In this document: piece by piece, positions 1 to 52,124 of the stretch
How the letters are laid out: every line of letters begins with the position of its first letter
Numbering within the stretch: position 1 is the stretch's first letter
Assembly (NCBI RefSeq): GCF_003611695.1
Contig: NZ_RAWE01000052.1
Coordinates: forward strand, 1 to 52,124
Source of the DNA: Corallococcus carmarthensis
GTDB lineage: Bacteria; Myxococcota; Myxococcia; Myxococcales; Myxococcaceae
DNA: 52,124 nt
Reading direction: 5' to 3'
The notes under the pieces: model-generated
What the model was told of the DNA's origin: nothing
Databases searched by the model: none
The model's input: only the letters and a program-made list of their open reading frames with translations
Position numbers and translations under genes: made by a program

Positions 1-102
1 CTTCCCTCTCGCTGCGCTTTTCAGCGCTGCTCTTGAGGTGAAGCGCCCTCAAAAAATTGACTGCGGGTTTCCGCAATCCATTACTGCTTGGGCTTGCTAT
101 TT

Positions 103-114
103 GGTTTTCAAAGA
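103..114 (-). promoter_or_regulatory. boxA-like antitermination site in a probable rRNA leader
   Basis: Read on the minus strand this is TCTTTGAAAACC, close to the boxA element of rRNA leaders and spacers (E. coli core TGCTCTTTAACAA), where NusB/NusE bind to allow antitermination. It lies downstream of five tandem promoters and points off the left edge, as expected for the leader of a 16S gene outside the window. A copy in a 16S-23S spacer would look similar, but no tRNA-Ile or tRNA-Ala lies nearby. The rRNA itself is not visible. Confidence 0.6.
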
Positions 115-143
115 CCGAGCCGCTTGTTGCGACTTTGTTGCTT

Positions 144-164
144 GCCGGCTTCTTTTCAACCGGC
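144..164 (-). promoter_or_regulatory. boxB-like hairpin before boxA
   Basis: The minus-strand RNA can fold GCCGG/CCGGC with a short extension through one G-U pair and a purine-rich loop. It sits about 30 nt upstream of the boxA-like site, the boxB-boxA order seen in rRNA leaders. No covariation could be tested. Confidence 0.4.
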
Positions 165-174
165 TGGGCTGCAG

Positions 175-203
175 CTTCTATTTCAGTTCGAAGTCAGCGT
201 CAA
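175..203 (-). promoter_or_regulatory. Tandem rRNA-type promoter 5 (nearest the leader)
   Basis: On the minus strand: -35 TTGACG (198-203), 17-bp spacer, -10 TAGAAG (175-180), then a GC-rich discriminator. An A-run lies just upstream of the -35 and could act as an UP element. It is the last of five copies of the same pattern and the closest to boxA. Confidence 0.6.
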
Positions 204-284
204 CTTCGCTTTTTCGTCCTGCGGGCTGCTTCGAAATCCGTCGGCGCCGTCCAGTGACTTCCGCCGCTTCTTTCGAGGGGGCGG

Positions 285-314
285 CTTCTACTTCAGCGCC
301 GCGTTCCCTGTCAA
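285..314 (-). promoter_or_regulatory. Tandem rRNA-type promoter 4
   Basis: Minus strand: perfect -35 TTGACA (309-314), 18-bp spacer containing GAACGCGGC, -10 TAGAAG (285-290), followed by CCGCCCCC. The GC-rich discriminator is typical of promoters under stringent (ppGpp) control; that regulation is inferred. Confidence 0.65.
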
Positions 315-391
315 CCGCTCGTTGTCAGCTTTCCTCACCGCCCGCCGTCCGTGTGTTGCCTGCCGGACTGCTTTCTTCGGTGGGGGCGCGG

Positions 392-421
392 CTTCTATCT
401 CTTCGCCGCGTTCGCTGTCAA
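392..421 (-). promoter_or_regulatory. Tandem rRNA-type promoter 3
   Basis: Minus strand: perfect -35 TTGACA (416-421), 18-bp spacer with the same GAACGCGGC core, -10 TAGAAG (392-397), then CCGCGCCCC. An A-rich stretch (about 440-450) lies upstream of the -35 in the position of an UP element. Confidence 0.65.
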
Positions 422-515
422 CCCGCTCGTTGACTGCCCTATTTCTTTTTCGGTGCTGCACTCTCTCCGAAGTTCCTTCCGCGCCAGTGCGCGGGCTTCG
501 AAGTGAGGGGCGCGG

Positions 516-545
516 CTTCTACCTCCTGGCCGCGTTCGGGATCAA
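516..545 (-). promoter_or_regulatory. Tandem rRNA-type promoter 2
   Basis: Minus strand: -35 TTGATC (540-545), 18-bp spacer with GAACGCGGC, -10 TAGAAG (516-521), then CCGCGCCCC. The -35 is weaker than in copies 3 and 4, but the spacer, -10 and discriminator match them. Confidence 0.6.
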
Positions 546-625
546 CAACCTTCGTCGATCCTTTTCGTTCCCTCTGCGGACTTCCCGAGGCCCGGAGGCC
601 AGCGGTTCGTTGCGCGGGGGGCCAC

Positions 626-654
626 TCTCTAACGCTTCGGGCCAGCGACGTCAA
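626..654 (-). promoter_or_regulatory. Tandem rRNA-type promoter 1 (most upstream)
   Basis: Minus strand: -35 TTGACG (649-654), 17-bp spacer, -10 TAGAGA (626-631), then a GC-rich stretch. It is the most diverged copy. The -10 boxes of the five promoters start at 626, 516, 392, 285 and 175, a regular step of 107-124 bp. Confidence 0.5.
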
Positions 655-845
655 ACCCTTGGTTGCGCAGGAGCTGAGCATTCCGTCTTGGTCATTTGTG
701 CTCCGACGGAAAGAGGGCTCGCCGAGCCCTTCCTGCAGGTCATGGGAAGCAGCATGGGCGGAGGCCTGCATGGGAATTTCCCGCTCCCTCGACCGTGACG
801 GGCGCCACGCGGCCGTGACGCCTCTTGGTGCTAGACGGCTGGGAC
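655..845. other. Intergenic stretch between the promoter array and the first gene
   Basis: No convincing coding region. It contains a perfect 7-bp hairpin (AGGGCTC/GAGCCCT, loop GCC) at 714-730. Reading leftward this is followed by a weak CTTT stretch, so it could shield the promoter array from transcripts entering from the right. Long open frames here and across the promoter array lack ribosome binding sites and protein-like composition. Confidence 0.4.
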
Positions 846-1442
846 ATGCTCCCCGAAAAGATCTACCTCATCGACCTCCAGCCACAGTTGGTGCGGGCCT
901 GGGACGAGGCTTTCGACGCATTCGACTTCATCGCCGTGCGGGAGGAGGACTTCTTCGCCGTCCCCGCGGACGCGATGGTCAGCCCCGCCAACAGCTTCGG
1001 CATCATGGATGGAGGGCTCGACCTGGCGATCCGGGACACGCTGGGCCTCCAGGTGCAGGACGCCGTCCAACGGGCCATCGTGGAGCAGCATCATGGCGAG
1101 CTTCCCGTCGGCACCGCCGTGGTCGTGCCTTCTGGCCACGACCGCTGGCCCTTCCTCGTTGCCGCGCCAACCATGCGCATCCCGGAGAGCGTGTCGCAGA
1201 CCGTCAACGCCTATCTGGCGTTTCGCGCCGCCCTCCTCGCGGTGAAGCGGCATAACGAAGCCGCTGGAGCTCCTGTCATCCGGACGCTGGTGTGTCCCGG
1301 GCTGGGCACCGGCATCGGGGGGCTCGATGCCCGGCGGTGCGCGATGCAGATGTTGCTGGCCCTGAAGCATGTGCTCGCACCGGCCCGCATCCCCTCCTTC
1401 CGCGACATCCACCTCACCCACCGGGCACTCCGCACCGCATAG
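846..1442 (+). CDS. Macro-domain (ADP-ribose-binding) protein
   Basis: A 198-residue protein resembling the macro domain, which binds ADP-ribose and often removes it from proteins or hydrolyses ADP-ribose phosphates. The N-terminal segment VSPANSFGIMDGG (residues 45-57) matches the loop that holds the distal ribose, and CPGLGTGIGG (about 150-159) matches the phosphate-binding loop. No signal peptide is seen, so it is probably cytoplasmic. I chose the ATG at 846; in-frame TTG (825) and GTG (828) add only a few residues and none of the starts has a strong Shine-Dalgarno. It stands alone, divergent from the promoter array and convergent with the next gene. Substrate unknown; the macro-like class is fairly sure. 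Confidence 0.85.
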   Translation: MLPEKIYLIDLQPQLVRAWDEAFDAFDFIAVREEDFFAVPADAMVSPANSFGIMDGGLDLAIRDTLGLQVQDAVQRAIVEQHHGELPVGTAVVVPSGHDRWPFLVAAPTMRIPESVSQTVNAYLAFRAALLAVKRHNEAAGAPVIRTLVCPGLGTGIGGLDARRCAMQMLLALKHVLAPARIPSFRDIHLTHRALRTA

Positions 1443-1457
1443 GCCTGGACACGACAA

Positions 1458-1487
1458 GGCCCCCGACCCGGTGACAGGTCGGAGGCC
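1458..1487. terminator. Hairpin between convergent genes
   Basis: An 11-bp stem GGCCCCCGACC/GGTCGGAGGCC (one G-U pair) with an 8-nt loop lies between the macro-domain gene and the convergent SGNH hydrolase gene. There is no clear U-tract, so this is a probable rather than certain terminator, able to serve either strand. Confidence 0.5.
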
Positions 1488-1522
1488 CTGGGGCCCTACG
1501 GATGCCGCTTCACGCCTTTACA

Positions 1523-2608
1523 TCAAGGCGTCGCGGGGTCGAACGTGGAGAGGCTCCAGCCCATGCGCTCGTGGCCGAACTTGTTCCAGTCCGGGTTCTT
1601 GCCGTTGACGACCTGGCTGTCCGTGTAGGTCGGCGCCGCGGAGCCGGAGCCGGAGCCGGAGAAGATGTTCACGCTGATGGTGGAGCCCGTGTACGTGGGG
1701 TGCGTGTTGTCCGACTGGATGTAGTCGTAGCTGGTGCTGCTGTTCGCCAGGTGCCCGTTCGCGTCGCGCAGGGTGCTGCGCAGGGTCACGCTGATGCGCT
1801 GCACGTAGGCGTCCTCGGTCTCGCCGGCGCGGTACGCGATGGCCGCGGAGTCAATCTGGCCGTCGCCGTTGCGGTCGTAGTCCGACGCCATCATCTCCGC
1901 GAAGGCGTCCGCGCACTTGAAGCCGTACTTCGCCGCCAGGTTACAGGCGCGCCAGTTGCTGCGCGCCAGGAGCGGCAGGAAGTACTGCTGCTTGTTCACC
2001 TTCTGACCCGTCGTCGCGTCCGTGCAGGCCGTCAGCACGTTGTCCGCGTCATAGCCGGGGTAATAGATGTTGGAGATGACCTTCACCTTGGCGGTGGTCG
2101 CGTACTGGTTGATGGTCTGCATGCCACGCTCCATGTACGTGGTGCAGGTCGCCAGCGCGTTCTGCAGGCCGCTGTAGTTGCACGTGCCGGTCTGGTCCGT
2201 GAACGCGCTGCGGGCCTGCAGGTAGTCGTTGCCGCACATCTCGAACATCACGACGCGCGTCTTGGCGTCCTGCATGTACGAGCGCTCGGAGACGATCTTG
2301 TTGTTGTAGATGTCGTCCGCCTTCGCGCCGGACTTCGTGCGGCGGATGACCTCCACGTTCGAGCCCCACTTCTGCGCCGCGTACTCCCCCTCCACCACCG
2401 GAGCGCCACGGCGCGCCACGCTGCTGATACCGCCGTTGTAGCCGGCGAAGATGGAGTCGCCGTACGCCACCACCCGGTACGTCTGCGACGCCGAACGGTT
2501 GATGGTCCACGACGTGTTCTGGTTGATGGTGCTGGCCATCGCGGTGCCACTGAGGGTGGTGGCGGCGAGGACGGCGGCGAGGGACAGCCCGCTGCGACGA
2601 ACGGACAT
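1523..2608 (-). CDS. Secreted SGNH/GDSL-type hydrolase
   Basis: A 361-residue secreted hydrolase of the SGNH (GDSL-like esterase/lipase) fold. A signal peptide ends near SGTAMA (residues 20-25). Block I is AYGDS with nucleophile Ser52, block III is CGNDYL, and a C-terminal SDNTHPT supplies the Asp-x-x-His pair of block V. Several cysteines suggest disulphides in the exported protein. I chose the ATG at 2608 because AGGAG sits 6-7 nt upstream and the signal peptide starts there; an upstream extension to 2812 looks non-coding. The ester or glycan substrate cannot be read from sequence. It is divergent from the CLC gene across about 230 bp. Confidence 0.88.
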   Translation of the reverse strand: MSVRRSGLSLAAVLAATTLSGTAMASTINQNTSWTINRSASQTYRVVAYGDSIFAGYNGGISSVARRGAPVVEGEYAAQKWGSNVEVIRRTKSGAKADDIYNNKIVSERSYMQDAKTRVVMFEMCGNDYLQARSAFTDQTGTCNYSGLQNALATCTTYMERGMQTINQYATTAKVKVISNIYYPGYDADNVLTACTDATTGQKVNKQQYFLPLLARSNWRACNLAAKYGFKCADAFAEMMASDYDRNGDGQIDSAAIAYRAGETEDAYVQRISVTLRSTLRDANGHLANSSTSYDYIQSDNTHPTYTGSTISVNIFSGSGSGSAAPTYTDSQVVNGKNPDWNKFGHERMGWSLSTFDPATP

Positions 2609-2838
2609 ACCGGCTCCTGAAGAGGTAGGGGGTTCCCGCCCCGGGAAAGGGGAGAGGCCGCGCACGGTACACGGGTTTGATTCTGGAATCACTCCTGAGA
2701 CCAGAATTAACTTCGCAATATGCATTCCCTGTTGAACATGAATTCCGCCACAGCGCGTCAGAGTGTGACCGCGGTGCGCTCCTGGCTGACGCGGTGCTTC
2801 CGATTGACGCAATGTTTCATGGCTAGACTGCGCGGCTC

Positions 2839-4125
2839 ATGAACCTCTCCCGGAGTGCTCGAGCGCTGGGCCAGTGGCTGCTGCTGGGCGCCAGCGTGGG
2901 AGGCGTGTGCGGTGTGGCGTCCGCGGTGTTCCTGGCCCTGCTGGAGCAGGCCACGGAGTTCCGGGTGGCGCATGAATCGCTGGTGTATGCGCTGCCGGTG
3001 GCGGGGCTCGTCGTGGGCGCGGTGTACGGCCGGTGGGGCGCTTCCATCCGGGGCGGCAACAACCTGGTGCTGGACACCGTGCATGAGGGGGACTCGGTGA
3101 TTCCCCTGCGCATGGCGCCCATGGTGCTGCTGGGCACGGTGCTCACCCACCTGTTCGGTGGAAGCGCGGGGCGCGAAGGCACCGCGGTGCAGATGGGGGC
3201 GAGCCTGGCGGACCAGATTGCCCACCGCTTCCGCGTGACGCCGGACACCCGGCGCGAGCTGCTGGCGGCGGGCATCGCGGGCGGCTTCGGTTCGGTGTTC
3301 GGCACGCCTCTGGCCGGCACCGTGTTCGGGCTGGAGGTCGTGTGCGTGGGCCGGCTGGGCTACGAGGCGCTCCTGCCCGCGCTCACGGCGTCCATCGTGG
3401 GTGACCTGGTGACTCGAGGGCTGGGCATCCACCACACCGCGTATCCGTCACCCCAGGTGCTGGCGTTGACGCTGCCCGTGCTGGGCCGGTGGCTGGTGTT
3501 CGCGGTGGGCATCGCGGCCGTGGCGGTGGCCTTCATCGAGGGCACGCATGGGCTGAAGCGGCTTCTGGAGCGCCGTGTGCCGTGGCTGCCCGTGCGCATG
3601 GCCCTGGGCGGACTGGGGGTGGTGGGCCTGTGGATGCTGGCGGGCACCAGTGACTACCTGGGCCTGGGCGTGCCCGGCATCCTGCGCGCGTTCGAGGATG
3701 TGTCGCTGCCTTGGGGCGCGTTCGCGTGGAAGCTCGTGTTCACGGTGGTGACGCTGGGCGCGGGGTTCCTGGGCGGCGAGGTGACTCCGCTGTTCTTCAT
3801 TGGCGCGGCGCTGGGCAACGTGCTCGCGCGGTTGCTCGGGCTGCCGGTGGACCTGGGCGCGGCGGTGGGCATGGCGGCGCTGTTCGCGGCGGCAGCCAAT
3901 ACCCCGCTCGCCCTGTCCCTGATGGCGGTGGAGCTGGTGGGCGCCTCCGTGCTGCCGCACGTGGCCATCGTCGCCACGGTGGCGTACCTGCTCACCGGGC
4001 ACCGGGGCATCTATCCGTCGCAGCGCATCGCCCGGAGGAAGTTGGGCGGGCCGCTGCTGGATCGCATCGTTGCCCTGCGCGACCTGCACGAGTCGCCCCG
4101 GAAGGAACCCGAGGCGCCCCGCTAG
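2839..4125 (+). CDS. CLC-family antiporter, probable fluoride/proton (CLC-F) type
   Basis: A 428-residue polytopic membrane protein of the CLC family. The canonical GSGIP motif is missing and replaced by a GGNN segment (residues 72-75). The gating-glutamate motif is GREGT (111-115, Glu113) rather than GREGP. A second signature, GGEVTP (312-317), carries Glu314 and Thr316. These variants, with about 200 residues between the two glutamates, match the CLC-F subfamily that exports fluoride in exchange for protons (Enterococcus casseliflavus CLC-F is the studied case) and differ from ordinary Cl-/H+ exchangers. No fluoride (crcB) riboswitch consensus is visible upstream. It ends 10 bp before the convergent carbonic anhydrase gene. 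Family certain; fluoride specificity inferred. Confidence 0.85.
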   Translation: MNLSRSARALGQWLLLGASVGGVCGVASAVFLALLEQATEFRVAHESLVYALPVAGLVVGAVYGRWGASIRGGNNLVLDTVHEGDSVIPLRMAPMVLLGTVLTHLFGGSAGREGTAVQMGASLADQIAHRFRVTPDTRRELLAAGIAGGFGSVFGTPLAGTVFGLEVVCVGRLGYEALLPALTASIVGDLVTRGLGIHHTAYPSPQVLALTLPVLGRWLVFAVGIAAVAVAFIEGTHGLKRLLERRVPWLPVRMALGGLGVVGLWMLAGTSDYLGLGVPGILRAFEDVSLPWGAFAWKLVFTVVTLGAGFLGGEVTPLFFIGAALGNVLARLLGLPVDLGAAVGMAALFAAAANTPLALSLMAVELVGASVLPHVAIVATVAYLLTGHRGIYPSQRIARRKLGGPLLDRIVALRDLHESPRKEPEAPR

Positions 4126-4135
4126 CGGGTGCTGG

Positions 4136-4900
4136 TCAGTGCCCACCAGCCGCTTCGGTGGCGGTGGTGGCGGGCTTCGCGGCGGGGGCGAGCCCTTCCG
4201 TGTGCCAGAACTCCACGTGCCCGGTGTCGAGCGAGTAGATGGCGGAGACGACGGCGAGTTCGCCCGCTTCGACCTTCTTCTTGAGGAGCTCGGAGCGCTG
4301 GGTGAGCTGGCGGGTGACGGCGTCCACGTTGGCGTGCGCGGCCTTCACGACCTTGGGGTCGTGGCGGTCGGCGTCGGTGAGGTGGGCGTCGATGAGGTTG
4401 CTCTTCACGGAGGAGACGAGCGCATCGAGGTTGGGTGAGCCGGTGCTCTGACCGTCCGGAATGGCGAGGCCCGTCTTCACGGCGCCGCAGGACTCGTGGC
4501 CCATGATGACGATGAGGCGCACGCCCAGGTTGGCAACGCCGTACTCGATGCTGGCGACGGCGAGGGGCTCCAGCTCGTTGCCGGCCTCGCGCACGACGAA
4601 GAGTTCACCGAGCCCCTGGTCGAAGACGAGCTCCGGCGGCACGCGCGAGTCGCTGCACGCGACGACGATGGCGTGCGGGTGCTGCTCGGTGGCCAGTGCG
4701 TTGCGCACCGCGATGGTCTGCGCGGGGTGGCGCGCCACGCCCTTGGTGAAGCGGAGGTTGCCCTGCTCCAGCCGGTGGAAGGTGACGGGCGGCGCTTCGG
4801 GCTTCACGGCGGGGTGGGACGGATGCGGGTCCTCGGCGAGCGCGGGCATGGCGATGCCCAGCAGCGCGACGGCCGCGGCGGTGCGAAGAAGAGGAATCAT
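4136..4900 (-). CDS. Periplasmic beta-class carbonic anhydrase
   Basis: A 254-residue beta-carbonic anhydrase interconverting CO2 and bicarbonate. A signal peptide (MIPLLRTAAAVALLGIAMPALA, cleavage near residue 22) places it in the periplasm. Zinc ligands are visible: Cys82 and the Asp84/Arg86 dyad in CSDSR, then His135 and Cys138 in HESCGAVK. The length fits the family plus leader. The ATG at 4900 was chosen because the hydrophobic leader begins there; the longer frame to 5002 adds an arginine-rich segment with no leader character. Exported beta enzymes often help bring inorganic carbon across the envelope or buffer pH. The upstream 160 bp holds no other gene. Confidence 0.92.
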   Translation of the reverse strand: MIPLLRTAAAVALLGIAMPALAEDPHPSHPAVKPEAPPVTFHRLEQGNLRFTKGVARHPAQTIAVRNALATEQHPHAIVVACSDSRVPPELVFDQGLGELFVVREAGNELEPLAVASIEYGVANLGVRLIVIMGHESCGAVKTGLAIPDGQSTGSPNLDALVSSVKSNLIDAHLTDADRHDPKVVKAAHANVDAVTRQLTQRSELLKKKVEAGELAVVSAIYSLDTGHVEFWHTEGLAPAAKPATTATEAAGGH

Positions 4901-5064
4901 GGGGTGTGACCTGGGGTGGGGTGTACGCCTGAACATGGTCCGGGCGCCCCGCAGGGGTAACAGGGCCGCGGGTTCGGAACCATGGCTTCCATGACGGGTC
5001 ACGGAAGTGTCACAGGCGACTCCGGCGTCGGACGTTCACCTACCCAAGCAGCCTGGCTCGCGGT

Positions 5065-6375
5065 TCATGGCACCGTCTGAGCCGTCAGCCCCACCGCTCC
5101 GTCGTCCCTCCGCCGAAGCTCTGGCGTAGCGACGCGGAACTCCGCGGGCAGCATTCGCAGGATGCGTTCGCGGCGGTAGCGGGCACTTGCCAGGCGCTGC
5201 TCCAGGGCGGCCTTCTCCGCCCGGGCCACCTTGTCGGGGGGCGTGGTGCGCAGGGCCAGTGCCGCCAACCTTCGCGACACCTCTTCGATCTCGCGATCGA
5301 TGAGCACCGGCTGGATGTTCCGCCGTGCTCGGGCCTTGCGGCCCTTGGCGTTGTTTTCAATCCATACCGGCAACACCGAGATGTCTCCCAGGGACACCGG
5401 GGCTCCGGGCTCCGCTCTTGTCACTCCGACTCGCAGGAGCAGCGTGTCCCTCTTGTCCCCGTCCTTCCCCAACTGCCCCTTCACGTGCCGGTAGAAGCGG
5501 CCCTGGTTCGCCACCAGGTTGCCCAACGAATACGCGATGAACCCGCGGCGGCCGGACTTCGTCGTGTACGCCTCCAACGGCTGGAGCACGTGCGGATGGT
5601 GTCCGATGACCGCGAACGCTCCCGCCTCCAGGAAGGCCTGCCCCAGTGCCCTGTCCAGCGGATGCGGCGTGTCCGAGTACTCCGTTCCCCAGTGCCCCAT
5701 CACGAACAGCGCGTCACACTTCGCCGCCGCGGTGCGCACCCTTTCCATCGCCTCCTCCGGCTTCAGCCCCCTGCGCGAGGCGTGCTCCGGGTAGGGCAAC
5801 AGCGCCACGTGCGGCGCGTCCGCTTCCTTCGGGTTGCTAAAGCCATTCAGGCTCCTCGTGAAGGACAGGAAGCCCAGCTTCACGCCCCGCACCTCCATGA
5901 ACACCGGCTCCCAGGCCGCGTCCCTCGTGAGCCCCGTGCCCACGTGGCGCAGTCCCGCCGCGTCCAGGTTCTGCAACGTCTCCACCAGGCCTTCGACGTG
6001 CTGATCCCTCGCGTGGTTGTTGCCCGTGGACACCACCTTCACGCCCGCCCCCACCAGCGCCTGCACCATCGCTGGCGGCGCGTTGAAGACCAGCTCCTTC
6101 GTGAAGGCCTGGGTGTTGGCCGTCACCGGCGTCTCCAGGTTCACCACGCCCACGTCCGCCGTGCGCAGCACGTCCGACAACGGTCCGAAGACGTGGTCCC
6201 AGCCTTCGTGGTTGAGCGAGGGTGCTCCGCCACTTCCGCTTCGCGCGTGGGCCTTCGCCACCGACTTCACCTCGCCATGCGGAATCACGTCTCCGCCAAA
6301 GACGAGCTCCACGCGCGTGGGCGCGGCCATCCCCCACAGCGGGATGAACAGCAGCAGGGCCCCCCACCCTCGCAT
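5065..6375 (-). CDS. CapA-family (PGA synthesis-type) secreted protein
   Basis: A 436-residue protein of the CapA/PgsA family, whose founding members take part in poly-gamma-glutamate capsule synthesis and which have a calcineurin-like metallophosphoesterase fold. Visible motifs are GGDV near the N-terminus, GNNHARD, GHWGTEY and GHHPHVLQ. A hydrophobic N-terminus (residues 5-17) is a probable signal peptide. The C-terminal 100 residues are charged and helical. Start ATG 6375 overlaps the stop of the upstream methyltransferase by one base (TGATG), so the two are probably translationally coupled. No capB/capC ligase genes are nearby, so a capsule role is not supported and the enzymatic activity is unknown. 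Confidence 0.85.
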   Translation of the reverse strand: MRGWGALLLFIPLWGMAAPTRVELVFGGDVIPHGEVKSVAKAHARSGSGGAPSLNHEGWDHVFGPLSDVLRTADVGVVNLETPVTANTQAFTKELVFNAPPAMVQALVGAGVKVVSTGNNHARDQHVEGLVETLQNLDAAGLRHVGTGLTRDAAWEPVFMEVRGVKLGFLSFTRSLNGFSNPKEADAPHVALLPYPEHASRRGLKPEEAMERVRTAAAKCDALFVMGHWGTEYSDTPHPLDRALGQAFLEAGAFAVIGHHPHVLQPLEAYTTKSGRRGFIAYSLGNLVANQGRFYRHVKGQLGKDGDKRDTLLLRVGVTRAEPGAPVSLGDISVLPVWIENNAKGRKARARRNIQPVLIDREIEEVSRRLAALALRTTPPDKVARAEKAALEQRLASARYRRERILRMLPAEFRVATPELRRRDDGAVGLTAQTVP

Positions 6376-7133
6376 CACTCCGGCTCCCGCACCCCGATGA
6401 AGACCTCCCGGTTCCAGGGGTCTCGCCGCGTCGTCGCGGGACAGCCTGCTTCCCGCATCCACTCGAGCCAGTCGTCCCGCCGGAACAGGCCGAAGCGGTG
6501 GCGCTCCTGCGACATGCTCACCGTGCCGTCCGCTTCCCGCAGCAGGTAGGCGAACGCGGTCTCGAACGTTTCGTCGTCCGGATCCGGATCCCATGTCCAC
6601 ATGAGATAGCGCATCCCTCTTCCGTCCGGCGCGTCGTGGCCTCCGGACTCAGTGAGGGGTTCGAAGGTCTCACGCACGCAGTCCGGCAACAGCACCACCC
6701 GGCCTCCCGGACGGCAGTGCGCCGCCGCAGTGAGGACCGTGGCCCGCGCATCCTCCCGCTCCACCGCGTACATGATGGCGTCGTGCACCATCACCCGGTC
6801 GAAGGTGCGCCCCAGCCGCAGCGACCGCATGTCCCCCACCCGGTGCTCACACTCCGGATTGACGGCGCGGCTCACCGCGACCATCTCCGGCGAGCGGTCC
6901 GTCAGCGTCAGCGTGAAGTGCTTCTTCAGGTGGAAGGCCAGGCTTCCACCGCCCGACCCCAGCTCCAGCATCGTGCGCGCGGGGCCCTCCTCCGGGCGCA
7001 ACATGGGGAGCAGGTCCTCCGCCTCCTCCACGTACTCCTCCGGTGGCGAGAACAACGGCCACCAGGAGGCGAGGTCCGTGTAGAGCTGGGGCTCCTCCAC
7101 GGGAGGGGGAATCACGGTGCGCAACGACGCCAT
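6375..7133 (-). CDS. Class I SAM-dependent methyltransferase
   Basis: A 252-residue Rossmann-fold methyltransferase. Motif I LELGSGGGSLA (about 56-66) binds S-adenosylmethionine, an acidic residue follows the next strand (LTDRS), and GDMRSLRLG and VMVHDAIMY correspond to the later core strands. The acceptor cannot be inferred. A GAGGAAG ribosome site lies about 7 nt before the ATG. It is first of a coupled pair with the CapA-family gene, suggesting a shared envelope-related or small-molecule task, though no substrate is evident. Confidence 0.87.
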   Translation of the reverse strand: MASLRTVIPPPVEEPQLYTDLASWWPLFSPPEEYVEEAEDLLPMLRPEEGPARTMLELGSGGGSLAFHLKKHFTLTLTDRSPEMVAVSRAVNPECEHRVGDMRSLRLGRTFDRVMVHDAIMYAVEREDARATVLTAAAHCRPGGRVVLLPDCVRETFEPLTESGGHDAPDGRGMRYLMWTWDPDPDDETFETAFAYLLREADGTVSMSQERHRFGLFRRDDWLEWMREAGCPATTRRDPWNREVFIGVREPE

Positions 7134-7196
7134 GGGTGTCTTCCTCGGAGACGGTTCAGTGTTCTACCGCCCGGACAACCCGTGCGTCCATGAGGC

Positions 7197-8630
7197 CTAG
7201 CGGACCTGGATGGCGTCCGCGACCACGTAGGTCCCCGCCGTCACCCAGCGGCTCAGCTGGACCTTGTTCCAGCCCGCCGGGAAGCTCCACGTGCCGAGCG
7301 TGTTCCACCGGGCGCCGTTGACGGTCTGGTTCACCTTCACGTTCGCCAGCTGCGTGCCGGACGCGTTCGTGATGATGAAGGGCGCCACCGTGGAGCGGTC
7401 GGTCGCCGCCGTCCACCACGCGTCCACCGTCTTCGTTCCCGCCGCGGAGAGGTAGAACCAGAACGTCGCCGGCTCCGACACCGCCGCGCCCGGGGACACC
7501 AGGTAGCTGGTGCCGTAGTAGCCCGCCACGTTCGTGGACGAGGCCCAGCTCGTGCCCGTGAGCTGGATGTAGCCCTTCGCCTGGTCGTTGTTCGCGTTGT
7601 TGCTGTCGATGACCAGCCCCGTCGTCGAACCTCCGCCGGACGTCCACAGGTACGTCACGTCCACCCAGTCGTTGTTCGTCATCCCCAGGTCCGTCCAGAA
7701 CGTCCCGTCCGCGATGTCGATGCCCGCGGGGTTCGCCGGCCGGCGCCCGAACTGGTCCAACCCGCCGTTGAAGTTCTCCTGGTACGCCGCCTGCGCCTCC
7801 GGCTTGCCCTGAGGCAACGTCTTCCACATCTCGCGCACGCTGGACGCGTTCCAGTAGTCGTCCTTCGTGTTCCACGGGCCCACGTCCCAGACGGACGTCG
7901 TCGCGCACTTCGCCGTCTTCGAATAGCAGACGCGCACCTGGTACTCGGAGCCTCCGTTCGACGCGAGCCCCCGCCGCGACGGCAGCGCCACGAAGCGGTC
8001 GTTGGTCTTGATGACGTGGCCGTTCGCCGTCGTGCCGCCCACCAATCCCTCACGGGTGGCGTAGACGCGGTAGCTCAGCGGCGCGAGCGTCTGGAGGCCT
8101 TCCTCCGTGCCGGTGCCTTCGCGCCAGCCCTCCAGGCCGACCTCCTGGACCGCCGGGCCGCGGCCGCGCTCGTCCGCGATGAGCGCCAGGCGCACCTGCA
8201 CCTCCGTGCCCGAGCGGGGCAGGCGCACGACTTCGTCACCCGTGGCGGTGCGCCATTCGCTCCAGGCACCTCCGGGGACCCGCACGCGCACGTCCACTTC
8301 GACGCCCTGCCCCAGGCCCACCGTCGCCTGGACTCGCGGACGGAAGGTGTCCACGGGCTGCGCGAGCGTGCGCGCCGGGAACTCGAAGAGGCCCGTGAGC
8401 CGGCTCAGGCCTTCGGGACGGCGCATCACGGCGTTGGGTTCGTAGAGCAGCCCGTCCCGCGTGCCCACGAGCTCCGACGTGCCCGTTCCCGTCGAAAGGT
8501 TCTCCGTCCAGCGCTGCGGGCCGGTCTCCTGCCGGAGCGATTCCGGCGCGGGCTCCGCCGCCGCCACTCCTTCCGCGAAGACCGCGCCCAACATCACCGC
8601 CATCAGGGTGGACCGCCACGACGTGCGCAT
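7197..8630 (-). CDS. Secreted protein with golvesin-type C-terminal domain
   Basis: A 477-residue exported protein. A signal peptide ends near residue 24 (VAAA). The middle (about 190-260) contains GTTANGHVI and FVALPSRRG, resembling secreted double-psi-barrel-like segments often found beside golvesin domains; that part is inference. The last 130 residues match the golvesin/xly carbohydrate-binding-like domain: ordered YYGTSY, ATFWFYLSAAG, WTAATDRS and GTWSF segments ending in VVADAIQVR. Such domains are common in myxobacterial secreted enzymes and probably bind a polymer. GGGAG-like spacing before ATG 8630 supports the start. Two AACGTTTA direct repeats lie 27-50 bp upstream of the start. 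No catalytic residue can be assigned. Confidence 0.8.
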   Translation of the reverse strand: MRTSWRSTLMAVMLGAVFAEGVAAAEPAPESLRQETGPQRWTENLSTGTGTSELVGTRDGLLYEPNAVMRRPEGLSRLTGLFEFPARTLAQPVDTFRPRVQATVGLGQGVEVDVRVRVPGGAWSEWRTATGDEVVRLPRSGTEVQVRLALIADERGRGPAVQEVGLEGWREGTGTEEGLQTLAPLSYRVYATREGLVGGTTANGHVIKTNDRFVALPSRRGLASNGGSEYQVRVCYSKTAKCATTSVWDVGPWNTKDDYWNASSVREMWKTLPQGKPEAQAAYQENFNGGLDQFGRRPANPAGIDIADGTFWTDLGMTNNDWVDVTYLWTSGGGSTTGLVIDSNNANNDQAKGYIQLTGTSWASSTNVAGYYGTSYLVSPGAAVSEPATFWFYLSAAGTKTVDAWWTAATDRSTVAPFIITNASGTQLANVKVNQTVNGARWNTLGTWSFPAGWNKVQLSRWVTAGTYVVADAIQVR

Positions 8631-8656
8631 GCTTGGACTCCCGGGAAATGGACAAA

Positions 8657-8680
8657 AACGTTTAGACCGTTCAACGTTTA
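8657..8680. repeat. AACGTTTA direct repeat, possible operator
   Basis: AACGTTTA occurs at 8657-8664 and again at 8673-8680, a 16-bp step, in the promoter region of the golvesin-domain gene (start 8630). Each copy contains the palindrome AACGTT. The patch is AT-rich against very GC-rich surroundings, so it may bind a regulator or form part of the promoter. Confidence 0.4.
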
Positions 8681-8737
8681 AATCCGTCTTTCCCGGTTCT
8701 CAAGAGCCAAGGCGTGAAACAGCGTTGGCTCACCGCA

Positions 8738-9502
8738 TCACGTTCCGTTGATGACGGAGCGGATCCACGGCGTGTACGTGGCCACGTTGGTGAACATGGA
8801 GAACGTGTTGCACTGGTTGGAGCCGAACCCGCTCACAATCCCATACAGCGTCCCGTTGAAGGCCAGCGGGCCGCCGTCATCCTTCGTGCAGACGTTCGCG
8901 GTGGCGCTCGGCGCCGTGCACAGCACCGTGCCGTTGACATAGGTGCTCCCCACCAGGTCTCGGCAGGTGGCCGTGGAGGTGATGCTCAGGCTCACGCGCT
9001 TGAGCGCATCGGAGGTGGGCCCTGTCTGCGTGCGGCCCCAGCCGCTTGCGATGTACGGCGCTCCCAGGGGCGCGGGCGCATCCGGCAGCGTCAGCGGCTG
9101 CACCGCCTGTGACAGGTTGAAGGGCTGGGCGAGCTGGAGGAGCGCCACGTCATGGTCCGGCGCGATGTAGGACGGGTGCATCACCTTGCGCGACACCGCG
9201 CGGTACTGCTCGTCCGCCTCCACCGCGCCCAGCCGCAGGTCCCCCGCGTAGATGCGCATGGACGCGGGCGTGACGCCCTGGACGCAGTGGGCCGCGGTCA
9301 CCACCCAGCCGGCGCGGATGAGCGTGCCTCCGCAGGTGAATGCACCCGAGACATGGATGCGCACCTGGTAGGGCAGCTCGTACCGGGCCGCGATGCCTCC
9401 TCCGATGATCTCCTGTGTCTGGACCCCGAGCTCATCCGGTGCCCCGCCACAGCCCAGCAGCCCCAGCAGGGGCAGGCCGGCCAGCCATGCTCGCTTTGTC
9501 AT
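8738..9502 (-). CDS. Trypsin-like (S1) lipoprotein lacking the catalytic serine
   Basis: A 254-residue chymotrypsin-fold protein with a lipoprotein signal (LLGLLGC lipobox, Cys18). The mature end IIGGG resembles the activation site, TAAHC holds the catalytic His and DHDVALLQL the catalytic Asp. The GDSGGP motif, however, reads KDDGGP: the nucleophile position is Asp (codon 8876-8878) and the oxyanion-hole Gly before it is Lys. The protein is therefore probably an inactive pseudoprotease with a binding or scaffold role. The frame is intact and the disulphide cysteines are kept, so it is not simply decaying. It follows the beta-helix lipoprotein gene by 24 bp. GGAGG precedes the ATG at 9502. 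Confidence 0.88.
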   Translation of the reverse strand: MTKRAWLAGLPLLGLLGCGGAPDELGVQTQEIIGGGIAARYELPYQVRIHVSGAFTCGGTLIRAGWVVTAAHCVQGVTPASMRIYAGDLRLGAVEADEQYRAVSRKVMHPSYIAPDHDVALLQLAQPFNLSQAVQPLTLPDAPAPLGAPYIASGWGRTQTGPTSDALKRVSLSITSTATCRDLVGSTYVNGTVLCTAPSATANVCTKDDGGPLAFNGTLYGIVSGFGSNQCNTFSMFTNVATYTPWIRSVINGT

Positions 9503-9526
9503 GGGTCGTGTCCTCCGAAGGTCCGC

Positions 9527-10513
9527 TCAGTAGTTCGAACGCACGTACACGGGGTGCCCGTTGTCCTCGTAGACATTGCCCGTGGACGTCTGGAGGAAGG
9601 TGCTGTCGAACACCATCGTGTACGACGTGTCCGGGTTCGACGTCTGCGCGGAGCCCCGGTCGAAGCGGTTGCGCAGGAACGTGCCGCCGCCCCCACTCGC
9701 GCCGCCTCCGTTGATGCAATACACGCCGCCACCGAACCAGTTGTCTTCAATCTTCAGGTTGGAGGACGGGCCCACGATGGTGTTGATCATCATCGCGGCG
9801 AGCTGCTTCTTCGGGTTCGGCACGGGCTGCGTGCCCAGCACCGGGTCGTGGTACGCGGCGAAGTTCGAGCCGATGACCTCCAGCCCGCTGCCCCCGTGCG
9901 ACTGGAGCACGTCGTTGTGCGTGCGCGAGTCCGTGCCCGGGTGGTTGGGGTCCGGCGAGAAGTGCACCAGGTCATGCCCGTAGCTGCCCTGGATGGACAC
10001 GTTCACCGGAGCGTTCGCCGTCGCCGGGGCCACGGAGAAGGCATCCACCACGCCCGACACATTCACGCGGTACGCGGTGTACTCCCGCATGCCAATGCCA
10101 TTCACCCAGTAGGTCGGGTTCGCCGCGCGCACGGTGGTGAACTCGATGCGCGCGTTCGTGCCTCCCGTTCCAATCTGGATGATGGAGCCGCCCGCCGTGA
10201 ACGCGGGGCCGCCGTCCACCACGCAGTTGCTCACCACGGTGTTCGCCGCCTTGATGAACACCTGGCCGTGGACGATGGTGTCCTCCAGCCGCTGCCCCGC
10301 CTGGTTCAACGTCACGTTCCCGTTGATGACCTTGGTCGGGTAGGCGCGGATGATGCCCGCGCCCGTGTTCGCCGCCGTCGGCTTCGTCTGCCGCAGCACG
10401 AACGTGTCCGCCGCCTGCTCCTGGGCGGCGAGCATCGGGTCCCCACCACAGGCGAGGAACCCCAGGGCCATCAACGCGGACGCGAAACGCGGAGTCTTCA
10501 TGCGGTGAGACAT
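9527..10513 (-). CDS. Right-handed beta-helix lipoprotein
   Basis: A 328-residue lipoprotein (lipobox LGFLAC, Cys near residue 22). The body is built of short beta-strand repeats with regularly spaced N, G and V residues (for example VINGNVTLNQAG, VVSNCVVDGG), typical of a right-handed parallel beta-helix as in pectate lyases and carbohydrate-binding surface proteins. No lyase active site is recognised. The start at 10513 has GGAG about 13 nt upstream; an alternative ATG at 10501 removes four residues. It precedes the pseudo-trypsin gene by 24 bp on the same strand, so the two are probably co-expressed on the outer membrane. Confidence 0.8.
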   Translation of the reverse strand: MSHRMKTPRFASALMALGFLACGGDPMLAAQEQAADTFVLRQTKPTAANTGAGIIRAYPTKVINGNVTLNQAGQRLEDTIVHGQVFIKAANTVVSNCVVDGGPAFTAGGSIIQIGTGGTNARIEFTTVRAANPTYWVNGIGMREYTAYRVNVSGVVDAFSVAPATANAPVNVSIQGSYGHDLVHFSPDPNHPGTDSRTHNDVLQSHGGSGLEVIGSNFAAYHDPVLGTQPVPNPKKQLAAMMINTIVGPSSNLKIEDNWFGGGVYCINGGGASGGGGTFLRNRFDRGSAQTSNPDTSYTMVFDSTFLQTSTGNVYEDNGHPVYVRSNY

Positions 10514-10571
10514 GAATCATCCACGTCTCCCCGTCAATCATGTAAATCGCGACTATTCAGACCACACCGGC

Positions 10572-11207
10572 CTACTTCGTGCCGAAGAGTCGGTCTCCCG
10601 CGTCGCCCAGGCCGGGCAGGATGTAGCCGTGCGAGTCCAGCTTGTCGTCGATGGCGGCGGTGAAGACGCGCACGTCGGGGTGGTGCTCGCGCAGGTTCAC
10701 CAGGCCTTCCGGACACGCGAGCAGACACACGAAGCGCAGGGAGCCCGGACGGCTTCGCTTCACGCGCTGGAGCGCCGCCACCGCGGAGTTGCCCGTCGCG
10801 AGCATGGGGTCGCAGACGATGACGTCGCGGTCCTCCAGGTTTGCGGGCACGCGGTAGTAGTACTCCACCGCGCTCAGGGACTCCGGGTCGCGGTACAGGC
10901 CGATGTGGCCCACTCGCGCGGAGGGCACCAGTTGGAGCAGGCCGTCCAGGATGCCCTGCCCCGCTCTCAGGATGGGCACCAGCACCAGCTTCTTGCCGTC
11001 CAGCGCCCAGCCCGTGGTGCGTGCCATGGGCGTTTCAATCTCCTCCTCGCGCAGCTTCAGGTCGCGCAGCGCCTCGTACCCGAGCAGGAGGGAGATCTCC
11101 TCCAGCAGCGCCCGGAAGGCCGCCGTGCTCGTGTCCGTCCTGCGCATCACCGTCAGCTTGTGCTTCACCAGCGGGTGATCCACCACCGTGCAGTTCGGGA
11201 AGTCCAT
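10572..11207 (-). CDS. upp: Uracil phosphoribosyltransferase
   Basis: A 211-residue uracil phosphoribosyltransferase making UMP from uracil and PRPP. The PRPP-binding loop [12 protein letters not shown] is complete, the family segment [13 protein letters not shown] is present, and the C-terminus carries the expected [20 protein letters not shown] stretch around the uracil site. Length is normal. A strong AAGGAGGA site lies 7 nt before ATG 11207. It is the last gene of a minus-strand cluster with URC4, 21 bp after it. Here it may feed uracil into the URC breakdown route (as URC6 does in Lachancea kluyveri) as well as, or rather than, simple salvage. Confidence 0.96.
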
Positions 11208-11228
11208 GCGTCCTCCTTGATTGGTTTT

Positions 11229-12437
11229 TCAGAACACCGTGCCGTCACTGCGGATGCGGATGGGCGGCACGCCTCCGGGGCGCAGCTCCGCCGCCACCCG
11301 GCGCCCCGCGGTCCATGTCCCGCCCTGGAGCACCTTCGCCAATGGCAGCTCCTCCGCGCTCAATTCCAGACGCCCACGCACCAGCGCGGCCACGCGGTCC
11401 AGCAGCGCCACCGTCAGCGCGCGCCACTCCACGATGGGCGCGTCGCCCGGGGCGTAGACCTCCACCGTCAGACGCGGGTCCTGCGGCACCAGCACGCCCA
11501 GGTCCACGAAGAGGCCGCCGTTGCGGTACTCCGGCAGGCCGGTGAGCGCGTCCAGCTCCGTCACCGTCACGCCCGCTTCCGCCAGCGGCTCCACCAGTGA
11601 GTACGCCAGCCACTGGGACAACTTGTGGAAGGGCACCAGCGCGTCCGCGCTGCCGGGCGGACCCAACGCCGGGTGCGGCCACACGTCCCCCAGGTTGACG
11701 CCGTCCACCGTCGTGCGCCCCGGCCAGATGGGGCCCAGCACTTCCAGCACCGTGCCCAGCACCTCCGCCGCTCGCACGCTGCGGCGGTGCGCGGCCAGCA
11801 TGTCGAACATCGACCCCGGCCTGGGCAGCACGCGTGACAGGCCCTGCAACAGGTGCAGCCGGCCCTCCACTCCCAGCAGCGGGTTGGATTCGGACACCTG
11901 GAAGCCGCGCTCCAGCTGCTCGCGCGTCATGCGGCTCAGGGCCTCCGCGTCCGCCCGCAACGGCCGGTCTGGATCCGATGAAAAGCCGCCCGCCATGAAC
12001 ATGCGCAGCGACGCCACCGCCAGCCCCTCCGAGCGCACGTACGAGGCGCCTCCGGGCTCCTGGTAGCGCCACGCCGGGCCGCTGCCCGCGTCCAGCAGCA
12101 CGCTCACCACGCCCAGGTCCACCTTGGCGCGCGCGCGCTCCTCCGGCGGCAGCGGGGCCAGCTTCGCCTCCAGCTGCGCGAGCCGGGGCACCCCTCCCGC
12201 GTCGAAGTGCCTCCAACGGCTGTGCACCGGGATGTCCAGCCGGGGGTACGCCTCGTGCGTCACCGCCAGCACCCGGTCCACCACCGTGGGCAGCCGGGAC
12301 GGCTCCACCCGGAAGTACTCCAGCCGTCCGGCGAGCCCCAGGTCCAGCACCTGGTGACAGCGCTCGCGGATGGCCGCCGGGCTGCGCAGCCACGCCACCG
12401 TGGGGGACACCTCCTGTACCCGGATCGCGTCAAGCAT
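11229..12437 (-). CDS. URC4: URC4/urg3 family (DUF1688) uracil-catabolism protein
   Basis: A 402-residue protein recognised as URC4/urg3 (DUF1688) from its N-terminal SPAAIRERC segment, the VDLGVVSVLLDAGSGPAWRY stretch, the conserved SEGLAVAS and the HKLSQWLAYSL region. URC4 is essential for the URC uracil-degradation route in yeast; its exact reaction is unsettled, with a role acting on the ribosyl intermediate proposed. No signal peptide. It overlaps the end of URC1 by 8 nt (ATGCTTGA), so the two are translationally coupled. Position between URC1 and upp gives strong context support. Confidence 0.88.
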   Translation of the reverse strand: MLDAIRVQEVSPTVAWLRSPAAIRERCHQVLDLGLAGRLEYFRVEPSRLPTVVDRVLAVTHEAYPRLDIPVHSRWRHFDAGGVPRLAQLEAKLAPLPPEERARAKVDLGVVSVLLDAGSGPAWRYQEPGGASYVRSEGLAVASLRMFMAGGFSSDPDRPLRADAEALSRMTREQLERGFQVSESNPLLGVEGRLHLLQGLSRVLPRPGSMFDMLAAHRRSVRAAEVLGTVLEVLGPIWPGRTTVDGVNLGDVWPHPALGPPGSADALVPFHKLSQWLAYSLVEPLAEAGVTVTELDALTGLPEYRNGGLFVDLGVLVPQDPRLTVEVYAPGDAPIVEWRALTVALLDRVAALVRGRLELSAEELPLAKVLQGGTWTAGRRVAAELRPGGVPPIRIRSDGTVF

Positions 12438-13683
12438 CGAGGTCCCGTCCCTTCACCTGCGCCAGCGCCCCCGCGTCCGCCACCGGCCCGCGCGTGAAGT
12501 AGCCCGCTGCCTTCTTCGCCTCCATCTCCACCTTCGCGTCCGCGGGGATCAGCCCGTCCGGAATGGGCACGCGTTCGAGGATCTCGATGCCCGAGCGCAC
12601 GATGGCGTCGTGCTTCATGTCGCTCATGGAGACGAAGCGGTGGATGCGCGTGATGCCCAGCCAGTGCAGCACGTCCGGCATCAGCTCCTGGAAGCGCATG
12701 TCCTGCACGCCCGCCACGCACTCCGTGCGGTGGAAGTACGTGGCCGCGGAGTCGCCTCCCTCCTGGCGCTTGCGCGCGTTGTAGACGAGGAACTTGGTCA
12801 CCTCGCCCAGCGCGCGGCCCTCCTTGCGGTGGTAGACGATGAGCCCCACGCCGCCCTGCTGCGCCATCCGCACGCACTCCTCGATGCCGTGCACCAGGTA
12901 GGGCCGGCAGGTGCAGATGTCGCTGCCGAAGACGTCCGAGCCGTTGCACTCGTCATGCACGCGCGCCGCCAGCGGCACGTTCCGGTCCGCCAGCGAGGCG
13001 ATGTCCCCAAACACATACAGCGACAGGCCGCCGATGGGCGGCAGGAAGACGTGCAGGTCCGGGCGGGTGATGAGCTCCGGGTACATGCCGCCGGTGTGCT
13101 CGAAGAGGCCCCGGCGCAGCGCGCCCTCCGTGAGGCCGAAGCGCTCCGCGATGCCGGGCAGGTACCAGACGGGCTCCACCGCGGCCTTCACGACCTTCAC
13201 GTCGCCATTCGCCGCCACCAGGTCGCCGTCCACCTTGAGGCGGCCGGCGACCATCGCCTCGCGCACCTCCGGCATGTTGATGTGGGCCCGGGTGACGGCG
13301 ATGGTGGGCCGGTAGTCCACGCCCTGCTCGGCGTAGGCGCGGAACACCTGCGACGCCACCGCACCCCAGGGGTCCAGCGACACGATGCGCTTGGGGTCCC
13401 CCCACGCCGGATGAGGGCCCACCTGCGCCGCGGGCGAGGTGTTGGTCAGGTCCGCCTTGTGGTCCTGCGGCAGCTTGCCCGCGGACACCGCCAGCGCCCG
13501 GTAGATGGAGTACGCACCTGAGTGCGTGCCAATGACGTTGCGGTTCGCGGCGTCAGAGAGGGTGGCCACCACCGGGCCCCGGCGCAGCGGCTCCTGTTCG
13601 CCCCAGCGCAGGGGTACTCCGGGCACCTGCCCGTCGGGATGGGACGTGAGACGGATGTGATTGACGGGCTTCTTGTCAGCCAT
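12430..13683 (-). CDS. URC1: URC1: GTP cyclohydrolase II-like uracil-catabolism protein
   Basis: A 417-residue GTP cyclohydrolase II homologue. The zinc site is complete as Cys246-x10-Cys257-x-Cys259, and KEGRALG carries Arg290, equivalent to the nucleophilic arginine of RibA (QEGRGIG). The protein has about 200 N-terminal residues that riboflavin RibA lacks, as in URC1, which is thought to open the pyrimidine ring. AAGGAGGG lies 8 nt before ATG 13683, deciding the start. Downstream overlap with URC4 and proximity to upp and mmsA support uracil breakdown. No riboflavin genes are adjacent, so a RibA role is unlikely. Confidence 0.9.
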   Translation of the reverse strand: MADKKPVNHIRLTSHPDGQVPGVPLRWGEQEPLRRGPVVATLSDAANRNVIGTHSGAYSIYRALAVSAGKLPQDHKADLTNTSPAAQVGPHPAWGDPKRIVSLDPWGAVASQVFRAYAEQGVDYRPTIAVTRAHINMPEVREAMVAGRLKVDGDLVAANGDVKVVKAAVEPVWYLPGIAERFGLTEGALRRGLFEHTGGMYPELITRPDLHVFLPPIGGLSLYVFGDIASLADRNVPLAARVHDECNGSDVFGSDICTCRPYLVHGIEECVRMAQQGGVGLIVYHRKEGRALGEVTKFLVYNARKRQEGGDSAATYFHRTECVAGVQDMRFQELMPDVLHWLGITRIHRFVSMSDMKHDAIVRSGIEILERVPIPDGLIPADAKVEMEAKKAAGYFTRGPVADAGALAQVKGRDLDA

Positions 13684-13760
13684 GGGTGCACCCTCCTTGG
13701 GGGGCGCGGGAAAGGACAAACGTCTGGAAATGGGGGCAGCAGGAGGACGCCAGCGCGGCG

Positions 13761-15245
13761 TCAGCTCATCCACGAGCCGTCGGTGCGCGCGGACCATTTG
13801 CGCGTCACCTTCTTGAGCTGGCTCCAGAAGTCGAGGCTCGACGGTCCGGTGACGTCCCCGTGGCCGAACTTCGACTCGCCCGTGCCACCGAAGGAGAACG
13901 GTTCACGCGGCACCGGCACGCCCACGTTCACGCCCACCATGCCGGCCCTGGCGCCCTCCACCACCGACTGGGCCACCGCGCCGTTGGTGGTGAAGATGGA
14001 CGCCGCGTTGCCGTACGGTGACGCGTTCTCCACCGCGAGCGCCGCTGACAGCGTGGGCACCCGCACGATGGACAGCACCGGGCCGAACAGCTCGCGCCGC
14101 GCCGCCTCCATCTCCGGGCGCACGCCGTCCAACACCGTGGGCCCCAGCCAGTGGCCGTTCGCGTACGCCTCGCCCGCGGGCCGCTTGCCGCGCCCGTCCA
14201 ACAGCACTCGCGCCCCGTCCGCCTGGGCCTTCGCGATGGCTGTCTCCAGCCGGTCCACCGCGCCCCGGTCGATGAGCGCGCCCATGCCCGGGCCGACCTC
14301 CAGGCGCGATGCTCGCCGCAGGATGTCATCCACCAGCGGCTGCACGTCTCCCACCGCGAGCATCACGCTGGCCGCCATGCAGCGCTGGCCCGCGCAGCCG
14401 GTGAACGAGTCCACCACCGCCTGCGGCGTGAGGTCCGGATCCGCGTCCGGCACGACGATGAGGTGGTTCTTCGCGCCGCCCAGCGCCAGCACGCGCTTGC
14501 CGTGGCGGCTGCCCTCGACGTAGACGTGCCGCGCGACGGGGGACGAACCCACGAAGGCCAGGGCCTTCACGTCCGGGTGCTCCAGGAGCGCGTCCACCGC
14601 GGCCTTGGAGCCGTGCACGACGGAGAAGACGCCGGGTGGGTAGCCCGCCTCCACCATCAGTTCGCCCAGCGCGGTCGCGGTGAGCGGCACCTTCTCCGAC
14701 GGCTTGAGGATGAAGGCGTTGCCCACCGTGACGGCGATGGGGAACAGCCACAGGGGCACCATCGCGGGGAAGTTGAACGGCGTGATGCCGGCGACGACGC
14801 CCAGGGGCTCGCGGCGGTATTCACAGGTGACGCCCCGGCTCACCTCCAGGTGCGCGCCGCCATCCAGGTTCTGGAGCGACAGGGCGAAATCACAGACCTC
14901 CAGTCCCTTGAGCAGCCCCGCGCGGCCTTCCGCCACCGTCTTGCCGGACTCGCTCGCGGCCAGGTGCGCGAGCCTTTCCAGGTGCGTCTCCAAGAGCGCG
15001 CGGAAGCGTTGCAGGAATTGGGTGCGCTCGCGCAGCGGGGTGACGCGCCAGCCTTGCGCGGCGGCCTTCGCGGCCTCCACCGCCTGGGCGACGCCGGAGG
15101 CGGTCGTCAGCGGCACCCGGCCGATGAGGGCACCGGTGTAGGGACTGCGGACCTCCTGCGCTGACGCTCCGGCGGGAGAGACCCACTCTCCGCCCACGAG
15201 GTTGCGACAAGAGACGACGCTCTCGGGAAACCGAACAAAGGACAC
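13761..15245 (-). CDS. mmsA: CoA-acylating methylmalonate/malonate-semialdehyde dehydrogenase
   Basis: A 494-residue aldehyde dehydrogenase of the CoA-acylating methylmalonate-semialdehyde type, turning (methyl)malonate semialdehyde, CoA and NAD+ into propionyl- or acetyl-CoA plus CO2. Diagnostic segments are FNFPAMVPLW, LGGAKNH and the catalytic Cys in GQRCMA; ELFGPVLS is near the C-terminus. The start is uncertain: I favour GTG 15245, which gives the family's usual length and begins just before the conserved NLVGGEW; the ATG at 15413 adds 56 unlike residues. It is 77 bp upstream of URC1, so it may handle the C3 fragment released from uracil as well as valine or inositol intermediates. Confidence 0.9.
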   Translation of the reverse strand: MSFVRFPESVVSCRNLVGGEWVSPAGASAQEVRSPYTGALIGRVPLTTASGVAQAVEAAKAAAQGWRVTPLRERTQFLQRFRALLETHLERLAHLAASESGKTVAEGRAGLLKGLEVCDFALSLQNLDGGAHLEVSRGVTCEYRREPLGVVAGITPFNFPAMVPLWLFPIAVTVGNAFILKPSEKVPLTATALGELMVEAGYPPGVFSVVHGSKAAVDALLEHPDVKALAFVGSSPVARHVYVEGSRHGKRVLALGGAKNHLIVVPDADPDLTPQAVVDSFTGCAGQRCMAASVMLAVGDVQPLVDDILRRASRLEVGPGMGALIDRGAVDRLETAIAKAQADGARVLLDGRGKRPAGEAYANGHWLGPTVLDGVRPEMEAARRELFGPVLSIVRVPTLSAALAVENASPYGNAASIFTTNGAVAQSVVEGARAGMVGVNVGVPVPREPFSFGGTGESKFGHGDVTGPSSLDFWSQLKKVTRKWSARTDGSWMS

Positions 15246-15447
15246 GCGCACCCCCCCGGTGTTGCGTGACGAATGGACGGCAAGGATAGACGCAAAGCCG
15301 GAAGGCAGGGCAAGGCGGGGGGCGTCACCGTGTCCATGCCTGATCGGAAGCGATGGATCTCCCCATGTTGCTGTGTCGCAAACCCGACCGATGTGCGCGG
15401 TGGGGGTTGCCACGGCCCGGGTGCGCGAACGTGCGCGCCGCGCTTCG

Positions 15448-15888
15448 TCAGGCCTGGGAGAGCATCCGCTGGTGCCGTTCCGACAGCGCCGCGGTGTCGG
15501 TGGTGGCGCGCAGCTCCGCGATGGTGGTGGCGTCCTCGGTGTCCGGGTTGAGGCCGAGCGAGATGGCCTCCAGGTACAGCTCCAGCGACAGCAGGAAGCG
15601 CGAGTCGGCGGTGAGGGGGTCCCCCTGCTCGCGCATCAGCTCGCCGTCCTCGCGCACCAGCTTCGCGAGCATGCGCACGCGGGCAGCGGTGCCGAGCAGG
15701 CGCGAGGTGGACTCGGCGTCCGCGAGGATGAGCGCGCCGTACTCCATGCCCAGCACGGTGAGGGCCGTGTCCCGGAGATGGTTGCGCGCGTCCGCGTACC
15801 GCTTTTCCTTCCGGGCCTTGAGGATGCTGGCGATGGCGGCGGCGAACTGCTCGGCGGCTCGCTCGATGAAGTCCTTGCGGAGGGACAT
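15448..15888 (-). CDS. Small helical protein of unknown function
   Basis: A 146-residue protein, largely alpha-helical and charged, starting MSLRKDFIERAAEQFAAA. The N-terminal pattern RKDFIER.AEQ...AIA.ILK resembles a small uncharacterised family (possibly DUF6483) in which this opening helix is conserved; the match is from memory and weak. TPR-like helices may follow (ADARNHLRDTALTVLG). No signal peptide or catalytic motif. ATG 15888 is chosen because the conserved helix begins there; upstream residues are low-complexity. It lies about 200 bp upstream of mmsA on the same strand and may or may not share its transcript. Confidence 0.7.
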   Translation of the reverse strand: MSLRKDFIERAAEQFAAAIASILKARKEKRYADARNHLRDTALTVLGMEYGALILADAESTSRLLGTAARVRMLAKLVREDGELMREQGDPLTADSRFLLSLELYLEAISLGLNPDTEDATTIAELRATTDTAALSERHQRMLSQA

Positions 15889-16219
15889 GGGGCACGCAGG
15901 GTAAGCCCGTCCTGGCGCGCATGCACCTTTCCCACCGTGCAGGCACCCTCCTGTGACATCAAACCCAGCGGGTTTCTTGTTTTCACCGCCTGGGTGTGAG
16001 GAGGGCGGCTCCACGGGACACACTCCGGGTGCTCCATGGGTCCGGACGCGTTCCGCCCGGGGAGCGCGGCGGCGCGCGCAGCGCCCGGGCACGGGCCGAC
16101 AGCCCCTCCTTCCGCGATGACGTCCCGCGCCGGGACGCCGGTCCCGAGCCCTCCGCGAGGTCCGCCGTGGACCCCAACAGCATGCACATGGAGGCCACGA
16201 CGGGCCGCGACCGCCTTAT

Positions 16220-16251
16220 TGGCAATCCCTTCCGCGCGTCAGCGATTGCCA
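16220..16251. repeat. Inverted repeat TGGCAATC-N16-GATTGCCA
   Basis: Exact 8-bp arms separated by 16 bp; a further GATTGCCA occurs at 16354. It could be a dimeric operator or a hairpin. No match to a named regulator is claimed. Confidence 0.4.
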
Positions 16252-16321
16252 CCCCCATCCAATGGACTTGAAGCTTTTCAAGGTCTTTCACGCATTCACC
16301 ATCTATGTATAGATTTTCGAT

Positions 16322-16332
16322 TGGGAATCCCA
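16322..16332. promoter_or_regulatory. Palindrome TGGGAATCCCA upstream of a secreted-protein gene
   Basis: An odd-length perfect palindrome 60 bp before the start at 16392, in an AT-rich patch. Candidate operator only. Confidence 0.3.
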
Positions 16333-16391
16333 GGGGATTCCAGACGGCACTGCGATTGCCAACCCTCTCACTCCCCCAAAGGAGTCAGGCC

Positions 16392-17087
16392 ATGCCCCTG
16401 TCCATGCTGAAGTCTGGGATTCGCGCCGCCGTGCTGCTGTCTGTCTGCCTTGCCGGGAGGACCGTCTGGAGCGAGGAGGTCCAGCTCACCGTCCAGGACG
16501 TGCCCCAGCCGCTCGCCGCCGCGGTGAAGCAGCTGGAGACCCGCGAGGGCTGGGGCATCACGTATGAGGAGCCGCCCGACAAGCCCGCGCCGAAGGGCTC
16601 CCTCACCCTGACCTATACCGTCACGGATGCCACCCGGGCGGACCCCCGGTTCCAGGAGCAGGTCCTCACGCAGCTGCTCGCGCGGCCGGCAGGGAAGGAC
16701 GCCCCGCGCTTCCGGCTGGTGCAGGCCGGAGGGCTCTGGCACGTCACGCCCGAGCAGGGCTCTCCGCTGGAGACCCCCATCACCCTGCCTCGTCAGAAGC
16801 GCCCGCTGGGAGAGCTCCTCCAGCGCCTCTGCGCGGAGGTCACGAAGCGGAGCGGGACGCAGGTCGAGCTGGGGCGCACGGCCGGGCTCCCGTTGGAGAC
16901 CCGGGTCACCCTGGAGGCCGTGAACCGGGAGCCCGCGCGGGCCGTGCTGGCGAGGCTGCTGAACAGCGCTCCCCGGCGCGCGGCGTGGACCCTGCGCACG
17001 CAGGGCACGGCGCAGAAGTACCTCCTTTCTCCCCACCGGATCTTCCGCCTCACGGGCGACACGCCGGAGCCGGTCCTGGAGAAGTGA
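16392..17087 (+). CDS. Exported protein of unknown function
   Basis: A 231-residue protein with a signal peptide ending around residue 30 (LAGRTVWSEE). The mature part contains two related halves: an early QLTVQDVPQPLAAAVKQLE segment and a later PLGELLQRLCAEV segment, both resembling the short beta-alpha modules of secretin/STN-type N-domains (for example PLAAAVKQL...GWGITYE). This would fit a periplasmic binding module but is inference. AAGGAG lies 8 nt before ATG 16392, deciding the start. No partner gene is adjacent. I do not recognise a named family. Confidence 0.75.
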   Translation: MPLSMLKSGIRAAVLLSVCLAGRTVWSEEVQLTVQDVPQPLAAAVKQLETREGWGITYEEPPDKPAPKGSLTLTYTVTDATRADPRFQEQVLTQLLARPAGKDAPRFRLVQAGGLWHVTPEQGSPLETPITLPRQKRPLGELLQRLCAEVTKRSGTQVELGRTAGLPLETRVTLEAVNREPARAVLARLLNSAPRRAAWTLRTQGTAQKYLLSPHRIFRLTGDTPEPVLEK

Positions 17088-17228
17088 CCCACCCCCGGCT
17101 CCACCGCTCGCGGCGGGATTGAACGACCAGACCCGAGGTCCGGTTGCGTATCCCGTTCAAGCGCGGATCCACGGGAGCCCCTGGGGGATTCGCGCGCCCC
17201 CCGCCGTCATTCATCCGGAGCGTCCACC

Positions 17229-18968
17229 GTGGGAGCGCATTCCGCTCGCGCACAGCTGCGTCCGTTGTCCGAGGCCCCCGCCCTGGAATGGGCTGTCCGC
17301 TGGGACATCACCGACCCCGAGCGCATCCTCAGCATCCTCGCCACCGCCGCCGCGCTGGGCTCGCCCGCGATGCTGCGCCGGGGAGACACGGCGTCACCGC
17401 TGCGGCTGGAGACGCTGGAGTCCGAAGGAGGAGTCCTCCACTGGTCCGGGCTGACGGTGGAGCCGGGCGCGGACGCCTGGGAGGTGGAGGTGTTCGGTCA
17501 GGGCTGCGTCTACCGGATGCTCCTGTCGGGTGAGGCGGAGGCGCCAGGGACGTGGATGACGCCACTGCCGCGCCAGTTGATCCAGGTGCGCCGCCGGGCC
17601 CACCGGCGTGCTCCCGCGCCCTCGAACCTGCGCGTGCGTCTGCCGTTGCCTGGATGGCTGGGCCGGGAGCGCGACGCGGTGGACGTGTCCCTGGGCGGGC
17701 TGTCGCTGCGGCTGGGCGCGGGGGAACGCCTCTCGCCGGGCCGGGTGCTCCAGCCCATCGAGCTGCGCATGGGCGGAGGCGAGTCCGTGTCGCTTCGCGG
17801 GGAGGTGCGCCATGTGTCGGCCCGCGCCGATGGTGGGTTCCAGTGCGGGCTCCAGGTGACGCCGGTGACCCCCGACGATGAAGAGCGCTGGCAGGCGCTG
17901 GTGGCCCGGGCGCTCCATCCGACGACGCGCGCCGATGGGACGCGAGTGGAGGAGCTCTGGCAGCTGTTCAGCGACGCCGGCTACTTCAACCTGGCGGGCA
18001 GGGCGGCGGAGGACTTCGAGGCGCGGCGCCAGAGCTTCGTCGAGCTGGCCCGACAGGCCGGCACGCTGGGCTCGGTCCTCACCCAGGTGGTGTGGCCGTC
18101 GGAGCGCGGCGTGGAGGCGACGCTCTCCGCGATGAAGCCCTACCGCTCCGTGTGGATGGTGCACCAGTTGGCGCGGCGCCAGGACGCCACGCGGTTCGAG
18201 CGCCTCAAGGGACAGATGCTGCGCGAGGTGTACGTGCACTGCGTGGAGCACGCGCAGCGGGACCCCGGGTTCCGGTGGCTCGCGGCGTACATCGAAGCGA
18301 CCGTGCCCTTCACGTACCGCGGGCACGTCGGCTTCTCCGACCGCATGGCGGCGACGGGGCGGACGCTGCTGCTGCCCATGCGAATGATTGACGTCGAGTG
18401 CGGCCACTCCCCTGCCCCGCCGCTGCCGGGTCTGGAGCTGGGGCCCGCGACGGAGGCGGAGCGGCGACTGCTCGTGGAGCGGATCGCCCTCACCCGGCCC
18501 GCCTGCTACGCCGAGGCGCTGGACCTGCGGCTGGAGACCCTGGACCTGCGGGACGCTTCGCGGGCCTGGCAGGCGGTGGGCCTGGAGCGTGAGCGGCACC
18601 TGCTGGTCGCGCGCGAGGGAGCGAAGCCGGTGGCGGTGGCCGTCCTGGAGTCCGGACCGCCCGGCACCAACCCCTTCGGGCTGCTGGACTCCGTGCGGCT
18701 GTTCGCGCTGTCGCCGCGAGCTCGGGAGGCCTATCCGGCGCTGATGGAGGGGGCTCGCCGCTGGTTCGCGCAGCGGGGCCGCGACCGCTTCACCTTCCTG
18801 GCCGAAGAGGCTGGCGACGTGGAGGCCGCGGGCCTGCACGACACGGCCCCTGACGCGAAGCCGTCCCTGTGGCTCATCCCCGCCGACCTCGCTCCCGAGT
18901 TCCTGGAGCACCTCCACGAGCAGACGGCCCCCCGTCCGCTCTCCCACCCTCAGAAGGAGCTGTCATGA
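17229..18968 (+). CDS. PilZ-domain protein with large C-terminal region
   Basis: A 579-residue protein with a PilZ c-di-GMP-binding domain at about residues 115-215: the arginine-rich RxxxR motif lies at 121-127 and DxSxxG at Asp152-Ser154-Gly157, so ligand-binding residues are intact. Residues 25-110 resemble the beta-barrel module (YcgR-N-like) that often precedes PilZ. The C-terminal 350 residues are unidentified and may be acyltransferase-like. GTG 17229 follows CGGAG by about 10 nt. Its stop overlaps the ATG of the next gene by 4 nt (ATGA), so the two products are coupled. Likely role: c-di-GMP-responsive cytoplasmic regulator or enzyme; target unknown. Confidence 0.85.
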   Translation: MGAHSARAQLRPLSEAPALEWAVRWDITDPERILSILATAAALGSPAMLRRGDTASPLRLETLESEGGVLHWSGLTVEPGADAWEVEVFGQGCVYRMLLSGEAEAPGTWMTPLPRQLIQVRRRAHRRAPAPSNLRVRLPLPGWLGRERDAVDVSLGGLSLRLGAGERLSPGRVLQPIELRMGGGESVSLRGEVRHVSARADGGFQCGLQVTPVTPDDEERWQALVARALHPTTRADGTRVEELWQLFSDAGYFNLAGRAAEDFEARRQSFVELARQAGTLGSVLTQVVWPSERGVEATLSAMKPYRSVWMVHQLARRQDATRFERLKGQMLREVYVHCVEHAQRDPGFRWLAAYIEATVPFTYRGHVGFSDRMAATGRTLLLPMRMIDVECGHSPAPPLPGLELGPATEAERRLLVERIALTRPACYAEALDLRLETLDLRDASRAWQAVGLERERHLLVAREGAKPVAVAVLESGPPGTNPFGLLDSVRLFALSPRAREAYPALMEGARRWFAQRGRDRFTFLAEEAGDVEAAGLHDTAPDAKPSLWLIPADLAPEFLEHLHEQTAPRPLSHPQKELS

Positions 18969-19711
18969 GCCTCATCCAGGCGCAGTACCTGCCGCACGTG
19001 AAGGAGACCCGAGCCCGCCTGGAGACGGAGCCCGTCGTGCGCACGCTGCTGTCGCCGGACATCTCGCCGGACCTGATGGCGCGCTTCCTCATCGAGTGGT
19101 CCGCCCGGGGCGCGTACATGACGGAGCCCGTGGACGGGTGGATCCGCGGCGCCGGTGAGCGCTGCATCGCGCTGGGACAGGAGAAGGTGGGCCGGCAGCT
19201 CATCACCCACGCGAAGCACGAGGCCGGCCATCACCTGATGACCCTCCAGGATGCGCGCGTGCTGACGGCGCAGTGGAACGCGAGCCATGCGGACGCGTTG
19301 GACGCGGAGGCGCTGGTCGCCCAGGCGCCCACGGCCGCCATGCGCGAGTACCGGCAGGTGCACGACGAGGCCATCACCGGCGACCTGCCGCTGGGTCAGG
19401 CGGCCATCGAGTACGAGGTGGGTTACCTGGCGGTGGTGGTGGTGCCGCGCATCCTGGCGCACGTGCGCGCGGTGCTGGGACAAGGGACGTTGGACACGCT
19501 CACCTTCCTGCGCGAGCACGCGGAGGTGGACGTGGGCCACACCGCGCTCAACGAGCGGATGATGGAGGGGCTCTTGAGCACCCAGCCGGAGGAAGGCCGG
19601 CGGCTGGCGTCGTTCGGCACGCGCGGGCTGGACTGCTACCTGCGCTTCCTGAACGACTGCCTGGAGGCAGCGCGCCGGAGCCTGGGCGGCGTCACCGCGG
19701 CGGCGGCCTGA
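18965..19711 (+). CDS. Haem-oxygenase-like (HDO/TenA-fold) iron-containing enzyme
   Basis: A 248-residue all-helical protein matching the haem-oxygenase-like di-iron oxidase/oxygenase group (PqqC, TenA, CADD relatives). Candidate metal ligands appear in order: Glu86 and His89/His90 in KHEAGHH, Glu149/Glu151 in IEYEVGYL, and His185, Glu187, Asp189 and His192 in HAEVDVGH. These enzymes use O2 for varied C-H or C-C bond chemistry; the substrate here is unknown. AAGGAG precedes ATG 18965, which overlaps the PilZ gene stop by 4 nt, so output may be matched to a c-di-GMP receptor. It ends 6 bp from the convergent kinase-phosphatase gene. Confidence 0.8.
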   Translation: MSLIQAQYLPHVKETRARLETEPVVRTLLSPDISPDLMARFLIEWSARGAYMTEPVDGWIRGAGERCIALGQEKVGRQLITHAKHEAGHHLMTLQDARVLTAQWNASHADALDAEALVAQAPTAAMREYRQVHDEAITGDLPLGQAAIEYEVGYLAVVVVPRILAHVRAVLGQGTLDTLTFLREHAEVDVGHTALNERMMEGLLSTQPEEGRRLASFGTRGLDCYLRFLNDCLEAARRSLGGVTAAAA

Positions 19712-19717
19712 AAGAAG

Positions 19718-20947
19718 TCACGGAGCCGCGTGGCCCCGTGATTCCCAGTACGCGCGCTGTGCGGGCACGGAGACGAGTTCCCGCTCCGGATAGCGCAGCG
19801 CGGTCAGCTTCCCTCCGAACACGCAGCCCGTGTCCAGGCAGACGGTGTTGTTCACCCACTCGGATTCCGGCACGGAGGTGTGGCCGTACACGACCATGGC
19901 CTGTCCCCGGTACTGCTGTGCCCAGTCGGCTCGCACCGGCAGGCCGTAGGCGTCCGCCTCGCCCGTCGTCTCACCGTAGAGGGCGAAGTCGCGCACCTCG
20001 GGGGTGTCCCGGCCGTGCATCGGCTCCTTCAGGCCCGCGTGCGCCACCACCAGGTGGCCGTCGTCCAGGACGTAGTGTGGGAAGCGGGCTTCGATGAAGT
20101 CGGCGACCGCCTGGGAGAACCCGGGCGGTTCACGTTCCAGCTGCTCCAGTGTCATCGCGAGGCCGCGACCCACGCGCACGTCCTTGCCACGCAGCTTCTT
20201 GAGCAACTTGATTTCATGGTTGCCCGGCACGCACAGCGCCGTGCCCGCCTCCACCATTCCCATCGCCAGGCGCAGCACGTTCGTCACGCCCGGCCCCCGG
20301 TCCACGAGGTCGCCCAGGAACACCACCTTGCGGCCGTGGGGCGCGCCCACGTCGAACCCAGGCGCTCCGTCCGCTCGCGGCGCGACCGTGTAGCCCAGCT
20401 CCGTCAGCAGGGCCTTCAGCTCATCGAAGCACCCGTGGATGTCTCCGATGATGTCGAACGGGCCGTGCTCGTCCTGGCGGTGGCTGGGGAGCGGGCGGTG
20501 CTCGAACGCCACCGCCTCCATCGTCTCCGGAGTGAGCACGTGCACATGCCGGATGCCTTCCTTCGTCAGCCCCTTCAGCGCGTTCTGGAGCTGCTGCACC
20601 TGGTTGCGCAGCGCGCGTGGGCTGGCATGCGATCCGGTGCGCGTGCGGTTGCGCTCCAGACAGAGCGGTTCCGGCGTGTCCATGGCCACCGCGACCAGGG
20701 CCACGTGGTGCTCACGCGCCAGGGTCACGTAGTGACGGCGCGACTCGGCGCTGAGCGGGACGCCGTCGATGACGGTGAGCGTGCCCTGCTTGAGCCTTCG
20801 CGCCACCTCGTCGTGGAGCTTCGCTTCGTTGCCGGTGCCTGGCAGCACGTCCTCTGGGAGGAAGTGCGCATTCGCGAGGGTGGACTTGCCGGAACCCGAG
20901 GGACCGATGAGCAGTACGAGCGACTGCTCGGGAATGGGAATCATCAT
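19718..20947 (-). CDS. Polynucleotide kinase-phosphatase (Pnkp-like) without ligase domain
   Basis: A 409-residue protein with the first two domains of bacterial Pnkp. The N-terminal kinase has a Walker A GPSGSGKST (Lys21, Ser22) and IDGV plus NRTR segments. The phosphatase (about 180-400) is a calcineurin-type metallophosphoesterase: GDIHG, GDLVDRG, GNHE, VVAHAG and YGHTSVP. Clostridium thermocellum Pnkp is about 870 residues with a C-terminal adenylyltransferase; here the protein ends after the phosphatase. No Hen1 gene is adjacent. It may heal RNA or DNA ends (5' kinase, 2',3'-phosphatase) and leave sealing to another ligase such as the RtcB encoded at 50.7 kb. ATG 20947 chosen over 20944; no clear ribosome site. 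Confidence 0.88.
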   Translation of the reverse strand: MMIPIPEQSLVLLIGPSGSGKSTLANAHFLPEDVLPGTGNEAKLHDEVARRLKQGTLTVIDGVPLSAESRRHYVTLAREHHVALVAVAMDTPEPLCLERNRTRTGSHASPRALRNQVQQLQNALKGLTKEGIRHVHVLTPETMEAVAFEHRPLPSHRQDEHGPFDIIGDIHGCFDELKALLTELGYTVAPRADGAPGFDVGAPHGRKVVFLGDLVDRGPGVTNVLRLAMGMVEAGTALCVPGNHEIKLLKKLRGKDVRVGRGLAMTLEQLEREPPGFSQAVADFIEARFPHYVLDDGHLVVAHAGLKEPMHGRDTPEVRDFALYGETTGEADAYGLPVRADWAQQYRGQAMVVYGHTSVPESEWVNNTVCLDTGCVFGGKLTALRYPERELVSVPAQRAYWESRGHAAP

Positions 20948-21126
20948 GATGGGAACACCGGGATGGGGGTCGGCGCGCCGACCGGCGCCCCTTCCGGGGC
21001 AGGGCGCACGCCACCACTCCAGCGCGCGATCCCTTCCAGTGCCCGGGTCACGCAAACCTTCGCGGACCCTCCGGCGACAGACGGGATGCGCTCTCTACGT
21101 GTGAACGCCTTCCCGCCTGACATGCG

Positions 21127-21648
21127 TCACTTCATGGGCAGCAGATACGCTTCCAGGTACACGTCCGGCCGTTCGAGGTCGCCCTCGGGCACGCGCTGGT
21201 AGCCCCGGCGCTCGTACATGCGCGCGACGCCCTTCGCGCCCCGGCGCACGTGGAGGGAGATGGCGTCCACGCCCCAGCGCTTCGCGATGACTTCCGTCTC
21301 CGCCAGCAGCGGCTGCGCCAGCCCCTGGCCCTGGAAGCGCACCCCGGTGGCCAGGGCGCGCAGGTCCGCCGTGCGGGGCAGCCAGGCCTCGGAGCCGGGG
21401 GCGTCCGGCGGGTACAAGGCCACCGTGCCCGCGATCTCCCCGTCCACCTCGGCCACGAGGATGGTGCACGCATTGCGCCTCGAGGCGATGTCGCGCAGGA
21501 ACGCCTTGCGCTCCTCGGAGTAGACGACCTCCGGCATCAGCCTCGCGTACTGCGTGGTGTAGGCCTCCACCAGCAGGTCCCCAATCACCTTGTCATCCTC
21601 GGGCCGCGCCTCGCGGAGGATGACCCGATTCGTCACGTCCGTGCTCAT
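21127..21648 (-). CDS. GNAT-family N-acetyltransferase
   Basis: A 173-residue GNAT-fold enzyme. The acetyl-CoA pyrophosphate loop is degenerate but recognisable as VRFQGQGLAQPLL; the preceding strand LRALATGV and the closing VARMYERRGYQRV are typical. Substrate unknown. AGAGGG lies 7 nt before ATG 21648, so the longer upstream frame (to 21804) is rejected. It is a single gene, upstream of nothing on its own strand that clearly joins it; the DUF4091 gene begins farther right on the same strand and ends about 210 bp away. Confidence 0.87.
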   Translation of the reverse strand: MSTDVTNRVILREARPEDDKVIGDLLVEAYTTQYARLMPEVVYSEERKAFLRDIASRRNACTILVAEVDGEIAGTVALYPPDAPGSEAWLPRTADLRALATGVRFQGQGLAQPLLAETEVIAKRWGVDAISLHVRRGAKGVARMYERRGYQRVPEGDLERPDVYLEAYLLPMK

Positions 21649-21856
21649 GCGTCGCCCTCTAGCATGACGACCCGGGCATGCGCGGGGGCTTCCGGGCAGG
21701 CTGCCGGGCTCCGGACATGACGGTTGTACCTCCCGGGTCCGACGCGGTCCCAACGGGTCCGACTGTCCGACTGTCGGACAGGTTTCCGCGTCCCTCCTGT
21801 CCAAGGGCGTGGCGCGTTGCGGCAGGCGCAGACGCTTCGACTGATTGCCCCCGCGC

Positions 21857-23809
21857 CTACTTCCTGCGCGCGGGGACGGTCACACGAGCGCGCTGACGGC
21901 GCATGCCTCCGAGCACCCAGGCCGCGAACACCAGGCCTCCCGCGACCGCCGCCGTTCCGCCTCCGCCCGTGGTGCAGCCTCCCGCCTGCGCGTCGCCGAC
22001 CACGTCCGGCGTCACATCGGCGTTGACGCCGGGCACTCCCTGCGACGGTCCTCCCGCGGCCTCCTCCGGCACGGGGGCGGTGCCGCCGTCCGTCGGGGTT
22101 CCCGTCCCCGGCTGCTGGGTGCCCGCGTCCGGCGTCTGGGTGGCGGTCAGCTCCTCGTAGCGCTGGATGAGCTTCAGCCTCGCCGCGTCGAACGCGGCGC
22201 CGTCGTCCGTCACTCGCGACGCGGCCGGAATCAGGTCCCTGGCCACCTTGCGCGCGAAGGCCGGGTCTCCCGCGTCACTCACCGCCTTGAGCCACTCGTA
22301 GTCCTGCATGCCCTGACGGATGAGCTTGAGCCGCAGTGACGCCACCGGCACGTCCGTCTTGCCGCCGATGGCCGCCGGCGTGCCCGGGTAGAAGAGCGTT
22401 CCGTCCCCGTTGCCGTTGAAGCGGTACTGGTCCGCCCACGCCGTGGAGAGCATGCCCACCGACTGGTAGTACAGCTCGCCCGTCGCGCCCTCGAGGAACG
22501 TCACCCACTCCATCGCGCGCGCCTTCGCCGCCGACCGGTCCAGCATGTACGACGGCCAGCCCGCGCCCGGCTTGTTCTCCGGCGCGTTGGTCCCATACGC
22601 ACAGCCGTGGCTCATGCAGCTCTGATACATCCACAACTCAGCTCCCGGACGCGCCAGGAAGTCCGTGTACGTCTCCCGCTGGTCGCCCCGGAAGTCCGCG
22701 TCCGTGCCGTCCAGGTGGTTCACCAGCGGCACCGCCACGTCCACCTGCGCCTCCAGGCCGTTGCCCTTCAGCTCGCGCGAGTTCGTCGTCAGCATCGTGC
22801 GCAGCCCGGGTGCCGCCTGGCGCACCAGCTCTCCCGTCGCGTGCACCTGCGCGAAGGTCGTGCCGTAGGGCGGCTCGTCCCCCAGCTGCACGTAGGCCCG
22901 GTCCAACCAGCCCTTCTCCTTCATGTGCGCCGTGAAGTCCGTCAGGTTCGCCGCGTCGAGCGGCCCCACGTACTCCAGGCTCGTCATCCGCGCGCCTTGC
23001 AGCCGCGTGGGCGCCGTCCCATCCAGATACGGTCCCCACGTCGCATCGAAGCCGTTCCAGTCCGGCGGCCACGGCTTGCGCGGGAAGAGGCTGGACAGCG
23101 TGAAGCGGTGCTCCAATGCCATCTGCTGGTAGCGCGCGAGCAGCGGCTGCAGCTCCTCCGGCGTGCAGTCCTCGCGGCCCGTGTGCGCGCGGCACACGTG
23201 CGGCGGCCAGAGCAGGAACGCGGATGGCAGCGAGGACGTGCTCGGCAGCGCCGCGTCCACCACCGTCAGCCTCGCCGTCACCTGCCGCTGGAAGCCTCCG
23301 TCCGCCTCCACCGTCACCGTCCCCAGGTAGTCGCCGGGCGGCGCGTTCTGGGGCACGTGCACGTCCACCCAGATGGCTCGCGCCTCACGGGCGGGCACGT
23401 CGAAGGGGAAGGCGCTGCGCGTCTCACCGGCGACCTCGTCCGTGTCCGGCACCAGCCCGTCCGGCCACGCGCCCACCGGCTCGCCCGCCACCGACGCCTG
23501 CTTCGTGGTGACCAGCGCCTCGCGATACAGCGTCACGTCCGGCCCCGTCAGCTTCGTGGGGCCCTCCAACGCGGGCAGCTTCGCGCGGACGCCCGTCAGC
23601 CCCGTATCGCCGCCCTGCAGCGCGACCTGGAAGGAGACGAACTCGTTGCGGGCAGCGGTGAGCCGCACCTCGGTGGCGCTCCGGGCGGCGGTCGCCGGCC
23701 GCACCTTCACCATCATCCCCTCGCCCCACACGGCGGGCCCGGCCGCGAACACCGGCAGGGCCAGGGTCAGCGACAACAGGGCGGCACGGAATGGTCGAAT
23801 CGAAGGCAT
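21857..23809 (-). CDS. DUF4091 / GH123-like surface protein with MYXO-CTERM-type tail
   Basis: A 650-residue exported protein. A signal peptide ends near residue 22 (LPVFAAG). An N-terminal beta-sandwich (about 25-190) leads into a DUF4091 domain related to glycoside hydrolase family 123; QLGDEPP supplies the paired acidic residues used by that clan. A threonine/proline-rich linker follows, then a Gly-Cys, a hydrophobic helix and Arg-rich end (GGCTTGGGG ... GGMRRQR): the layout of MYXO-CTERM sorting signals, slightly degenerate. The protein is probably displayed on or released from the outer surface. ATG 23809 is preferred to the upstream GTG 23833. Substrate glycan unknown. Confidence 0.83.
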   Translation of the reverse strand: MPSIRPFRAALLSLTLALPVFAAGPAVWGEGMMVKVRPATAARSATEVRLTAARNEFVSFQVALQGGDTGLTGVRAKLPALEGPTKLTGPDVTLYREALVTTKQASVAGEPVGAWPDGLVPDTDEVAGETRSAFPFDVPAREARAIWVDVHVPQNAPPGDYLGTVTVEADGGFQRQVTARLTVVDAALPSTSSLPSAFLLWPPHVCRAHTGREDCTPEELQPLLARYQQMALEHRFTLSSLFPRKPWPPDWNGFDATWGPYLDGTAPTRLQGARMTSLEYVGPLDAANLTDFTAHMKEKGWLDRAYVQLGDEPPYGTTFAQVHATGELVRQAAPGLRTMLTTNSRELKGNGLEAQVDVAVPLVNHLDGTDADFRGDQRETYTDFLARPGAELWMYQSCMSHGCAYGTNAPENKPGAGWPSYMLDRSAAKARAMEWVTFLEGATGELYYQSVGMLSTAWADQYRFNGNGDGTLFYPGTPAAIGGKTDVPVASLRLKLIRQGMQDYEWLKAVSDAGDPAFARKVARDLIPAASRVTDDGAAFDAARLKLIQRYEELTATQTPDAGTQQPGTGTPTDGGTAPVPEEAAGGPSQGVPGVNADVTPDVVGDAQAGGCTTGGGGTAAVAGGLVFAAWVLGGMRRQRARVTVPARRK

Positions 23810-23928
23810 GAAGAGACCAACGCACCCCGGCACCGCGTGGCTTCCCGCGTCGGACGTCCCTTGTCAGCCGGGCAGGCAGGCGGCCGGGGACTCCAGGGCC
23901 GGTGTGGTGGGCCCAGGCATCTCCCGGC

Positions 23929-25209
23929 TCATAGGAAGTCGCCGATGAACCACGGCAGCTGCTCGCTCAGCTTCTGAAGCAGGCCCCGCCGCTTCCAGCC
24001 GTGCCAGTGGACCTCCGCGGAGTGCGTAAGGTCCTGCTCGAAGGCGGCGGCCAGCTCCTCCGCCAACACCGGATCCTCCACCATCACCGAGCCCTCATCG
24101 GTGTGGCTGAGCGCCAGCGGATCCAGGTTGGTGGAACCCACGACGCTCAGCGTGTCGTCCGCGACCAGCGTCTTGGAATGCATCATCGAGATCTCGTACT
24201 CGTAGATGCGCACGCCGGCCTCCAGGAGCCTCGCGTAGGACGCACGCTGCGCGGCGAGCACGGGTCCCACGTCGTGGTGGCGGCCGGGCACCAGCACCCG
24301 CACGTCCACGCCCTCGCGGGCCTTGAGGATGAGCATGTCGCTGATGGCTTCCGACGGCAGGAAGTACGAGTTGGCGATCCACAGCCGGTGCTTCGCGGCC
24401 GCGATGGACAGCAGCCACATCTTCGACGCCTCCGTGAGGAAGCGGTGGCCCGTGCTGGCGACGAAGCAGGCCCGTGCGTTTCCGGCGGGGGCAAGCTCCG
24501 GGAAGGATTCCGGGGGCAGGAAGTCGCCACCGGCCTCCTGCCAGTTCTGCGCGAAGGCGATCTGCATGCCTCGCACGACGGGGCCCCGGACCCGCACGTT
24601 GGTGTCCCGCCAGGTCTCCGGCGCGTCGCCGTTGCCCAGCCAGCTGCGCCAGATGCCGAAGCCTCCGGTCAGCGCGACCTCACCGTCGCGGATGACCATC
24701 TTGCGGTGCATGCGCGCGCGGATCCGCACCGCGTCCAGGGACGTCACCGCACCCTGATAGGGGCGGTAGATGCGCACGTCGCAGCCGGCGTCCGCGAGCA
24801 CGGGAGCGACGACCTCGAAGTTCACGCTGCCCAGCGGATCCACGATGACCCGGCACTGCACGCCGGGAGCGCGCTCGCGCAGCGCGATGAGCAACCGGTC
24901 CGACGGAATGCCCGGACGCCAGATGTAGCTGGCGATGTGGATGCTGGAGCGGGCGGCGCGGATCTCCTCCTCGATGACGTCGAAGACGCGGCCGTTCTGC
25001 ACCAACTCCACGCCGTTGCCGGGCTCCATCGGGATGCCCAGCGTCTGCTCGATGGCGAGCTCCCGCGCTTCCGGGTCCTCCGGCAGCGCGCGCAGGCGCA
25101 GGTCCTGTCGGTGGTTCGGGTAGGGACACCCCGCGGCGAGCAGGGCGAGCAAGATGGGCCAGGCCAGCCGCACGGTCCGGAAGCTAGGGCAGCCCCCGCC
25201 CTTCCGCAT
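23929..25209 (-). CDS. Phospholipase D-type (cardiolipin-synthase-like) lipoprotein
   Basis: A 426-residue PLD-superfamily enzyme with two complete HKD motifs: HRKMVIRD (His168, Lys170, Asp175) and HSKTLVAD (His344, Lys346, Asp351). This is the arrangement of bacterial cardiolipin synthases and related transphosphatidylases. Unlike ordinary ClsA it has no pair of N-terminal membrane helices but a lipoprotein signal (LLALLAAGC, Cys28), so it acts at the envelope surface. Start ATG 25209 begins the signal; ATG 25251 is an alternative. Lipid synthesis, remodelling or secreted-phospholipase roles are all possible. Confidence 0.88.
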   Translation of the reverse strand: MRKGGGCPSFRTVRLAWPILLALLAAGCPYPNHRQDLRLRALPEDPEARELAIEQTLGIPMEPGNGVELVQNGRVFDVIEEEIRAARSSIHIASYIWRPGIPSDRLLIALRERAPGVQCRVIVDPLGSVNFEVVAPVLADAGCDVRIYRPYQGAVTSLDAVRIRARMHRKMVIRDGEVALTGGFGIWRSWLGNGDAPETWRDTNVRVRGPVVRGMQIAFAQNWQEAGGDFLPPESFPELAPAGNARACFVASTGHRFLTEASKMWLLSIAAAKHRLWIANSYFLPSEAISDMLILKAREGVDVRVLVPGRHHDVGPVLAAQRASYARLLEAGVRIYEYEISMMHSKTLVADDTLSVVGSTNLDPLALSHTDEGSVMVEDPVLAEELAAAFEQDLTHSAEVHWHGWKRRGLLQKLSEQLPWFIGDFL

Positions 25210-25369
25210 CCGCCGTGTGATTTCGCGTGGAGGAAGGGTGTGAACGGGCATCGCCACCGTCCACCCGTCGACGGTTGAGCCATGTGACACCCAAGGCCGG
25301 TGGTGCTGGACGCGCCGCATGCGCACTGCTGGGTGCGCATTACGGACGCGCAGGGAGGACGGACACGGC

Positions 25370-26224
25370 ATGGGGCGACGGGGGATGGCACCAACGCGCG
25401 GGGCGCTCCTGCTGATGGGCCTGCTCGGGGCACCCGCTGTCCGGGCGCAGGAGGTTCCTCCACCTCCACCTCCATCTCCAGCGGAGGCAGGTTCCTCCAG
25501 TCCTCGGGATGATCAGACGCCCACGCCGGGCGCGCCCACACCCCACGTCGAATCGCGTGAGACCGATACACCCGCGTCCCGCGCGCCTGAACCTCCGCCG
25601 CCTCCGCTGACACCCACCGTCCTGGATGCGCCGTTCCTGGACGCGGAGCCTCCGCCTCCCGCCGTGCCTCCCCGGCCACTGCGGCCCTTCATTCCCCATG
25701 GGGAACCCGACACGGAGGCCCCTTTGTCCGCGGCCACCTGGGCCGCGCATGGCGGCGTCACGCTGCTGCCGCTGGGCACCGTCTGGGCCGCGACCCGCGT
25801 GGGCGGAGACACGCGCCTGGGCGCCACCGCCGCGGAGGCCGCCGCGGGCACCGTGCTCGCTTCGCTTCCGGGGCGCTTCCTCTTCGTCCACCCCTCCTAT
25901 CCGCAAGGGCGGTGGATGGAGCTGGAAGTGGGCGCGTTCGGCGCCGCCATGGTCGTCACGCCTCCCGTCGCCGCGCTCGGCACCTGGGGCATGGGTGAGA
26001 TTGCTTTCGGCGACAGCCAGGAGCCCGGCCGCGCGTACCTGGGCGCGCTCGGAGGCGCGGCGGCGGGGATGCTCCTGGGCCTCGCCGCGCATGAAGGCCT
26101 GCGCCACCTGGCCGGCTCCAGCGAACGACTGGACTTCCTGCGCCGCTACCTCGCGCTGTCACTCATCGGCAGCGGCGCCACCGTGGGCTATCAGTGGAGC
26201 CGCACTCCCACTCCCAGGCATTGA
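25370..26224 (+). CDS. Proline-rich exported protein with hydrophobic C-terminal half
   Basis: A 284-residue protein with a signal peptide ending near VRAQE. The first 100 mature residues are a proline/threonine/glutamate linker with runs of prolines, probably extended. The C-terminal half has several Gly/Ala-rich hydrophobic stretches (for example AATVLASLPGR, AYLGALGGAAAGMLLGLAAHE, LALSLIGSGATVGY) resembling glycine-zipper or outer-membrane-associated segments. I do not recognise a family. ATG 25370 has GGGAGG about 12 nt upstream; ATG 25385 is also possible. It is divergent from the PLD-like lipoprotein gene. Confidence 0.7.
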   Translation: MGRRGMAPTRGALLLMGLLGAPAVRAQEVPPPPPPSPAEAGSSSPRDDQTPTPGAPTPHVESRETDTPASRAPEPPPPPLTPTVLDAPFLDAEPPPPAVPPRPLRPFIPHGEPDTEAPLSAATWAAHGGVTLLPLGTVWAATRVGGDTRLGATAAEAAAGTVLASLPGRFLFVHPSYPQGRWMELEVGAFGAAMVVTPPVAALGTWGMGEIAFGDSQEPGRAYLGALGGAAAGMLLGLAAHEGLRHLAGSSERLDFLRRYLALSLIGSGATVGYQWSRTPTPRH

Positions 26225-26390
26225 CGCATTGTTTCGCCGCACCGGCGTTTCAATTTTCTTCCCGCGTGCGGCGCCTCGGCACCCCGCCCTCCACGCCAGC
26301 GCGCGAGCCGGTGACTTCGCCCCTGGCGTTGTCAGCCCCGATCCCTAGAGTGCTCCGTGCAGCGCAAACACACCGCAGGGAGACGACACC

Positions 26391-26564
26391 ATGCAGGCTC
26401 GCAAGAACATCCGTCGCTTCGCCTTCGTCCTCGCCGCCGCCGCCACCGTGATGGGCCTGGGCATCGCCGCCACGCCGTCCTCCGCTGACGCCCAGGACTG
26501 CACGCCCACGTGTTTCAAGAACCCCATCACCGGGCAGATCACCTGTACGTACCCCTGCCCGTAG
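26391..26564 (+). CDS. 57-residue secreted peptide with paired CxxxC motifs
   Basis: A short gene encoding a signal peptide (about residues 1-35, ending SSADA) and a mature peptide of about 22 residues, QDCTPTCFKNP... ending TYPCP. It has only four cysteines, at 37, 41, 52 and 56: CTPTC and CTYPC, a symmetric CxxxC-x10-CxxxC pattern that suggests two disulphides or a small metal site. AGGGAG lies 9 nt before the ATG, and a strong hairpin follows at 26590-26630, giving a complete one-gene transcription unit. No family recognised. Possible roles are a secreted signal, toxin or structural peptide; none is shown. Confidence 0.75.
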   Translation: MQARKNIRRFAFVLAAAATVMGLGIAATPSSADAQDCTPTCFKNPITGQITCTYPCP

Positions 26565-26589
26565 TCCCGGGCAGGCCACGACCGTGATG

Positions 26590-26630
26590 AAAAAAGGCCC
26601 CACCCGCTTCATGCCGGGTCGGGGCCTTCT
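26590..26630. terminator. Bidirectional intrinsic terminator
   Basis: GGCCCC-ACCCG (26596-26606) pairs with CGGGTCGGGGCC (26615-26626) around an 8-nt loop. An A-run lies on the left and a T-rich tail on the right, so it can end both the peptide transcript and the convergent permease operon. Confidence 0.8.
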
Positions 26631-26653
26631 TCATGCACTGCTGAGCGTGCGCG

Positions 26654-27880
26654 CTACTCCGAGCGCATCGCCTCCACGGGGTCCAGCTTCGCCGCGCGCG
26701 CCGCCGGGTAGATGCCGAACGCCAGCCCCACCCCGCAGCTCATCACCAGCGACACCACCACGGACCACAGGGGGACCTCCGTGGGCAGGTTGATCATCCA
26801 CCGGGCCAGGTGCGCCAGGCCCGCGCCCAGCGCCACGCCCACCGCGCCGCCCACCAGCGACAGCACGACCGCCTCCAGCGCGAACTGCGCGAGGATGCGG
26901 TAGCGCTTGGCCCCCAGCGCCTTGCGGATGCCAATCTCCCGCGTCCGCTCCGTCACGGCGACCAGCATGATGTTCAGGATGCCGATGCCGCCCACCAGCA
27001 GCGACAGGATGCACACGCCGAAGCTGGCCGCGGACACCGCCGAGGAGAGGTTGTTGAACATCTCCGTGGCGCTCGCATTGTTGTAGAGGAAGAAGTCGTC
27101 CGGTTCGTCCGGCTTGAGCGCGTGGCGGCGGCGCATGAGCAGCGTCACCTCATCCTGGGCCCGCTGGAGCACGTCCGGGGACGTCGCCTGGATGCTGATG
27201 CGGAAGTCGCGCACGCCGAACATGCCCCCGAACGTGGACAGGGGAATCATGGCCTGGTTGTCCTGGCTGCCGCCGCCCAGGAAGCCGCCCCGGCGCTTGA
27301 GCGTGCCCACCACCTGGAAGGTGCGCCCCAGCAGGCGGAACTCACGGCCCAGGGGGTCCACGCCGGGCCACAGCGTGTCCGCCAGGTCCGCGCCAATCAC
27401 CGCCACGCGCCGGTTGTCCACGAACTCCGCGTCGGTGAAGGGCCGCCCGGTGGCGATGCCCACCGCGTTGGTCTGGAAGTACTCCGCCGTGCCCGCCCAG
27501 ACGTTCACGTTGGCGCGCGACTCGCGCTCCGAGGTGACGGCCTTCTGGCCGCCCTTGGAGTCCTCGCCGGCCGCCTGCGCGATGGACGGCTGCGTGCGGA
27601 TGGCGTCCAGGTCCGCGTAGGTGAAGCGCGGCCGGCGCGCGAGCTCCGCGGTGGTCAGCTCGCCCTGGCCGAAGGGCAGCCGCTGCACCTGGAAGCAGTC
27701 GCTGCCCAGCTCCGACATCTGGTTGTTCACCTGGTTCCGGAGGCCCTCGATGAGGGACATCATGGACACCACGGTGGTGACGCCGATGACGATGCCCAGC
27801 AGCGTCAGGAAGGAGCGCAGGGGGTTGGAGCGGAACGTGCCGAACGCCAGCCGCACCGTGTCCCAGAAAGCCATCCACAT
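26654..27880 (-). CDS. MacB-type ABC transporter permease (second of pair)
   Basis: A 408-residue permease with the MacB/FtsX-like layout: one N-terminal membrane helix (about 23-45), a large periplasmic MacB-PCD domain (to about 275), then three helices with the conserved SLLVGGIGILNIMLVAVTER and EIGIRKALGA segments and the ending DPVEAMR. Such proteins work with a cytoplasmic ATPase and often a periplasmic adaptor to push lipoproteins, peptides or drugs through the envelope. The ATG at 27880 has GGGAG about 11 nt upstream. It follows the paralogous permease by 20 bp. No ATPase or adaptor gene is in the window. Confidence 0.92.
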   Translation of the reverse strand: MWMAFWDTVRLAFGTFRSNPLRSFLTLLGIVIGVTTVVSMMSLIEGLRNQVNNQMSELGSDCFQVQRLPFGQGELTTAELARRPRFTYADLDAIRTQPSIAQAAGEDSKGGQKAVTSERESRANVNVWAGTAEYFQTNAVGIATGRPFTDAEFVDNRRVAVIGADLADTLWPGVDPLGREFRLLGRTFQVVGTLKRRGGFLGGGSQDNQAMIPLSTFGGMFGVRDFRISIQATSPDVLQRAQDEVTLLMRRRHALKPDEPDDFFLYNNASATEMFNNLSSAVSAASFGVCILSLLVGGIGILNIMLVAVTERTREIGIRKALGAKRYRILAQFALEAVVLSLVGGAVGVALGAGLAHLARWMINLPTEVPLWSVVVSLVMSCGVGLAFGIYPAARAAKLDPVEAMRSE

Positions 27881-27901
27881 GGTCAGGTCTCCCGCTCGCG
27901 C

Positions 27902-29128
27902 CTAGTCGTGGCGGAGCGCTTCCACGGGGTCCAGGTTCGCGGCGCGCGCCGCCGGCCAGATGCCGAACAGCAGGCCCACCACCGCGGAGAAGCCCACGCC
28001 CAGCACCACCGTCAGGGGCTGCACCGCCGCCGCCAGGGGCGTGAGGTAGTTCACCAGCCACGCGATGGCCATGCCCACCGCGGTGCCCAGCGCGCCGCCC
28101 ACCGCGGACACGCTGGCCGCCTCCATGAGGAACTGGAGGATGATGGTGCGCTTTCGCGCGCCCAGCGCCCGCCGCACGCCAATCTCCCGCGTCCGCTCGC
28201 GCACGGACACCAGCATGATGTTCATGATGCCGATGCCGCCCACCAGCAGGGTGATGAACCCCACGCCCGTGGCCGCGCCGTAGAGCGCGCCGGTGAGCTG
28301 CTTGTACATGTTGGCCAGCTGGTCCGGCCGGTTGATGGCGAAGTCGTCCGGCGCGCCGGGCTTGGTGTTGCGCTCGCGGCGCAGCGTCTCCGTGAGCCGG
28401 TCCTGCACGCGGGGCACGTTCTCCTGCTGGTCCACCGCGAGCGCCATGACCACGTCGCGCTGGGTGCCGAAGTGCCCCTGGAACGTGGGGTACGGCAGCA
28501 TCACCACCAGGTCCACGTTCTGCCCCAGCACGGTGCCGCGCTCCACGATGACGCCCGCGACGCGGTAGGGCCGGCGGTCCACGAGGATGCGGTGGCCCAC
28601 GGGGTTGATGCCCGGGAAGAGCACCTTGCCCACCTCCGCGCCAATCACCGCGACGGCGGAGCGGTTGTCCACGTCCGCCTCCGTGAGGAAGCGGCCCTGG
28701 GCCATCTCCACCGAGGACGTCATGGCGTAGTCAGGGCTGGTGCCCATGGTCTGCACGGAGGCGAGCTTCCGGTTCTGGAAGGACACCTCCGCGTTGATGA
28801 ACATCATGGGGGCCACCGCGACCACGTGCTCGGAGGCGGCGCGCAGGGGCTCCACCAGGTCCAGCGAGAGCGCCTTGCGGTTGCGGTACGCCCACCAGTC
28901 CCCGTTCATCACCCAGGGGAACTTGGACACCTGCAGCGTGTTGGAACCAATCTTGTTGAGCTGGTCCGCGAAGGAGCTGTTCAACCCCTGGATGATGCCG
29001 ACGATGGCCAGCAGGGTGCACACGCCCACGCCGATGCCCACCGTGGTGAGCACCGTCCGCAGCCGGTTGGAGCGCAGCGAGGTCAGCGCGATGCGCGCCC
29101 CCTCCCACACGTCGACCCGGAAGTTCAC
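27902..29128 (-). CDS. MacB-type ABC transporter permease (first of pair)
   Basis: A 408-residue paralogue of the downstream permease: N-terminal helix (about 25-48), MacB-PCD periplasmic domain and three C-terminal helices with TLLVGGIGIMNIMLVSVRER and EIGVRRALGA. The two proteins are equal in length and probably form a heterodimer. The start is GTG 29128 after GGGGTGG. The lack of a neighbouring ATPase means that its partner is encoded elsewhere. The 150 bp upstream separates it from the lysyl-oxidase-like gene. Confidence 0.92.
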   Translation of the reverse strand: MNFRVDVWEGARIALTSLRSNRLRTVLTTVGIGVGVCTLLAIVGIIQGLNSSFADQLNKIGSNTLQVSKFPWVMNGDWWAYRNRKALSLDLVEPLRAASEHVVAVAPMMFINAEVSFQNRKLASVQTMGTSPDYAMTSSVEMAQGRFLTEADVDNRSAVAVIGAEVGKVLFPGINPVGHRILVDRRPYRVAGVIVERGTVLGQNVDLVVMLPYPTFQGHFGTQRDVVMALAVDQQENVPRVQDRLTETLRRERNTKPGAPDDFAINRPDQLANMYKQLTGALYGAATGVGFITLLVGGIGIMNIMLVSVRERTREIGVRRALGARKRTIILQFLMEAASVSAVGGALGTAVGMAIAWLVNYLTPLAAAVQPLTVVLGVGFSAVVGLLFGIWPAARAANLDPVEALRHD

Positions 29129-29278
29129 GAAACCACCCCTTCACGCTGGAAGCCGCGCGGCCTGGCGCACCGGGAAGGTCCCCGGCGGACGGGCCGCGTC
29201 AGGCACTCTACGCCCAGGAGGGCCGCCCATTGCACGCGGCCTTCACCGGAGGGCGTTTCCTGGCCGGGTTTCCCGGTT

Positions 29279-31303
29279 TCAGGGCAGCACGGTCACCGTG
29301 TCGCCGGTCAGGCGCACCTTGACGGTGACCTCGTTGGGCAGCGTGCCGGCCTCGTCCACGATGTGGTTCTCATCCACGCCCACGCGCACGGTGTACTCGC
29401 CGTCCGGCGTGTCCGTGACGTCCAGCCACTGGCAGGGCAGGTCCGCGGTGTAGACGTCCGACCAGCCGGGTGAGATGCCCGTGCCCGGATCGTACCAGCT
29501 GTAGGGCTGGCCGTCCGCGCAGTACTGGGTGAAGTCGATCATGTAGAAGCCCTGCTTGCGCCCCACGGACGTGGTGTTGCCCGCGGCGTCCTTCAGGTCG
29601 TAGCCAGCGAAGTTCGTCAGGTGGTGGTGCTCGTGGCACTCGTCGTAGACGAAGAGGTCTGGCCGCTCCTCCGGTGAAGGCACCACCAGCGGGCCCGTGC
29701 CCATGTTCATGATGGAGGTGGTGAAGCGCAGCAGGCGCCGCTCACCGCCCGCGGGCACGCAGCCCTCGCGCACCTCGCACGAGTCCGCCGTGAAGGAGCG
29801 CCGCTCCAGGTAGAGCGTGCGCGCGATGACGTCCCGGTCCACCGTCAGGTCCGGCTTGCCGTTCACCGGATCCACCTGGAGGCCGCACGTCCGCGTGGGG
29901 GCCAGCGCCGGCGCGGGCTCTTGCGAGTCCGGCACCGCGCCGCCGCCGAAGATCATCACCTGGCCCAGGGCGGACGGGCCGCCGCTTCCCGAGGGTGTGC
30001 CCGCGGGCGTGCCGCTGAGTCCCGGGGACACGCCCAACACCAGGTCGTCGTACCCGTCCCCGTCCAGGTCGCCCGCGGAGGCCATGCCCAGGTAGTCGGT
30101 GCCCAGCGACGTCTGGAGGCCAAGCCGGTTGGCGCGCGGCCACGCCCACACCGGCTCCAGCGGGCCGGACACGTTCGCCGTGGGGCGGAAGAGGTAGGCG
30201 CGGCCCACGGCGCCAACGGCGAAGTCGTGGCCCGTGCCGCCCTCCACCATGGAGCCCACGGGGACGACGGTCTTGCTGAAGGTGAGGAAGGCCTGTCCGA
30301 AGAGAGGGAAGGCCGCGTCGTCCATGGGCTGCCAGGTCACCTGCGGCGCGTAGCCCGCGGCCACGGCGTCGGACAGGTGCAGGCGCTGGCTGCCGTCCAG
30401 GAGCAGGAGCGCCTCCGGGCGGCCGTCTCCGTTCAGGTCGGGCAGCGCGGCGAACAGCTCGGCCTGGCCGGTCCACACCGGCGAGGCCGTGAGCGGCCCT
30501 TCACAGACGCGAGCGCTGCCCGCCTTGCAGCCGAGGAAGAGCTCCACCTTGAAGTCGTCGTGGGTCACGGCCAGATCCTGGACCCCGTCCCCGTCGGCGT
30601 CGCCCGCGGGGCTGGGGACGCCGGTCAGCGTGCGCACGGCGGTGAAGGCCCCCTCCGGTGCTCCCGGCGTCGCCCGGTACACGGTGAGCTCGCCGGCGAG
30701 CGTGGAGACGGCGAGCTCGTCCTTCCCGTCCCCGTCCAGGTCCAGCAGCCGCGCGCCGTTGAAGCGCAGGGTGGTGGAGTCCGGCGCGCGGAACACCGGC
30801 TGGATCAGCAGCTGGGACAGGTCCGGCCCGCCCTTGAAGACGCTGACGCCGTAGGAGGTGGCGACGAGCACGTCCGCGTACGCGTCCCCGTCGATGTCGC
30901 CCGTGGTCACCGTCATCCGGTAGCTGGAGGCGCGGGGGCTGGGGTGCACCCACGTCAGAGTGGTGGTGACCGGCGTCTTCGTGAAGTCGCGCGCCTCGCC
31001 CGCGTACACCATCACGCGGCCCGGATCCGTCCGGGTGCTCGAGCAGGGCGCGGATGTCACCAGCAGGTCCTTGCGCCCATCGCCGTTGACGTCGCCCAGC
31101 GCCACGGTGCGGCCGAAGCACTCGTGGGGATTCGTGCCGTCTCCGAACACCTGCCAGCGCGGCGTCTCGGAGAGGGTGGGCGTGACGGAGGTGCCGCCGT
31201 CGTCCGGAGTGCCAGCATCGGGTCGGGGCTGCGGGTCGTCCTTGCAGCCCGTCACGGCCAGAAGCCCCACCACCGCGCAAGACCGCGCGAATCGCATCCG
31301 CAT
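29279..31303 (-). CDS. FG-GAP/lysyl-oxidase lipoprotein, copy 1
   Basis: A 674-residue lipoprotein (VTGC lipobox). The N-terminal 460 residues contain several FG-GAP/VCBS calcium-binding repeats (DVNGDGRKD, DIDGDAYAD, DLDGDGKDE, DLNGDGRPE, DLDGDGYDD), forming an integrin-like propeller. The C-terminal 200 residues are a lysyl oxidase domain: the copper site CHEHHH (Cys556-His561), Lys583 in GRKQGF and Tyr618 in SDVY, aligned to Lys320 and Tyr355 of human LOX, which form the lysyl tyrosylquinone cofactor. Their spacing, 35 residues, is identical. GISPGWSDVYTAD and CQWLDVTD also match animal LOX. Likely a surface amine oxidase acting on lysine side chains. GGAGGG precedes ATG 31303. Confidence 0.9.
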   Translation of the reverse strand: MRMRFARSCAVVGLLAVTGCKDDPQPRPDAGTPDDGGTSVTPTLSETPRWQVFGDGTNPHECFGRTVALGDVNGDGRKDLLVTSAPCSSTRTDPGRVMVYAGEARDFTKTPVTTTLTWVHPSPRASSYRMTVTTGDIDGDAYADVLVATSYGVSVFKGGPDLSQLLIQPVFRAPDSTTLRFNGARLLDLDGDGKDELAVSTLAGELTVYRATPGAPEGAFTAVRTLTGVPSPAGDADGDGVQDLAVTHDDFKVELFLGCKAGSARVCEGPLTASPVWTGQAELFAALPDLNGDGRPEALLLLDGSQRLHLSDAVAAGYAPQVTWQPMDDAAFPLFGQAFLTFSKTVVPVGSMVEGGTGHDFAVGAVGRAYLFRPTANVSGPLEPVWAWPRANRLGLQTSLGTDYLGMASAGDLDGDGYDDLVLGVSPGLSGTPAGTPSGSGGPSALGQVMIFGGGAVPDSQEPAPALAPTRTCGLQVDPVNGKPDLTVDRDVIARTLYLERRSFTADSCEVREGCVPAGGERRLLRFTTSIMNMGTGPLVVPSPEERPDLFVYDECHEHHHLTNFAGYDLKDAAGNTTSVGRKQGFYMIDFTQYCADGQPYSWYDPGTGISPGWSDVYTADLPCQWLDVTDTPDGEYTVRVGVDENHIVDEAGTLPNEVTVKVRLTGDTVTVLP

Positions 31304-31403
31304 CGTGTCGCCCTCCCCGGGAATGGACCGGCCGGCCTTCCACCCGCCCTGTTCCCAGGAGTCCCCTCGCGGGGAAACGATGCGCGCGGTCTGCCCTTTC
31401 GCC

Positions 31404-33389
31404 TCAGGGCAGCACGGTCACCGTGTCTCCCTTCAAACGCACCTTGACGGTGGCCTCGTTGGGCAGCGCGTCGAGCTCGTCGATGATGTGGTTCTCATCC
31501 ACGCCCACCCGCACGGTGTAGTCGCCGTCCGGCGTGTCCGTGACATCCAGCCACTGGCAGGCGGTGTCCGCGGTGTAGACGTCCGACCAGCCCGGGGAGA
31601 TGCCCGTGCCCGGGTCGTACCAGGCGAACGAGGTGCCGTCCGCGCAGTACTGGGTGAAGTCCACCATGTAGAAGCCCTGCTTGCGCCCCACGGCCAGGGA
31701 GGTGCCGGAGGCATCCTTGAGGTCGTAGCCAGCGAAGTTCACCAGGTGGTCGTGCTGGTGGCACTCGTCATAGACGAAGAGGTCCGGCCGCTCCTCCGGA
31801 GAAGGCACCACCGCGGGCGCGGTGCCCATGTTCATGATGGAGGTGGTGAAGCGCAGCAGGCGCCGCTCGCCGCCCGCGGGCACGCAGCCCTCGCGCACCT
31901 CGCAGGAGTCCGCCGCGAAGGAGCGCCGTTCGATGTAGAGCGTGCGGGCGATGACGTCCCGGTCCACCGTCAGGTCCGGCTTGCCGTTCACCGGATCCAC
32001 CTGGAGGTTGCACGTCTTCGTGGTCATCAGCGCGGGCGCGGGCTCCTGCGAGTCCGGCACCGTGCCGCCGCCGAACACCACCACCCGGCCCGGGGCGCGC
32101 GTGCCGTCGCTCTCCTGCGACAGGCCCACCACCAGGTCGTCGTACCCGTCCCCGTCCAGGTCGCCGGGGCTCGCCACGCTGGGGAGGGTGAAGCCCAGCA
32201 TCGTCTGGGGCAGGAGGCGGTTGGCGCGCGGCCACGACCACACCGGCTCCAGCGGACCGGACACGTTCGCCGTGGGGCGGAAGAGGTACACGCGTCCCAG
32301 CGAGGCGAAGACGAAGTCGTGGCCCGTGCTGCCCTCCACCATGGAGCCCACCATGGCGCTCTGGGCGGCCACGCTGGGGAAGGCCGGGTCGTCCATCAAC
32401 TGCCACACGGGCGTGGCGGAGTAGCCCTGGACGGAGGCGTCGGACAGGTGCAGGCGCACGCTGCCCCGGAGCCCCACGAGCAGCTCCGGACGGCCATCTC
32501 CGCTCAGGTCCGGGAGGGACCTCGCGCTCTCCGCCGTGCCCTTCCACACCGGCTGCGTGGTGAGCGAGCCATCACAGGCGCGCGCGCTGTCCGCCTTGCA
32601 GCCCAGGAAGAGGCCGTAACTGCTCTCCTCTCCGAACAGGGCGACGAGCAGGTCCTGGGCGCCGTCCCCGTCCGTGTCTCCCGCGGGCTGCGCGTAGCCG
32701 GACAGCACGCGCACGTTGGTGAAGGGGCCATCCTTCCCGCCAGGCGTCGCGCGGTAGAGGGTGGTGCTGCCGCTGAAGGTCGTGACGAGGAGGTCATCCA
32801 GCCCGTCGCCATCCACGTCCAGCAGCCGCGCGATGGCGAAGCGCGTGGTCGAGGAGTCCGGCACGCGGAACACCGGCTGGGCGAACACCTGGGACAGGTC
32901 CGGCCCGCCCTTGTACACGCTGACGCCGTAGTAGCTCTTCACCAGCACGTCCGCGTACGCGTCCCCGTCCACGTCGCCCGTGCCCACCGTCATCTGGTAG
33001 CCCGACGTGCGCGGGCTGGGGTGCACCCACGACAGCGTCGAGGTGACGGGGGTCTGGGAGAAATAGGAGGCCTGCCCCGGGTACACCATCACGCGGCCCG
33101 GGTCCGTGGGGCCGCTCGTGCACGGCGGTGAGATGACCACCAGGTCCTGGCGGTCATCGCCGTTGATGTCGCCCAGCGCCACGCCGCGGCCAAAGCACTG
33201 CTTCGCGTTGAGGCCATCCCCTTCGACCTGCCAGCGCGGCGTTTCGGAGAGGGTGGACCCGGCGGTGCCGGCATCCTCCTGGGAGCCAGCATCCGGGACG
33301 CCCGCGTCGGGCTGGGGCTTCGGGTCGTCCTTGCAGCCGGCCGTCAGGGACATCATCACCGCGCAGGCCAGCGCTCCACGGATCCGCAT
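31404..33389 (-). CDS. FG-GAP/lysyl-oxidase lipoprotein, copy 2
   Basis: A 661-residue paralogue of the downstream gene with the same architecture: lipobox (TAGC), FG-GAP/VCBS propeller and C-terminal lysyl oxidase domain. Copper ligands CHQHDH (Cys543-His548), cofactor Lys570 and Tyr605 are all present, again 35 residues apart. The C-terminal domains of the two copies are almost identical, while the propellers differ more, as after tandem duplication with conversion or selection on the catalytic domain. GAGGAG precedes ATG 33389. A gap of 100 bp separates the pair, which may share a transcript. Confidence 0.9.
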   Translation of the reverse strand: MRIRGALACAVMMSLTAGCKDDPKPQPDAGVPDAGSQEDAGTAGSTLSETPRWQVEGDGLNAKQCFGRGVALGDINGDDRQDLVVISPPCTSGPTDPGRVMVYPGQASYFSQTPVTSTLSWVHPSPRTSGYQMTVGTGDVDGDAYADVLVKSYYGVSVYKGGPDLSQVFAQPVFRVPDSSTTRFAIARLLDVDGDGLDDLLVTTFSGSTTLYRATPGGKDGPFTNVRVLSGYAQPAGDTDGDGAQDLLVALFGEESSYGLFLGCKADSARACDGSLTTQPVWKGTAESARSLPDLSGDGRPELLVGLRGSVRLHLSDASVQGYSATPVWQLMDDPAFPSVAAQSAMVGSMVEGSTGHDFVFASLGRVYLFRPTANVSGPLEPVWSWPRANRLLPQTMLGFTLPSVASPGDLDGDGYDDLVVGLSQESDGTRAPGRVVVFGGGTVPDSQEPAPALMTTKTCNLQVDPVNGKPDLTVDRDVIARTLYIERRSFAADSCEVREGCVPAGGERRLLRFTTSIMNMGTAPAVVPSPEERPDLFVYDECHQHDHLVNFAGYDLKDASGTSLAVGRKQGFYMVDFTQYCADGTSFAWYDPGTGISPGWSDVYTADTACQWLDVTDTPDGDYTVRVGVDENHIIDELDALPNEATVKVRLKGDTVTVLP

Positions 33390-33635
33390 GCGTCACTCCT
33401 CGGTAGGACGCGCTCACGACCAAGGCGCGGCCGACGTCCGGCAGGAAGGGATGCGCAGGATAGAACCGCGCGCGCGCTTCCCCGAAAGACCCTTGCCCGG
33501 TGAATGGTTCTTTCGATGGATGCCCGACGGCCCATTGCCTCCCGGACGGAGAGCAGCCGAGCGGACGGGCGTGGTCAGCCCCCGCCGCCATCCCCAGATT
33601 CGCGCGGATGCACGCGTGCAGCGCGTGCCCGAGCC

Positions 33636-35393
33636 ATGGCCGACACCGCCGCCGACACCGCCCTGGACTCCCGCGCCGCGCCGGCGTCCGAGCGGTTCAG
33701 CCGTTCACAGAAGGCCTTCACGCTGGCGGGGGCGCTGCTGGGGCTGCTGCTGGCGGCGTTGGATCAAACCATCGTCGCCACGGCGGGGCCCACCATCCAG
33801 GCGGACCTCCACATCGCGCCGGAGCACTACCCGTGGCTCACCACCGCGTACCTGGTGGCCTCCACGATGATGGTGCCCGTGTGGGGCAAGCTGTCGGACC
33901 TGCTGGGCCGCCGCGCGGTGCTGGTGGCGGGCATCGCCGTGTTCCTCACCGGCAGCTTCCTGTGCGGCGCGTCCCGCTCCACGCTCGCGCTCATCCTCTG
34001 CCGCGCGGTGCAGGGCCTGGGCAGCGCGGCCCTCTTCACCGGCTCCCTGGCGGTGGTGGCGGACCTGTTCCCTCCGCGCGACCGGGGCAAGTACCAGGGC
34101 CTGTTCGGCGCGGTGTTCGGCCTGTCCAGCGTCATTGGTCCGCTGGCTGGCGGCTTCATCACCGACGCGCTGGGCTGGCACTGGGTGTTCTTCATCAACC
34201 TGCCGGTGGGCGCGCTCGCGCTGACGCTCATCTTCCTGCGCATGCCGCCGCTCAAGCCGGAGGGCGTGCAAGGCGGGAGTCTGGACATCCCGGGCGCGGC
34301 GGCGCTGGCGGTGGGCGTGGTGCCGCTGCTGCTCGCGCTCAGCCTGGGCCATGGCGCGGCGGCACCGAGGGCGGGCGGGTTCGCGTGGGGCTCCGCGCCC
34401 ATCCTGGGGCTGTTCGCGCTGTCGGCGGTGGGGCTGGGACTCTTCGTGTGGCGGGAGCGCCATGCGAAGGAGCCGCTGCTGGAGCCGTCGCTGTTCCGCG
34501 TGCGCGCGTTCTCCGCGGGCAACGCGGCGGTGTTCACCATTGGCGCGGTGTTCCTGGCGTCCGTCACCTTCCTGCCGCTGTTCATGGTGAACGTGGTGGG
34601 GCTGTCGGCGACGCACTCCGGGCTGACGCTCACGCCGCTGACCCTGGGCGTGGTGGCGGGCAACGTGCTGTCCGGGCAGCTGGTGTCACGGCTGGGCCGT
34701 TACAAGGCGCTGATGGTGGGGGCGCTGCTGTTCCTCATGGGCGGCTTCGCGGTGATGGGCTTCACGCTGACGCCCGACTCCAGCCAGGCCGAGGTCACGG
34801 TGAAGATGGTGCTGGTGGGCCTGGGCCTGGGCCCGTCCATCCCGCTCTACACCGTGGCCGTGCAGAACTCCGTGCCGCCCCAGCGCATTGGCGTGGCCAC
34901 GTCCGCGACGACGTTCTTCCGGCAGCTGGGCATGACGGTGGGCGTGGCGCTGCTGGGCACCGTGTTCGCGGGAACGCTGAGCCGGGAGATGCACGCGCGC
35001 ACGCAGCAGGCCACGCACGGGCTGCCTCCGGACGTGCGTCAGGAGCTGCGCGCGTCCGCGCCGGGAGGCCTGGGCGGAGAGGGCGCGCCTCAGGGCCAGA
35101 AATTCCAACCGGAAGAGGTGAAGGCGAAGCTGCGGGAGGGCTTCGCGGAGGAGCGGCGGCAGGCGTTGCAGGAAGGGCCGGAAGCCCGCGCGCGTGTGGA
35201 CGCCGACGAGGCCCGAGCGCTGTCCACCGTGGACCGCGTGGAGCGCGCGCTCAAGGAGTCCTTCACCCGCGCGACCATGGCGGTGTACCGCGTCGCCATC
35301 TTCGTCGCGCTGGCGGCCCTGCTCGTCACGCTGCTGCTGCCGGAGCTGCCGCTCCGGCGGGGTGGGCCGCGCAAGGCCCCGGCGGAGGCGTAA
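33636..35393 (+). CDS. DHA2-family MFS drug exporter (EmrB/QacA type)
   Basis: A 585-residue, probable 14-helix major facilitator. Helix 1 carries LDQTIVATAGP and the first cytoplasmic loop holds motif A GKLSDLLGRR; motif C-like GPLAGGFITDALGWHWVFFINLP is typical of DHA2 proton-driven multidrug exporters. Before the last helix there is an unusually long hydrophilic loop (about 470-550) rich in Glu, Arg and Gln. ATG 33636 gives a normal N-terminus, though no strong ribosome site is seen; an upstream start at 33504 would add low-complexity residues. No regulator gene is adjacent. Confidence 0.93.
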   Translation: MADTAADTALDSRAAPASERFSRSQKAFTLAGALLGLLLAALDQTIVATAGPTIQADLHIAPEHYPWLTTAYLVASTMMVPVWGKLSDLLGRRAVLVAGIAVFLTGSFLCGASRSTLALILCRAVQGLGSAALFTGSLAVVADLFPPRDRGKYQGLFGAVFGLSSVIGPLAGGFITDALGWHWVFFINLPVGALALTLIFLRMPPLKPEGVQGGSLDIPGAAALAVGVVPLLLALSLGHGAAAPRAGGFAWGSAPILGLFALSAVGLGLFVWRERHAKEPLLEPSLFRVRAFSAGNAAVFTIGAVFLASVTFLPLFMVNVVGLSATHSGLTLTPLTLGVVAGNVLSGQLVSRLGRYKALMVGALLFLMGGFAVMGFTLTPDSSQAEVTVKMVLVGLGLGPSIPLYTVAVQNSVPPQRIGVATSATTFFRQLGMTVGVALLGTVFAGTLSREMHARTQQATHGLPPDVRQELRASAPGGLGGEGAPQGQKFQPEEVKAKLREGFAEERRQALQEGPEARARVDADEARALSTVDRVERALKESFTRATMAVYRVAIFVALAALLVTLLLPELPLRRGGPRKAPAEA

Positions 35394-35459
35394 GCGCCAC
35401 CGCCTCCCCGTATCGCGGACGCGCCCGGGCGAGGCCCGCGCCACGACGTGCCGGGCGCC

Positions 35460-36971
35460 CTACTTCTTCGCCGGCGGCGGTTCGTCCGACTCCGGCGCGG
35501 TGGGCCGCACGAGCGTGCCCGGCGCCTCCGCCAGCGCGTACGCCATCCACGTCACCGCCGCGGTGCTGCGCGACAGGTCCTGCGGATCCACCTTGTCCAG
35601 CGTGTCCGCCATGGAGTGGTGCACGTCGAAGTAGCGGCTGCTGTCCACCCGCACGCCCACGAAGGGCACGTGCGCGGGCTCCATGGGGCTCAAGTCCGCG
35701 CCCGTCGCGTGCCCCACCAGGAACCGGGCCGCGCCCAGCCCCTCCAGCGGTGCCAGCCACGGCCGCATCAGCGCCTCACCGCCCGGCCCCGCGTGCAGGC
35801 TCACGCCCAGGGGGCGCCCGCCGCCCGCGTCCATCTCCACCGCGGCCACATGCTTGGACAATTCCTTCGCGTGGGCCTCCGCGTACGCGCGGCCGCCGCG
35901 CAGCCCGTTCTCCTCGTTCATGAACAGCACCACGCGCACCGTGCGCCGGGGCGCCTGGGGCAGCTTCGCGATGAGCCGCGCGGCCTCCATCACCATCACC
36001 ACGCCCGCGCCGTCGTCGTGCGCGCCCGTGCCCACGTCCCACGAGTCCAGGTGCGCGCCCAGCAGCACCACCTCGTCCGGCTTCTCGCGGCCCCGCACCT
36101 CCGCCACCACGTTGGACGAGTCCGCCTCCGGCAGGTCCGAGCACCCCAACACCAGCCGCACCTTCACCGTCCCGCCCTGGAGCATCCGGTGCAGCGTGAG
36201 CGCGTCCTCCACCGACACCGCCGCCGCGGGCAGGCGCGGGCCGCCCTCGTCGAAGCGCGTGGCCCCCGTGTGCGGCGTGCGCAGCGACGCCGTGGCCAGC
36301 GAACGCACCAGCGCCGCCACCGCGCCCTGCTTCGCCGCCGCCGCCGGCCCCCGGCTGCGCATCCCCGCGAAGCGGCCGTAGTCCGCCGCCTCCGACATGG
36401 TGTGGTTGAAGAGCACGATGCGGCCCTTCACCTTGTCACCCAGCGCGGCCAGCTCCTCCAGGGAGTTCACCTCCACCACCTCCGCCGTGATGCCCTCCGG
36501 CGGCGTGGGCGCGCTGCCCCCCAGCGCCAGGAGCGCCAATGGCAGGCCGCGAGTGCGTTCGGAGGAGAGGATTTCGCCGTGCTCCTCGCCCCGCACCCAG
36601 CGCGGCACCTTCACCGGCTCCTTCCACGCCTTCACCCCATCCGCCTGGAAGGAGCGCAGGGCCCACTGCACCGCGGCCTCCGCGGACTCGGAGCCCGACA
36701 GGCGCGGACCCACGCCGTCCGTCAGCTCCGCCAGCCGCGCGTAGGCATGGCCTTCCGCGAGCGCGGGCCCCACCAGCTTCGCCGCCGTGGCCTGCTGCGC
36801 GGCGCTCAGCTTCGACACGGCCGGGGGCGCCGCCTTCACCGACGCGGTGGCCGCGGACTTCGGCGCGGGGTCCTGGGACGGCGCGGTGGCGGTGTTCTGG
36901 GGGGCGGGCGATGCCGAGGTGAGCAGGTGCAGGGCCAGCGAGACGGGCAGGACGAAGGCGGACGTGGACAC
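35460..36971 (-). CDS. Secreted M28-family metallopeptidase (PGCP-like)
   Basis: A 503-residue zinc aminopeptidase/carboxypeptidase of family M28 with a PA-domain insertion (about 160-290), as in plasma glutamate carboxypeptidase. Di-zinc ligands are visible: His in GAHLDSWD, Asp in GAHDDGAG, the Glu pair in MNEENGLRGG, Asp in EMDAGG and His in VHHSMADT. A signal peptide (VSLALHLLTSASPA) sends it out of the cytoplasm, and a Pro/Ala-rich linker follows. The GTG start at 36971 has GAGGA 7 nt upstream. Probable role: peptide scavenging from lysed prey or protein turnover outside the cell. Confidence 0.9.
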   Translation of the reverse strand: MSTSAFVLPVSLALHLLTSASPAPQNTATAPSQDPAPKSAATASVKAAPPAVSKLSAAQQATAAKLVGPALAEGHAYARLAELTDGVGPRLSGSESAEAAVQWALRSFQADGVKAWKEPVKVPRWVRGEEHGEILSSERTRGLPLALLALGGSAPTPPEGITAEVVEVNSLEELAALGDKVKGRIVLFNHTMSEAADYGRFAGMRSRGPAAAAKQGAVAALVRSLATASLRTPHTGATRFDEGGPRLPAAAVSVEDALTLHRMLQGGTVKVRLVLGCSDLPEADSSNVVAEVRGREKPDEVVLLGAHLDSWDVGTGAHDDGAGVVMVMEAARLIAKLPQAPRRTVRVVLFMNEENGLRGGRAYAEAHAKELSKHVAAVEMDAGGGRPLGVSLHAGPGGEALMRPWLAPLEGLGAARFLVGHATGADLSPMEPAHVPFVGVRVDSSRYFDVHHSMADTLDKVDPQDLSRSTAAVTWMAYALAEAPGTLVRPTAPESDEPPPAKK

Positions 36972-37155
36972 TCGAATCCTCGACGGGACCTGGAGAATGA
37001 GCGGGGCGAGGTGGAAGTCCCAGGGGCCACCGCGCGCCGAGAGGGGGAACGCGGCGCGCGGGGCTCAACTGGGACGTCACGCACCGGTTCCGCGGTTGGG
37101 GAACGCGAGGCCCGGTACATACGCCATCTTCCAAGAAGAAGAGGACGTGCGTGCA

Positions 37156-37167
37156 TTCTTTAAAGAA
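37156..37167. promoter_or_regulatory. 12-bp perfect palindrome TTCTTTAAAGAA
   Basis: An AT-only-centred palindrome in the 250-bp divergent region between the M28 peptidase and the gene at 37222. Such a sequence is rare in DNA of this base composition, so it is a candidate operator or promoter part. Confidence 0.35.
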
Positions 37168-37221
37168 ATTCTTCGCAGCGTCAAGGCGGGAAGTGAGCAT
37201 TGCGACTCGCGGGTGATGTGA

Positions 37222-38244
37222 GTGTTCACGACCCTCCGCTACGCCAGACGTCCCATGACACCCACCCCTCCCGGGCGACTCGAGACGTCCTGCCAGAGCC
37301 TGGAGGCCCTGGGTGCGTGGCTCGCGTCCCGTGATTTCGGCCGCTTGGAAGATGACGCGCTGCCCATGCTGCTGCTCGCGGTGCACGGGCGGGACTTCAC
37401 GCGCGACTTCCGGGAGGAGTTCGACGCTGGAGACGACTGGGCCCCCGCGCTGGGGCGGACGGCGCGCGCGGTGGGCCGCGCCTTCGACTTCCTCCGTGAA
37501 GACGCGGGCATCGCGCACCTGAGCCTCGTGCCCAGGCCGGACGTGCTGCCCCTGTTGTGCCGCTTCTTCCACCTGCATCCCCAACCGCCGGCGGAGTCCC
37601 GCGTGCGGCTGGCGCACTGGCTGTGGCGCCATGCCCTCTTCGACACCGCGCGTTCACCGCCGGACACCGATGCGCTCGCGAGCTTCGCCCTGCTCACGCC
37701 GGACGCGGGCGCCTCCGTGCGCGCGCTGCTGGACCGCGTGGGGCCGCCACCTCCGCGAGGTTGGGAGCGCTATTCACAGCCCGGCATGGCGGGGCTCGCG
37801 TCGGTGGCGGACCGGGTGGAGGCCAACGCGCTGCTGGCGCTGAAGCCCCGGCACCTGCTCACCAGCGCCGTGCTGGAGCCGGGCCCGCTGCTGGAGGTCC
37901 AGGGCGCGGTGGCCTTCCTGCCCCTGTTCCCACCACCGCTGTCGGGGGCCGCCCCGCCGCCGGGTCCGGGGAGCGACCTGCTGCTCACCCTGGCGAACCA
38001 GGTCTTCCACCCGGTGCTCGCGCCGGGCCGGTCCCTGCTGGGGCTGGTGCGCGCGGGCGTGACGCCTTCGGCCGTATTCCCCACCCACGCCCTGGGTCCT
38101 GACGCCCTGGCTGCCCTGCGGCTGGGCGACGGAGCGGGTTTCCTCGCGCGGCGGCGCGACGGACTGGTGACGCACATCCGGGCGTTCATCCGGGCGCGAA
38201 CGGGCGCGGACCCCGAGGAGGATGCTTCGATTCCGCAGGAATGA
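37222..38244 (+). CDS. Protein resembling the C-terminal part of DUF262 proteins
   Basis: A 340-residue protein of unknown function. The segment VLPLLCRFFHLHP...SRVRLAHWLWRHALF and the later NALLALKPRHLLTS match, from memory, the C-terminal half of DUF262 (GmrSD-like) proteins. The N-terminal ParB-like nuclease domain of that family is absent, so this is either a stand-alone variant or a remnant. Start choice is open: GTG 37222 or ATG 37255 (MTPTPPGR); neither has a strong ribosome site. The last residues (DPEEDASIPQE) are acidic. The adjacent sensor kinase begins about 90 bp downstream on the same strand. Confidence 0.65.
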   Translation: MFTTLRYARRPMTPTPPGRLETSCQSLEALGAWLASRDFGRLEDDALPMLLLAVHGRDFTRDFREEFDAGDDWAPALGRTARAVGRAFDFLREDAGIAHLSLVPRPDVLPLLCRFFHLHPQPPAESRVRLAHWLWRHALFDTARSPPDTDALASFALLTPDAGASVRALLDRVGPPPPRGWERYSQPGMAGLASVADRVEANALLALKPRHLLTSAVLEPGPLLEVQGAVAFLPLFPPPLSGAAPPPGPGSDLLLTLANQVFHPVLAPGRSLLGLVRAGVTPSAVFPTHALGPDALAALRLGDGAGFLARRRDGLVTHIRAFIRARTGADPEEDASIPQE

Positions 38245-38334
38245 TTCCCCCGGAATTCTCCGTTGCTCCCCCCGGAGGACCCGGGCGACAGTGCCACAGC
38301 CGGGAGGTCGCCCCCCGACCCGCGGCCCCCCTGC

Positions 38335-41300
38335 ATGAGCGTGCCCCCTTCCGACACCGAACAGGCCCTGAGGGCCGAGGTCGAACGTCTACGGCTCCGC
38401 CTCCGCGCAGCGGGCCTGGATGACGGCACCGGCACGGTCCCGGAGGCGGCGGCGCCCCACGACCTGGACGCAGAAGAGCGGCTGCGCGTGAAGCGCGAAC
38501 AGCTGCGGCTGGCGCAGGAGGCGGGCGGCATCGGCGTGTTCACGCTGGACATCCCCAGCAACCTGCTGACGGTGACGCCGGAGTTCTGCCGGTTGTACGG
38601 CGTGCCGCCCACGGACACCCTGCCCGCGCCGGTCATCGAGGCGCTCGCGCTGGAGGAGGACCGGCACCGGGTGTCCAACGCGCGCACGCGCGGGACGGGA
38701 CAGGTTCCCCCTTCGGTGGAGTACCGCATCCGCCGGGCGGACACCGGGGAGGTGCGGTGGATCCACCGGCGGGCGTCGCTCGTGTACGACGCCGCTGGCA
38801 AGCCCGTGCAGCTCATTGGCATCACCCAGGACGTCACCGAACGGCAGCAGTCCGAAGAAGCGCTGCGCGCGGCGAACGAGCGCGTGCAGCTGGCACTGAA
38901 CACCGAGGCGATGATTGGCACCTGGGTGTGGGACGTGCCCGACAACCGCGTCGTCACGGACGAGCGCTTCGCGCACTCCTTCTCGTTGAATCCCCAGCAG
39001 GCGCGCGAAGGGCTGCCCATCGACCAGTTCGTGGCGGCCATCCACCCGGAGGACCGGCCCGGCGTGGAGGCGTCCATCGCCCACACGCTGAAGGCGGGCG
39101 GTTCGTACCGCGCCGAGTACCGCGTGCGCCGCGCCGACGGCGTCTACCGGTGGGTGGAGGCCAGCGGCCACTGCGTCCGCACCCCGGCGGGCATCCCGCT
39201 GCGCTTTCCCGGCGTGGTGGTGGACATCGACGCGCGCAAACAGGCGGAGCTGCGGCAGGGAGCGCTGCTGGAGATGGCGGACCGGCTGCGCGAGGCCTCG
39301 TCTCCGGATGCCGCCGCGCAGCTCGCCATGGAGGTGGTGGGCCGGATGCTGGGCGTGCCGCGCGCGGGCTACGGCACGGTGGACGCGGCGCACGCGCTGG
39401 TGCTGATGCACCCGAACTGGGTGGCCTCGCCGGACGTGGCGCGCGTGGAGGGCGTGCACCGCTTCCACGACTACGGCGTGTTCCTGGACGACCTCCTCCA
39501 GGGCGAGGTGGTGGCCATCCCGGACGTGCGGGAAGACCCACGCACGGCGTCCCAGGCGGCCACGCTGGAGCAGGTGGGCATCCGGGCGCTGTTCAACATC
39601 CCGCTCCTGGAGCACGGCCGGTTCGTGGCGGTGCTGTTCCTGCACGACGTGCAGCCGCACCGCTGGACGGAGGAGGAGATGGAGCTGTCGCGCAGCGTGG
39701 CCGACCGCGTGTGGGCGACGTTGGCGAGGCTCAAGGCGCTCACGGACCTGAAGCAGGCCAACGAGACGCTGGAGCAGCGCGTGGAGCAGCGCACGCGGGA
39801 GCGGGACCGCGTGTGGAACGTGTCCCAGGACCTGCTGGTGGTGGGGAGCCTGTCGGAGGGGAAGTTCCTCAGCGTCAACCCGGCCTGGACGCAGATGCTG
39901 GGGTGGACGGAGGAGGAGCTGCTGGGCCGCACGTCGGAGTGGCTGGAGCGCGCGGACGACTACTCGCGGACGCGCGACGAGGTGACGCGTCTGGCGGGAG
40001 GGCAGCCCACGCTGAACTTCGAGAGCGCCTACCGGTGCAAGCACGGCGGCTACCGGCGCATCTCCTGGACGGCGGTGCCGGTGCCGGAGGACGGCGTGCT
40101 GTACGCCAGCGGGCGCGACGTCACCGAGCAGCGGCAGACGGAGGAGCAGCTCCGCCAGGCGCAGAAGATGGAGGCGGTGGGGAAGCTCACGGGCGGCGTG
40201 GCGCACGACTTCAACAACCTGCTCCAGGTGGTGGGCGGAAACCTGCAACTGCTCCAGCGCGACGTGGCGGGCAACGAGCGCGGCTTGCAGCGGGTGCGCT
40301 CGGCGCTGGGCGCGGTGGAGCGCGGGGCACGGCTGTCGGCGCAGTTGCTGGCGTTCTCACGGCGGCAGCCGCTGGAGCCGCGCTCGCTGAGCCTGGGCCG
40401 GCTGGTGCGGGGCATGGACGACCTGTTGCGCCGCGCGCTGGGCGAGGACGTGGAGGTGGAGACGGTCATCGGCGGCGGGCTGTGGAACACGCTGGCGGAT
40501 CCGCACCAGTTGGAGAACGTCATCCTCAACCTGGCCATCAACGCGCGCGACGCGATGAAGGGCAGCGGGAAGCTGACGCTGGAGTTGAGCAACGCGTCGC
40601 TGGACGACCACTACGCGCAGGCGCACCCGGAGGTGATGGCGGGGGCGTACGTGCTGCTGGCGGTGTCGGACACGGGCGGGGGCATGACGCCCCAGGTGAT
40701 GGAGCGCGCCTTCGAGCCCTTCTTCACGACGAAGCCGGAGGGCCGGGGCACGGGCCTGGGGCTGAGCATGGTGTACGGCTTCGTGAAGCAGTCCGGCGGG
40801 CACGTGAAGCTCTACAGCGAGCTGGGGCACGGCACGACGGTGAAGGTGTACCTGCCGCGCGCCTTCCAGCCGGAGGCGCCGGTGACGGAGGTGGTGACGG
40901 GGCCGGTGGAGGGCGGGCGGGAGACCATCCTCGCGGTGGAGGACGACGCGGACGTGCGCGCGACGGTGGTGGAGCTGCTGACGGAGCTGGGCTACCGCGT
41001 GTTGCGCGCGGTGGACGGGCAGAGCGCGCTGTCCATCCTGAAGAGCGGCGTCGCGGTGGACCTGCTCTTCACGGACGTGGTGATGCCGGGGCCGGTGAGG
41101 AGCCCGGAGCTGGCGCGGCAGGCGAAGGCGATGCAGCCGGACATCGAGGTGCTCTTCACGTCCGGCTACACGGAGAACGCCATCGTGCACGGCGGCCGGT
41201 TGGACCCGGGCGTGAGCCTGTTGTCCAAGCCGTACCGGCGCGAGGACCTGGCGCGCAAGGTGCGGGCGCTGCTGGACCAGCGGCAGCAGCGGCTGATGAC

Positions 41301-41730
41301 GCCGAAGCTTCAGTGGCCGGAGCGCGCCGCGGAGCAGCCGACGGCGACGCAGGAGTCCGCGCGGCGGATGCACGTGCTGCTGGTGGAGGACGACGAGGAC
41401 ATCCGCGCGTCCGCCAGCGAGCTCTTGGGATTGCTGGGGCACGCGGTGATGCCGGTGGCGAGCGCGGAGGAGGCACGGGTGGCGCTGGCGGCGGAGCGGT
41501 TCGACGTGCTCTTCACGGATGTGACGTTGCCGGGCATGTCGGGCGTGGACCTGGCGCGCGAGGTGGCGCTGCGCAAGCCCGCCATGCGCATCATCATCGC
41601 GTCCGGCCACGGCCGCGCGGCGCTGGACGGGGATCCTCAGCAGTGGCTGGGCGTGGTGGTGCTGCCCAAGCCCTACGCGCTGCCGCAGATCCAACAGGCC
41701 CTGGCCCAGGTGGCCGCGACGGCCCGCTGA
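38335..41730 (+). CDS. Hybrid histidine kinase with PAS, GAF and two receiver domains
   Basis: An 1131-residue soluble sensor kinase. Order: PAS (about 55-170), PAS/PAC (180-300), GAF (310-465), PAS (490-605), HisKA with His624 in GGVAHDFNN, HATPase with N-, G1- and G2-box motifs (NLAINARDAM, DTGGGM, GRGTGLGLS), and two receivers with phosphoacceptors Asp914 (FTDVVMP) and Asp1062 (FTDVTLP). No membrane helix is seen, so it senses a cytoplasmic cue through the PAS/GAF modules. Two output receivers suggest a phosphorelay or cross-talk. No DNA-binding regulator is adjacent, typical of myxobacterial orphan kinases. ATG 38335 chosen; a start at 38263 is possible. It ends 4 bp from the convergent gene. 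Confidence 0.92.
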   Translation: MSVPPSDTEQALRAEVERLRLRLRAAGLDDGTGTVPEAAAPHDLDAEERLRVKREQLRLAQEAGGIGVFTLDIPSNLLTVTPEFCRLYGVPPTDTLPAPVIEALALEEDRHRVSNARTRGTGQVPPSVEYRIRRADTGEVRWIHRRASLVYDAAGKPVQLIGITQDVTERQQSEEALRAANERVQLALNTEAMIGTWVWDVPDNRVVTDERFAHSFSLNPQQAREGLPIDQFVAAIHPEDRPGVEASIAHTLKAGGSYRAEYRVRRADGVYRWVEASGHCVRTPAGIPLRFPGVVVDIDARKQAELRQGALLEMADRLREASSPDAAAQLAMEVVGRMLGVPRAGYGTVDAAHALVLMHPNWVASPDVARVEGVHRFHDYGVFLDDLLQGEVVAIPDVREDPRTASQAATLEQVGIRALFNIPLLEHGRFVAVLFLHDVQPHRWTEEEMELSRSVADRVWATLARLKALTDLKQANETLEQRVEQRTRERDRVWNVSQDLLVVGSLSEGKFLSVNPAWTQMLGWTEEELLGRTSEWLERADDYSRTRDEVTRLAGGQPTLNFESAYRCKHGGYRRISWTAVPVPEDGVLYASGRDVTEQRQTEEQLRQAQKMEAVGKLTGGVAHDFNNLLQVVGGNLQLLQRDVAGNERGLQRVRSALGAVERGARLSAQLLAFSRRQPLEPRSLSLGRLVRGMDDLLRRALGEDVEVETVIGGGLWNTLADPHQLENVILNLAINARDAMKGSGKLTLELSNASLDDHYAQAHPEVMAGAYVLLAVSDTGGGMTPQVMERAFEPFFTTKPEGRGTGLGLSMVYGFVKQSGGHVKLYSELGHGTTVKVYLPRAFQPEAPVTEVVTGPVEGGRETILAVEDDADVRATVVELLTELGYRVLRAVDGQSALSILKSGVAVDLLFTDVVMPGPVRSPELARQAKAMQPDIEVLFTSGYTENAIVHGGRLDPGVSLLSKPYRREDLARKVRALLDQRQQRLMTPKLQWPERAAEQPTATQESARRMHVLLVEDDEDIRASASELLGLLGHAVMPVASAEEARVALAAERFDVLFTDVTLPGMSGVDLAREVALRKPAMRIIIASGHGRAALDGDPQQWLGVVVLPKPYALPQIQQALAQVAATAR

Positions 41731-41734
41731 GGGC

Positions 41735-42202
41735 TCAGCCGCGCTTGCGCTCCAGGAATGCCAGCAGGCCTTCCGTGTTGCGGCGCTCGTGGTCCTCCAG
41801 GGACGGCAGGTACTCGCGGACCTCCGCGAGCATGGCCTCCGCCGCGGGCAGGTCCGCGGGGGAGACCTTGAACGCCCACTGCCAGTACTCCGCGGCGGTG
41901 TACGAGTACATCGTCGTATCAAGCGGATGCCGGAGATAGGCGCGCAGCGCGCCACGCACGACCCTCGGGGTCTGCCCCCAATGCGCGGCGCAGAAGAACA
42001 CCATCCTGGCGAGATCCCGGCGAAGCGCGGCCGACGGCACCCGTCCCGCATGGCGCCGCTCCACCTGCTTGAGGCCGGCGCGGAAGCGTGGCCAATCTCT
42101 TGGGGCAAGCCCGCTCGTCTCTGATGCATCCTCCATGTAGGCACGCCAGTTCGGCTCACGGAAGGACGGGTCCGAGAACGCTTTTCTTACTTTCGTAGGC
42201 AT
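41735..42202 (-). CDS. 155-residue protein of unknown function, possible immunity protein
   Basis: A 155-residue, mostly helical cytoplasmic-type protein (no signal peptide) with a basic N-terminus and a closing LLAFLERKRG. I recognise no family. GAGGA lies 7 nt before ATG 42202, which overlaps the end of the upstream Cys-rich lipoprotein gene by 16 nt. The tight overlap, downstream position, small size and lower local GC are what one sees for immunity genes behind toxin genes in myxobacteria. This is a context-based guess. It could equally be a soluble partner of the lipoprotein. Confidence 0.7.
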   Translation of the reverse strand: MPTKVRKAFSDPSFREPNWRAYMEDASETSGLAPRDWPRFRAGLKQVERRHAGRVPSAALRRDLARMVFFCAAHWGQTPRVVRGALRAYLRHPLDTTMYSYTAAEYWQWAFKVSPADLPAAEAMLAEVREYLPSLEDHERRNTEGLLAFLERKRG

Positions 42203-42618
42203 TTCAGTTCCTCTGCCTTCCAATTATAGATGGCATCGGGCCAGAACCCGTTGGCCATGCAGTAGGAGCGGCAAGAGTCACAAAGGCTCTCCCCCTTCAC
42301 GCGTCCGGGATTGCTGTCTCCGCCCATATCTGTACAGCGAACGTAATCGTCGGTGCAGGACCTCCTGACACGTTCGGCTTCCTCCTTCCGCGTCTCCTCC
42401 CCCGCCCCAGGAGGAGGCAACGGGTTCGGCTTCCGGGGCGGCTTCATCGCCTCCACTGTCTCGCATGCCGCCGCCGAGCCGTTCTTGCATTGGCAATCCA
42501 CCGTGCTGACACAGCCCGGCCCGGGCCCAGGGCCCAGGGATTGATTGAACTGTCGCGGGCCACCTGCTGCGCAGCCCGCGAGCCCTCCGCACATCAACAC
42601 CACGAGTCCTAATCGCAT
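42187..42618 (-). CDS. Cys-rich lipoprotein, possible Sit/polymorphic-toxin-locus component
   Basis: A 143-residue lipoprotein (LAGC lipobox at residue 16) with a Gly/Pro stretch, CVSTVDCQCKNG, a charged linker and a cysteine-rich end (RRSCTDDYVRCTD, SLCDSCRSYC, FWPDAIYNWK). Similar short Cys-rich lipoproteins occur beside myxobacterial polymorphic-toxin genes in my recollection, but I cannot assign toxin or immunity activity. The ATG overlaps the upstream amidohydrolase stop by 10 nt and the next gene overlaps its own end by 16 nt. Base composition is more AT-rich than in the neighbours, a hint of recent acquisition. Confidence 0.72.
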   Translation of the reverse strand: MRLGLVVLMCGGLAGCAAGGPRQFNQSLGPGPGPGCVSTVDCQCKNGSAAACETVEAMKPPRKPNPLPPPGAGEETRKEEAERVRRSCTDDYVRCTDMGGDSNPGRVKGESLCDSCRSYCMANGFWPDAIYNWKAEELKCLRK

Positions 42619-45600
42619 ACCTGTTCGTTCGCATGCGTGGAGGCCCGGGGGCTCCAGCCCTCGTTGCCATCCTTCTCGAAGTAGAACTTCGCGCGCGTGC
42701 GCTGCCGCGTGCCCACTTCGTTCAACGTGTTCGCGTCGAACAGCCGCCCGTTCACCATCGTGTAGCGCACCGTGCGGCTGTTGGAGATGTCCTCCAGCGG
42801 GTTCTTGTCCAGCACCACCAGGTCCGCCAGCTTCCCCACCTCCAGCGAGCCCAGGTCCTTGTCCATGCCCAGGTGCCGCGCGCCATTCAGCGTCCCCACG
42901 CGCAACGCCTGCATCGGTGACATGCCGCCCTGCACGAACATCGCCAGCTCCCAGTGCGCCGCCAGGCCTTCACGCTGCCCGTGCGCGCCCAGCTGCACGC
43001 TCACGCCCAGGTCGTTCAGCTCCTTCGCCGCCCGCGCCACGTTCTGGTGATTGAACTCCTCGTCGGGGATCATCACGCGGCGCCGTGAACGCCCATCCAC
43101 CACGCGCCGGGGCACGAACGACAAGAGGCGCGTGTCCTCCCAGACGTTCGTCTTCTGGTACCAGTAGTTCTCCCCCATCAACCCGCCGTAGGCCACGCCC
43201 AGCGTCGGCGTGTAGTCCACCTTCGTGCCCTTCCAGAGCTGGCGCACGTCGTCGTAGATGCGCGCCACCGGCAGCGAGTGCTCCAGCCCCGTGTGGCCAT
43301 CCACCACCATGGTCAGGTTGTGCTGGAGCAGCGAGCCGCCCTCGGGCACCACCAGCATGTCCAGCTCGCGCGCCGCCTGGAGAATCTTCTGCCGCTGGTC
43401 GCGCCGGGGCTGGTTGTAGCTCTTCACGCTGAACGCCCCCAACGCCTTCATCCGCCGCAGGTGCCGGCGCGCGTCGTCCAGCGTGTCAATCTCCACGTGC
43501 GCGTCCGCGCTCGCCGCGCCGTACAGGATGGTGCCCGTGGAGAAGATGCGCGGCGACGTCAGCATCCCCGCCTTGCCCAGCTCGCTCGCGGCGAAGATGG
43601 TCTCCGAGTTGTTCGACGGGTCGTGCAACGTCGTCACCCCGAACGCCAGCGACGCCGCCTGCACCCAGCTCTGCTCCGGCATCAGCCCGTCCACGCCCAT
43701 GGCCCCGTGCCAGTGCACGTCCACCAGGCCCGGCATCAGCGTCTTGCCCTTCACGTCCACGATCTTCGCGGACGCGGGCACGTTCACCTTCCCCACCGGG
43801 CCCAGCGCCACGATGCGGTTGCCCTTCACCACCACCACGCCCTCCTCCACCACCTGCTCGCCCTTCATCGTCACCAGCCGCCCACCCACCAGCGCCAGCG
43901 TCCCCTCCGGCACGTCCGACTTCGAGGAGAACGCCACGTCCACCCCATCCGCCTCCGGCGGCGGCAGCGTCTTCGGAGCCCCCTCCACGAACGTGAACGC
44001 GTCCTTCAGCGCCCGCGTGTAGAGCTTCGGCCCCAGCGCCCAGTGCAATGACAGCCGCGCGTCCGTGCCGGACCAGTGCAGGTATTCGCCCGCGTCACGG
44101 CTCACCTGCGTCACCGGCATCGCCTTGGTGCCCGGCCCCACCCGAGCCTCCTTCGCGCCGCGCACGAAGGGCGTCACGTACGCGTTGAAGTCCTCGCGGA
44201 AGGCCACCCACCGGTCATCCGGCGACACGCGCATCTCCAGCGCGCCACCGCTCGTCAGGTGCGTGCGCGGCTCGCCCCCGTCCATCCCGATGCTTCGCAG
44301 CGTGCGCACGTCCTCCGTGTCCTTGGACTCCACGTGCAGGAAGTACACGCGGTCCGACTTCGCGCCGAAGTGCGGCTGCTCCCCTTCCCGCGTCAGCTTG
44401 CGCGCCACGGCCCCGCCGGTGGACGGCACCACGAACAGCCCCGTCTCCCGGCTCCACGTGCCGGGCATCAGGTAGCCGTCGCCCGTCGTCCGGTACACCA
44501 CCCACTTGCCGTCGGGGCTGAGCGCGGGCTCCACGTAGTAGCCCGGCTGCGCCGTCACCACGCGGCCCTCGCCGCCCGTCGCCGCCACCACGCGCACCGC
44601 GCCCAGCGCGTCGTCGTCCCACGTCGTGTAGACGATGGAGCGCCCGTCCCGGGAGAACGACGGGTAGAACTCCAGGTGCTCGTTCTGCCGCGTCAGCCGG
44701 CGCGGCGTCCCTGACGGCAGCTCCTTCACGTAGAGCTTGCCCAGCGCCTGGTACACCAGCCTCTTGCCATCCGGTGACACCTGCACCCAACGCAGCATCT
44801 TCACGTCGAAGCGGTCCGGCGCCACGGAGCGCGTGCTCTTCACCGCCGCGAACACCGTGCGCGTACCCTTCACGTGGAAGGGAATGGGCGTCACCTGCTT
44901 CGTCGCCACGGCGATGCGGTGCAACGTCCCGCCCGCCCAGAACACCAATGACTTGTTGTCCGGCGTCCACGCCATCACCGGAGACACGCCGTGGATGGCC
45001 CACGTCTCCTGCATGTCGCGGTCGAGCCCGTCATACAGCGGCCGCTCCGCCCCGGACTTCACGTCCGCCACGTACAGCACGCTCTTCGCGCGCACCCGCC
45101 GCACGAACGCCAGCTGCTTGCCGTCCGGCGACGGCGTGGGCCGGATGGAGCCACCCGGACCGGTGACGAAGGGCTCCACCTCCTTCGTCTCCAGGTCCAG
45201 CCGCTGGATGGCGTAGAGCTCCTTGTTCGGGTCCTTGTCGTACTCGAAGCTCTTCCCCGGCGTGATGTCCTGGCTGAAGTAGACGTAATGGCCGTCCGGG
45301 GAGAACGCGGGCTCGCCCAGGTCCTTCTGGTCGTTGGCGCGCTCCGTGAGCTTCACCCCTTCTCCGCCCGCGCGGTGGAACATCCACACCTCGCCCGCGC
45401 CCAGCGAACGCCGGCCGGTGAAGTGCTTGCGCGCCACCAGGAACTGGCCGTCCGGGCTCCACGCCGGGCTGTTGAGCAGCCGGAACTTCTCCTGCGTCAC
45501 CGCGCGGGGATTGCCTCCGTCGCGGTCCATCACCCAGACGTTGTCCCCGCCGCCCCGGTCGCTCGTGAACGCGATGGACTTCCCATCCGGGCTGTAGCGC

Positions 45601-46052
45601 GGCTGCATGTCCCACGCCGCGCCGGACGTCAGCGCGCGCGCCTCGCCCCCCGCGATGGGCAGCGCGTAGATGTCCCCCAAGAGGTCGAAGAGGATTTCGT
45701 CGCCGCGCGGGCTCACGTCCACGTTCATCCACGTGCCCTCGCGCACGTCGATGGGCACCTGCGTGGTGGCCACGCCCGGCGGCGCGTCCACTCGCCATTC
45801 CTCCTTCTTCGCGTCCGGCTGCTCCGGCGTGGCGACGGGGGCCAGGGTGCCGCCGTCGCCCTCGCTCGCCCGGGCGGCTTCGCGCGCGGTGTCCTTGGGC
45901 GCGGGCGGCGGAGGCGGTTCCTGCGGAGGTGCCTCGCCCTGTCCGGGCGGTGCGGGAGCGGGCGCACCCGCGGGCCGGGGCAGGGGCTGCGCCGCCAGGA
46001 GCAGGCCGGGGACGAGCAGCGCGAAGCAGAGGGACGAGAGGGGTCGGTTCAC
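42609..46052 (-). CDS. Exported amidohydrolase with TolB-like beta-propeller
   Basis: A protein of 1147 residues: signal peptide, proline-rich linker, a TolB/WD40-like beta-propeller (about 100-720, with repeated SPDGK-type turns) and a C-terminal amidohydrolase domain. The metal-binding HxH is in VDVHWHG; a lysine in SVKSYNQP may bridge the metals; further His residues lie in EHSLP and GAHGQREG. This architecture occurs in prolidase- or cyclase-like secreted amidohydrolases; the substrate is unknown. I favour GTG 46052, where GAGGA lies about 10 nt upstream and a good signal peptide begins; ATG 46088 is the alternative. It leads the overlapping cluster with the lipoprotein and 155-residue genes. 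Confidence 0.85.
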   Translation of the reverse strand: MNRPLSSLCFALLVPGLLLAAQPLPRPAGAPAPAPPGQGEAPPQEPPPPPAPKDTAREAARASEGDGGTLAPVATPEQPDAKKEEWRVDAPPGVATTQVPIDVREGTWMNVDVSPRGDEILFDLLGDIYALPIAGGEARALTSGAAWDMQPRYSPDGKSIAFTSDRGGGDNVWVMDRDGGNPRAVTQEKFRLLNSPAWSPDGQFLVARKHFTGRRSLGAGEVWMFHRAGGEGVKLTERANDQKDLGEPAFSPDGHYVYFSQDITPGKSFEYDKDPNKELYAIQRLDLETKEVEPFVTGPGGSIRPTPSPDGKQLAFVRRVRAKSVLYVADVKSGAERPLYDGLDRDMQETWAIHGVSPVMAWTPDNKSLVFWAGGTLHRIAVATKQVTPIPFHVKGTRTVFAAVKSTRSVAPDRFDVKMLRWVQVSPDGKRLVYQALGKLYVKELPSGTPRRLTRQNEHLEFYPSFSRDGRSIVYTTWDDDALGAVRVVAATGGEGRVVTAQPGYYVEPALSPDGKWVVYRTTGDGYLMPGTWSRETGLFVVPSTGGAVARKLTREGEQPHFGAKSDRVYFLHVESKDTEDVRTLRSIGMDGGEPRTHLTSGGALEMRVSPDDRWVAFREDFNAYVTPFVRGAKEARVGPGTKAMPVTQVSRDAGEYLHWSGTDARLSLHWALGPKLYTRALKDAFTFVEGAPKTLPPPEADGVDVAFSSKSDVPEGTLALVGGRLVTMKGEQVVEEGVVVVKGNRIVALGPVGKVNVPASAKIVDVKGKTLMPGLVDVHWHGAMGVDGLMPEQSWVQAASLAFGVTTLHDPSNNSETIFAASELGKAGMLTSPRIFSTGTILYGAASADAHVEIDTLDDARRHLRRMKALGAFSVKSYNQPRRDQRQKILQAARELDMLVVPEGGSLLQHNLTMVVDGHTGLEHSLPVARIYDDVRQLWKGTKVDYTPTLGVAYGGLMGENYWYQKTNVWEDTRLLSFVPRRVVDGRSRRRVMIPDEEFNHQNVARAAKELNDLGVSVQLGAHGQREGLAAHWELAMFVQGGMSPMQALRVGTLNGARHLGMDKDLGSLEVGKLADLVVLDKNPLEDISNSRTVRYTMVNGRLFDANTLNEVGTRQRTRAKFYFEKDGNEGWSPRASTHANEQVCD

Positions 46053-46212
46053 CGGAAGTGTCCTCGGGGAAGACGCGGGGCGCGGCATCCTGCCAGGATG
46101 CGTGGGCTGTCAGGGCGCCCGTGAACTCGCGGGCAGGCAGGCCTGTTCCTGGGCGCGGCGTGCCGCGGTGCGTTCCCCCGGCGCGGTCCGAATCTGCTAC
46201 TGCATCCGCCCT

Positions 46213-46662
46213 ATGTCGGACTTCAGTCTTCCCGTGGACACGGAGGCGCGGCGCGAGAAGCTCGCCGTGCTGTTCACCGAGGCGGTGCCCCACAACCATG
46301 CGCTCGGGCTGAGGCTGGAAGCGGTGGGCGCCGCGGATGCGACGGTGGTGATGCCCTACGCGGACGTGCTCGTCGGCAACCCGGAGACGGGGGTGGTGGC
46401 GGGCGGCGCGGTGACGACGCTCATCGACGCGGCGAGCGGCACGGCGGTGATGGCGGCGCTGGACGCGTTCGCGGCCATCGTCACGCTGGACCTGCGAATC
46501 GACTACCTGCGCCCCGCGCGTCCGGGCCTGCCGCTGACCGCGCAGGCCGAGTGCTACAAGGTCACCCGCCTCGTCGCCTTCGTGCGCGCGCTGGTGCACC
46601 AGGGCGACCCGGCGATGCCGGTGGCCTCGTCGCAGGGCACCTTCATGCGGGTGGAGGACTGA
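46213..46662 (+). CDS. PaaI-type hotdog-fold thioesterase
   Basis: A 149-residue single hotdog-domain protein similar to PaaI acyl-CoA thioesterases. The hotdog helix reads GVVAGGAVTTLIDAA, with Gly-Gly kept but the usual His of HGG replaced by Ala, and strand 4 is TLDLRIDYLRPA. Acyl-CoA or a related thioester is the expected substrate. Its stop shares one base with the next gene's ATG (TGATG), so the two thioesterase-like proteins are coupled and may form a heteromer. Confidence 0.87.
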   Translation: MSDFSLPVDTEARREKLAVLFTEAVPHNHALGLRLEAVGAADATVVMPYADVLVGNPETGVVAGGAVTTLIDAASGTAVMAALDAFAAIVTLDLRIDYLRPARPGLPLTAQAECYKVTRLVAFVRALVHQGDPAMPVASSQGTFMRVED

Positions 46663-47114
46663 TGAGCACGCCTTCCCTTCCCCTCGCGGACCTGGTGCGC
46701 CTGGTGCGCCAGTCGCGCGAGTACCACCGCCTCACCGACGCCATCCCCTACACGCGCTTCATGGGCATTGGCGTGGAGAACCTGGCCGGCGAGATGCTCT
46801 GCCGCATGCGCTATGCGCCGCACCTCATTGGCAACAGCCTCCTGCCCGCGCTGCACGGCGGCACGCTGGGGGCGCTGCTGGAGTCGAGCGCCATCTTCGA
46901 GCTGCTGCTCCAGACGGACACGGAGCGCGTGCCCAAGGTCATCTCCACCACGGTGGACTTCCTGCGCTCGGGCAAGGCGCAGGACACCTTCGCGCGCGCG
47001 TTCATCACGCGGCAGGGACGGCGCGTGGCCAACGTACGCGTGGAGGCCTGGCAGGACGACCGCACGCGGCCCATCGCCAGCTCGCACGCGCTGTTCCTGC
47101 TGTCCGAGCCGTGA
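46662..47114 (+). CDS. Second hotdog-fold (PaaI-like) protein
   Basis: A 150-residue hotdog protein with the intact helix motif PALHGGTLGALLE and strand STTVDFLRSG, then VANVRVEAWQDD. It has the HGG signature that its upstream partner lacks, so it may be the active subunit of a two-part thioesterase. ATG 46662 overlaps the upstream TGA. GGAGG in the upstream gene's last codons serves as ribosome site. No lipid-metabolism gene is adjacent to narrow the substrate. Confidence 0.87.
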   Translation: MSTPSLPLADLVRLVRQSREYHRLTDAIPYTRFMGIGVENLAGEMLCRMRYAPHLIGNSLLPALHGGTLGALLESSAIFELLLQTDTERVPKVISTTVDFLRSGKAQDTFARAFITRQGRRVANVRVEAWQDDRTRPIASSHALFLLSEP

Positions 47115-47154
47115 GGCTCCGGAGCTCGGGGAAGCTGGGGGAGCTCGGGGGACG

Positions 47155-47481
47155 CTAGCCGTCCACCACGATGCGGTACGTGCGGCGCTTGCCGCCGTTG
47201 CCCCAGACGATGAGGGTGGTCTTCCCCGCCGCCAGCGCGGAGATCTCCACCCCGTCCGTCCCGGTCGTCTTCACGTCCGCGATGGACGGGTCCCCCAGCG
47301 CCACGCGGCTCAGGCCCGGCACCGTCAGCACCCGCTTCGCGCCCTTCTTCAGGGTGAGCGTTTCGTCCGCGGCTGGCGCCTCCTCCTGGTCCGCGGTCCG
47401 AGCAGCGGGCTCCTTCGCCCCCGCGGGCATGGCGCCCAGCAGCAGGGTTCCCAAAGTCAGTGCCACGAAGCGTGAAGCCAT
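47155..47481 (-). CDS. Stand-alone pilus/secretin N-domain protein
   Basis: A 108-residue exported protein: signal peptide (ending GAMPAGA) and one domain matching the N-terminal region of CpaC/RcpA-type secretins (GLSRVALGDPSIADV, then AAGKTTLIVWG and a closing YRIVV). In Tad/type II and III systems this domain is fused to a secretin; here it stands alone with no pilus genes nearby. It may cap or bind another envelope channel, or be a small adhesion or scaffold domain. GGAGGT lies upstream of ATG 47481. Confidence 0.8.
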   Translation of the reverse strand: MASRFVALTLGTLLLGAMPAGAKEPAARTADQEEAPAADETLTLKKGAKRVLTVPGLSRVALGDPSIADVKTTGTDGVEISALAAGKTTLIVWGNGGKRRTYRIVVDG

Positions 47482-47805
47482 GCGTGCGACCTCCAGTGTC
47501 TCCGGGGGAGCCCGAAGCTGTCCCAATGTCCCATGCGTGCGCATCCGACGTCTCCGGAGAGTCCCCGGAATACAGGGACTGGCGTTGTTACAGCGTGGTT
47601 CCCATTTCTACAGGGTTCCTGCCGGGTCATGAAGCAGACAGCGTGAACGGCCGCACGGTGAGCTGCCTTTGGGTCCGCCGGATGGAGGACAGGGATTCCG
47701 GTCCAGGGTCGCGGTGGGGGCGAGGCAGTGAACGCGAGCGCGCGTCACGGGAGCGCGGCACGTCGCCTGCTAGCTCACGGGAGCGACACCGACGCGGAGA
47801 CCCCC
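47482..47805. other. 324-bp divergent intergenic region
   Basis: Separates the pilus N-domain gene (minus) from the TPR gene (plus). I see no gene. It contains two TACAG half-sites (about 47588-47614) and a CACGGGAGCG sequence repeated near 47746 and 47776, too short to interpret. Confidence 0.4.
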
Positions 47806-48930
47806 ATGAGCGAGCGCGAGTCGATGAAGCTGCGGGAGTTGAAGGAAGCCGCCCATGCGCTGTACCAGCGGGGGAGGTATGCGCAGTGCGTGGAAACGTA
47901 CGCGCAGCTCGCGAAGCGGCTGCCGCGAGACGCGAATGTGCGCGTCCGGCTGGCGGAGGCCTGCCGCCGCGCGGGTCAGCGGGAGCAGGCCGTCGCCGCG
48001 TACCGTGAAGCCGCGCAGGTGCTGTTGTCACTGGGTTGCGAATCCCGCGCGAGGGGCGCGCTGAAGGCCGCGCTGGAGTTGGATCCGAGGGACCCGAAGC
48101 TGCAGATGGAGCTGGTGCAGCTGGGCCAGGGCGCGGTGACGCCGACGGAGCTGGAGGACGAGCAGCTCTACCGCTTCGACCGGCTGCCGCCGCCGACGCC
48201 GCCGCCCGGGCGGATGCGGAGCGTGCCGCCGCCTCCGCCGCCGAGCTTCGTGCTCAACGCCGCGCAGGAGCCGGCCGCGCCAGGCGGTCTGCCCGTGGCG
48301 CCGCCCATCGCGCCGCTGAACGCTCCGGGGGCGCGGAGCGCGGGGCAGGGACGGCAGGCGGTGCTGTCCCACGCGCGTCCTGTCGCGCCGGCGGTGACGC
48401 CCGTGAGGGATTCGGCGACGGAGACGATGTCGCGGTCGATGAAGGCGGCGGGTGCGCCGCGTCCGCCGGAAGCCGCGGCGCTTCCGAAGGTCATCGTGTC
48501 GATGGCCGCCTTCGCGGATCCGCCGGCCGCCAGCGCCTCGCAGGGCCCCGGAGGGAACACGCCTCCGGGCATCACGCCCATCACGGTGGGCAGGTCCGTG
48601 CCACAGAAGGTCCTGCCCGGAGTGCCGCTGAGCCTGCCCGCGCTGCCCCGGAACCCGCCGGTGGATGCGGCCATGTCGAAGCCCGCTTTGACGCCGGAGC
48701 GTCCCACCGTGAAGGTCCTCGCGCTGCTGAACCGCACGTCCGAAGCCCTGCCGACGCCGCCTCCTCCCGCGCCAATGGCACCGCCGCCGGCCGTGCTGCC
48801 CTACAAGCCGGAGATGCGCCGCCTGGCGCCCAACGTGGTGGCCCTGCGTGTGTCACCGCAGGCGCGCTGGGTCATCATCCGTTCGGAGAGCGAGCTCCAG
48901 GTGAGCCGTTCGGAGGAACTGCCCGGCTAG
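47806..48930 (+). CDS. TPR protein with long proline-rich tail
   Basis: A 374-residue protein. Residues 10-110 form about three tetratricopeptide-like helix pairs (ALYQRGRYAQCVETYAQLAKR, LAEACRRAGQREQAVAAYREA, RARGALKAALELDP), a protein-binding scaffold. The rest (about 135-340) is low-complexity and rich in Pro and Ala, probably disordered, ending in a short folded WVIIRSESELQVS strand segment. No signal peptide. GGAG lies 9 nt before ATG 47806; the upstream frame to 47728 is not convincing. A protein-interaction role is likely; partners unknown. Confidence 0.8.
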   Translation: MSERESMKLRELKEAAHALYQRGRYAQCVETYAQLAKRLPRDANVRVRLAEACRRAGQREQAVAAYREAAQVLLSLGCESRARGALKAALELDPRDPKLQMELVQLGQGAVTPTELEDEQLYRFDRLPPPTPPPGRMRSVPPPPPPSFVLNAAQEPAAPGGLPVAPPIAPLNAPGARSAGQGRQAVLSHARPVAPAVTPVRDSATETMSRSMKAAGAPRPPEAAALPKVIVSMAAFADPPAASASQGPGGNTPPGITPITVGRSVPQKVLPGVPLSLPALPRNPPVDAAMSKPALTPERPTVKVLALLNRTSEALPTPPPPAPMAPPPAVLPYKPEMRRLAPNVVALRVSPQARWVIIRSESELQVSRSEELPG

Positions 48931-49087
48931 CCAGCAGCCGCGCACCGGGGCGGGGCGGTTCACTCTCCGTTCCGCGTGAACCCCACGAGCATGGATTGGC
49001 GCCTTCCGGCGTCGCCCCTCTCTGTTCGTCTGGCATTGCATGCTCAAATGCCTCTCACGGAGCGTCCCGGCTCCGGGAGGACTCCGC

Positions 49088-49787
49088 ATGCGGCCCTGGT
49101 GGTTGATTCCGCTCCTGCTCGTGCTGCTGACCGGATGTAGCGGCGTCACGCGATCGGTGCGTCTGGAAACAGGCAGGGGTCCCCCTATCGTGGTGACACC
49201 GCGTCCCGGTGCCACGCCGGTGGAAGTGGACGCGGACAACTTCGAGGAAGCCGTCTCGGTGCTGGCCCGGGCCGTGCGTCCGTCCACGCGCCCCCAGGAC
49301 GCGGCTCGGCGCCTGTGGCAGGTGGAGCCGCGCAGTGGTTCGTACCTTTTTGACCCGCGCAGCCATCGCATCACCCCGCTTGGTCCGGATGAGCACCTGG
49401 AAGGCGTCGCCTGCAGCGCGGACGTGGAGCTGACGCGAGCCTATCTGCGCTGGTGCGAGCGCACGGGCAGGTCTGGCGACTGCCTGCACCTGCTGATGGA
49501 GAGCCCCACGGTCAGCGGGTCCGGGCAAGGAGTGGCACCACATCGTCGAGCAGACTCCGGGCAACGTGCAGCGGTTCGGGCCCCAGGCCCTTCACAACAC
49601 CGAGAACGTCATCCCGCTGGACAAGGCTCTGCACACCCGAGTCAGCGAGCTCTATTCCGCGATCCGGCGTAACCTCACGGGCACGGGCAGCCTGACCGTA
49701 CGGAAATGGTTGATCACGCAGTCGTACGAGGCACAGCGCGACTTCGGACTGCGAGCGATCGAGAACGTGTCGAAGGGGCTTTGGTGA
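49088..49787 (+). pseudogene. Decayed SitA5-family polymorphic toxin lipoprotein (internal deletion and frameshift)
   Basis: The first frame (49088 to about 49520) encodes a lipoprotein start (LLTGC) and the conserved N-terminal domain of SitA5-like toxins (ETGRGPPIVVTPRP, AARRLWQVEPRSGSYLF, ELTRAYLRWCERTGRSGDC, LLMESPTVSG). Then the reading frame shifts: the C-terminal toxin continues in the next frame from GKEWHHIVEQ (49524) through FGPQALHNTENVIPLD to the TGA at 49785-49787, an HNH/His-Me-type nuclease end. The long central part of the family is missing at the junction (about 49515-49524), so an internal deletion joined the ends out of frame. Intact members are delivered between kin by outer-membrane exchange. 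GGGAGGA precedes ATG 49088. Confidence 0.8.
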
Positions 49788-50137
49788 TGAACCTGGAGAA
49801 GCTGGTCGAACAGGTCGCCCTGCACGTCGCCGCCCAGACCGATGCCATCTGGCAAGGCGACTCCAAGACCGGCAACAAGCACGCCAGGAAGTACGGGGCC
49901 GCGATCGATCAACTCCTGGCCCACGGCGATGCCGGACGGGATGCGCTCCTCGTGCTGCTCAAGCATGAGCGCATGGACGTCCGCGTGATGGCCGCCGCCC
50001 ACCTGCTCCGCTACCGGACGGCTGAGGCCAGGGCGGTCCTGGAGGAAGCCGCCAGGGGCCAGGGACTCGTGCCCTTCGAAGCCTCTGAGGCCTTGAAGCG
50101 GTGGGAGGAAGGCACCTGGTCCCTGGACCCGGGATAG
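49787..50137 (+). CDS. DUF2019 immunity protein
   Basis: A 116-residue helical-repeat protein (HEAT-like pairs such as DVRVMAAAHLLRYRTAEARAVLEEAARG) matching DUF2019, found behind nuclease toxins in myxobacteria and thought to bind and neutralise them. Its ATG shares one base with the stop of the toxin C-terminal frame (TGATG), so it once relied on toxin translation. The frame is intact and ends EGTWSLDPG. Retention after toxin collapse is expected for protection against toxin from neighbours. The N-terminal charged helices look complete. Confidence 0.87.
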   Translation: MNLEKLVEQVALHVAAQTDAIWQGDSKTGNKHARKYGAAIDQLLAHGDAGRDALLVLLKHERMDVRVMAAAHLLRYRTAEARAVLEEAARGQGLVPFEASEALKRWEEGTWSLDPG

Positions 50138-50219
50138 CCATCCCCACCACGAACCGTGGCGCCCTCCCCTGCCATGGGAAGGACGCCCGGATTCCACCCT
50201 GCTCAGGAACGGCCCTGGC

Positions 50220-50501
50220 CTACATGGACACGGACTTCGCCGGGTCGATGAGGCTCTGGAGCGGATTCGTGGCCTCCGCGGTCTCCTGCTCCACGTCCGG
50301 CTCGTAGGCGCGGACCTGCGCCTCGCAGTGGTTGCTCTTGCGATTCTGGTGGCAGTGCCGGATGCCGTACACGTGATGGCAGCCGCATGGATCCACGCGC
50401 TTCTTGGCGCACAGCGACGGATTGAACACCGGAGCCGCGGTCACCTCCACCGGCCCGGCCTGCAACGACATCGCCAGCACCATCCCCGTCAAAAACCCCA
50501 T
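50220..50501 (-). CDS. Small Cys/His-rich exported protein
   Basis: A 93-residue protein with a signal peptide (MGFLTGMVLAMSLQAGPVEVTAA) and a mature part containing five cysteines and several histidines within about 30 residues (LCAKKRVDPCGCHHVYGIRHC, then HQNRKSNHC split by a basic stretch), a likely disulphide or metal-binding core. The C-terminal third is acidic. Start ATG 50501 is decided by AAGGGGGT about 9 nt upstream and by the leader. No family recognised. It is divergent from rtcB across 236 bp and follows the immunity gene on the other strand. Confidence 0.72.
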   Translation of the reverse strand: MGFLTGMVLAMSLQAGPVEVTAAPVFNPSLCAKKRVDPCGCHHVYGIRHCHQNRKSNHCEAQVRAYEPDVEQETAEATNPLQSLIDPAKSVSM

Positions 50502-50737
50502 CGCCCACCCCCTTGATGCACGCTGGAGAAATGGGAATGCCGATCGGATGACGCAAGCCCCAGGCTTGTCTGAATGCCGATCCGTGCACTCCCGGCCGTT
50601 CCCTCCGTCCACCGCAGGAGGTTTCCAGCCCGGCGCAGGCCAGGCAGCCAGCCATTCGTCTGTCCGGAACCCGGCACCGTCAGGGATGATGGAGGGCTTC
50701 GTCCCTGCCGCGGGTTCACCCACCTGGGGGATTCACC

Positions 50738-52096
50738 ATGAGCTGGAAGCAACACCTGGAAAAGGTCTCCGAGGGCCACTACGTCCTGCCGCGCACCAAG
50801 ACCATGCGCGTGCACGCGGACCTGTTCCTCTCCGACAAGCTCCTCTGGGGGGAAGAGGGCAACCCGGAAGCCCCTGCCCTGGAAGACGCCGTCTTCGATC
50901 AGGTCGTCAACGCCGCCACCTTCCCCGGCGTCACCCGCGTCGCCGTCACGCCCGACTGTCACGTGGGCTATGGCGTCCCCATTGGCACCATCGTGGAGAC
51001 GGACGGCACCCTGCTGCCCACCGCCGCCGGCTACGACATCGGCTGCGGCATGGTGCAGCTCCAGACCTCCCTCACCGTGGAGGACGTGGCCGACCCCGCG
51101 AAGCGCCGCCAGTGGATCAACGAGGTGACCGAACGCATCGCCGTGGGCGTGGGCGCCACCCGCGCGCGCAAGCAGCGCCGGCTCAGTGAACCCACCCTCA
51201 AGGAGGTCCTACGCCACGGCGCCAAGGCCCTGGGCCGCGCCCGCTCCGTCACCGAGCGCGACTTCATCCCCGTGGAGGACACCGGCGTGTCCATCCCCGA
51301 GCGCGCCTACGACAAGCGCGGGCAGCTGGGCAGCCTGGGCGGCGGCAACCACTTCACCGAGATGCAGGTGGACGAGCTGGGCCGCGTCTGGGTGATGCTC
51401 CACACCGGCAGCCGGGGCTTCGGCTGGAACATCGCCAAGCACTTCTTCGTCGCGGGGGCCGCGCAGCTGGGCCTCAAGAGCCGCAGCGAGGACTTCGTCT
51501 GGCTGGACGCGGACAGCCCCCTGGGCCGCAGCTACTGGAACCTGCACAACATGGCGGCCAACTTCGCCGTGGCCAACCGGCTGCTCATCGGCGAGGCCGT
51601 GTGCGGGGCGCTCGAGGACGTGTTCGGCGGCACCGCGAGCATCTACTACGAGATCAGCCACAACCTCATCCAGCGCGAGGGCGGCAAGTTCGTCGCGCGC
51701 AAGGGCGCCACGCGGGCCTTCCCCGCCGGCCACCCGGCCCTCAAGGGGACGACGTGGGAGGCCACCGGGCATCCCATCCTCATCCCCGGGTCCATGGAGA
51801 CGGGCAGCGCCATCCTCTTCGCGGAACCGGGGGCGGAGAAGTCCATCTACTCGGTGAACCACGGCTCTGGACGCCGGCTGTCACGGGCCGCCGCGCGCCG
51901 GCAGCTCCAGCAGGAGGAGACGGACCGGCGCATGGCGGAGGCCGGCATCCTGCTCAACACCCGCACCACGCCGCTGGACGAGTCCGGGCCCTGCTACAAG
52001 AACCTGGACGACGTGCTGGAGACGGTGGAGCAGGCCGGACTCGCCCGGGTGGCCCACCGCCTCAAGCCGGTGGCCTGCATCAAGGGTGCGGACTGA
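50738..52096 (+). CDS. rtcB: RtcB RNA ligase
   Basis: A 452-residue RtcB ligase, which joins RNA 2',3'-cyclic phosphate or 3'-phosphate ends to 5'-OH ends using GTP and Mn2+. Motifs in order: TPDCHVGYGVPIG (71-83), GYDIGCGM (98-105, metal Cys103), GSLGGGNHF, HTGSRGFG, a metal His in LHNMAANF, and NHGSGRRLS with the GMP-accepting histidine. The common GSMGTGS is GSMETGS here. GGGGG lies 8-9 nt before ATG 50738. No archease gene is adjacent. It may repair RNA cleaved by nuclease toxins or stress; the end-healing enzyme encoded at 19.7-20.9 kb could act with it. Confidence 0.95.
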   Translation: MSWKQHLEKVSEGHYVLPRTKTMRVHADLFLSDKLLWGEEGNPEAPALEDAVFDQVVNAATFPGVTRVAVTPDCHVGYGVPIGTIVETDGTLLPTAAGYDIGCGMVQLQTSLTVEDVADPAKRRQWINEVTERIAVGVGATRARKQRRLSEPTLKEVLRHGAKALGRARSVTERDFIPVEDTGVSIPERAYDKRGQLGSLGGGNHFTEMQVDELGRVWVMLHTGSRGFGWNIAKHFFVAGAAQLGLKSRSEDFVWLDADSPLGRSYWNLHNMAANFAVANRLLIGEAVCGALEDVFGGTASIYYEISHNLIQREGGKFVARKGATRAFPAGHPALKGTTWEATGHPILIPGSMETGSAILFAEPGAEKSIYSVNHGSGRRLSRAAARRQLQQEETDRRMAEAGILLNTRTTPLDESGPCYKNLDDVLETVEQAGLARVAHRLKPVACIKGAD

Positions 52097-52124
52097 CGGG
52101 GTATCCCTGGAAGGGGGCTCGTGG

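Follow-up and report, generated by a model that had tools for sequence, protein, structure and literature searches.

The closest described system to the array analysed here is P4rrnD of Myxococcus xanthus, which is reported to be a sigma-A promoter with an 18-bp spacer, to be enriched for CdnL in vivo, and to be transcribed in vitro by sigma-A polymerase with CdnL, a factor that stabilises the sigma-A open complex in vitro (PMC4182748). P4 is the only rrnD promoter in the assays described there (PMC4182748), and its name suggests that four or more promoters had been recognised. Both published P4rrnD primers match one locus of M. xanthus AM003 (L118), around the leader-proximal unit, which is the fourth of four; at two further loci of this strain, L115 with its five units and L071, which is cut, the forward primer matches and the reverse primer does not. 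Elsewhere, tandem rRNA promoters are described as a pair, P1/P2, at E. coli rrn (PMC5179076) and, as cited in PMC10218544, as a set of five at M. chelonae rrnA. No title or abstract opening among the literature matches listed describes arrays of the present kind family-wide, in a search that left most subscription journals outside.

The window, by which we mean the whole 52,124-base stretch of DNA analysed, is contig C477 of a draft genome of 10.79 Mb in 530 contigs. We read its first several hundred bases as an rRNA operon's promoter region (the genome has at least three such operons), in which five sigma-A promoters in series would feed a shared leader with additive or redundant loading, and we put the probability of this reading at roughly 0.8. 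The features are listed from upstream to downstream on the minus strand.

617..654, minus strand: predicted promoter P1, TTGACG-N17-TAGAGA with a GTGGCCCCC discriminator (-35 at 654-649, -10 at 631-626)
507..545, minus strand: predicted promoter P2, TTGATC-N18-TAGAAG-CCGCGCCCC (-35 at 545-540, -10 at 521-516)
383..421, minus strand: predicted promoter P3, TTGACA-N18-TAGAAG-CCGCGCCCC (-35 at 421-416, -10 at 397-392)
276..314, minus strand: predicted promoter P4, TTGACA-N18-TAGAAG-CCGCCCCCT (-35 at 314-309, -10 at 290-285)
166..203, minus strand: predicted promoter P5, TTGACG-N17-TAGAAG-CTGCAGCCC (-35 at 203-198, -10 at 180-175)
144..164, minus strand: boxB-like hairpin with a 7-bp stem, GCCGGTT/AGCCGGC, and a 7-nt loop, from folding and alignment
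103..114, minus strand: presumed boxA (TCTTTGAAAACC), from sequence
1..127, minus strand: rrn leader, 127 bases identical to the 5' side of contig C284

The array is predicted from these elements to consist of five sigma-70-type promoters. A sequence-only reading had placed five -35/-10 pairs between 175 and 654 on the minus strand, and all five are found there; the spacer core that it saw in three units is GAACGCGGC, common to P2, P3 and P4, and the GC-rich discriminator that it assigned to nearly all units is present in all five. Its regular spacing of about 110 bp is only roughly regular, with -10 to -10 distances of 110, 124, 107 and 110. From P1 to P5 the spacers run 17-18-18-18-17, and the 16-bp-spacer unit described below is absent from the window. 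P1 is the most divergent unit, its -10 (TAGAGA, where P2-P5 have TAGAAG) and its discriminator differing from those of the other four, and P3 fits the family consensus most closely. P5 is the leader-proximal unit and, by position in L118, the counterpart of M. xanthus P4rrnD.

Downstream of P5, the boxB-like hairpin has a folding energy of -12.5 kcal/mol in a 28-nt piece (z -3.71; one of 200 shuffles equally good) and also forms in a 76-nt piece, where z is only -1.30. Its stem is conserved, and boxA is unchanged, in the four aligned Corallococcus arrays that extend that far, the window included. We take 103..114 to be boxA, the rrn leader antitermination signal, from the boxA consensus; E. 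coli rrn leaders have the same boxB/boxA order. The sequence-only reading had put this leader off the left edge, and its position has to be corrected: boxB (164-144) and boxA (114-103) both lie within the window, and the 16S gene alone is beyond it. That reading had made its case depend on a 16S gene immediately to the left, and a complete 16S-23S-5S operon is indeed found 73 bases beyond the edge on C284. This 5,715-base contig carries one each of 16S, tRNA-Ile, tRNA-Ala, 23S and 5S; its 16S gene begins at C284:5516, which is 73 bases beyond the counterpart of window base 1. In this genome the window and 16S are connected through an assembly overlap only, whereas in relatives the sequence between them is unbroken, and together the overlap and the single-contig relatives support the reading as rRNA operon promoters. 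The array thus stands directly upstream of 16S-23S-5S and on the same strand, with five housekeeping-type promoter sequences and with boxA downstream of all of them. Since boxA and boxB lie between P5 and 16S, transcripts from all five promoters would share both.

Contig C310 ends in the same leader as the window, and C499 stops slightly short of it. Contig ends of this pattern are what a short-read assembler leaves when it collapses a repeat, and the exact 127-base overlap suggests the assembler's k-mer size; for annotation, the window edge is an rrn collapse point of the assembly. Rfam and tRNA scans of the window gave no matches, as expected with 16S beyond the edge. A crude test for a processing stem between the 130 bases on each side of 16S found no excess pairing (duplex -61.9, mononucleotide-shuffle mean -67.2). 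On the other side of the array, a Macro-domain gene (825-1442, plus strand; PF01661, 3.1e-12) is divergent from it and is the nearest gene tested on that side; a 106-base segment elsewhere in the genome (C147:1714-1819) is 77% identical to part of this gene.

Two further arrays are present in the same genome, one of six units (C310:60218-61027) and one of five (C499:40858-41263), each with one 16-bp unit. The sample of relatives consisted of rrn upstream stretches together with 52 named loci found by one exact unit pattern, the latter from Corallococcus, Myxococcus, Pyxidicoccus, Hyalangium, Citreicoccus, Myxococcaceae MAGs, two 'Comamonas' contigs, one alphaproteobacterial MAG and one deltaproteobacterial MAG; the two sets share some genomes, so counts are not of independent operons. 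Searches for 16S in relatives were positive in 15 and 18 of 32 genomes, and because arrays were placed by 16S where it was found and elsewhere by promoter matches, the set is biased towards matching arrays. With its own group left out of the model, each of 95 stretches, many of which end at contig ends, held between 0 and 8 units: none in 1, one in 5, two in 13, three in 20, four in 15, five in 20, six in 15, seven in 5 and eight in 1. Among the 52 stretches extending to boxA, 42 have 4-8 units and 10, some of them cut, have fewer; as stretches were picked partly for a unit match, these figures give a range and not a frequency. Five copies are hence hard to call exceptional among these bacteria. 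The arrays are not universal, as one genome (G040) has boxA and 16S with no such promoter unit, and one operon of another (G023) has two units only in 1.1 kb of upstream sequence scanned.

In three single-contig Corallococcus genomes, nine of nine arrays run unbroken into boxA and 16S, with 5, 4 and 6 units in each genome. Their five-unit operons repeat the 17-18-18-18-17 spacer order, as do L035 and L038; operon orthology was assigned here by spacer order, without flanking genes. In support of the sequence-only reading, four Corallococcus genomes (L035, L119, L123 and L125) have five units in this spacer order together with boxA and 16S on a single contig. In an order-wide sample of 117 genomes, a strict pattern, TTGACNN{15,18}TAGAAGCCGC, which would miss arrays built of other promoter sequences, is found in 55 of 68 genomes of the window's family (at least two matches in 49) and is absent from 13, including one of the genus Myxococcus (G049); in other families, eight of 49 genomes have one match, one has two and 40 have none. 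The rrn promoter array of the window is thus conserved, and its kind is common to many relatives, a conclusion that is well supported and mostly expected.

Several loci in this sample call for separate comment. L130 (G007:C1:581000-583000) has five units and boxA in a stretch that holds 500 N, and its 16S start was not found; rRNA may be masked in some genomes, so that 16S searches may undercount. Two contigs named 'Comamonas sp. KCTC 72670' (L079, BNCN01000018.1; L107, BNCN01000009.1) carry Myxococcus-type rrn promoter units, and this genome is probably mislabelled. The alphaproteobacterial and deltaproteobacterial MAGs (L083 and L110) each have a single exact match to the unit pattern, which may be a chance match, the result of misbinning or genuine use. 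In L036 and L039, a TTGAAA-17-TAGACG site that follows the leader-proximal unit by 44 bases passed a cruder scan, fell below the later threshold and was not counted.

Conservation was assessed across the window and three further Corallococcus sequences, including one six-unit array (L095); a fifth, cut sequence and the first 30 aligned bases were excluded. Of 60 hexamer columns, 59 are invariant, compared with a mean of 50.1 for circular shifts, 2 of 605 of which reach 59. The one variable column falls in the P1 -10 (5/6 invariant; -35, 6/6). Both hexamers of every other unit are invariant, as are the P2 discriminator and the entire P3 spacer. These figures indicate that the promoter hexamers of the predicted units are under constraint. 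The invariant fraction is 0.875 for spacers, 0.889 for discriminators, 0.830 for other columns and 0.728 for the A-rich stretch upstream. In that stretch, the A fraction in 5-base bins 6-30 bases upstream of the -35 is 0.43, 0.21, 0.38, 0.32 and 0.33, and it is 0.19-0.24 further out. Composition alone suggests a possible UP-element function, which conservation does not support, since the A-rich region is less conserved (0.73 vs 0.83). In E. coli rrn, FIS sites lie upstream of P1.

Successive -10 elements are never closer than 85 bases in 247 distinct intervals (those of 180 bases or more excluded), and promoter spacing shows no helical phasing at 10.5 bp (R 0.024; 1847 of 2000 jittered sets as high). 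An inverted-repeat operator around the -10, with a spacer arm GCGGC, a discriminator arm GCCGC and the -10 in the loop, was considered and rejected as a conserved structure. Of 178 distinct 18- and 16-bp units, 104 have perfect pairs, and changes were compensatory in 8 cases vs one-sided in 112; in 18-bp units no permutation of 500 reaches the observed level of pairing, which class structure can explain.

An unexpected extra finding is the link between the 16-bp spacer and a TG at -15/-14, which corresponds to an extended -10. Spacers of 235 distinct units are 16 bp in 71, 17 bp in 55, 18 bp in 107 and 19 bp in 2, and TG is present in 71 of 71 16-bp units vs 0 of 162 with 17 or 18 bp, even though unit detection made no use of these bases. 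Units of 16 bp occur in C310 and C499 and also in L077, L096 and L118. GCGG lies at one common offset from the -35 in 64 of 71 16-bp and 69 of 107 18-bp units, but in only 10 of 55 17-bp units; common descent of the spacer classes makes all of these class counts non-independent.

That P1-P5 are chance promoter-like strings of GC-rich DNA deserves mention because consensus scans give false matches easily, and an earlier weight matrix (158 units, Corallococcus included) did pass one further window site at 12 or above. TTGAN{19,21}TAGA matches five times on both strands of the window, all of them P1-P5, compared with a mean of 0.30 and a maximum of 2 in 100 shuffled windows. As this consensus was derived from P1-P5 themselves, a separate matrix covering the -35, -10 and discriminator was also built from 107 units, none of them in the Corallococcus set, and scored P1 at 16.6, P2 at 26.9, P3 at 37.3, P4 at 30.9 and P5 at 28.3, and the best other site in the remaining 51.2 kb, both strands, at 8.9. 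The units thus belong to the P4rrnD-type family (TTGACA-like -35, 16-18 bp, TAGAAG -10, CCGCGCCCC-like discriminator), P2-P5 at 26.9-37.3 and P1 more weakly. Genome-wide, six of six matches to the strict pattern fall in the three rrn arrays (backward control 1), and the looser TTGAN{19,20}TAGAAGC gives 18 matches, 11 in the three arrays and 7 elsewhere (backward control 5). Together with the retention of the units in relatives, these results refute the chance explanation, to which we give practically no credence.

In the reading of five serial sigma-A promoters, five housekeeping promoters would direct transcription through the common boxB-boxA leader into the 16S-tRNA-Ile-tRNA-Ala-23S-5S genes. 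All five combine a good -35 and a spacer of 17 or 18 bp with a non-consensus -10 and a discriminator very rich in G and C, and a short-lived open complex would therefore be expected at each of them. Such complexes would need CdnL and could be shut off by DksA/ppGpp; the genome has three CarD/CdnL/TRCF and five DksA/TraR zinc finger domain matches. With promoters at least about one RNA-polymerase footprint apart, loading could be additive or redundant in a genome with few rrn operons. We infer on this basis that all five promoters fire and where they start, and likewise that they act additively, depend on CdnL and come under stringent control; the array may represent promoter amplification for high output or layered control. 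The far lower score of P1 and its different -10 and discriminator count against a five-promoter model, and polymerases from P1-P4 would have to cross the downstream promoters, so that additivity could be cancelled.

Initiation might instead come mostly from the one or two leader-proximal promoters, the distal ones being ageing duplicates kept or shuffled by recombination between near-identical operons. Unit number does vary within a genome (5, 6 and 5 here; 5, 4 and 6 in each of the three single-contig relatives), window P2 aligns to two adjacent C310 units as unit duplication predicts, the lowest score belongs to distal P1, and occlusion of an upstream tandem rrn promoter is among the points discussed for mycobacteria in PMC10218544. 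Ageing duplicates would not be expected, however, to have hexamers conserved beyond their surroundings in all five units, nor a five-unit spacer order that recurs across Corallococcus genomes, and we think this explanation improbable. A division of labour, in which different promoters serve different growth or developmental states, draws on the sequence classes, namely the divergent P1, the distal 18-bp units, the 16-bp extended -10 units (sister operons only) and the proximal P5 with its own discriminator. Their order is alike across Corallococcus species, and M. kumamotonense rrn promoters are reported to be used differently under stress (PMC10218544); the one -10 common to all but P1 and the GC-rich discriminator in all five speak against specialised units, which we regard as a possible but somewhat unlikely arrangement. 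Serial loading from all five promoters is the reading we prefer.

More speculatively, the rrn operons of Corallococcus, Myxococcus and kin may form the longest natural rRNA promoter chains, built of interchangeable 18-bp and 16-bp/TG cassettes whose number is changed by recombination, with promoter number and not operon number tuning output; we offer this tentatively and consider it doubtful. The largest array has eight units (L096, Corallococcus sp. CA053C) and may, to our knowledge and within a non-exhaustive search, be the longest known. The natural series of about 4 to 8 promoters per operon, with three arrays in each fully examined Corallococcus genome, raises the question of whether promoter number replaces rrn operon number, and the arrays also provide a natural experiment on spacer length vs extended -10.

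Compared with known systems, the window array resembles M. xanthus rrnD in its TTGAC -35, its TAGAAG -10 and its place beside the leader, and differs from M. xanthus L118 in having five units rather than four and, at P5, a 17-bp spacer and TTGACG. It exceeds the two tandem promoters of E. coli rrn. As described in PMC10218544, mycobacterial rrnA likewise places several housekeeping promoters in tandem ahead of a single rRNA operon in bacteria with few operons; it belongs to another phylum and has a CL1 leader motif, and the likeness is one of arrangement.
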